DNA from: Nitrospirales bacterium
GTDB lineage: Bacteria; Nitrospirota; Nitrospiria; Nitrospirales; UBA8639
Direction: 5' to 3'
NCBI GenBank assembly: GCA_029261275.1
Contig: JAJDBR010000115.1
Span: 1-33,656 of the forward strand
DNA: 33,656 nt
Part shown: positions 1 through 33,656 of the stretch, in pieces
Position numbering within the stretch: the first letter of the stretch is position 1
How the letters are laid out: the number at the start of each line of letters is the position of its first letter
Made by a program: the position numbers and the translations under genes
Notes under the pieces: model-generated
Database searches by the model: none
Told to the model about the DNA's origin: nothing
Seen by the model: the letters and a program-made list of their open reading frames with translations, nothing else

Positions 1-1173
1 AGCAGGTGTGTTCACGATGGCTTCGGTGGCGAGCAGCCCATCCCCGTGTTTCAGCATGCCGGCATCTTCTTTCGCCACAAAGCGAGCGGCTCCACACCCC
101 CCCATATTCTTATCATCATACCCACTGTCCCCATTGCCAACAACTGTCGTAATGATACCCGTTATAGCGTCAACTTTCCGTATCCGGTGATTCATCGAAT
201 CGGAAATATAGACGTTCCCTTCCTCGTCCACTACCGCACTTTCCGGAACATTCAGCATGGATTGAACCCCTAACTTTCCATCGCCATCAAAACCAAATCG
301 ACAGACCCCGGCAATCGTCGACACCGTCCCCGTCTTCATATCAATTTTCCGAATACGATTGGTTCCTTTATCTGTTACATAGAGATCACCATGACGATCC
401 ACATCAATGTCGACCGCATCATAAAACTTACATTCCAGCGCAGGCTTTCCATCATCTAAATATAAGCTCAGGTCCAATCCATCAGAACATTTGGGCCGCA
501 ATAATCCTTCGTCATTACTAAAATCGATCCCAATCGCATCGCCTGACAATACAATGAGATTTTGCGCGGTCAATGGACTTATTCGTTCATCATCTTCACC
601 AGTCCAACACCCCCCAATGGTGGTGACCAAGCCGGTCTCGAGATCATATTGGCGAATTCGATGGGCTTGTGTATCGGCAATAAACAGGTGGTCATGTTGA
701 TCAAAGACGATGGCAGCCGGATAGGTTAAGTTCACCTCTAACCCAGGCCCATCGCCATTAAATCCCCATTGTCCTGTGCCAACCACCGTCGTAATAATTC
801 CTGTTTCCGCATCGATTTTTCGAATGCGATTACTGCCCGAATCACACACATAGAGATTATTCTTGGAATCACAGGCCACATCTAAGGGGAGGTAGAGGCC
901 GGCTTCCCCACAGGGTCCATAATCACCGCTGTAGCAGGTTTCGCCATTTCCGGCGAAATTATGGAGGCGGCCAGTTTCCAACTCGACCCGCCGAACTCGG
1001 TCAGAGCCGCATTCGGCTATGTAAACAAATTGGCCTTTTCGATCAATGGTGACTTGGTTCGGAAGAGGGATCCCAGCTTTCACAGCTCGTTTCCCATCAC
1101 CCGTACTGCGAGACTTTCCATTTCCTGCGAACGTTTCAATCGCGTCAACGACTACTGGTGTCTCTGTTTCCAT
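1..1173 (-). CDS. NHL-repeat beta-propeller protein (3' part outside window)
   Basis: The reading frame is open from an ATG at 1173 for exactly 391 codons to base 1, so the C-terminus lies beyond the window. The translation shows at least five repeats of the NHL type, each with a 'NRIRKID-G-ITTVAG-G-GFNGDG' like core (for example near residues 50, 110, 165, 270 and 325) typical of NHL/six-bladed beta-propellers. There is no signal peptide, and a stop lies just upstream in frame, so this is probably a cytoplasmic protein. A GAGG motif lies 10 nt before the ATG. NHL propellers usually bind proteins, sugars or RNA; no catalytic function is implied and the specific role is unknown. It is the last visible gene of the minus-strand set that includes tatA and the TPR protein, 92 bp behind tatA. 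Confidence 0.85.
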   Translation of the reverse strand, partial: METETPVVVDAIETFAGNGKSRSTGDGKRAVKAGIPLPNQVTIDRKGQFVYIAECGSDRVRRVELETGRLHNFAGNGETCYSGDYGPCGEAGLYLPLDVACDSKNNLYVCDSGSNRIRKIDAETGIITTVVGTGQWGFNGDGPGLEVNLTYPAAIVFDQHDHLFIADTQAHRIRQYDLETGLVTTIGGCWTGEDDERISPLTAQNLIVLSGDAIGIDFSNDEGLLRPKCSDGLDLSLYLDDGKPALECKFYDAVDIDVDRHGDLYVTDKGTNRIRKIDMKTGTVSTIAGVCRFGFDGDGKLGVQSMLNVPESAVVDEEGNVYISDSMNHRIRKVDAITGIITTVVGNGDSGYDDKNMGGCGAARFVAKEDAGMLKHGDGLLATEAIVNTPA

Positions 1174-1220
1174 ACAAATGAAGCCTCTTCTGTTTAGCTA
1201 AAAGAACACAAAACGTTTAG

Positions 1221-1237
1221 TTGTTCGTCACGAACAA
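1221..1237 (-). repeat. Perfect hairpin between tatA and the NHL gene
   Basis: TTGTTCG and CGAACAA form a perfect 7-bp stem with a 3-base loop in the 92-bp gap between tatA and the NHL gene. Its 3' flank on the minus strand is only moderately T-rich, so it could be a weak terminator/attenuator or an mRNA-processing hairpin that sets the tatA to NHL expression ratio. Only the inverted repeat is seen directly. Confidence 0.5.
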
Positions 1238-1265
1238 TCCCTACTACCCGGCTGTGACTCTAATC

Positions 1266-1586
1266 CTATGCCTTCGCTTGGGCAGCAGCGGGTTCAGGAG
1301 ACACAGCCTGTCCCATTTCCGGTTGTGCCTGTGGAGTAGCTTCCACCGATGCCGTCTGAATCGGTTGAGGAATTTGGGGAGGGACGGCTGTTGAGGCTGC
1401 CATTCCCTCTTCAGCCTGAGCTTGGGGGTCAATATCATACTGCTCGGCTTCATGAACGGATTTTTTGAACCCTTTAATGGCTTTTCCAACCCCTTCACCT
1501 AATTGCGGCAATTTCCCGGCACCGAAAATAATGAGGACGATCACTAAGATAAGAATCAGTTCTGTAAAGCCTAAACTTCCAAACAT
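1266..1586 (-). CDS. tatA: Sec-independent protein translocase subunit TatA
   Basis: This is a 106-residue protein with the classic TatA/TatE layout: a short N-terminal membrane helix (about residues 3-22), the [20 protein letters not shown] hinge and amphipathic helix, and a hydrophilic, Ala/Gln/Pro-rich tail. TatA multimers form the pore of the twin-arginine translocation system, which exports folded cofactor-containing proteins. The NXR-related genes nearby are its obvious clients, because periplasmic Mo enzymes of the DMSO-reductase family are usually Tat substrates; that link is inferred. It lies 23 bp after the TPR gene and is probably cotranscribed with it. TatB is a possible alternative, but the FGxxKLPxLGxxxGKxxxxFK pattern and short tail favour TatA. 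No tatC is in the window. Confidence 0.93.
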
Positions 1587-1609
1587 AGTTCGTCTCCTTG
1601 ACTAGGATA

Positions 1610-2425
1610 TTACTTTTTCGCGGTTTCACGAGAACGCTTGCTAAATCGCTCTTTCAAACGATTGCGTGTCTCTTCCGCCTGTTCAAACATCTTACACTTT
1701 TCATAGGTATTGATCAGATTGTAATAGGCTAAGGGTTCATCAGGATTGCTGTCCACGGCATCTTCCATCACTTTGACCGCCATATCAGGCTTTTTGAGAT
1801 TCAATGCAATTTCCATTAACTTAAAACTCGACTCCAAATGATTCGGATCAAACTCTAAGACTTTCATATAGGCTTGCATCGCCATATCCAAGGTATTGAA
1901 ATCGGAAACCTGCGGGTCGTCCAATTTCTCATATACGCCGGCTAAGTTATACCAAGCAATAGGATCTTCTGAAGAAATTTCAATGAGACGCTCAAAATAG
2001 TCTTTGGCCTGCAAATACTCCGCCCTCTCGTTGTACAACCGCCCCACGTTAAATAACGCCAAGACATCATACGCATTAAGTTCCAAGGCCCGTTTGAATT
2101 GTGCAATAGCGTCATCCAACATCCCTTTGGTCCCATAAATCGTCCCAAGATTCGAGTAATACATCGCCAAGGACCGATCCATTTCAACCCGAAGACCTTC
2201 GGCCATTTCAATGGACTTTTTGACTTCGGACAAGGCCTCATCCATACGCCCTTTATTGAAATATAATTCCCCTAACCGACAGCGCGCTTGGAAATCGTCA
2301 GGCTCTTCACCCAAAAGTTTCTCGAGCTCAACAATTTCCTCATCAACCGTTAAGGGCCGTTCTTCAGTAGCCACTTCGCCAGATTTGGTTTCTATCGTTT
2401 GGCTTCCAACAGATTGTTCTTCCAT
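1610..2425 (-). CDS. TPR-repeat protein
   Basis: This 271-residue soluble protein has no signal peptide or membrane helix. Tetratricopeptide repeats fill it from about residue 40 to 260: typical 34-residue units with the W/L-G-Y-A-F-A-P pattern are visible at 'ARCRLGELYFNKGRMDEAL', 'YYSNLGTIYGTKGMLDDAI', 'ALFNVGRLYNERAEYLQAK', 'AWYNLAGVYEKL' and 'AYYNLINTYEKCKMFEQAE'. The first 35 residues are acidic and low in complexity, the C-terminal 20 basic. Such proteins are protein-binding scaffolds; the partner is unknown. It sits between the membrane protein (23-bp gap) and tatA (23-bp gap), which suggests one transcript and possibly a role in membrane-complex assembly, but that is inference. Confidence 0.85.
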   Translation of the reverse strand: MEEQSVGSQTIETKSGEVATEERPLTVDEEIVELEKLLGEEPDDFQARCRLGELYFNKGRMDEALSEVKKSIEMAEGLRVEMDRSLAMYYSNLGTIYGTKGMLDDAIAQFKRALELNAYDVLALFNVGRLYNERAEYLQAKDYFERLIEISSEDPIAWYNLAGVYEKLDDPQVSDFNTLDMAMQAYMKVLEFDPNHLESSFKLMEIALNLKKPDMAVKVMEDAVDSNPDEPLAYYNLINTYEKCKMFEQAEETRNRLKERFSKRSRETAKK

Positions 2426-2448
2426 TGCGTATATCCTAACTACAGTGT

Positions 2449-3555
2449 TTATTCCCCGAATACGGGTCGAATTGGTTGATAGAGAATTCCGTCATGAGCT
2501 TTGTTACGCAGTCGCCCTAAGCTACCTCGCTTATCGATATTTAATAACATTAACCCAAGCACTACCATCAAGGTCAAATGTGACAATTGGAGGGCATACC
2601 CGGCCATAAACATTAAACCCAGCCCATACCCAGCCAACCGTCCAATAATAACCAGTTTAATGACGGTATAGGCCCATAAGGTAAACCCTGCCACATAAAA
2701 GGCAAAGGGAAGGTAAAAGGTATAGCCCATCCCCATTTGGAAGATCCATCCAATGCCTTCGCCAGCCTTCCTAACCTCTAGGGCCGTTTCCGGACTCCAT
2801 AGCGTTAGAAAATAATCCATAAATAAGAGGAGGAGGAAAACACTTCCCCCACTAATTAAGAGCGTAAGTCCCCATTTTCGTTGGGATTTATTTTTGGTCA
2901 CAAATGAGGTACTGCCATAGGCCCAAAACACCAAAATACTGGAGAGAACCATTAAGGCCTCTCCTAATCGGTTCACTTCATGAACTAAAGGCGGGGCATC
3001 CAGAATGTTCAACAATCCAAAGGATGTGGACATCGTTTGATAGTAAAGCCAACCAGTAATCCCAAGGAAAAACGTCCCAACCATCACTCGCTGACTCAAC
3101 AAACGATGGGTCCCAAAATATTCTAGTAAGAGAAAAACGAGCAGGCCAAAGGCCAAGATATTATAGACGACCGAACCCAGCATGGCCGGGGGGAAAGCCA
3201 GAAATCCCACCGTGCACGCCACTAAGAGGGCTGCCAAAGGAATGACCACTTTGTCCCACTGGCCAACCCACAGCTTCGTCCGCATTTTTTGGATGATCAA
3301 AATAGCCAAAATCAGAAAGACGAGAATTGCGGTCATGTTTAACAGAACAAACCCTAACGAGGACAATGTTCGAAATCCAATTCGTACGGCTTCATATTTC
3401 TCCGCTAATTTGCCTAGATGCATTCCCAGGCGAGATACCAACCGATACAATACAAGCTCAAAAAAAGCGGCAAAGAGCAGGCTCTTGAGACCCCACTCAA
3501 ACAACAGGCCAGGATTCTCTAATTTATCCGAGATTTTGTCTGTTGCAGTAATCAT
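2449..3555 (-). CDS. Polytopic membrane protein of unknown function
   Basis: This 368-residue protein has about nine or ten hydrophobic helices spread over its whole length (for example around residues 25-45, 65-90, 100-120, 130-148, 160-178, 195-215, 230-252, 280-305 and 320-345) and no recognisable soluble domain. The ATG at 3555 has no strong Shine-Dalgarno sequence. Histidines are scattered (residues near 46, 150, 190 and 330) without an obvious paired haem or metal motif. It lies 64 bp behind the radical SAM gene and 23 bp ahead of the TPR gene, so it is probably part of their operon. I do not recognise the family; it could be an assembly factor or a transporter, but nothing in the sequence decides this. 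Confidence 0.75.
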   Translation of the reverse strand: MITATDKISDKLENPGLLFEWGLKSLLFAAFFELVLYRLVSRLGMHLGKLAEKYEAVRIGFRTLSSLGFVLLNMTAILVFLILAILIIQKMRTKLWVGQWDKVVIPLAALLVACTVGFLAFPPAMLGSVVYNILAFGLLVFLLLEYFGTHRLLSQRVMVGTFFLGITGWLYYQTMSTSFGLLNILDAPPLVHEVNRLGEALMVLSSILVFWAYGSTSFVTKNKSQRKWGLTLLISGGSVFLLLLFMDYFLTLWSPETALEVRKAGEGIGWIFQMGMGYTFYLPFAFYVAGFTLWAYTVIKLVIIGRLAGYGLGLMFMAGYALQLSHLTLMVVLGLMLLNIDKRGSLGRLRNKAHDGILYQPIRPVFGE

Positions 3556-3619
3556 AGGGAGACCAGTAAACCATCAACATTCCCATAAACTTGGCTGGTA
3601 CAAGCGAACGAATACATGG

Positions 3620-5392
3620 TTAGACCCCCGAGAGCTGCGCGACTCGTTCTTTATTGTGACGCGCAATGTATAACAATCCATCTGCCATGGAATAATTAAA
3701 CGGCAGCTCACAGACGACTTCACTAATTTTCTCATAGACATATTGATAGACTTTTTCAGCCTGGTCCGGAGTCATGCCTGATTTTACCTCATAAAAGAAT
3801 CCAAGACTCAAATCTTCTGAGGCCGGCCGCATAATTCGCTGGACACCATAGGCTCCAGGATCACTCATAATCGGCGCCTCCTTTTCCAAATCAAAGAGGC
3901 ACGGTTGGCATGAAAACCCATAGGAGGAATTCAGTTTAGTATTGTCCACTATGAAATTCATCGTTTCCAATGATTCTTCTTCCGTTTCCGTGGGGAACCC
4001 AACAATGACATAACAATGGACGGCTATGCCCAGGTCCACACATTCAGAACAAATCCGTGCCACGTTCTCCTGCGTAATCCCCTTGACCATAAAATCCATA
4101 AGCCGGGCATTATAGGTCTCCAATCCAAAGACAATTTTTTGGCACCCAGCCTCACGCATGGAGGCCAATAATTCATGAGACAGATTTTTTTCAAACCGAA
4201 GCTCTGCCGTCCACTGTAAATCTAACCCTCGTTTTATTAATTCTTTGCAAAGCCGTTTGGTGGGCGAAAGGGCCAAACATTCGTCAGTGAAGAAAAAGTA
4301 AGGCGTATTATGCATCTTGGATAAGGCTTCTAATTCATCGACAACTTTTATAGGGTCTTTTTGCCGGAAATTTTGATGATCCAATGTTAGAGCGCAAAAT
4401 GCACAATCCTTGTAATAACAGCCTCGTGAGAACTGAACAGGCAAAACGGTGTGGGGTGCCAAATATTGGTCTAATGGAAACCCTTTATAATTGGGAGCCG
4501 GATGTTCCGAGAGATTTTCGGAATAAAAAGGCTGGTTAACGGTAATTTTCCCCTCTTTCCGCCAAATAAGATTGGGAACCTTACTAAAGTCTTTTCTACC
4601 TTCCAATTGATTAATCATTTCTAGGAGGGCTGTTTCGCCTTCAAAGACAATAAAATCATCGGTGACTTCGAATAATCGATCGCAACGTCTCAGGTTATCC
4701 ACCAGTCGGGTAAAAATACTTCCCCCAACAGTGACATGGACTTGCGGGAATTGTTCTTTGATCAGCTGACAGAGGGTTAACCCAGGTATTATTTGTGACG
4801 TAGCTGTAATGGAGACACCCACAAAATCAGGAATATCTTGAGTAAAGCCAGGTAAAAAGAACCGTCGATAGAGATCAAGATAGGGATTTTGGTTTTCGTC
4901 ATGAATCGCTTTAATAATATCGCGTGAGGAATAGATGGAGTAGGAAAGCTGGTTATCAACTACGGTCATTCTTGTAGGGAAATAAAGTGAAGACACAACA
5001 TCTAACCATCGATCTATCACAAAGAGAGATTCTCGATACCGTCCCTCTTCAAAAAATTCTTGCCCACGAAGAGAGTCTTTAGCACGTTCCACTTCATCAA
5101 TTAGGTGGGGGAATCGATCTAAGGACTCAACAGCTTTTGCGTAATGTTCTTTACTCCCTGGCCCGGTCTCTCCATCAACTGATTGCTCAAGCTTTCGTAC
5201 CAAGTCTATTAACTGTTGATGTATATCTAGTCCAAAACTTTTAGTTAGCATCTGATCCAATAATTCAATATTCAAATCTCTTTGTTCCCGAACTGGAACC
5301 CCAGATTGTTCAAGAAAGGCCGAAAGACAGGGAATGCTCAGGTATGGCTGAGAAGGATGCCAACTTGGAGGAAATAAAAGAGAAATGTTCAC
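3620..5392 (-). CDS. B12-binding-domain radical SAM protein
   Basis: This 590-residue protein starts at a GTG. The radical SAM cluster motif is C325-x4-C330-x2-C333 within FSRGCYYKDCAFC; the spacing is one residue longer than the canonical Cx3Cx2C but is known in B12-type radical SAM families. Upstream, residues 1-45 look like the start of a cobalamin-binding Rossmann domain and residues 185-260 (VGVSITATSQ, VHVTVGGSIFTRL) its second half, separated by a helical insert at about 50-180. Downstream motifs such as YFFFTDECLALSP and KIVFGLETYNARL fit the SAM barrel. Family members methylate or rearrange unactivated carbons (bacteriochlorophyll, hopanoids, peptides, cofactors); the substrate here cannot be told. 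It is the first gene of the minus-strand block ending with the NHL gene. Confidence 0.88.
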   Translation of the reverse strand: MNISLLFPPSWHPSQPYLSIPCLSAFLEQSGVPVREQRDLNIELLDQMLTKSFGLDIHQQLIDLVRKLEQSVDGETGPGSKEHYAKAVESLDRFPHLIDEVERAKDSLRGQEFFEEGRYRESLFVIDRWLDVVSSLYFPTRMTVVDNQLSYSIYSSRDIIKAIHDENQNPYLDLYRRFFLPGFTQDIPDFVGVSITATSQIIPGLTLCQLIKEQFPQVHVTVGGSIFTRLVDNLRRCDRLFEVTDDFIVFEGETALLEMINQLEGRKDFSKVPNLIWRKEGKITVNQPFYSENLSEHPAPNYKGFPLDQYLAPHTVLPVQFSRGCYYKDCAFCALTLDHQNFRQKDPIKVVDELEALSKMHNTPYFFFTDECLALSPTKRLCKELIKRGLDLQWTAELRFEKNLSHELLASMREAGCQKIVFGLETYNARLMDFMVKGITQENVARICSECVDLGIAVHCYVIVGFPTETEEESLETMNFIVDNTKLNSSYGFSCQPCLFDLEKEAPIMSDPGAYGVQRIMRPASEDLSLGFFYEVKSGMTPDQAEKVYQYVYEKISEVVCELPFNYSMADGLLYIARHNKERVAQLSGV

Positions 5393-5452
5393 AGCGCAGC
5401 TCCCAGTTAATTAGGGAAGATAAAAAGACAGGCTCTTGCAGAGTACTTTAAA

Positions 5453-5482
5453 TTTATACACGTCACATTCTTCTCAATGCAA
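5453..5482 (-). promoter_or_regulatory. Candidate sigma70 promoter of the radical SAM operon
   Basis: On the minus strand TTGCAT and TATAAA are separated by 18 bp, about 60 bp before the GTG of the radical SAM gene, in the 300-bp gap that also holds the nxrC terminator. The -10 is good (5/6) and the -35 is poor (3/6). The rest of the gap (about 5393-5570) shows no ORF or RNA gene that I can support. Confidence 0.35.
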
Positions 5483-5574
5483 CTAGGGAAGTCATTTTCA
5501 TATGGAATAAAGAGCAAACGCTCGACAACTCCCTATCCATTCTGTGTTAACCATCCTAATAAATCTTTCCATTT

Positions 5575-5629
5575 AAAAAAAAACCCCCGGTAACTCTCCC
5601 CATCAACAGAGGCAAATCACCGGAGGTTT
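5575..5629 (-). terminator. Rho-independent terminator after nxrC-like gene
   Basis: Read on the minus strand, AAACCTCCGGT and ACCGGGGGTTT pair over 11 bp with one mismatch around a loop of about 27 bases and are followed by an unbroken T9 tract. It begins about 64 bp after the stop of the NxrC-like gene and closes that transcription unit before the radical SAM operon. Confidence 0.8.
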
Positions 5630-5692
5630 CTTTTGTATTAAGAGTCCTTCGTAACCTCAAAAGACTCTGAGTAACTTCGCTACAATGCTACT

Positions 5693-6646
5693 TTATGGCA
5701 TTTGAGCGGTGAACCATGTCGAAATACCCTTCATGCCGTTCCGTTCCACGTTCGAACCATCCCATACGGCAAACGCCACTGGAAAGCTTGAACCGGCCTT
5801 GAACTGCACATCGTTAGGGTCATTCGTCGCCAAGCTCCGCTTCATGACCACGCGCCAGGTTGGACCACTACAGCAGCCACCCTTCAACGCACCATAAGGT
5901 TCCCACAAGCCATTGCCCATCACATCTTGCGAAGCTTGTGTGGTCAATGTGCTGAACCCATTGGCATTCAAATCTTCCACTGAACTCACACGCATGTCCG
6001 GATCAGACATGATGTTACCGGACCAAATACCAGGGTTAAAGGGCCCTAAGCTGCGACCAATCCGGTCTGGATAAGTCACACCACCTGCTGGCTCTTCATA
6101 GTAGTAATCCCAGGCAATGGAAGGATATTGGTTGTCCACATCCCACATCCCAGCAACGCCACGGCCTTGATCTTTTTGCCATTCTGCATTCCACCGCCAA
6201 ATGTTCACTGTTCCGCCTGATTGTCCCATACATTGGAACGGTGGCGCCCCAGCTGTTTGCACAGGGAATTGCACCGCCACTTGATCCCTAAAATCTTGAG
6301 GACCAATTGTGGTGTTATTCAAGGTCTGATCTCCCCAGTTTGCCCACACGCCAATCTCTTTGCCATTGGTGGCCATTTTGATCATGACGGTTTTGACCGA
6401 AATGTTGGGGTGCATAGGAGTGGTAATCGTTTGACCGCTTAATGGGGCTACGATTCCAGGCACTGACTCCCACACAGGATTGGCCGCATCCATTGGAATT
6501 GGCCCAGAAATTTTACCCACCGGAATAGTCACCGGTTGGGAGACGGCCAGCGGAATCTGCCCCATGGTCAATCCTACGCAAACCACCAGGACAGATAGAA
6601 GAACGCCAAACACCAGTCGTTTGTTACGCGTCTGCACCAATCTCAT
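5693..6646 (-). CDS. nxrC: Putative nitrite oxidoreductase gamma subunit (NxrC-like, haem b, periplasmic)
   Basis: This 317-residue protein has an N-terminal export signal (basic RNKR, hydrophobic residues about 11-34). The body resembles the haem b-binding gamma subunit of ethylbenzene dehydrogenase-type molybdoenzymes: 'MDAANPVWESVPG', 'VMIKMATNGKEIGVWANWGDQTLN', a region rich in W and aromatic residues, and a C-terminal 'FPVAFAVWDGSNVERNGMKGIS' like the standard 'F-W-DG---E-G--K--S' ending of this family. In Nitrospira such proteins are candidate NxrC subunits that take electrons from NxrAB in the periplasm. It has no C-terminal anchor and no CxxCH. It has a strong Shine-Dalgarno (AAAGGAGG), lies 101 bp behind the TorD-like chaperone gene and is followed by a terminator. 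Chlorate or DMSO-reductase-type gamma subunits are alternatives by fold alone. Confidence 0.75.
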   Translation of the reverse strand: MRLVQTRNKRLVFGVLLSVLVVCVGLTMGQIPLAVSQPVTIPVGKISGPIPMDAANPVWESVPGIVAPLSGQTITTPMHPNISVKTVMIKMATNGKEIGVWANWGDQTLNNTTIGPQDFRDQVAVQFPVQTAGAPPFQCMGQSGGTVNIWRWNAEWQKDQGRGVAGMWDVDNQYPSIAWDYYYEEPAGGVTYPDRIGRSLGPFNPGIWSGNIMSDPDMRVSSVEDLNANGFSTLTTQASQDVMGNGLWEPYGALKGGCCSGPTWRVVMKRSLATNDPNDVQFKAGSSFPVAFAVWDGSNVERNGMKGISTWFTAQMP

Positions 6647-6747
6647 AATGACGCATCCTCCTTTGATAAAAGATTAAAACCGAAAGGACTGCTAACAACC
6701 TGTCTCTATAAACCTGACAAACAAATCTACATTTAAAAATGAAAGCA

Positions 6748-7719
6748 CTAAGCATTTCCTGATTGCTCAGATCCCCCGCTTTCCTTATCTAAAAAGGCAT
6801 CCGCTCCTACTTCGTTCATGAGCATACTTAATTCGTTACCCTTATCTTGGGCGCCGCATTCAAAAGTTTGACCTTCCGGATTCATATAAATAGCGGGACG
6901 ATAGTCTGTTTCTGAATATGGTTGAGGAGTGACCTCAAGATAGGCAATGTCAAACGCCATCCAGTCGGCTGTAAAGTCAGCCAGGATTTTATAAAAACCG
7001 TAATCAGCTTTTCGCTTTAACATACCTGAAAACAAGGGAACCCACCGACCAATATGCTCTTTAACAAATTTTTTCTCTGCCTCAATTACCGTCTTCAACT
7101 TTTCTGCACCATCATGAAGGATTGCATACGACTCTTTATAGGCCAGGTAATGCATGAATTCTAATTCGACACTTAAATGATCTAAACGCTCATGGATATC
7201 AGGGGACAATTGCAAGCCAAAGGCACTATAAAAACCTGCAATATCACCCATGACATAAGATTGCCCAAACACATGATCATTTCCGAACAAGGTTTCGTAA
7301 GGGGGGCAATCCAAAGCAATCACATTACTAAAGACTCGACGATGCTCATCACGCAATTCTTGAATGTTCCAATTTTCTCCTTCAGACGAAATCCATTCTT
7401 CAATGGTATCAAAATGTGCAGCTACTGCCTGAAGTCGATCTTCGCTTTCTTGTCCACCTACATTTCTGAGTTCTTTTCTGAGTCCCTCTAATGCTGTTCG
7501 ACCATCCGCCACAAACTCCCCGCTTTGAAGGTAATCCAGAAATTCATCATCTTCTGGGTACAGATAACCCCACGAAACGAGTAGGTAGAGTTTGCTTCGG
7601 CAAAGCGCCCGATCAACAGCTGGAGCATCTTTAGGAGAAATTTTCACAGGTTTTTGGTCATCGGCTAACGACGAACCATTTGCACTTATATTTTTCTTTT
7701 CTTTCACTACAGTTGCCAT
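6748..7719 (-). CDS. TorD/DmsD/NarJ-family molybdoenzyme maturation chaperone
   Basis: This 323-residue, soluble, helix-rich protein has features of the TorD-like family: 'ALCRSKLYLLVSWGYLYPED' at the start of the helical domain, the PPYETLFGND segment (the P-Y-E motif of the family) and an 'HLSVELEFMHYLAYKE' helix followed by 'FVKEHIGRWVP' near the C-terminal part. These chaperones bind the twin-arginine signal or apoform of Mo/W-bisMGD enzymes until the cofactor is inserted. The protein is longer than usual (about 200-230 aa), with an N-terminal extension of about 35 residues and an acidic C-terminal tail that contains one Cys. It lies directly before the NxrC-like gene and has a strong promoter of its own, so assembly of NXR is the likely job (inference). 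Confidence 0.82.
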   Translation of the reverse strand: MATVVKEKKNISANGSSLADDQKPVKISPKDAPAVDRALCRSKLYLLVSWGYLYPEDDEFLDYLQSGEFVADGRTALEGLRKELRNVGGQESEDRLQAVAAHFDTIEEWISSEGENWNIQELRDEHRRVFSNVIALDCPPYETLFGNDHVFGQSYVMGDIAGFYSAFGLQLSPDIHERLDHLSVELEFMHYLAYKESYAILHDGAEKLKTVIEAEKKFVKEHIGRWVPLFSGMLKRKADYGFYKILADFTADWMAFDIAYLEVTPQPYSETDYRPAIYMNPEGQTFECGAQDKGNELSMLMNEVGADAFLDKESGGSEQSGNA

Positions 7720-7808
7720 ATATCACCTACAAAAGTAAAAAAACTTCACTCATATTTTTTATAAATATTGCTCAAAAAATCATTTTAATTTTACGAAAAC
7801 GGGAGCAG

Positions 7809-7837
7809 ATCATAGGACAACAGGCCCATGAAGTCAA
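7809..7837 (-). promoter_or_regulatory. Strong sigma70-type promoter of the torD-like/nxrC-like unit
   Basis: On the minus strand TTGACT and TATGAT (each 5/6 to consensus) are separated by exactly 17 bp. Transcription would start near 7802, leaving an 83-nt leader before the chaperone ATG at 7719. The 319-bp gap (7720-8038) is A+T-rich, and no gene in it is well supported. Confidence 0.7.
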
Positions 7838-7959
7838 GACATGAATATACCCCAAATGGGCTTTCTTCCTTCAAAATTTCACCAGACATTCTACAACCCT
7901 TTCTCCAACTGAATCTTTCAATCGGTCAAAGATGATATTTCTTTTTATTCTGAAGCCAC

Positions 7960-7975
7960 AGCACCCCACGTGCCC
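7960..7975 (-). promoter_or_regulatory. Possible sigma54 promoter (-24/-12) upstream of the torD-like gene
   Basis: On the minus strand GGGCACGTGGGGTGCT places GG and GC 10 bp apart and matches TGGCAC-N5-TTGC(A/T) except at the first T of each half. It lies about 240 bp upstream of the chaperone gene. The window encodes an NtrC-class activator, so such a site is plausible, but one match of this quality can arise by chance. Confidence 0.25.
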
Positions 7976-8038
7976 TACAATCCATACGTAATTAAGCCTA
8001 AAATTATCCTCGTGTAGCCTTAAACATAAGCAGTTCTA

Positions 8039-8668
8039 CTAGGTGGTCGACTTAACAGGTGGAACAACTCGAATAGCAGCGCGGTCATTTACCGTTCCAC
8101 ATATATACTGACAAAACCCGCAACCTACACAAAGATTTTCATCAACAGCAACGAGAAACGCACCAAAATCCATGGAAATAGCCCCAGTTGGACACTTTGG
8201 CACACATGCATTGCAACCGTTTCCTGCGGTACAAACATTTCTGGAAACCTTGGCGATCCCCATCCGTACCTCATAAAGATTCTTTATGGGCACCAAGGCT
8301 TCAGTTTCGCAGGCATGGATACAGGGAAAATCCTCACACAACTGACATGGGGTTTCTGATGGGAATATCCCTGGAGTTTCCTGAATCAGCAACTGCTCAA
8401 TCGCGTCATGAGGACAGGCGTCTATACAATCTCCACATCTTGTACAACGCTCTAAAAAAAGATCTTCCTGCACAGCTCCAGGTGGGCGAAGCCAACCAGG
8501 CTTTTCTACAATCTTTGGTTTCTGTATCTCCTCTGAGGAAGGAGCATCACGATGCTTGACAAACTCTTGAACCGTTGCGCCAATGGAAACCATCGAATGT
8601 CGAAAAAAAGTTCGTCGCCCAAGCGCCGGATCACTTGCGGTGTTTTCAGATGAATCAGATTCTGCCAT
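8039..8668 (-). CDS. NapF/NapG-like ferredoxin with four [4Fe-4S] clusters
   Basis: This 209-residue protein has four cysteine quartets: C75-C78-C81-C85, C108-C111-C116-C120, C146-C152-C155-C159 and C180-C183-C186-C190. That is enough for four [4Fe-4S] clusters, arranged as in NapF/NapG/MauM polyferredoxins. Near the N-terminus GRRTFFRHSM resembles a twin-arginine motif, but the following hydrophobic stretch is very short, so export is doubtful; a NapF-like cytoplasmic role in enzyme maturation is the alternative. It follows the HELTH/Cys4 gene by 9 bp and precedes the TorD-like chaperone gene by 319 bp. The context suggests electron supply to NXR or a part in its assembly. Confidence 0.8.
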   Translation of the reverse strand: MAESDSSENTASDPALGRRTFFRHSMVSIGATVQEFVKHRDAPSSEEIQKPKIVEKPGWLRPPGAVQEDLFLERCTRCGDCIDACPHDAIEQLLIQETPGIFPSETPCQLCEDFPCIHACETEALVPIKNLYEVRMGIAKVSRNVCTAGNGCNACVPKCPTGAISMDFGAFLVAVDENLCVGCGFCQYICGTVNDRAAIRVVPPVKSTT

Positions 8669-8677
8669 TAACTGAAC

Positions 8678-9676
8678 CTAGACTACGCCAGATGCTCGCA
8701 ATTTATACACTTCAACACATCGGTCACAGGCACCATATTCCACATCCCACCCTGGATGGTTTTCACGGATAAAATCGAGAACAAACCCTTCTAATGACTC
8801 TTCCATATCTTCTACCCAGGTATAGGTCGGAAATCGACAAAGGGGGCAAGGAAACCCAGGAAGCAACATGGGCTTGGTCGGTACATCAGGCACTTCACTT
8901 TCTTCAATCTCCACGGCCCGCTCAATCACTCGAGTCGTATCCGAGGCCATTTCAATGAGTTCAGCATGGCTAAGATAATCCGCCTGCCAAATGCCTTCAA
9001 ACACCGATTCCACTTGCCCAGGCGGAATTTTCCGATACCAAGACCGAAATTCTCGAAATCGATATTCCCTGGAGAACATCGGTTCTTTTCCAGACCGAGC
9101 AATACGACTATCGACATGCAAACTCCACAACACACGATAGCGATTCAAGATCAAATGCTCTTCGCCAGGATTTAATCCCACTTTCGTATCGGGGTCATAA
9201 CCAAAAAGCTCATCAAGCATATCCGAAATATGCGTCAACTCATGGCGCAAATACCGAGGGATGGCTGGATCGTAAAATCGACGCGGGACTAACTTAATCC
9301 CCACGCCTCTTTTGCCAGCTTCTTCAAATTCCCGAGCCAATTTTTCTTCTACTACCCCCCATTTTCGAAGGACATCAACCCCCTCCTGATCTTCTTTCAA
9401 CACACCACGTACAAGCACAATCCCGGTTTTGTCTCGAAGAGCTGGAAAATCATCAAATCCGTCACGGAGAATATCGGCAAAACCCCATTTAGCAAATAAA
9501 TGTTGATAGAGACGTTTAAACTCGGGGTCGCGATCATCTAGGGCATACTTCTCATAAATCGGGTCAGCCAATTCATGAAACTCATTATAATACGTTGGGT
9601 CCCCCTCACGTTCAGTTTTCTCGGCAAACGAGTCAATCACTTCCTGAAGAAGGGCGGGCTGAAAGCGGATTTCCAT
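8678..9676 (-). CDS. Unrecognised protein with HELTH metal motif and C-terminal Cys4 pair
   Basis: This is a 332-residue soluble protein. The ATG at 9676 is chosen because GGAGG lies 7 nt upstream; a TTG two codons earlier is the alternative. It contains R-HELTH-ISD at residues 145-149, an HExxH zinc-protease-type motif, and near the C-terminus two CxxC pairs (C277-C280 in CPLCRFPTY and C317-C320 in CDRCVEVY) that could bind zinc or an Fe-S cluster. There is no signal peptide, and arginine/glutamate-rich helices fill the middle. I do not recognise the family. It is 9 bp from the ferredoxin gene, so they are almost certainly cotranscribed; a metallopeptidase or metal-dependent maturation factor for the NXR system is possible but unproven. 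The HExxH may also be structural. Confidence 0.72.
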   Translation of the reverse strand: MEIRFQPALLQEVIDSFAEKTEREGDPTYYNEFHELADPIYEKYALDDRDPEFKRLYQHLFAKWGFADILRDGFDDFPALRDKTGIVLVRGVLKEDQEGVDVLRKWGVVEEKLAREFEEAGKRGVGIKLVPRRFYDPAIPRYLRHELTHISDMLDELFGYDPDTKVGLNPGEEHLILNRYRVLWSLHVDSRIARSGKEPMFSREYRFREFRSWYRKIPPGQVESVFEGIWQADYLSHAELIEMASDTTRVIERAVEIEESEVPDVPTKPMLLPGFPCPLCRFPTYTWVEDMEESLEGFVLDFIRENHPGWDVEYGACDRCVEVYKLRASGVV

Positions 9677-9699
9677 GAACAAGCCTCCGTGTACGTCCT

Positions 9700-9734
9700 C
9701 ATCACCTGGCCAAGATCATTCTTTCCTGGTGATG
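9700..9734. repeat. Inverted repeat in the divergent WD40 / HELTH-gene gap
   Basis: CATCACC and GGTGATG form a perfect 7-bp inverted repeat with 21 bases between the arms, just upstream of the HELTH-motif gene start. It could be an operator or a leader hairpin. No regulator site is recognised. Confidence 0.35.
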
Positions 9735-9839
9735 GTTACTTAACAATACGTGAATAACCTCAACCTGATGAGTCTTGACTCCCTTTAAAAGCGACGATTA
9801 GTATCAAGATGAATGGATTATAGAAATGGGTTTTCCTAT

Positions 9840-9868
9840 TTGGCAAGGGAGACACCTTACTCTGTAAT
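9840..9868 (+). promoter_or_regulatory. Sigma70-type promoter of the WD40 gene
   Basis: TTGGCA and TGTAAT (both 5/6 to consensus) are separated by 17 bp. The predicted start near 9875 gives a leader of about 54 nt before the WD40 ATG at 9929. A TATAAT-like hexamer also lies on the opposite strand nearby, which may serve the divergent minus-strand operon. Confidence 0.6.
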
Positions 9869-9928
9869 CTTATCTGGTTATTTACCCTGATTATATATTG
9901 ACTCATAACGTACCAAGCGAGGACTTTT

Positions 9929-11020
9929 ATGACACAGACCACAAGTTCCGATACTTTTGCCCCTCAGATGGGAGTTCCACCATCAGAAATAGAACCAGCT
10001 TCTCTCTTAGATTCCCTTCCTTATTGGAAAAATGGAATAAAGGAACTCAAGTCGTTTCGGGGTCATTCCCAAGAAATTTGGTCTGTAGCTTTTTCCCCGG
10101 ACGGGCTGACGCTGGCAAGCGGCGGCAATGACCGTTTCGTTCGTATGTGGGATATTGAAACTGGCCGGCTTCTTCGATCACTTCGTGGGCATACGGCCGT
10201 TGTACGAGAAGTGCATTTTAGTCCTGATGGGCAAATGCTGGCCACAGGCAGTGAGGATCGAACCATCCGTTTATGGAATCCTCAAACCGGAGAATCGCTC
10301 CGTTTGCTCTTTACTCGATATGATCATGCCGTCACAAGTCTTTCCTTTTCTCCTGATGGCTTAATGCTCGCCCGTTGCGGCCAAAATAAAGATATTAAAA
10401 TTTGGGAAGTCACCACGGGCACCGAACTCATGTCTCTATTAGGGAAAGACCAATGGGACCACAATTGGAGTGTCTGTGCGTCATTTTCGCCAGATGGCCT
10501 CCATCTCGTGGCTGGCAGTGATATCGGGAAAATCAAGATGTATGAAGTTCTACCCAGTGGTGAAGAAAAAATTTCTATGGAGGGCCACTGGCGAGATGAA
10601 CCCGACGATGAGGAAACAGAAAATAGAGGATTCTATGTGGATGACGCTGGGGGCTTTCAAAAACCCATGGAATATTGGATTGGCGCACTGACCTTTACCC
10701 CAGATGGTTCGACCATGATTTCGGGAAGCCGCGATTGCACGATTAAATTTTGGGATATGCCAAATCTTGAAGAACGCCGCACGTTGAAGGGGCATACCGA
10801 ATGGATCAGAAATCTCATTGTCAGTCAGGATGGGAAAGTCCTTGTCAGTGCCAGCGATGATGGCACGGTTAAAATGTGGGATATCGAGAAAGGACGCCAG
10901 TTTAGGACGATCAAATCTCACAAAGGCCCTGTGCGTGGCATCGCCTTATCCGCCGATGGAAGATACCTGGCCACAGCAGGAAACGACCGTATTATCACCC
11001 TATGGGAAGGGGGCGAGTAA
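9929..11020 (+). CDS. WD40-repeat seven-blade beta-propeller protein
   Basis: This 363-residue protein carries seven WD40 repeats from about residue 40 to the end. Each shows the 'GH---V--V-FSPDG--LA(S/T)G--D--I-(M/L)W(D/E)' pattern (for example AFSPDGLTLASGGNDRFV and HFSPDGQMLATGSEDRTI). Between blades 4 and 5 lies a roughly 30-residue acidic insert (RDEPDDEETENRG and following). There is no signal peptide, so the protein is cytoplasmic. GAGG 8 nt before the ATG and a good promoter support the start. WD40 propellers are interaction platforms. It is the only large plus-strand gene in the window and is divergent from the ferredoxin/NXR accessory genes, converging on the sigma54 activator gene. 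A scaffold role in the same system is a guess. Confidence 0.9.
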   Translation: MTQTTSSDTFAPQMGVPPSEIEPASLLDSLPYWKNGIKELKSFRGHSQEIWSVAFSPDGLTLASGGNDRFVRMWDIETGRLLRSLRGHTAVVREVHFSPDGQMLATGSEDRTIRLWNPQTGESLRLLFTRYDHAVTSLSFSPDGLMLARCGQNKDIKIWEVTTGTELMSLLGKDQWDHNWSVCASFSPDGLHLVAGSDIGKIKMYEVLPSGEEKISMEGHWRDEPDDEETENRGFYVDDAGGFQKPMEYWIGALTFTPDGSTMISGSRDCTIKFWDMPNLEERRTLKGHTEWIRNLIVSQDGKVLVSASDDGTVKMWDIEKGRQFRTIKSHKGPVRGIALSADGRYLATAGNDRIITLWEGGE

Positions 11021-11055
11021 TTTCGCGCACCGGGAAAAACTTTCCTCAGATTCGC

Positions 11056-12516
11056 TTATTTTTCTGGACCATTATCTCGATTGGAACTAGCGTCCTCTCC
11101 AGAACGGACAATGTCATAGCGCTTGCATTTTTCCCAAAGCCCCTTTCTTGATAGGCCCAACACCTGAGCAGCAGTTGTTCGACTCCACCCGGTTCGTTGA
11201 AGTATTTCGAGAATGTGGGTTCGCTCAAATTGCTCTCGCGCCAAAGCTAAGGTTTCCATCGACGCATTTTTTGAAATATTTCTTTTATTCTGGTCCCCAC
11301 AAAATCCACAATCCTTTTGTGGTTCTCCCCCGGAATAAGGGCATCGGCTTTGCCCACACAAATCCACGACCTGTATTTCTTGCGACTGTTGCGCAAGCGC
11401 GACAGCGCGCTCGATCGTATTTTCTAATTCCCGCACATTTCCAGGAAACCCATATCGAAAAAGCACCTCTCGAGCCTGACGAGACAACGTCTGGCTTTTT
11501 TGTTGATTTCGAGCAGCCATTGTTTGCAAAAAATGCTGAGCAAGAGTCAAGATGTCCTCACGCCGTTCCCGAAGCGGAGGAATCTGAACCGGTACGACAT
11601 TCAAGCGGTAATAAAGATCCTCACGGAATCGTCCCTGTTCGACTTCTCTTTTCAGATCCTTTTGTGTCGCACAAACCAGTCGCACATCTACTTCAATGGT
11701 CTCATTCCCACCTACCCGCTCGAACTGACGCTCCTGCAGCACTCGCAGTAATTTTATCTGAACAACGGGGGCAATTTCTCCAATTTCATCCAAAAATAAG
11801 GTCCCTTGATGAGCCAATTCAAATCGTCCGCAACGCTGTCGAAGGGCCCCCGTAAAGGCCCCTTTTTCATGGCCAAACAATTCAGCTTCTAACAGGGTTT
11901 CGGGAAGTGCAGCACAACTGACTTTAATGAGCGAATGCTGGTGCCTAGCGCTATTCGCATGAATGGCATTCGCAATTAATTCTTTGCCCGTCCCACTTTC
12001 TCCAACGACCAACACGGTCGAGTCCGTGTTGGAGACGAGCTTAATCTTTTCCAACACCTGATGCATACGCTCGTTCTTCCCCACGATCCCTTGAAAACTA
12101 AATTTATGCTCCAACGCCTCACGCAATACACGGTTTTCTTCACGAAGGGCAACCATTCCACAGACTCTTTCCACACTCAACAATAATTCATCCATTGAAA
12201 AGGGTTTCGTAATGTAATCGTAGGCTCCGCCTTTCATGGCATGAACGGCCGTATCGACCGAACCATGCGCGGTAATGACAATCACTTCGGTCTTGGGCCA
12301 TTGCTCTTTACATTGAGAAACAATTTGAAGCCCGTCCGCTCCAGGTAATCGCAAATCGGTAATGACCAAATTAAATTCTGATGTCTGCAACCTCTCCAAT
12401 CCTTCGGTACCTGTACTAGCTTCCTGAACCTTATAGCCTACAGCCTCAAGGGCATCCACCATGGACACCCGCATTAATGGCTCATCATCAATGATAAGAA
12501 TCGATCCCTGATTCAT
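11056..12516 (-). CDS. NtrC-family sigma54-dependent response regulator with Cys4 insert
   Basis: This 486-residue protein has the standard three domains. The receiver spans 1-120, with the acidic pair D10-D11, phospho-acceptor D54 in VITDLRLP and K104. The AAA+ sigma54-interaction domain spans about 142-375 (Walker A GESGTGKE at 172-179, GAFTGA at 219-224, Walker B FLDEIGE at 241-247, arginine finger region LPPLRERREDI-like at 311-321). The Fis-type helix-turn-helix is at about 425-470. Between AAA+ and HTH sits an unusual cysteine insert, C387-x4-C392-x10-C403-x2-C406. The ATG overlaps the stop of the histidine kinase gene (ATGA), which gives translational coupling and identifies the partner. 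It activates sigma54 promoters after phosphorylation; targets are not shown by the sequence. Confidence 0.92.
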   Translation of the reverse strand: MNQGSILIIDDEPLMRVSMVDALEAVGYKVQEASTGTEGLERLQTSEFNLVITDLRLPGADGLQIVSQCKEQWPKTEVIVITAHGSVDTAVHAMKGGAYDYITKPFSMDELLLSVERVCGMVALREENRVLREALEHKFSFQGIVGKNERMHQVLEKIKLVSNTDSTVLVVGESGTGKELIANAIHANSARHQHSLIKVSCAALPETLLEAELFGHEKGAFTGALRQRCGRFELAHQGTLFLDEIGEIAPVVQIKLLRVLQERQFERVGGNETIEVDVRLVCATQKDLKREVEQGRFREDLYYRLNVVPVQIPPLRERREDILTLAQHFLQTMAARNQQKSQTLSRQAREVLFRYGFPGNVRELENTIERAVALAQQSQEIQVVDLCGQSRCPYSGGEPQKDCGFCGDQNKRNISKNASMETLALAREQFERTHILEILQRTGWSRTTAAQVLGLSRKGLWEKCKRYDIVRSGEDASSNRDNGPEK

Positions 12517-15500
12517 GAACCCACCTTTGCCATTGAGGGTGTTCGAGATCGAACCAAGGGCAATCGAACCGCAAAACGCGTTCCTTTCCCTTCCTCACTT
12601 TCTACCAACATTTCACCTCCGTGCCGTTGCACAATACCTAAACTCACCGACAAGCCTAATCCCGTCCCCTCACCTGTTCCTTTGGTCGTAAAAAACGGAT
12701 CAAAAATATGAGGGCGCACATTTGAGGCAATTCCACAGCCATTATCCTCAACGACTATTTCACAGGCATCTTCATTCTTTCGAGTCTCAAGACTTACATA
12801 TCCACCTGGTTGAAGCGACTGCACCGCGTTCAGGACAAGATTCATAATCACCTGCTCAATCATCGCACCATCAACCAGTAAGGCAGGAAGCTTCTCGTCG
12901 TACTGTTTTTTGAGAACGGCATGGCGCTCAACAAACACATGCTCTGTTAATACCACAACACGGTCTAAAATATGATGAAGATCCGCCAGGACAAGCTCTA
13001 GCTGCCTTTGTTGAGAAAAATCCAAGAGCTGCCGCACAATACGTTGTACCCGTTGCAGGCCATCTTCCATAAAATGTAAATATTCCTGAGAACGCTCAGG
13101 GGTTAGAGTACCCTTACGGATATTGTACAAACAATTTAAAATCCCACCTAAGGGATTATTAATTTCATGAGCCACGCCTGCAGCTAATTGTCCAATCGAA
13201 GCCAGCCGTTCCGAACTTTGAACCTGTTGCTCTAATTGTTTGCGCTCAGTAATATCTCGTGCAATACCTAAGACACCCTGTTGCCCTCCAGCATCATCCT
13301 TCAGTGGAGCTACACTTATTAGCACAGACCGCAATTCTCCAGTCCCGCTCATAATTTCTACTTCATAGACTTGCTTTGCACTCATATCCAATGTTTCCTG
13401 CAAATATCGGCTTCGAAACCGCTTGGACAAAAGTGATAAATAGGGCTTACCAATCAAATCCTCTTTTCGATAGCCCCAGGCTTCGACCTTGCCATTCAGA
13501 TATGTGAACCGCAAATCCACATCCAAGGTATAAATCACGTCATTGGCATTTTCTAACAAACTTTCAATATAGACCTTGGCTTGCTCGATCTCCCGTGTGC
13601 GCTCAGCCACCTTTTCTTCCAAGGCATCGTTATATTGCTGTAACGTGGCTTCCAGGTTTTTGTGCTCGGTAATATCCCGCAACTGCACCATGATGGAGGA
13701 TCGAGGGCCCATGTCAATTCGAACAAGATCCATCTCCATTGACTTCATCATACCGTGACGATCGACGGTTTTAATTTCTGTAGTGGGAGCCGAGGGAACG
13801 CCCTGGCTCACCTGTTCCAATAAATTTTGGCTCGTCTCTTGAAATTCTGAGGAGACTACCTTCACAAAAGATTCACCTACCAATTCAGAGGGCGCATACC
13901 CCAAGATATCACGGGCTCGAGCATTACCATCAACCACTTGTCCATCAAGATCCACCACAAAGATAGAGTCCGCAGCTAAATTAAACAGGGCTTTATAACC
14001 AGCCTCCGAATCCGACAACTGTTGCGTCCGCTCAGAGACTAAGTCCTCCAGTTGATTGGTATAATGCGCAACTTCCCCTTGCAAGGCTTTTCTGTCTGTA
14101 ATATCCCTGACAAACCCTCGGGAAAACACAATGGACTGGGTATCAGGCTCCACCAAGGTCGTAGAGTGAATTTCCACTTCTATCTCTTTTTGAGATTGTG
14201 TGCAAAACACGGTTTCGATCGTTCTCGTACCGTCCAAGGCTAACCCTTGGACATAGGCTCTCACACTATCTCGATGTTCAGATGGAACAATGTCCCATAA
14301 CGACATCTCAAGCATGTGAGGCAATGTATACCCCAGCTTTTGTAATTCTGTGCTGTTCACATGCACAAACCGACCAGAAGGATCTAATTGATGAATCATT
14401 TCTGGAGCATTTTCAATCAGATCTCGATACTTTTCCTCCAATCGCCCCACTTCTTCTACTTTTTGGTTTAACTGAGAAAACGAGCGCTGGAGATTTCCCG
14501 CCATGCCATTGAACGTTTCTGCTAAACGTTCAATTTCATCACCCGTGCGAATATCAATATGTTTCCCCAAATTTCCACTCCCAAATTGTTCAACCCCTTC
14601 TGATAGAGCCTGGATCGGTTTCAGGATTCGACCAGCCACCACTATCCCCACACCCCACAAGATCACAAAAACGGCTACACCATACGACAACACTTTGATC
14701 AACAATTGATCTAACGGCGCATAGGTCTCTGAAGGGTCCTGACTGGCTAACATTTGCCAAGATTTCCCACCAAAACTTTGAGCCGCCAAGGGAACCCCTA
14801 AATGCAGTGATGCATATCCCACGATGGCATGTTGCGCACCATGAGAATCAGGATCTGCCACTAACCACCCGGCAAGATCTTGCTGAAACGCCCCCACCAT
14901 CCTGGATGAAATGGCATGTTCTTCCAAGGAAAGCGTTGGACAAAGAATGGGAATCCCATCAGTCGTCACCAACATGGCATGACCAGTTTTCCCTGCCGCA
15001 ACTTCGGAAATCGAGCGAAACAACGAATCTCGCCGTAACAGAATACTAATGGCTCCCACAATTTTCTTCCGAGCATCATCCCAAATAGGCACACCCACAT
15101 TGAGCACATGAGTCCCGAATCCCGGATCAAAGGATAAATCGCTCACAAAGGCCTGCGTCTCTCCTTGTTGCATGACAGATTGCCACCAAAGACTGTTCCC
15201 ATGGAAAAAGCCCACCTGAGGGAAAGAGCTCACTACCAAGGCCCCCTTATTATCCACCACGACAATCGCTAAATAATCTGACTTTCGTATGGCATGCCAC
15301 TGGGTGAGATAATCCGTTGCATATTTATTAACAAAGACCGGAAACTCATCCTGAGTAGATTCAGCCCGCCAACTATCTTGCCATTCCTGAATGAGTGCCT
15401 GAATTTCCTCTGCGCTTTTGTATACATAACTCTGATTCGAATTAATCACAGCGCTCCGAATAAAGGGAATGGTGGCTAATTGTTGGGCTTCATTAATACT

Positions 15501-15707
15501 CCGAATAATTTGCGTCTCGACTTTGCGCGCCACCTCAACAGCGATTCCCTTCATGGTGATCCCAGCAGCTTCGCGAAGGGCTCGCTTTTCTTCGAAATAG
15601 GTTAGGAGGAGAGAGAGAATGAGGGGCAGAAGACCAACCAGCACCATAGCCAGAATGGTCTTTCCCTTTAACTGGAGGGGAAACCCAAAGCGTTTCACTT
15701 TGGTCAC
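12513..15707 (-). CDS. Membrane sensor histidine kinase, dCache-HAMP-PAS-PAS-PAS-HisKA-HATPase
   Basis: This 1064-residue kinase has an N-terminal membrane helix (about 15-37), a long periplasmic sensor of dCache type (about 40-340, with DYLAIVVVDNKGALVVSS and GKTGHAMLVTTDGIPI), a second helix (about 345-368) and a HAMP domain (ILKPIQALSEGVEQ). Three PAS domains start near residues 425, 565 and 705, separated by coiled coil. HisKA follows with the phospho-acceptor H847 in GVAHEINNPLGG, then the HATPase_c domain with N, G1 and G2 boxes (NLVLNAVQSL, DNGCGI, GTGLGLS). It overlaps the regulator gene by 4 bp. Translation starts at a GTG that lacks its own Shine-Dalgarno (see the leader at 15704-15721). 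The ligand is unknown; a small-molecule or respiratory/redox signal is likely. Confidence 0.92.
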   Translation of the reverse strand: MTKVKRFGFPLQLKGKTILAMVLVGLLPLILSLLLTYFEEKRALREAAGITMKGIAVEVARKVETQIIRSINEAQQLATIPFIRSAVINSNQSYVYKSAEEIQALIQEWQDSWRAESTQDEFPVFVNKYATDYLTQWHAIRKSDYLAIVVVDNKGALVVSSFPQVGFFHGNSLWWQSVMQQGETQAFVSDLSFDPGFGTHVLNVGVPIWDDARKKIVGAISILLRRDSLFRSISEVAAGKTGHAMLVTTDGIPILCPTLSLEEHAISSRMVGAFQQDLAGWLVADPDSHGAQHAIVGYASLHLGVPLAAQSFGGKSWQMLASQDPSETYAPLDQLLIKVLSYGVAVFVILWGVGIVVAGRILKPIQALSEGVEQFGSGNLGKHIDIRTGDEIERLAETFNGMAGNLQRSFSQLNQKVEEVGRLEEKYRDLIENAPEMIHQLDPSGRFVHVNSTELQKLGYTLPHMLEMSLWDIVPSEHRDSVRAYVQGLALDGTRTIETVFCTQSQKEIEVEIHSTTLVEPDTQSIVFSRGFVRDITDRKALQGEVAHYTNQLEDLVSERTQQLSDSEAGYKALFNLAADSIFVVDLDGQVVDGNARARDILGYAPSELVGESFVKVVSSEFQETSQNLLEQVSQGVPSAPTTEIKTVDRHGMMKSMEMDLVRIDMGPRSSIMVQLRDITEHKNLEATLQQYNDALEEKVAERTREIEQAKVYIESLLENANDVIYTLDVDLRFTYLNGKVEAWGYRKEDLIGKPYLSLLSKRFRSRYLQETLDMSAKQVYEVEIMSGTGELRSVLISVAPLKDDAGGQQGVLGIARDITERKQLEQQVQSSERLASIGQLAAGVAHEINNPLGGILNCLYNIRKGTLTPERSQEYLHFMEDGLQRVQRIVRQLLDFSQQRQLELVLADLHHILDRVVVLTEHVFVERHAVLKKQYDEKLPALLVDGAMIEQVIMNLVLNAVQSLQPGGYVSLETRKNEDACEIVVEDNGCGIASNVRPHIFDPFFTTKGTGEGTGLGLSVSLGIVQRHGGEMLVESEEGKGTRFAVRLPLVRSRTPSMAKVGS

Positions 15708-15721
15708 ATCACAATACCCAT
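15704..15721 (-). promoter_or_regulatory. Possible five-codon leader coupled to the kinase start
   Basis: An AAGGAG Shine-Dalgarno precedes ATG-GGT-ATT-GTG-ATG-TGA, whose stop overlaps the kinase GTG (GTGA). The GTG itself has no nearby ribosome site and is the first start in its frame, so initiation by stop-restart is a reasonable reading. The 12-nt spacing to the ATG is on the long side. A TTGACA hexamer at 15776-15781 may be the -35 of the kinase promoter, although no good -10 sits at the right distance. Confidence 0.35.
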
Positions 15722-15799
15722 AAGAATGGCAAACTCCTTACATTCATTTACATTTTGATAATCCTTTCTTCGAACTGTCAAGAAACAGAACGAGAGGAT

Positions 15800-16720
15800 T
15801 TATTTTCCCCGACTTAATAATTTCCCCTCAGCACCAGGCCACAGGAGAAGGAGTGGACTCGCCACAAAGATGGACGAATAGGTCCCCACCATCACGCCCA
15901 AAAGCAGGGCCAATGAAAAGTCATGGAGAACTTCACCACCCCATAACGTCAACGGCACAAGCACTAACACCACGGTCAAGGTGGTGACCAAGGTACGACT
16001 TAAGACTTGATTGATCCCATTATTAATAATATCGGAGACGGTCTCCCGTCGGCGGCGACGGAGATTTTCTCGAATTCTGTCAAAAACAATGACCGTATCC
16101 GTCAGAGAATACCCAGCCAACGTCAATAACGCCGTCACAACCAATAGGGTAATTTCTTTATCCAACAGAAAATAAATCCCCAACACCACTAACACATCGT
16201 GAAAGGTCGCAATAGCTGCAGCTACGCCAAAACGAAACTCGAATCGGACCGCGATATAGAGAATAATTCCTACCAACGAAAGCACGATAGCAATCAAGGC
16301 ATCTTCTTGAAGTTTCTGTCCAATCGTCGGACCAATGGATGTACTGGAATCGACCACGAAACCATGATTGGGAAACTCGGCTTGAAACGCTTCAATAATC
16401 TGCTTGCTAATTTCATCTTCAATGGTCGTTTCAGTTTTCACTCGAATGAGTAGTTTTTGGTCTTGAGGGAATTCTTGCAGCTCAGCTTCGCTCAAACCAT
16501 GTTTTTGTAACGCCGTTCTCGCATCCTCAATACCTAATGCTTGATCAAATTTGAGCTGAACAGCCGTTCCTCCGGCAAAATCAATTCCCAAATTAGCCCA
16601 GCCGGCTAAAATGCCAATAACGGCCAAAATGCCTAGAAACACCAGAACACCCGATATGGCAAACGCAATGTTCCGCTTCCCCATAAAATCCACAGAGGTT
16701 TTTCCCACAATTTCCATCAT
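15800..16720 (-). CDS. secF: Protein translocase subunit SecF
   Basis: This 306-residue protein has six membrane helices and the SecF signatures: 'GIDFAGGTAVQLKF' after the first helix (the FxGGT motif of the P1 domain), a short periplasmic domain at about 50-135, and 'LTLAGYSLTDTVIVFDRIRENLR' in the RND-type helical core. SecDF uses the proton gradient to pull proteins through SecYEG on the periplasmic side. It starts with a double Met at 16720 and lies 37 bp after secD in the yajC-secD-secF order found in most bacteria. Nothing is unusual. Confidence 0.97.
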   Translation of the reverse strand: MMEIVGKTSVDFMGKRNIAFAISGVLVFLGILAVIGILAGWANLGIDFAGGTAVQLKFDQALGIEDARTALQKHGLSEAELQEFPQDQKLLIRVKTETTIEDEISKQIIEAFQAEFPNHGFVVDSSTSIGPTIGQKLQEDALIAIVLSLVGIILYIAVRFEFRFGVAAAIATFHDVLVVLGIYFLLDKEITLLVVTALLTLAGYSLTDTVIVFDRIRENLRRRRRETVSDIINNGINQVLSRTLVTTLTVVLVLVPLTLWGGEVLHDFSLALLLGVMVGTYSSIFVASPLLLLWPGAEGKLLSRGK

Positions 16721-16757
16721 GGTCGAATTATGCTCCTTTGCAACATTCCTTCACCGC

Positions 16758-18392
16758 TTAAATACTGAGTGTTTCTAATTTCCGTCGATTCATAGAATCA
16801 AAGACCACCTTCGTCCCCACGAAGGCGGTAAACAAATTAATGCCAATACCAAGACAAAGAGTCACCGCGAATCCTTTAATCGGACCCGTTCCAAATAAAA
16901 ACAAGGCCAATCCAGTAATCAAGGTTGTCACATGCGCATCGACAATCGTGAGGAACGCCTTTTCAAACCCAGCATCCACTGCTAGACGAACAGGCCGGCC
17001 ATTCCGCAATTCTTCTCGAATACGTTCGAAGATGAGCACATTCGAATCAACTCCCATCCCCATAGTCAAAATGATTCCCGCAATACCAGGCAAGGTTAAC
17101 GTGGCATTCAGCCCCGAAAGGGCGCCTAGTAACCCAATCAAATTCAAGAGCAAGGCCACATTGGCAATCAAGCCGGAAAGACGGTAATACACAATCATAA
17201 AAATCAATACCAATGAACCAGCAATCACCGTCGTGCGCAGTCCTTTTTCAATGGAATCTTTGCCCAGGGAAGGCCCTACAGTTAGATCCTGAAGCGTCTT
17301 GAGTGGAGCAGGCAAAGCCCCCGCCCGAAGCACAACCGCTAAATCATTGGCTTCGTCAGTCGAAAACACGCCACTAATCACGGCACGCCCACCACTAATG
17401 CGTTCATTGATCGTTGGGGCGGAGTACACCTTTCCATCCAATACAATCGCCATTCGTTTTCCCACATTGGCGGCTGTGACGAGGTCAAATTCACGCGCAC
17501 CCTTGCTATCAAACGTCACACTCACATTAGGTTCATTGAAATCTCCAATCGACACGCGCGCATCTTGAAGAAGATCACCAATTAAATCCGCATCTTTTTT
17601 CACCAGATAGGGAATGCTATAGGTGGATTCATTCAGCTGGTCTTCAACCGTTTCAAATAAGATTTCGGCCTCATCTGGAACTTTCCCTACAAACTCTTCC
17701 CGAACGTTTTCTTCCTGGCCTCTTTCCACCCGTGACGGCAAATCTAACGCCACTGGTGATTCATACAGCATTTTGAATTCCAATAAGGCCGTTTTTTGGA
17801 TGAGATCTTTGGCGCGTTGCGGATCTTGAACGCCTGGTAACTGAATCGCAATTTGATTGAGCCCCAATCGCTGAATCAGCGGTTCAGCCACCCCAAATTG
17901 GTCAATACGATTCCGGATTGTCTCAAGTGCTTGATTAATGGCTGAGGTTTTGATGCGTTCCACATCATCAGGACTGAGTTCGTATTCTAGGCGAGTCCCT
18001 GATTTTTTTTGAGAGACAAAACTCGGGAAAGAATCATTCAAAAGTGTCTGAACCTCATCTGCATCCGATTCATTTTGCAAATCTATCGAGAGGCCATTCG
18101 CCCCCTCTCGACTCACATTATCAACCGAAATCGTTTTTTCGGCCAAAAGGTCTTCAATCGCCTTTCGCAAACGATCAACAGCAATCTCCACGGCTCGCTC
18201 TTCTTCCACTTCCAACACGAGATGAATCCCACCTTGGAGGTCCAAACCCAACGACAAACCCTGGTGGCTCAGAATATTTCTCAAGCCCTCGGGTAACGCT
18301 TGGTACAGCCCTGGGAAGGAAGGCAGTGCCAAAATACATGACACCGCAGTCACCACAAAAAGGAGAAGAAATCTCCCACGAAGTTTTTTCAT
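16758..18392 (-). CDS. secD: Protein translocase subunit SecD
   Basis: This 544-residue protein has one N-terminal helix, 'GLSLGLDLQGGIHLVLEV' (the D-x-x-G-G-x-x motif), a large periplasmic P1 domain (about 60-360, including FGVAEPLIQRLGLNQIAIQLPGV) and five C-terminal RND-type helices with 'TLPGIAGIILTMGMGVDSNVLIFERIREE'. The conserved Asp in GMGVDSN is part of the proton path. It lies 19 bp behind yajC and ahead of secF. It is essential for efficient export, including of the many periplasmic cytochromes and the NXR-type subunit encoded here. Confidence 0.97.
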   Translation of the reverse strand: MKKLRGRFLLLFVVTAVSCILALPSFPGLYQALPEGLRNILSHQGLSLGLDLQGGIHLVLEVEEERAVEIAVDRLRKAIEDLLAEKTISVDNVSREGANGLSIDLQNESDADEVQTLLNDSFPSFVSQKKSGTRLEYELSPDDVERIKTSAINQALETIRNRIDQFGVAEPLIQRLGLNQIAIQLPGVQDPQRAKDLIQKTALLEFKMLYESPVALDLPSRVERGQEENVREEFVGKVPDEAEILFETVEDQLNESTYSIPYLVKKDADLIGDLLQDARVSIGDFNEPNVSVTFDSKGAREFDLVTAANVGKRMAIVLDGKVYSAPTINERISGGRAVISGVFSTDEANDLAVVLRAGALPAPLKTLQDLTVGPSLGKDSIEKGLRTTVIAGSLVLIFMIVYYRLSGLIANVALLLNLIGLLGALSGLNATLTLPGIAGIILTMGMGVDSNVLIFERIREELRNGRPVRLAVDAGFEKAFLTIVDAHVTTLITGLALFLFGTGPIKGFAVTLCLGIGINLFTAFVGTKVVFDSMNRRKLETLSI

Positions 18393-18411
18393 GTATTAAC
18401 CTCTTGATCCA

Positions 18412-18735
18412 TCATGATTCACTCGATGTACGAATGCTCGAAATATGATCACGTTGCAACCGTATTTTCGTATTATCGGCAACTTGCAATGTAACCGTTT
18501 CTTTATCCAAATTCGTCACCGTTCCCCAGATCCCGGAGGAGGTGATCACCTTGTCGCCTTTTTTAATGGCCTCCAACAATTCTCGTTGTTTTTTTTGCCG
18601 CCGTTGTTGCGGCAAAATAAGCAAAAAATAAAAGACAATAAAAATCAAGACAAAGGGGATAAGAGACAATAATCCTGCAGAGGCATCGGTGCCCGCCCCT
18701 TCAGTTTGCGCCCATGCTTGCGAAAAAAAATCCAT
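18412..18735 (-). CDS. yajC: Preprotein translocase subunit YajC
   Basis: This 107-residue protein has a single membrane helix (about 22-43, LIPFVLIFIVFYFLLILPQQ) followed at once by the family signature QQRRQKKQRELLEAIKKGDKV and the ITSSGIWGTVTNLD barrel. YajC joins SecDF in the Sec holotranslocon. It lies between tgt (38 bp upstream) and secD (19 bp downstream), the normal gene order. Confidence 0.96.
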   Translation of the reverse strand: MDFFSQAWAQTEGAGTDASAGLLSLIPFVLIFIVFYFLLILPQQRRQKKQRELLEAIKKGDKVITSSGIWGTVTNLDKETVTLQVADNTKIRLQRDHISSIRTSSES

Positions 18736-18773
18736 ACCTACCTCAAAATGACAAAGAGTTTAACATGACGCAA

Positions 18774-19952
18774 TCAATTAACTGCGTCCTGAGTCAGAGG
18801 ATCATGATCCACCGATTCACGACGGCGATAAAAATCCTTCCGATATTCTTCGAATCGATTTTCCCTGATGGCTTGGCGCAATCCGGCCATAAGCTTTCCA
18901 TAATACCAAAGATTGTGCACAGTATTCAGTCGAACACCTAACATTTCACGAGAAATAAATAAATGCCGTAAATAGGCCCTTGAAAATCGTTGACATACAG
19001 GGCACCCACAGTTGGCATCAATAGGGTTGGGGTCTTGTGTATAGCGGGCCTGCTTGATTAGAACCCGCCCAGTGGACGTAAAAAGCCAACCGGTTCGACC
19101 ATGCCGAGTAGGGATAACGCAATCAAATAAATCCAACCCTTGAGCGACACCCTCCACAAGATCTTCAGGGAGCCCAACGCCCATGAGATACCGAGGACGG
19201 TCAGGAGGAAGAAGACGTACCACCGTTTCAATCATCTCAAACATCGCGGGCTTTTCTTCACCTAACGAGAGACCACCCAGGGCATACCCATCCATATCTA
19301 AGGCGACCAACTCCTGGGTTGATTCCTTCCTCAAGTCAGGGAACACCCCGCCCTGAATAATCCCAAACATCCATTGATGAGGTTTTTTAGGGACATCGGC
19401 ACAACGCTTGGCCCAGCGAGTTGTGCGCTTCATGGCTTCCAAAGCTTGCGGTTTGGTGCAGGGAAAGGTGGGGCAATGATCCAACACCATCATAATATCT
19501 GAACCCAGCGCCACCTGAATGCCTATGCTTTTCTCGGGCGAGAGCATATGCCATTCTCCATTGATATGGGAACGAAACCTCACACCCTCCTCTGTAATTT
19601 TACAAAAATCGGCAAGGCTGACCATTTGAAAGCCACCACTATCGGTAAGGATTCCTCCAGACCATTGCATAAATTCATGCAATCCTCCTTGAGCTTCAAC
19701 CAGCTCATGACCAGGTCGAAGAAATAGATGATACGCATTAGCCAAAATCATCTGGAAGCCACAATCACGGACTTCGTGAGGATCCAAGCCTTTGACAGTC
19801 CCTTGTGAACCCACTGGCATAAAGGCCGGCGTGTCGATATGTCCATGTGACGTAGACAGCAGGCCTAACCGTGCCCCAGTTGCAGATGGATGGTGGACTT
19901 GAAAACGATTCTCGCCGGACGAGGCGAGGGATTGTAGATTTGAAAGAGTCAT
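18774..19952 (-). CDS. tgt: tRNA-guanine transglycosylase (queuine/preQ1)
   Basis: This 392-residue enzyme exchanges guanine 34 for preQ1 in GUN-anticodon tRNAs. Seen: the active-site LTDSGGFQMVSL segment, the FGIIQGG substrate-pocket motif, LFDCVIPTRHGRTG containing the nucleophilic Asp, and the zinc site with NCGCPVC plus a downstream His. The start at 19952 (MTLSNLQS) is chosen because it lies 22 bp after the argS stop and fits the usual length (about 375-390). A longer frame runs back into argS to 20039 but has no family support. It heads the tgt-yajC-secD-secF string. Confidence 0.95.
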   Translation of the reverse strand: MTLSNLQSLASSGENRFQVHHPSATGARLGLLSTSHGHIDTPAFMPVGSQGTVKGLDPHEVRDCGFQMILANAYHLFLRPGHELVEAQGGLHEFMQWSGGILTDSGGFQMVSLADFCKITEEGVRFRSHINGEWHMLSPEKSIGIQVALGSDIMMVLDHCPTFPCTKPQALEAMKRTTRWAKRCADVPKKPHQWMFGIIQGGVFPDLRKESTQELVALDMDGYALGGLSLGEEKPAMFEMIETVVRLLPPDRPRYLMGVGLPEDLVEGVAQGLDLFDCVIPTRHGRTGWLFTSTGRVLIKQARYTQDPNPIDANCGCPVCQRFSRAYLRHLFISREMLGVRLNTVHNLWYYGKLMAGLRQAIRENRFEEYRKDFYRRRESVDHDPLTQDAVN

Positions 19953-19974
19953 TCTAGGTCGACCTGCCGATTCG

Positions 19975-21759
19975 TTACATTTTCTCAGGAGAAGAAATTC
20001 CGAGGAGGGTGAGGCCATTCCGAAGGACCATCTGCACATGACGCAGCAGGGTCAAGCGCGCAGCCGTCACAGCCGGCGTGAGAGGGACTTTAATAGATTC
20101 TTTTCCCGAGCCCACCCCATATCCGTTTTTCTCCATTGACCCTTCCTGAGCGCCATTGTCAAAAACGTCTGTATGGTCCACTGGAGGGAGCACCCGATGT
20201 TTGTTGTAATATGAATGAAATTGCGCCGCAAGCTCTTGAAGATAAAACGTCACACGATGGGGCTCTAAGGCGACGGCACTCCCCTCAAGAATAAAGGGAT
20301 AGTGCGCCAGAGTCTTGATCAATCCCAACTCTTCTTCATGAAGCAATAACGTCGGATCCACATCCTGAATAGCTGGGAGAGGCACGTGGCGTTCCTGGGC
20401 GACGCGAAAAACACTGGCTATCCGAGCATGGGCATATTGCACATAGTAGACCGGGTTATCTGAAGACTGTTGTTTGGCCAATTCCAGATCAAAATCTAAA
20501 TGGGTATCGGCCCTCCGCATCAAGAAAAAAAACTTGGCGGCATCGGCGCCGACTTCATCCACGACCTCTCGCAGAGTCACAAACTCTCCAGCACGTTTAG
20601 ACATCTCAATCTTCTGTGTTCCACGCAGCAAACTCACCATTTGCACCAACACCACGCGCAACGACTCTTTGGCATGGTCAAAGGCCTGCACCGTCGCCTC
20701 TATCCGTGGAATATACCCATGATGATCCGCACCCCAAATATTAATGAGGGTGTCAAAACCTCGCGCTAATTTATCTCGATGATACGCCATATCTGCAGCC
20801 AAATAGGTATAACTTCCATCTTGTTTTTTGACGACACGATCTTTCTCGTCACCAAATTCCGAAGAACGAAACCACAAAGCTCCGTCTTCTTCTTTCACAA
20901 GGTCTCGTTCCCGCAATTCATCCAAGGTCAACTGGACTGCTCCCTTGGAATGAAGGGTCGCTTCTGAAAACCAGGTCTCGAAGCTCACACCAAAGGTGGC
21001 CAAATCCTTCTGGATACGATCTAATAAAATCTGACTGGCCACTTGGGCACAGATCGTTTCTGCCTGGTCGCACGGGTTCTCCGATAATAAAGTCTCTCCA
21101 TGAGTATGGGCGACAGATTCGGCTAACGTTTTGATATAATCTCCATGGTACCCATTTTCAGGAAACGACGAATCCTTCCCTAACAATTCTCGATAGCGTG
21201 CATAAACAGACCGTCCTAATAACTGTAACTGTCGCCCAGCGTCGTTAATGTAAAACTCCCGAGAAACTTTGAAGCCTGAAGCCGTCAGGAGCGAGGCTAT
21301 CGCCTGACCCAGTGCAGCTCCACGCCCATGTCCCACATGTAACGGTCCGGTTGGATTCGCGCTCACAAATTCCAAATTTATGCATGTCCCTTTTCCAATT
21401 TGACTCGTCCCATAGGAAGACCCTTGCCTCTCGATCGCTCGCAACACTTCAATCCAACGCAAAGGATGCAGCGTGAAATTTAAAAAACCAGGCGGAGCGA
21501 CATCGATACGTTCGAACAGTTCAGGGAATTGCTTACCAAGACTTGCTGCCAAGACCCCAGCCACCTTCAAAGGAGATTGCCGAACAGTCGACGCTAAGGT
21601 CATGGCGACATTACAGGAAAAATCCCCCCATTCTGGACGTTTGGGTGGTTCCACCATGGGAGTAGGAATGGTACCAATAGGTAATCCCCAAACCTCATTG
21701 GCCTTTTCTAAGGTGGCCTTAATAGCTTCAACCACCTGATTCTGGAGTAATACCTCCAC
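19975..21759 (-). CDS. argS: Arginyl-tRNA synthetase
   Basis: This is a 594-residue class I synthetase with a GTG start. The N-terminal additional domain (about 1-115) precedes the catalytic core, which has ANPTGPLHVGHGRGAALG (HIGH-type motif at 141-144) and FYINDAGRQ. The KMSK-like loop is EMSKRAGEFVTL, and the C-terminal anticodon-binding helical domain carries YVQYAHARI. An insert of about 30 residues, rich in Gly, Asp and Glu (from PVDHTDVFDNG to SGKESIKVP), sits before the terminal helices between 'YNKHRVL' and 'LTPAVTAARL', longer than in typical ArgS. It has its own extended -10 promoter. Confidence 0.96.
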   Translation of the reverse strand: MEVLLQNQVVEAIKATLEKANEVWGLPIGTIPTPMVEPPKRPEWGDFSCNVAMTLASTVRQSPLKVAGVLAASLGKQFPELFERIDVAPPGFLNFTLHPLRWIEVLRAIERQGSSYGTSQIGKGTCINLEFVSANPTGPLHVGHGRGAALGQAIASLLTASGFKVSREFYINDAGRQLQLLGRSVYARYRELLGKDSSFPENGYHGDYIKTLAESVAHTHGETLLSENPCDQAETICAQVASQILLDRIQKDLATFGVSFETWFSEATLHSKGAVQLTLDELRERDLVKEEDGALWFRSSEFGDEKDRVVKKQDGSYTYLAADMAYHRDKLARGFDTLINIWGADHHGYIPRIEATVQAFDHAKESLRVVLVQMVSLLRGTQKIEMSKRAGEFVTLREVVDEVGADAAKFFFLMRRADTHLDFDLELAKQQSSDNPVYYVQYAHARIASVFRVAQERHVPLPAIQDVDPTLLLHEEELGLIKTLAHYPFILEGSAVALEPHRVTFYLQELAAQFHSYYNKHRVLPPVDHTDVFDNGAQEGSMEKNGYGVGSGKESIKVPLTPAVTAARLTLLRHVQMVLRNGLTLLGISSPEKM

Positions 21760-21807
21760 GTCAAATCATCCTATCTATGCAAAAAATAAGGGGATTTTTC
21801 AGCGGCG

Positions 21808-21836
21808 AATGTAGCACAGGTTTTTTATCAAGGCAA
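21808..21836 (-). promoter_or_regulatory. Candidate promoter of argS with extended -10
   Basis: On the minus strand TTGCCT and TACATT (each 4/6) are 17 bp apart, and TGC precedes the -10, which makes it an extended -10 element. The predicted start is about 45 bp before the argS GTG. It lies in the 162-bp mobA-argS gap. Confidence 0.55.
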
Positions 21837-21910
21837 GGATTCTAATAGCGTTCAAAATCCAATCAGAATCATCCCTCTCCTGAAAGCCTTTTAACAATAA
21901 AATATTTATA

Positions 21911-21930
21911 GAAAAGCCCCATCATTGGGG
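21911..21930 (-). terminator. Weak terminator overlapping the end of mobA
   Basis: CCCCA-4-TGGGG forms a 5-bp stem that overlaps the mobA stop codon and is followed on the minus strand by CTTTTC. The stem is short and the T tract weak, so termination would be partial. Confidence 0.35.
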
Positions 21931-22578
21931 GTGGGAGAAATGAGAAAAACGTTTCCGGGCGAATTCTAAATCTGCAGGAGTATTAATATTCAAAAAAGAC
22001 TGCCGGCTGGGATCAATATCGTCAAACAATGTTTCTCCAATTGTGTCGACTCTTATTTCAGTTCGGGAGCATAAATTTTGAATTTTTAAATCCCCTTCAT
22101 GAATCATCTGTTCAATAATCGGAGAACATCGCTTGGAATAACGGGCATGTAACGGCTGCAGGCCGGTAGTAAGTTCCACGACTAAAACGTCACTGATAGG
22201 ACCCAAACATATACGAGCAATACTTTCTTTTAATAAAAAAGGCATATCGCAGGCGACCACAAAGGTAAGGGAATTTTTGGCTTCAATTAAACCGGTATAT
22301 AGCCCCCCCAAAGAGCCCATTCCTGGAATTTTGTCAGTCACTAATCGAGCAGGTAGATGGGAACAGTCATAATCCTTTTGGGCAGTCACAACAAGAACTT
22401 CATCAAATAAACTGTTCATTATTCGACACACCCGGTCTAGAAAAGTTTCCCCGTCCCAATGAAGGCGTCGTTTATCACGCCCCATTCTTCGACTTTGTCC
22501 CCCACCTAGAATGACACCAGTAATGTTGGGGAATTTTCTTTGATCTGTCATAAAAAAAAAGGGGGTGGGAAAACCCAC
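21922..22578 (-). CDS. mobA: Molybdenum cofactor guanylyltransferase MobA
   Basis: MobA links GMP to Mo-molybdopterin to make the guanine-dinucleotide cofactor (MGD) used by DMSO-reductase-family enzymes such as NXR. Seen: the nucleotide-binding ITGVILGGGQSRRMGRDKRRL (G-G-x-S-R-R-M-G-x-D-K), VTDKIPGMGSLGGLYTGL and the metal-binding FVVACDMPFL. Two starts are possible. The GTG at 22578 has AGGAG six nt upstream but lies inside the terminator stem of the preceding operon. The ATG at 22551 gives a more usual N-terminus but directly follows the T9 tract and has no ribosome site. The GTG is reported (218 aa); with the ATG it is 209 aa. It lies after the cytochrome operon. Confidence 0.9.
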   Translation of the reverse strand: MGFPTPFFFMTDQRKFPNITGVILGGGQSRRMGRDKRRLHWDGETFLDRVCRIMNSLFDEVLVVTAQKDYDCSHLPARLVTDKIPGMGSLGGLYTGLIEAKNSLTFVVACDMPFLLKESIARICLGPISDVLVVELTTGLQPLHARYSKRCSPIIEQMIHEGDLKIQNLCSRTEIRVDTIGETLFDDIDPSRQSFLNINTPADLEFARKRFSHFSHPQ

Positions 22579-22582
22579 CCCC
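22552..22582 (-). terminator. Strong terminator of the bd-like oxidase/cytochrome operon
   Basis: On the minus strand GGGGGTGGG and CCCACCCCC form a perfect 9-bp stem with a TTTT loop, followed by T9. It lies 46 bp after the stop of the last cytochrome gene and overlaps the likely GTG start of mobA. Confidence 0.93.
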
Positions 22583-22627
22583 TTCTCCTATTCTTGCCAT
22601 CAGACCCTCAGAGCCTGATAGAAAATA

Positions 22628-24529
22628 TTATTTCGTCCCGAGTTCTTTTCGTCGATTTGACCGACGGGTCAAAATCCATCCCTCAACGATCACCAACCCC
22701 ACTGCAGCCAAACCAGCGTACCATTTAGCTTCGGATGGAATCGGTGGCTCTAATACCAGATAATAGAAAGCCGAGACACCCATCTTCCGACCCACATCGC
22801 CATTGTGGCCATCCCACACAAAAAAGTTAATCGGAATATATTTCCCTAATTCAATATAGGTATCAGCTTCATAATCCGCTTTTAGCGGACGGGAAATAAT
22901 GACCGTCCACCGTCCGTCTTTCCATTCGGCTTTTTCCAGCTTAAGCTGCTCAGTAAAATCATCTCGACCTTCAAGATCTTGGTCCCAGCCTGTGCCTTCA
23001 TAAGCCAACAGATTGCCATCAGCTGTCCATTTGGCTATATCGACAGGGAAGCCCTCATCACCCCAGAAATAACGAGGTTTCCGTGGCGGAGGCAATTCTT
23101 GAAATTTAATGGGCATTTGAAAGGCTAACCCATCATTAAATACTTGGTAGCTCGTTTGTTTGGCCGCAATCGAGTCTGGATGCATGCCATCATCATCAAA
23201 TCTACTGCCTCCTGGCTCTTGTTCAACAATGCCATAATCCGCAAGATTCACTTCGTATGGATCCCAATCGACCTCATCTTCTTGGATGCTTTTCGTCCGA
23301 TCATCCCACCGAAACATCATGGTCACATGAGTTTCGTTGTACAGTGATTGCACCCAGATATCATCAATACGGGTCACAAAGTTGCGGGGCTTATGAGTAA
23401 TTTGGCCACCAATAGCCACAATGCGGCGACCTTCTTTTTCCCATCGCTCATCATACCAACGAGGATCATGCTCATCTTTCGGCAACTCACCTTCAGCAAA
23501 CTTTGATGGAATGACAAAGTTTACTTTTGGTTTGTCGGTCAGTGGATCAATCCCTCGAGGTTTCGCCGAAGCAAGAGTAGCCGCAATCTCATCAGTGACT
23601 TGGCCACCTGCAATATCCACATCTGTGTCACGTTCACAAAGGGAACCGACATAGTTGGCAATATGCCAGCGGTCTTCAACCGTCGTGTTATCCGCAAACG
23701 AAGGCATTGGGGTGCCATTGATCCCGGTTGAGAATGTCCGGAAAATATTTTTAACATTGTAGGCATCTTGACGGCTGCCTCGGAAATTCCAGCATTTATG
23801 CCAGTCCGCCGGTTGAATCGAGAAACCCCAGTCATCTTTTAGATTAAACGCATTGCCATCGCCACGACCCTCTAACCCGTGACATTCAATACACTTATTC
23901 TCTATTACAAGCTCTGAACCACGCTTAATGGATTCGGCTGAGGCTGGCACGGCTGCTGCCGCTAACTTATCAAGTTCGAGGACATGTAATTCTTCAAATT
24001 CTTCATCCTGCCATGACCGTTCTTGTACAAGTTCAGTAGTCACAAATGCCAAAACATCTCGACGCTGATCTTCACTCAAGATCCCTTCCCACGAGGGCAT
24101 TGCAGAGCCGGGTAACCCATGGGTGACGGTTTGCAAGAGATCCACGTCAATCAACGGCAGTTCTCCACTCGCGGTATGACGAATCTTAAAAGTTCCGGCA
24201 TTAAAGTTTCGTGGACGAGGCCAAAGCCGATCAGCTCCTGGGCCATCCCCAGAGCCATTCACCCCATGACACCAAACACATTTGGTGAAATACACCCTTT
24301 TCCCAGCTTCGACCTGCTCCGCAGGCGGCGGTCCAGGCAATGTGTTTGTGACAAACCCTTCGGCCTCTTGCGCAAAGGCGGGACTACCAAGGCCTACGCC
24401 TACCATAAGGACCCCTAAAGCGAGGAGGCTCGCTGGTGCCCCTAAACGCCATCGGCTATCCATTTCCAGTCTGTTCATTGTTTCCCTCGTTGTTCCTGAA
24501 TTAACTATATAGGTTTGTTCCATGCTCAT
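22628..24529 (-). CDS. Dihaem cytochrome c fused to an NxrC-like haem b domain, membrane anchored
   Basis: This 633-residue protein has three parts. After an export signal (cleavage near SPAFA-QEA at 53) come two cytochrome c modules with CVWCH (84-88) and CIECH (213-217), each with a downstream Met (AMPSW, PMPSF) as likely sixth ligand. From about 340 to 600 follows an ethylbenzene-dehydrogenase-gamma-type domain (IDDIWVQSLYNETHVTMMFRW, IPINFFVWDGHNGDVGRKMGVS). The C-terminus is one membrane helix plus the basic RRSNRRKE. This would carry electrons between haem b and haem c on the outer face of the membrane. The ATG at 24529 has AAGGAGGG 8 nt upstream, directly behind the preceding stop; an internal ATG at 24478 also has a ribosome site. 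It is the last gene of the oxidase operon. Confidence 0.85.
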   Translation of the reverse strand: MSMEQTYIVNSGTTRETMNRLEMDSRWRLGAPASLLALGVLMVGVGLGSPAFAQEAEGFVTNTLPGPPPAEQVEAGKRVYFTKCVWCHGVNGSGDGPGADRLWPRPRNFNAGTFKIRHTASGELPLIDVDLLQTVTHGLPGSAMPSWEGILSEDQRRDVLAFVTTELVQERSWQDEEFEELHVLELDKLAAAAVPASAESIKRGSELVIENKCIECHGLEGRGDGNAFNLKDDWGFSIQPADWHKCWNFRGSRQDAYNVKNIFRTFSTGINGTPMPSFADNTTVEDRWHIANYVGSLCERDTDVDIAGGQVTDEIAATLASAKPRGIDPLTDKPKVNFVIPSKFAEGELPKDEHDPRWYDERWEKEGRRIVAIGGQITHKPRNFVTRIDDIWVQSLYNETHVTMMFRWDDRTKSIQEDEVDWDPYEVNLADYGIVEQEPGGSRFDDDGMHPDSIAAKQTSYQVFNDGLAFQMPIKFQELPPPRKPRYFWGDEGFPVDIAKWTADGNLLAYEGTGWDQDLEGRDDFTEQLKLEKAEWKDGRWTVIISRPLKADYEADTYIELGKYIPINFFVWDGHNGDVGRKMGVSAFYYLVLEPPIPSEAKWYAGLAAVGLVIVEGWILTRRSNRRKELGTK

Positions 24530-24543
24530 TGGCTAGGCCCTCC

Positions 24544-25512
24544 TTAATCCCAAGTCCGGGGGTAATAGCCTGTGTGCCAATATTCGAACATGATGACTTT
24601 CCAGATTTCATCGACGGTGAGATGCTGTTCCCATGGGGGCATGACCGAGGCCCAGGGAAATCCTTCACCTGGCAACCCGATGCCACCTTTTGCTACGCGC
24701 CAGAACACAAATGTTTCCTGCAACTGGGCTATGGTACCCGCGTCCGTGAAGTTGGCTGGAATCGGGTTAAAGGCAAAAGCCCACAGTCCGCGTCCATTCA
24801 AATTATCGCCATGACAAAAATGGCAGTTCTGGAAGAAAATCTCACCGCCTTCTCGTACATGCTTAATATAACCCTTGGCGTTTGGGTCCCAAGGGTTGTC
24901 TTCAGAGCTATTGACGTCTTTCATGAGGCGGCCCATGGATTGGTCTACGATATGAGCATTTGAGTAGGCCGGATCGTATTTACCTTCCGTATCAATGCGA
25001 TAAGGCTGTTGTGCTGTTTGGAGCACATACGTCTTCCCATGCACCTTCGTGGTGGCCGGTGGCGCTGGATGTACCGTCCGCAGCTCAATTGGTTCATCAA
25101 AACTTGGGAGAAGGGAGTTATAGGCAAAGGCTCCTAAACCTATTGGTAAAAGAAGCAACAATGCGGTCCTCAATACCTTTGTAAATGCCGTGTTGCCATC
25201 CAGAACATTGATGATAGGCCGTTTAAACTCCAACCATTCTTCCTGCGAACCAGACACCCACATAAAAATACCACAAGCCGACACGGTCCCATAAATGGCC
25301 CTAACACTGAAAGGTATGGGTGGATAGATTCGGTATTTCAAATAAAACAAATTCACAAAACACCAAACCAGGATACCCGCCCAAAACTTTGGCACTCCAA
25401 CACCCGCTTTCTTGAGCAGATAGTTGCAGGTAGAAAAGAACAGAATGCAGATGGCCAACTCCGCAATCATCTGCATCGGCATTTGGCCTTCGACTAATGG
25501 AATCCACTTCAT
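24544..25512 (-). CDS. Membrane-bound mono-haem cytochrome c
   Basis: This 322-residue protein has three or four membrane helices in the first 135 residues (about 14-33, 42-58, 68-87, 115-133), then a periplasmic cytochrome c domain with CHFCH at 230-234 and a likely Met ligand in SVMPPWEQH near 293. The last 15 residues are aromatic (FEYWHTGYYPRTWD). An AGGAG lies 9 nt before the ATG. It is placed between the two other c-type cytochromes of the operon (45-bp gap upstream; the downstream gene begins 14 bp after its stop), so it is almost certainly cotranscribed and probably part of one complex with the bd-like oxidase. I do not recognise a named family beyond cytochrome c. Confidence 0.85.
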   Translation of the reverse strand: MKWIPLVEGQMPMQMIAELAICILFFSTCNYLLKKAGVGVPKFWAGILVWCFVNLFYLKYRIYPPIPFSVRAIYGTVSACGIFMWVSGSQEEWLEFKRPIINVLDGNTAFTKVLRTALLLLLPIGLGAFAYNSLLPSFDEPIELRTVHPAPPATTKVHGKTYVLQTAQQPYRIDTEGKYDPAYSNAHIVDQSMGRLMKDVNSSEDNPWDPNAKGYIKHVREGGEIFFQNCHFCHGDNLNGRGLWAFAFNPIPANFTDAGTIAQLQETFVFWRVAKGGIGLPGEGFPWASVMPPWEQHLTVDEIWKVIMFEYWHTGYYPRTWD

Positions 25513-25557
25513 TCTTCCATACTCCTATATTCGAGGTTTACACCTGTAGATCAAATT

Positions 25558-26868
25558 CTATTCTTTAGCCGGTAAAGGCTTTCCCTCTTCCAATGCCGCT
25601 AAATAATCGACAATTTTACTAAGAGCCCCACCGGTTAACTTCAAACCAAAGTCTTTTGGCATTTGATTATCTGGGAAATCTGTCACCACATATGCACTGG
25701 GGTCTAAAATTGATTCAGTAATATATTCCTTTGTTGTTTTCGCTTTTCCAGCATACCCGGCATCTTTCATTCTCTTGGGAGCATTGGTACCCTCCCAAAG
25801 CTCCGGCCCAACTTTCCCCGTTGCCCCTTCAATCCCAGGAATAGTATGACAAGCCGGGCAGCCTGCACCCATAAAGAGGTCGTCATGAGATTCAGACCCA
25901 TCGACCAACATGTTACCTCCCTTGCCTTCTTCATCACCTTCAGTTGCTACAGGTCGGTCCGCTTCAGGAATAAACTTTTCATAGGAAGCTACAATAGCAT
26001 CATATCCTGGGGACTCCACGCCTTCCCGAGTGTACATCCAAGTATCAACTGCCGCTAATTCTCCAAGTTGCAGAGAAATTGGTGGCTTATGGATTCTTGG
26101 CATTGGACTGACCGTGTCGTTTGATCCCTTGACCCCAAAACCTGGAACCACAAAACAACTCGGACAAGCATGAGATTCAGCAATATATTCTTGGGCATTT
26201 GTGGCTGTTCCTGATCCCTCAAAAGATTCCTTTTGTTCTGTATTTCTAGCGGCTGCGTCATTCATATGATAAGTGGGGGCTTTTAATTGCTCAGAAGCTC
26301 GAGCAGGAATATTAAAAAGGTTTGGCGCTCGTTCACTCAAGAACCCCTTTTGAAAACCATGACACAAGGGACACTGCCCTTTGCCAATGGCTCCTTGCGT
26401 TTTGCTTTGACCAATTCCGCCAAAGATGATTTTTTCACCTTCATCTCCCAATTGCTGAGGAGACATACTTTGAAAGTCTAATTTTACAACCGGAGGAGGA
26501 AACCCACCCTCCACCTGTGGAAGCCAATTCCCATAACCCGATAGGGCAGCAGCCACAAAAAACATAAATCCCCCGATTTTCATCAAGGCACTTATATTTA
26601 CGAAATATAAACCCATAATGAAAGCCATGGATGTAATCATGACCAATGATATAGGAAGTTTCCCGGGATCATTTTCAAAATTATGGGTATAATTTGAAAC
26701 AGCAATCAGCACCAAAAACATGCACAATATTCCTATTAATGTCTGAAATGTTGCGCGTTTTTTTCGTTCAGGATCCTTAATGGTCGCTTGAAAGTAGACT
26801 AGGAGGCCGACAAGCATAACCATTATTGGCCACCCCAAGTCCCATGCTCTTGCTAATAATTCAACCAC
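25558..26868 (-). CDS. Membrane cytochrome c with two intact haem sites and one degenerate CPSCF
   Basis: This 436-residue protein has four membrane helices in the first 115 residues, then a long periplasmic part with CPLCH (166-170) and CPACH (337-341). A third motif, CPSCF (235-239), has Phe where the haem-binding His should be. Met residues for axial ligation occur in VSPMPRIH and DNQMPKDF. The start is placed at GTG 26868 because GGAGGAG lies 6 nt upstream; an earlier TTG at 26883 would put the start inside that ribosome site. It follows the oxidase gene by 64 bp, with a small hairpin between them. It is probably an electron carrier or structural subunit of the oxidase complex. Confidence 0.85.
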   Translation of the reverse strand: MVELLARAWDLGWPIMVMLVGLLVYFQATIKDPERKKRATFQTLIGILCMFLVLIAVSNYTHNFENDPGKLPISLVMITSMAFIMGLYFVNISALMKIGGFMFFVAAALSGYGNWLPQVEGGFPPPVVKLDFQSMSPQQLGDEGEKIIFGGIGQSKTQGAIGKGQCPLCHGFQKGFLSERAPNLFNIPARASEQLKAPTYHMNDAAARNTEQKESFEGSGTATNAQEYIAESHACPSCFVVPGFGVKGSNDTVSPMPRIHKPPISLQLGELAAVDTWMYTREGVESPGYDAIVASYEKFIPEADRPVATEGDEEGKGGNMLVDGSESHDDLFMGAGCPACHTIPGIEGATGKVGPELWEGTNAPKRMKDAGYAGKAKTTKEYITESILDPSAYVVTDFPDNQMPKDFGLKLTGGALSKIVDYLAALEEGKPLPAKE

Positions 26869-26888
26869 TGTATACTCCTCCAACTTTT

Positions 26889-26903
26889 GCCCCGATGAGG
26901 GGC
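26889..26903 (-). repeat. Intercistronic hairpin after the oxidase gene
   Basis: GCCCC and GGGGC pair over 5 bp around a 5-base loop between the oxidase stop and the next ribosome site. No T tract follows, so it more likely stabilises the oxidase message 3' end than terminates it. Confidence 0.4.
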
Positions 26904-26932
26904 ATATAATTATTGGTTAAGACCTTTTTTCA

Positions 26933-28942
26933 TTAATGACTCGTTGCCGGCTGCGGGGATGCCCCAGCAGGAATGGGCTCTGAAACTGGGCCCTTTATCA
27001 CTACTTTCTTGGCACCTAGAGTTCCGAGCCAAAAGACAAACATGATACTGATCCAGAAAAATAACACGTTAAAGGAAATAACATTAGCTGCAAAACCAAT
27101 GGTATGGGTATAGGCCCATGGAGAGTTGTCTCGCATGACTTCGTTGACATGCCAGAACAATCTCACCGATGAACGAATATACCCCATCAAGCCCATCATC
27201 CAAGTGAATGCCGTGGCCAACATGATTATCGCATATTGGGATCGGGGCGGTATTTGACCCCATCGAATGGGGCCTAATTGTCTTCCACCTTTCAACATGG
27301 CCAAATTTAATGGCGTCATGAGAAGTAAGCAAGACAACGTCCCAGCCACCTGAGGTACAGACAACCCAATTCGCACGTTTGCTGGAATGAAATATCCATA
27401 GACGGCGAGCGCAATATTATTTATTTGGGCAACTACGAAAAAACACCCCATAAATATATTTCCGAATTTTGACCAGCTCACCGTGGGCACTTTATTCCCT
27501 CGCTGATACCAAATAAAACTTAGAATGGTCGTCATAATAATGGCATTAATTCCACCATTTTTAGCAGACATCACACCATAGTTACCCAACACCGGATGTT
27601 GTTGACCTCCCATAGCTTTCAATTCAGCAGGAGACATCACAATGGTATGCGGCGTAATAAAGACCAGGAGTCCTACAACTAATATAAACACGAGATACTT
27701 AATATACTTTTGAAATCTTTCCCCTCCCGTCATCCGCCCTAGAGCTTGCCACAAGTAATAATTTGTGGTGAGGAAGAGAATTCCAATCATCGTAGCCTGA
27801 ATAATGAATAACCACGCCAACAATCCACCCATCAAGGTGATGCCCATTTGCTGCCTGTAGGCATACACCTCGCGCATCAACCAGTACCCCGCGAAGGGTA
27901 AGGGAATAAGAAACGCCACGCCTAAGCTCATGGCGATATAACCCATCCAATCATAATGAGCTCGTTCTTCGTCTGTATTTGAAGAAAGGAAGCGATAGGC
28001 TGCATAGGCTGCCACCACGCCCCCACCGAATGCCATATTTCCTAAAATTCTATGCACATTCAAAGGATTCCAAAGGGCCGTATGCAAAACATGCCATATG
28101 TTTCCCAAATATCGCCCCTGCTCATCCACGCCAGCAGGGGACATCATGAAGGCAATCCAGGAATTAGCCAAGAACATCAGCACGGTTCCGATGACATTCA
28201 GGATGACACACATACTTAAGTGAACCCACTTCAGCACGCCTTCCCTCATTTTGTCCCAGCCATAGTAATAGATGTAGAGGACCCCACTTTCCGCAACGAA
28301 CGTCAACGCATAAATGTGCATGACTGGGCGGAAAATACCAGACAAATAACCAAAGAAGGCGGGATAGAGGGTCAGGAAGGTAAAGATGAGAATTCCACCA
28401 AGAATGGCCGTCAGGGAATAGGCAGTTAAACTAATCCTGATAAAGTCATAGGCCAATTGATCATACTTTTTGGCCATAGCCTTATCCTTGCTAATCATGC
28501 CCGCAAACTCGATACACATACAAAAAATCGGAACCGCGAGCACAAAGCTGCCATAGTAGAGATGCTGTTGATTAGCTACCCACAGGAGAACTCGGCTCTC
28601 AAAGTTATACCGAGGATAAAATGTTTCATTATCCGCAGTAATAGGGGCAGGCATACCAATAGCTGGACCCTCTGTCTTGTAATAGACATCACGGCCCGTT
28701 TCTATCTTTACCGCTTCTCCCTCTACGCTCTCTCCTGCTTCAGCTGCCGCAGCTGCCGCAGCCTTCCGTTGCTCTAATACTTCGGGGGGAGGGCCACCAG
28801 CAGAACCTCCACCACCACCACCGGCCATTGCTGTTACCGATAAAATTATGGGGAGCGTTAAAAACACTCCAGCCACAATCAATGCGGTGACAGCGGAAAA
28901 CCTCTTCTTACCTCGGGTCATTGGAGTGAACAGGCGACCCAT
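26933..28942 (-). CDS. Cytochrome bd-like oxidase (Nitrospira type, single polypeptide)
   Basis: This 669-residue membrane protein has about 13-14 hydrophobic helices after a signal or first helix (residues about 15-40) and a Gly/Ala/Glu-rich spacer (40-75). It resembles the putative cytochrome bd-like oxidases of Nitrospira, with distant CydA similarity (QQHLYYGSFVLAVP, then GYWLMREVYAYRQQMG). Histidines in NQQHLYYG, RPVMHIYALTF, KWVHLSM, GNIWHVLHTALWN, NVHRILG, TPHTIVM, GQQHPVLG and FWHVNEV are candidate haem or metal ligands. The GRQPW quinol-site motif of classical CydA is absent, and no CydB is encoded. The start at 28942 has AAAGGAGGT 6 nt upstream; a longer frame begins at 28978. As the only oxidase-like gene in an operon of three cytochromes c, it probably reduces O2 with electrons from them. 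Confidence 0.85.
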   Translation of the reverse strand: MGRLFTPMTRGKKRFSAVTALIVAGVFLTLPIILSVTAMAGGGGGGSAGGPPPEVLEQRKAAAAAAAEAGESVEGEAVKIETGRDVYYKTEGPAIGMPAPITADNETFYPRYNFESRVLLWVANQQHLYYGSFVLAVPIFCMCIEFAGMISKDKAMAKKYDQLAYDFIRISLTAYSLTAILGGILIFTFLTLYPAFFGYLSGIFRPVMHIYALTFVAESGVLYIYYYGWDKMREGVLKWVHLSMCVILNVIGTVLMFLANSWIAFMMSPAGVDEQGRYLGNIWHVLHTALWNPLNVHRILGNMAFGGGVVAAYAAYRFLSSNTDEERAHYDWMGYIAMSLGVAFLIPLPFAGYWLMREVYAYRQQMGITLMGGLLAWLFIIQATMIGILFLTTNYYLWQALGRMTGGERFQKYIKYLVFILVVGLLVFITPHTIVMSPAELKAMGGQQHPVLGNYGVMSAKNGGINAIIMTTILSFIWYQRGNKVPTVSWSKFGNIFMGCFFVVAQINNIALAVYGYFIPANVRIGLSVPQVAGTLSCLLLMTPLNLAMLKGGRQLGPIRWGQIPPRSQYAIIMLATAFTWMMGLMGYIRSSVRLFWHVNEVMRDNSPWAYTHTIGFAANVISFNVLFFWISIMFVFWLGTLGAKKVVIKGPVSEPIPAGASPQPATSH

Positions 28943-29053
28943 GGACCTACCTCCTTTGAAAACGTGATGTTTGTACAACTAAATTTATTCTTTGACAACT
29001 TCGCATTTCGCTTATCCATCATGCTTGCCTAAAAAAACTACAGCTAAATTTGA

Positions 29054-29167
29054 TCACCTAAACATATAAAAAAAGTCTAACCCCTGAGAATCCATAAGCA
29101 ACCAATCTATCCCGATGAAATACGCTAAACAAATGGCAGTAGAAATTAAGACATATACAACAGTCAT
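29054..29167 (-). CDS. 37-aa single-helix membrane protein in the oxidase operon
   Basis: From ATG 29167 the frame codes 37 residues: a hydrophobic helix (about 2-20, TVVYVLISTAICLAYFIG) followed by IDWLLMDSQG and an aromatic end FFYMFR. A strong AAGGAGG lies a few nt before the ATG, which makes chance unlikely. It is 111 bp before the oxidase gene and 58 bp after the 43-aa gene, all on the same strand. Classical bd oxidases have a similar one-helix subunit (CydX/CbdX, 30-40 aa), so a subunit of the bd-like oxidase is the natural guess. No sequence similarity to CydX can be claimed by eye. Confidence 0.65.
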   Translation of the reverse strand: MTVVYVLISTAICLAYFIGIDWLLMDSQGLDFFYMFR

Positions 29168-29225
29168 TAGAATCCTCCTTCAAGGAATTCAATAAATTTA
29201 CATTCAAGTTGGAAGTGCTAAATAA

Positions 29226-29357
29226 TCAACAAGGACACTGAATGCCAGCAAACCAATAAAAAAACCACAAGCTCACTGCACACGTGAGATAAAATATTGC
29301 TTTCCCTACTTGCGTCTCTGTCCTCGTTGCTTCTCGAATTGGTCCTGCCTCAGCCAT
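29226..29357 (-). CDS. 43-aa single-helix membrane protein ending CPC
   Basis: From ATG 29357 the frame codes 43 residues: a charged N-terminal half (MAEAGPIREATRTETQ), one membrane helix (about 19-38, AIFYLTCAVSLWFFYWFAG) and the end IQCPC. A purine-rich AAGGGGTGG lies upstream of the ATG. It is the first gene of the minus-strand oxidase operon. The charge distribution suggests a cytoplasmic N-terminus, putting the final CxC at the periplasmic face, where it could bind copper or form a disulfide (inference). No family is recognised. Confidence 0.6.
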   Translation of the reverse strand: MAEAGPIREATRTETQVGKAIFYLTCAVSLWFFYWFAGIQCPC

Positions 29358-29431
29358 TGTTCACCACCCCTTGATTAATACACGTTTCTATTTAGATAGA
29401 TACACCTAAAAATTTTCATTGACAGATTCTT

Positions 29432-29447
29432 AAATATCATGGTATTT
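29432..29447. promoter_or_regulatory. Near-perfect 16-bp palindrome in the divergent oxidase intergenic region
   Basis: AAATATCATGGTATTT is a palindrome with one mismatched pair. It lies between the divergent 43-aa gene (start 29357) and the plus-strand 35-aa gene (start 29483), just downstream of a perfect TTGACA (29419-29424, plus). Placement fits an operator for a dimeric regulator, but no known consensus is matched. Confidence 0.4.
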
Positions 29448-29482
29448 CAAATAATTATTGCTTTCGAAAAAAAGGAAAACCT

Positions 29483-29590
29483 ATGCGTACCAATGCAAAA
29501 GTGTTCGACATTATAGTTTTGGCCGGAATGGTTGTCAATATTCTCCTGGCCGTATTTCTCATCCTTTACTACTTCGATTTTCTTGGATAA
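29483..29590 (+). CDS. 35-aa single-helix membrane protein, plus strand
   Basis: From ATG 29483 the frame codes 35 residues: a polar start (MRTNAKVF), one long hydrophobic helix (about 9-30, IIVLAGMVVNILLAVFLILYY) and the end FDFLG. AAAGGA lies about 7 nt upstream. It faces away from the oxidase operon, and its last 32 bp overlap the end of the convergent SUMF1-type gene. Its size and topology match the two other micro-proteins here, so a small oxidase subunit is possible. The antisense overlap and short length leave real doubt. Confidence 0.5.
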   Translation: MRTNAKVFDIIVLAGMVVNILLAVFLILYYFDFLG

Positions 29591-30491
29591 CGTTCAGTAA
29601 TTCAGTAGCTAAGCTTGCCGCCTCCTTGCCCTCTTTTGACCTGGCACATCGGAATCCAATCGTTTCATCGCGAAAATCTGGAACAATAAAACTTCGATTG
29701 GTAATCCGCAAGTCAACGCCTTGACTCGTATACCCTCCGCCACGCATCGTTTTATATGTTGAAACGGGTTGAGATCGGACGCCGCCTGGTTTCACGGCCC
29801 TGCTGTAGATATCTTCAACGTACCAATCTTCCACCCATTCCATCACATTTCCAGCCCCATCATACACTCCATACATACTTTGATCTTTCGAAAAGCTTCC
29901 CACCGGTGCCGTGACCTCATAGCCATCCTCCTCCCCATCAAAGTTGGCTGGAAACCCCTCTCTGCCTTCACCCCAGGGCCAGGTTCGACCATCTGAACCT
30001 CGGATCGCTTTTTCCCATTCTCGCTCAGTGGGAAGTCGCTTACCTTTCCATTCGCAATAGGCTACGGCATCATTCCAGGATACGTAGGTGACCGGTTGAT
30101 TGATTCCGCGAAGAGCTTCGAGCTTCCTGGCGTAACGGGATGGTGGCCCAGGCTGCCGATGCCCTGTGGCTTCAACGAACGCCATATACTGCTGATAGGT
30201 AACTTCGTACTGATCGATCCAATAGATCCCTAACGTTGAGGCATGTTGGGGCTTTTCATTGTAGCCGCCTTGATTGCTCCCTAGAATAAATTCCCCAGCT
30301 GGGATTTCGACCATGGTCTCTTCTGAAAGTTTGATGTTTTTTTGCGTCGAGGCGGATGTTTTATTGGATGGAGAAAACTGGGAATCAGGCTTCTCGATTG
30401 GAAGAGGTGGGCCTTTCAAGATTCCCATGATTGGCAAGCTGCACATCACCAGAATCGCAAGGAGAAAAACGACTTTAAACCGAGTATCCAT
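29559..30491 (-). CDS. Membrane-anchored SUMF1/FGE-fold protein, non-catalytic (copy 1)
   Basis: This 310-residue protein has one N-terminal helix (about 7-25), a Ser/Lys-rich linker (30-55) and a formylglycine-generating-enzyme (SUMF1) domain. It shows MVEIPAGEFILGSNQGG, IDQYEVTYQQYMAFVEATG, PVTYVSWNDAVAYCEWKGKRLPTEREWEKAIRG, YGVYDGAGNVMEWVEDWY and ETIGFRCAR. The oxidase-type FGE needs a cysteine pair shortly after the RGGS segment; here that region reads MRGGGYTSQGVDLRITNRS and has none, so formylglycine formation is unlikely. No sulfatase is nearby. It is the last gene of the second oxidase operon, 81 bp behind its paralogue. A binding or assembly role on the periplasmic side is inferred. 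Confidence 0.88.
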   Translation of the reverse strand: MDTRFKVVFLLAILVMCSLPIMGILKGPPLPIEKPDSQFSPSNKTSASTQKNIKLSEETMVEIPAGEFILGSNQGGYNEKPQHASTLGIYWIDQYEVTYQQYMAFVEATGHRQPGPPSRYARKLEALRGINQPVTYVSWNDAVAYCEWKGKRLPTEREWEKAIRGSDGRTWPWGEGREGFPANFDGEEDGYEVTAPVGSFSKDQSMYGVYDGAGNVMEWVEDWYVEDIYSRAVKPGGVRSQPVSTYKTMRGGGYTSQGVDLRITNRSFIVPDFRDETIGFRCARSKEGKEAASLATELLNVIQENRSSKG

Positions 30492-30572
30492 TGGATGCCT
30501 TATCCGAGATCAACCACCTTCACCAATTCCCTAGGCACCACAACCGCAACAAGAAAAGTTGAAGACCCCTGC

Positions 30573-31490
30573 CTAGGTCGAAGGGGTATTATCAGTTGGA
30601 GGATCTTTTGCACAACGAAACCCTACAGTCGAATCGGTTCGCCACATCTTAGCCGAAAATCGCTTCGTGACACGCGCGCCTAATCGGGATTCACGCCAAG
30701 ACCCTCCGCGAATCACTTTAAAGACATCATCGGTTTTTGGGCCAGGAGGATCACGGTAGGGAGCGTTCTGGTAATAATCTGCCGTATAGTCATCCATCAC
30801 CCATTCTGCCACATTTCCCGTGGCATCATAGAGCCCAAAAGGGCTCCTCCCCACCTCAAAGGATCCGACCGGTGCTAGGTATTGAAAACCATCGTCGAGT
30901 CCATCTACGTTTGCAAACGAATGTTCAAATTTATTCCCCCAGGGGTAGCGTCGCTTACCTTCGCCACGGGCCGCCTTTTCCCACTCCGCTTCCGTCGGTA
31001 ACCGTTTACTCGCCCAGCGACAATACCCAAAGGCATCATTCCACGTGAGCCCAACCACAGGAAAATCAGGACTGAGGAGTTTTTCGATCTTATCTTCAAA
31101 CACAGGCACTTTTGGCTTTTCTCGTTTGGTCATTTTCACGTATCGTTCATACTCCGCTTGAGTCACCTCGTTTATGTCCATATAAAACGTCTGAAGATAC
31201 ACAGGGTGAGCCGGGCCTTCATCAGGATCTCCATCGCTAACACCCATCGTAAAAGGACCTTCAGGGATTTCTACCATCACTCGGTTGTCATCCCCAATAA
31301 TTGTTTTATACATAGAAAAATCCTGAGTTGGCATAGGCTGAAGGACACGCGCCTTCGTGGAGCGGCCTGCCATCAGCGCTTCCATCTCACGTTTACTCTT
31401 GGACGTTTCATACACGAACAACACCATCATCCCAATAAACGAGGCAAAGACAAAGATAATTGACCCTATGAGAACTCCACGACTTTCCAT
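30573..31490 (-). CDS. Membrane-anchored SUMF1/FGE-fold protein, non-catalytic (copy 2)
   Basis: This 305-residue protein has an N-terminal membrane helix (about 7-28) and, from about residue 65, a SUMF1 domain: MVEIPEGPFTMGVSDGDPDEGPAH, MDINEVTQAEYERYVK, PVVGLTWNDAFGYCRWASKRLPTEAEWEKAARGEGKRRYPWGN, FGLYDATGNVAEWVMDDY, VIRGGSWRESRLGARVTKRF and STVGFRCAK. Like the adjacent copy it lacks the catalytic cysteine pair. The two are clearly paralogues with the same topology but many differences, so the duplication is not recent. It follows the glycine-rich membrane protein gene by 56 bp in the second oxidase operon. Confidence 0.88.
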   Translation of the reverse strand: MESRGVLIGSIIFVFASFIGMMVLFVYETSKSKREMEALMAGRSTKARVLQPMPTQDFSMYKTIIGDDNRVMVEIPEGPFTMGVSDGDPDEGPAHPVYLQTFYMDINEVTQAEYERYVKMTKREKPKVPVFEDKIEKLLSPDFPVVGLTWNDAFGYCRWASKRLPTEAEWEKAARGEGKRRYPWGNKFEHSFANVDGLDDGFQYLAPVGSFEVGRSPFGLYDATGNVAEWVMDDYTADYYQNAPYRDPPGPKTDDVFKVIRGGSWRESRLGARVTKRFSAKMWRTDSTVGFRCAKDPPTDNTPST

Positions 31491-31546
31491 CCGTTTACCT
31501 TACTCTATTATTCGATTACGCATTGAGGACCAATTCTTTTAACCAG

Positions 31547-31918
31547 TCATGATTCAGGGTGACTCGATTCCTCGATAGGCGAAGAGAGCAAAGAGTCATT
31601 TCGTTTTTGCAAGAGATCGAGCAGCATCGAAATCCAAATTCCCAAAAAACCGCCCATCGCTGCACCAGAAGAAGCCCCGACGGAAAGGGCATCAACCCCA
31701 CCTAAATGCCACGCTAACAATCCTCCAAAAATCGTACCCACAAAGATACTCAAAAAGAATCGTCGTCCGCCAAAAAATCCAACGCCTGCCCCCAAACACA
31801 ATCCGACTACCAGAGCTATTGGGAGAAACCCCACACCCATGGATAGACCTGTCAGAACCCCGACCGCCCCTAAGACTACAGCTCCTAACACAACATCAAA
31901 TATTTTTGATGGGGACAT
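31547..31918 (-). CDS. Small glycine-rich membrane protein
   Basis: This 123-residue protein has about four hydrophobic, glycine-rich segments (for example VVLGAVVLGAVGVLTGLSMG, IALVVGLCLGAGVGFFGG, LSIFVGTIFGGLLAWHLGG and GASSGAAMGGFLGIWISMLLDLL) and a polar, Ser-rich C-terminus (PIEESSHPES). It has no recognised family. It lies between the DUF3047-type gene (29 bp) and the first SUMF1-type gene (56 bp), same strand, so it is part of the second oxidase operon. Its glycine zippers suggest helix packing in a membrane complex. Confidence 0.7.
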   Translation of the reverse strand: MSPSKIFDVVLGAVVLGAVGVLTGLSMGVGFLPIALVVGLCLGAGVGFFGGRRFFLSIFVGTIFGGLLAWHLGGVDALSVGASSGAAMGGFLGIWISMLLDLLQKRNDSLLSSPIEESSHPES

Positions 31919-31947
31919 CAGCTTCTCTCAATATAAAAACTTGCGCT

Positions 31948-32646
31948 TTACTCGGACTCAACTCGAAGCGAACCAAAATCAATCTCTACAGCTGAACCAC
32001 CTAACAACGAAATTCCCCAAGCCAAGGCCGCCGGTTCATGATTATGGATTTCCAAAAAATCTTTATAGACATTGACTCGCTCTTCCACCCACTCGCCAAT
32101 CGGCTCTGCCCCACTTCGGATCACCATTTCCGTCGAACTAAACATTCCACCTTCTTTAATCGAACCCACTGGCAACGTGGCGCTCCATACATATTTCGTA
32201 TTGACAGGGATAAACATCATATCCGTATCTAAGGAAGGGTATACCGCCGCAATAAATCCCTCTCCCTCTGGAACCACCTGAAGCCGCCATCGCCATACTA
32301 ATATGGGATGGGTCTTGGGAGCCCATGTCATCTGCTTCGTATACACTCGCTGACTGGCCTTTTTGGCTCTGAGAAAAGAGACCCCGTCCTCTTCTTGAAT
32401 CATGTAGGTTTCATGCGCAGTTACGACACTTCGTTGTGCGCCCCATCCTTGTGGAAACCCTCGTTCGTCCGGACTACGGAAATCTTCGATGAGGATGGAA
32501 GCCCCAGAGTTGGTGGATTCTTCGGCCCAGCCCAAACTCAACCCATTCACACACACAATCATTCCCACGAAACAGAGAGATAGACACCAGGTACGCATCA
32601 TGAATTCAACGCGACGAGGTCGCTGGCCATGTAAATCTAGAGTCAT
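31948..32646 (-). CDS. Secreted DUF3047-type protein coupled to the oxidase
   Basis: The ATG at 32646 overlaps the oxidase stop (ATGA) and has GAGGA a few nt upstream; a longer frame to 32769 inside the oxidase gene has no support. The 232-residue product has a signal peptide with a longish basic leader and hydrophobic core (about 17-38, ending GWA-EES). The mature part reads IEDFRSPDERGFPQGW, HPILVWRWRLQVVPEGEGFIAAVY and EIDFGSLRVESE, matching my memory of DUF3047: a beta-rich, probably carbohydrate-binding-like sandwich. The biochemical role is unknown. Translational coupling to the oxidase strongly suggests a periplasmic partner or assembly factor of it. Confidence 0.75.
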   Translation of the reverse strand: MTLDLHGQRPRRVEFMMRTWCLSLCFVGMIVCVNGLSLGWAEESTNSGASILIEDFRSPDERGFPQGWGAQRSVVTAHETYMIQEEDGVSFLRAKKASQRVYTKQMTWAPKTHPILVWRWRLQVVPEGEGFIAAVYPSLDTDMMFIPVNTKYVWSATLPVGSIKEGGMFSSTEMVIRSGAEPIGEWVEERVNVYKDFLEIHNHEPAALAWGISLLGGSAVEIDFGSLRVESE

Positions 32647-33656
32647 GCTGATTCCTCTTGTGAAAGAACTTGAACCACGGGCGTTGAGCGAACTGACTGA
32701 GCCATTCGTTGCTCGCTCACTCGATGATCCCACTGGCTGAGCCAAAAGACGAAAAACACCGCTGACCAAAAGGCGAACATATTAATCGTCACCATCTTCG
32801 CAGCAAATCCGATTGAAGGCGTGAAGGCCCATGGAGACTCATCTTGCAGCAATTCATTGACATGCCATTCCAATCGACCAGCCGACCGAATATATCCCAT
32901 GAGTCCCATCACCCAAGAAAAAGCCGCCGCCACAATAAGCAACGCCACCATACCACGCGGGGTAATGTGTCCCCATCGGATCGGGCCAATGATCTTTGAG
33001 CCCCGCAGCAGCAAGTAATTCAGAAATAGCCCGCCAATCACCACCGTCGCAGTTGTGGCCCCTTGCTGAGCGGACAAGCCGACGCGCACATTCGCCGGAA
33101 TATAAAATCCATAAATGGCTATTCCCACAATAGTCCCAATACCCGAGACAAACAACAGGCCCAAAAGCATATTCCCCCAAGATGCCCATGAGACTGTCGC
33201 AATTTTATTCGCACGGCGATACAAAATAAAACTGAGAGCCGTCAAACATATCATGACATTGATTGCCCCATTTTTTGCAGACATGACTCCAAATTGTCCG
33301 ATAACCGGATGTTGGGCCGCCCCCATTGCCTTCATTTCGCTCGCACTCGTGGCTAACGTATGAGGGGTAAACCACACCATGAAACAGGCCATCAAGGCAA
33401 AGACGATGGCTTTAAAATATGGATGGAAGCGCTCACCTCCCTGCAAGCGAGCCAAGGATTGCCAAATATAATAATTGATCCCCAAAAACAACACACCAAC
33501 CGTAATAGCCTGGAGAACAAACAACCACGACAACATCCCGCCCATCATGGTGATGCCCATTTGCTGTCTGAATTCAAATACCGCTCGCATCAGCCAATAG
33601 CCCGCAATAGGCATAGGCAACAACGCACACACCATCACCACCATAAACACATACCC
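32643..33656 (-). CDS. Second cytochrome bd-like oxidase (N-terminal part outside window)
   Basis: The frame is open to the right edge (G-Y-V-F-M at the end of the window), so only the C-terminal 337 residues are seen. It aligns along its whole length with the C-terminal half of the oxidase at 26933-28942: PIAGYWLMRAVFEFRQQMGI, ITVGVLFLGINYYIWQSL, WFTPHTLATSASEMKAMG, HPVIGQFGVMSAKNGAINV, FYIPANVRVGLSAQQ, IRWGHITPRG, VMGLMGYIRSAGRLEWHVNEL and FWSAVFFVFWL. Histidines in PHT, QHPV and WHVNE are shared; the THT His of the other copy is replaced (TPS). The C-terminal tail differs and is short and polar. It heads, within the window, an operon with DUF3047 and SUMF1-type genes rather than cytochromes c. 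Confidence 0.85.
   Translation of the reverse strand, partial: GYVFMVVMVCALLPMPIAGYWLMRAVFEFRQQMGITMMGGMLSWLFVLQAITVGVLFLGINYYIWQSLARLQGGERFHPYFKAIVFALMACFMVWFTPHTLATSASEMKAMGAAQHPVIGQFGVMSAKNGAINVMICLTALSFILYRRANKIATVSWASWGNMLLGLLFVSGIGTIVGIAIYGFYIPANVRVGLSAQQGATTATVVIGGLFLNYLLLRGSKIIGPIRWGHITPRGMVALLIVAAAFSWVMGLMGYIRSAGRLEWHVNELLQDESPWAFTPSIGFAAKMVTINMFAFWSAVFFVFWLSQWDHRVSEQRMAQSVRSTPVVQVLSQEESA

Follow-up and report, generated by a model that had tools for sequence, protein, structure and literature searches.

Nitrospira are widespread nitrite oxidisers whose terminal oxidase is still unproven. A putative oxygen-respiration cluster, named bd-like_3/alt_NxrC_2, has been published for this genus and consists of a bd-like core, two cytochromes c and an alternative NxrC, with another bd-like gene lying a few genes off (PMC6606698). 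On nitrite it was among the 40 most transcribed genes of N. moscoviensis; the same report printed the idea that NXR electrons pass to this cluster, and its authors prefer Nide0901 (bd-like_2) in the role of terminal oxidase and see bd-like_3 as working in reverse electron flow (PMC6606698). The accessible text of that report names no micro-proteins and no nested promoter. A cluster conserved among Nitrospinae, Nitrospirae and anammox bacteria is described as sharing four gene kinds, namely bd-like, dihaem c, trihaem c and alternative NxrC (PMC8026999); beside the NxrC it thus has a dihaem and a trihaem cytochrome, whereas the CxxCH counts at the locus studied here are 2, 1 and 2. The order of kustd1712-kustd1709 of Kuenenia (cydA-like, dihaem, monohaem, dihaem) matches that found here, as judged from the gene table, and this cluster sits within the NXR cluster (PMC6423088). 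TO_1 of Candidatus Manganitrophaceae is alike in joining a bd-like complex to a periplasmic cytochrome b-type subunit and occurs in Nitrospirota without nitrification genes, but its proposed donor is Mn(II), unlike here (PMC9040806). Literature searches for complexome data on a bd-like/NXR pair found only PMC6606698, and a search for a supercomplex structure found none.

Organisation of the locus

The window is the whole stretch of 33,656 nucleotides from a Nitrospirales bacterium that was analysed. Six minus-strand open reading frames, grouped as one module by a first-pass annotation of this DNA, are indeed present at 22628-29357 in the ORF listing. The features are as follows.

21922..22551, minus strand: MobA-like protein (Mo cofactor guanylyltransferase), from NCBIfam MobA models, below cut-offs
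22559..22584, minus strand: intrinsic terminator stem, then a T run, from stem search and folding energy
22628..24529, minus strand: alt_NxrC, in which a dihaem cytochrome c part is joined to an EB_dh (NxrC/EbdC-like) domain, plus a C-terminal hydrophobic segment
24544..25512, minus strand: membrane monohaem cytochrome c, one CxxCH
25558..26883, minus strand: membrane cytochrome c with four TM helices at the N-terminus, two CxxCH and one CPxC[YF]
26933..28942, minus strand: bd-like CydA-superfamily protein, Pfam PF01654, bd-oxidase fold matches
29054..29167, minus strand: micro-gene B, 37 aa with a single TM helix, ends LMDxQGLD[FY][FW]Y
29226..29357, minus strand: micro-gene A, 43 aa with a single TM helix, CPC at the C-terminus
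29483..29590, plus strand: micro-gene C, read divergently from the operon, 35 aa with a single TM helix
29510..29538, minus strand: promoter-like site of the operon (TTGACA-17-TATAAT), lying antisense within micro-gene C
29559..31490, minus strand: two FGE-sulfatase-domain proteins, PF03781 at 5e-55 and 7e-57
32643..33656, minus strand: another bd-like paralogue (type B), truncated at the end of the contig

The four large genes match the already published cluster and are not new. New here are the recognition of the micro-genes as coding genes, the nested promoter-like site and the divergent micro-gene C.

A CydA-like core protein

The bd-like reading frame opens at TTG 28978, and the ATG at 28942, which is preceded by AAAGGAGG, is probably the start of the gene. 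The protein matched Pfam Cyt_bd_oxida_I (PF01654) at 3.3e-14 with 52.7 bits (curated cut-off 26.2). The ten best PDB matches of its AlphaFold model (mean pLDDT 79) were all bd-oxidase entries, on which the model superposed weakly overall (TM by query 0.34-0.40, rmsd 13-21 A). The residues were compared by aligning the bd-like sequences to CydA of E. coli and to two canonical CydA from Nitrospirales; in this alignment H127, H297 and E218 align with CydA H19, H186 and E107, and the H19 and H186 columns hold His in all 13 bd-like sequences. The columns of E99 and E445, which we take to bind the high-spin haems of E. coli bd-I axially (E445 haem b595), are Tyr and Leu/Val, respectively, in 13 of 13 sequences, so the oxygen site, if present, would be differently built. 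The M393 column holds Ile, Leu or Met, in a C-terminal half that aligns ambiguously.

K252 and E257 of the Q-loop, presumably the quinol residues of E. coli CydA, are not conserved in the bd-like sequences, the Q-loop alignment itself being loose. The first-pass annotation had regarded GRQPW as the missing quinol motif; the motif is absent, only its Arg meeting an Arg across a gap, but in the alignment GRQPW of E. coli CydA adjoins E445 and not the residues presumed to bind quinol. The same annotation had the oxidase joined to cytochromes c and not to CydB, in agreement with a profile search in which no CydB family was found among the ten neighbouring proteins scanned. E. coli K-12 bd-I (CydABX) shares with the module the CydA family, the H19/H186/E107 equivalents and a one-helix small subunit, whereas the module is without CydB, the Q-loop K/E, E99, E445 and GRQPW and adds three cytochromes c. 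The bd-like protein is described as a predicted CydA-like core that lacks the quinol residues known from CydA.

The cytochromes c and the NxrC-like domain

The CxxCH counts of the three cytochromes (2 in 22628-24529, 1 in 24544-25512 and 2 in 25558-26883) were unchanged in 83/83, 87/87 and 94/94 orthologues, respectively, that cover at least 70% of the query. All 94 orthologues of 25558-26883 also carry CPxC[YF]. A reading of this motif as one more, third attachment site for haem c was rejected: in the model the motif belongs to the first cytochrome c domain, and its counterpart in the second is DPSAY. From this position it is read as an invariant cysteine pair. Among the papers listed by a literature search on CXXCF/CXXCY haem attachment none contained those terms, and Foldseek of the 25558-26883 model gave no match at E 0.001 or better.

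The dihaem part of alt_NxrC matches 6h5l_B at 2e-40. Its other domain belongs to the EB_dh family in common with NxrC (7b04_C) and EbdC (2ivf_C), from which alt_NxrC differs in being fused to a dihaem c domain. The NxrC domain of the first-pass annotation holds at the level of Pfam EB_dh (57.4 bits, cut-off 33.3), but the score is far under the TIGR03477 cut-off (61.2 bits against 169.85). The positions of the Met and Lys of NxrC/EbdC, which we assume to be haem b ligands, are occupied by W, F or H and by T, D, E, M, N, Q or S, respectively, in the 25 of 83 orthologues caught by the pattern, which missed 58, and this region aligns weakly with 7b04_C (8.2 bits). The replacement of these positions counts against the haem b/haem c chain for NXR electrons as proposed earlier.

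Conservation and proposed function

The first-pass annotation would have been refuted by absence of the gene order in relatives, but synteny was near complete: where the contig reaches far enough, the bd-like gene is followed by the three cytochromes in 81/81, 72/72 and 71/71 loci. Among 40 relatives, a full-length match of at least 66% was listed for 32, and in the other eight, incomplete genomes (73-91% complete), only paralogues were seen. Loci fetched from other families of the Nitrospiria, which we infer to be the loci described as TO_1, also kept the four-gene order (12/12), and NxrA was not found in their genomes; all candidates were scored in this set without a positive genome, and the same-query search (at most two candidates scored per genome) therefore serves as its control. 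The window's own genome (283 contigs, 90% complete) gave no NxrA match and only weak family matches, likely owing to an assembly gap. The conserved operon of a CydA-like core and three membrane cytochromes c stands, but the claim that it was built to take NXR electrons through a haem b/haem c chain finds no support in that form, the module being intact where no NxrA was found. For a link to NXR speak the N. moscoviensis transcripts (PMC6606698) and the Kuenenia cluster (PMC6423088), together with an NxrC-like gene and a NarJ/TorD-like gene on the window's contig and a bd-like paralogue near nxrA. The link is looser than first proposed.

In the reading that we infer, which takes in the formation and topology of a complex, its donor, O2 as its acceptor and the direction of electron flow, the operon would encode one inner-membrane complex around a single CydA-like core, of the type named TO_1 in the literature or, in citing papers, OR-N. 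Three membrane-anchored cytochromes c would feed the core from the periplasmic side, and two single-helix micro-subunits would be built in, by analogy with CydX in cytochrome bd-I. Electrons would pass from a high-potential periplasmic donor to the core and most probably to O2, the donor in Nitrospirales probably being NXR, directly or via a soluble carrier. We put an even chance on the whole module being such a cytochrome c-fed complex that most probably reduces oxygen. As judged from sequence, cytochrome c-fed oxygen reduction appears the best reading and is moderately supported by the strict linkage of the cytochrome genes, the CydA family, fold and kept H19/H186/E107 equivalents, the absence of the Q-loop K252/E257, and the lack of COX1 and canonical CydA in the window's genome. 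The high transcription on nitrite in N. moscoviensis points the same way (PMC6606698).

Two further genomes, G163 (96% complete) and G300 (95%), add a sole-candidate argument that would favour this reading: the module's bd-like gene is their only CydA-superfamily gene, COX1 is absent in G163 and only a weak COX1 piece of 58 profile positions occurs in G300, so neither appears to encode a credible haem-copper oxidase. Such genomes are natural test cases for function. They also stand against a pairing in which the module supplies half of a two-core CydAA'-type oxidase, with the type B neighbour or a Nide0901-like type D as partner, and only the pair reduces oxygen. Papers citing the OR-N work expect OR-N1 and OR-N2 proteins to pair, a bd-like paralogue (type B; 54% identical to the module's bd-like protein over 307 residues) is encoded upstream of the module in 64 of 67 loci, and the PF01654 genes seen in the NXR-free G026 and G032 belong to types A and D, with no canonical CydA among them. 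We consider the two-core arrangement unlikely.

Oxygen reduction by the module is weakened by the replacement of E99/E445 in 13/13 bd-like sequences and by the eight relatives with paralogues only. Kuenenia is a strict anaerobe. Its cluster is nevertheless kept within the NXR locus (PMC6423088), and the preference of published authors for Nide0901/bd-like_2 as terminal oxidase also counts against oxygen reduction by the module (PMC6606698). The replaced E99/E445 and the Kuenenia cluster would suit an NXR membrane anchor working in reverse, in which the proton motive force pushes nitrite electrons uphill to quinone and complex I then makes reductant for CO2 fixation. Reverse transport has been proposed in print for this cluster (PMC6606698) and for Nitrospina, and in the window's genus a 74-77% identical bd-like gene lies about 290 bp directly upstream of nxrA in 5/5 fetched loci, which were chosen because their coordinates already showed a bd-like neighbour. 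However, no known quinone site is left in the bd-like protein, and the module is intact in the other-family loci from genomes in which NxrA was not found; reverse transport is possible but less likely. A protective O2 or NO reductase, as opposed to an energy-conserving respiratory enzyme, would agree with the cluster found in anammox bacteria (PMC6423088) and with reports that canonical bd oxidases also detoxify. The very strong expression of the cluster during growth of N. moscoviensis (PMC6606698) and a perfect promoter-like site in 76/77 Nitrospirales loci, which fits housekeeping use, make a protective role very improbable.

Micro-proteins and the promoter-like site

Micro-genes A and B of the operon, both named in the first-pass annotation, are true coding genes, but that annotation missed the third, divergent one. 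Among Nitrospirales loci, A was present in 77/77 (dN/dS-like 0.030), B in 75/77, or 74/77 by a stricter motif (0.085), and C, counted where the upstream sequence extended for at least 1.2 kb, in 77/77 by a loose anchor and 76/77 by a stricter motif (0.055). These values used short anchors, with the anchor codons left out. Earlier N/S ratios of 0.015, 0.071 and 0.030 were superseded because the choice of sequences by long motifs had biased them low. The three are strongly conserved, little-noticed miniature membrane proteins; genes of 35-43 codons are easily missed in annotation, and their products are concrete subunits to seek in complexome or cryo-EM data.

The TTGACA-17-TATAAT site matches the consensus at 12/12 positions and is the sole perfect one among the 12 sites listed by a scan with a lax threshold (15.6 sites expected by shuffling). 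A perfect -35/-10 pair lies antisense inside micro-gene C in 76/77 Nitrospirales loci where this gene was found and in 0/4 NXR-free loci. The four third codon positions beneath the hexamers carry 0.19 bits against 1.05 for the 22 others (permutation p 0.0002). From these sequence patterns, the site at 29510..29538 is likely the operon's promoter. An order-wide promoter nested in antisense coding sequence would exemplify overlapping functions cleanly. The tail of micro-protein A, presumably on the periplasmic side, is Cys-Pro-Cys on the NXR branch and His-bearing elsewhere. It is conceivable, but quite unlikely, that the NXR-acquiring branch remodelled an older, donor-neutral complex of bd-like protein and cytochromes c, and that the CPC tail (as an NXR docking or metal-relay contact) and a perfect sigma-70 promoter inside the micro-protein C gene both became fixed there.

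The strong terminator annotated at the operon end was borne out by a perfect 11-bp stem followed by a T run (-27.4 kcal/mol, z -5.0); the consensus scan did not list it, and Rfam gave no match at the gathering threshold. The MobA-like gene likely starts at the ATG immediately past this terminator; its best NCBIfam MobA match was 1.3e-41, below the model cut-off. At least one FGE-sulfatase-domain gene lies upstream of the operon in 76/76 loci, and the MobA-like gene lies downstream of the module in 64/65.

Gene layout and conserved residues

The six ORFs of the first-pass annotation are all present, on the minus strand, as listed here, and the strong terminator reported at the operon end was found after the last gene.

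29226-29357, minus: micro-gene A (43 aa), nearest the promoter
29054-29167, minus: micro-gene B (37 aa)
26933-28942/28978, minus: bd-like protein
25558-26883, minus: membrane cytochrome c with four helices and two CxxCH motifs
24544-25512, minus: membrane monohaem cytochrome c
22628-24529, minus: alt_NxrC, a fusion of a dihaem cytochrome c with an EB_dh (NxrC/EbdC-like) domain

A MobA-like gene is next beyond the terminator, and the upstream side carries two FGE-sulfatase-domain genes, one gene of no assigned family, a DUF3047 gene and, truncated by the contig end, another bd-like paralogue. A further hairpin (22575-22640, minus strand, z -2.2) follows the last stop codon, ahead of the terminator.

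Alignment with E. coli CydA showed that H127, H297 and E218 of the bd-like protein are the equivalents of H19, H186 and E107, while E99 and E445 are replaced by Tyr211 and Leu585, and the Q-loop residues K252/E257 are not kept; the ligand roles of these CydA residues are taken as assumed. The reported lack of GRQPW was borne out by the same alignment. H127, H241, H297 and H598 were common to the six paralogue rows compared, and H432 and H449 were common to types B (the upstream paralogue) and C but not found in D. A Nitrospinae paper describes the same protein as missing two histidines of haem-copper oxidases, one of CuB and one of haem (PMC8026999). The EB_dh domain has lost the Met and Lys positions of NxrC/EbdC, so its haem b is doubtful. 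The dihaem part of alt_NxrC resembles 6h5l_B, which we take to be a Kuenenia cytochrome.

In the first cytochrome c domain of the 25558-26883 product, a CPxC[YF] cysteine pair (residues 240-244) is invariant in 94/94 orthologues and is a candidate disulfide or metal site. The two FGE-sulfatase-domain proteins (29559-31490) keep GFRC, and they may not truly make formylglycine because the second Cys was not seen in the same C-terminal region, given the Cys roles that we assume; they are possibly maturation factors. On the same contig (5693-6646 and 6748-7719), an NxrC-like protein adjoins a NarJ/TorD-like gene and has Asn at the position of the Lys in the NxrC and EbdC structures (7b04_C and 2ivf_C).

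Synteny of the module and its relation to NXR

The four-gene module has already been published. Gene order was compared in 84 loci, namely the best 80 of 414 bd-like relatives in the genome collection, a choice favouring close relatives, three loci of f4 (an NXR-free family of the class Nitrospiria) and the window; all 80 were counted as Nitrospirales by similarity, two carrying Nitrospinota titles, and two came from one genome. Where the contig sufficed, the dihaem (81/81), monohaem (72/72), alt_NxrC (71/71) and MobA (64/65) genes followed within 5.5 kb of the bd-like gene and shared its strand, with an FGE gene (76/76) and a second bd-like gene (64/67) upstream. The order was identical among the loci listed; the conserved gene order that the first-pass annotation had named as a check was found in relatives. 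A separate search of 40 relatives listed a full-length bd-like match of at least 66% for 32, and paralogues alone for the other eight (genomes 73-91% complete). Two near-identical module copies, L006 and L023, occur in one assembly, OFTM313 (bd-like identity to the window 96% and 94%), the L023 copy ending within the monohaem gene.

In a phylum sample of 295 genomes, the dihaem cytochrome was matched in 120 and NxrA in 95. The 120 comprised 98 genomes of the order (short matches alone in G211, G241 and G298), 15 of other families of the class (G215 weak) and seven weak matches in the rest of the phylum. The NxrA-positive genomes comprised 83 in the order, all within those 98, and 12 outside the class at 38-42% identity; the remaining 15 of the 98, including the window's genome, are spread over genera most of which otherwise bear NxrA. 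A direct test for NxrA gave 0/20 (the 15 class genomes, f4 and the window's genome). Of the 15 class genomes 12 were fetched, and the order bd, dihaem, monohaem, alt_NxrC was kept in 12/12, in which the alt_NxrC match of L122 is in two pieces, the bd gene of L128 is truncated by the contig end, the contigs of L124 and L128 end before any FGE gene could show, and a MobA match was absent from the fetched stretches. These NXR-free lineages probably correspond to the UBA2166 and Troglogloeales of the literature.

The tie to NXR is less close than the first-pass annotation proposed. A bd-like paralogue does adjoin nxrA: in 5/5 loci of the window's genus chosen for that arrangement (L102-L106), a bd-like gene with 74-77% identity, but without the module's cytochromes, shares the strand of nxrA and precedes it by about 290 bp, and a sixth case by coordinates brings this to 6/20 genomes searched in the genus. 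However, the module is intact where NxrA was not found, and its independence from NXR at gene-order level is added by the present work. The single-contig genome G142 (L130) also carries the module, with no NxrA match among the two of six candidates scored.

Conserved micro-proteins and a nested promoter-like site

Three conserved micro-proteins are also added here. Short anchors, applied to the 77 Nitrospirales loci that extend 1.2 kb or more upstream, located A and C in all 77 and B in 75, with dN/dS-like ratios of 0.030 for A, 0.085 for B and 0.055 for C (anchor codons excluded; plain pairwise counts uncorrected for ancestry). Micro-gene C (29483-29590, plus strand), divergent to the operon, is ultraconserved and encodes a protein of 35 aa with a single helix. 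Outside the order, with seven too-short loci and L128 (no usable ORF) set aside, each was present in 2/2 f4 loci, and A, B and C in 4/10, 1/10 and 2/10 loci of other Nitrospiria families, where absences are weak evidence as the motifs derive from Nitrospirales. Micro-protein A ends in CPC in 77/77 Nitrospirales loci (CPCN once) and in HH in 2/2 f4 loci; in other families His is terminal or next-to-last (4/4). None of the three is mentioned in the main texts covered by a narrow literature search, and a CydX survey records CydX within this phylum in two Leptospirillum alone.

The nested promoter-like site is likewise new. Just one sigma-70 match in the region is perfect, the scan overall giving 12 lax matches versus 15.6 expected. 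It lies antisense inside micro-gene C, and its place and strand suggest that it drives the operon. TTGACA is conserved in 65 of 69 unique sequences and TATAAT in 64 of them, and the four synonymous third codon positions covered by the hexamers had 0.19 bits, compared with 1.05 for 22 others (p 0.0002 by permutation over positions, shared ancestry uncorrected). Both hexamers were perfect in 76 of the 77 Nitrospirales loci in which C was located, versus 0/4 loci of NXR-free lineages (L107, L108, L117 and L120). The coincidence of CPC tail and promoter with NXR is a lead and not a test, because it concerns a single branch with few outgroup loci.

Survey of oxygen reductase genes

Four bd-like genes are present in the window's genome, which gave neither a COX1 match nor a canonical CydA. 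Canonical CydA was not found in 17 NXR-free genomes either, the best PF01654 match being 5.6e-23 versus 1.5e-142 for a canonical gene. In a COX1 search covering 12 genomes, NXR-free G193 has COX1, and in G163 and G300 it was absent or a weak fragment. G163 and G300 each contain exactly one CydA-superfamily gene, the module's bd-like gene, and these sole-candidate genomes are a further addition of this study: if they respire oxygen via known enzyme types, the module would do so.
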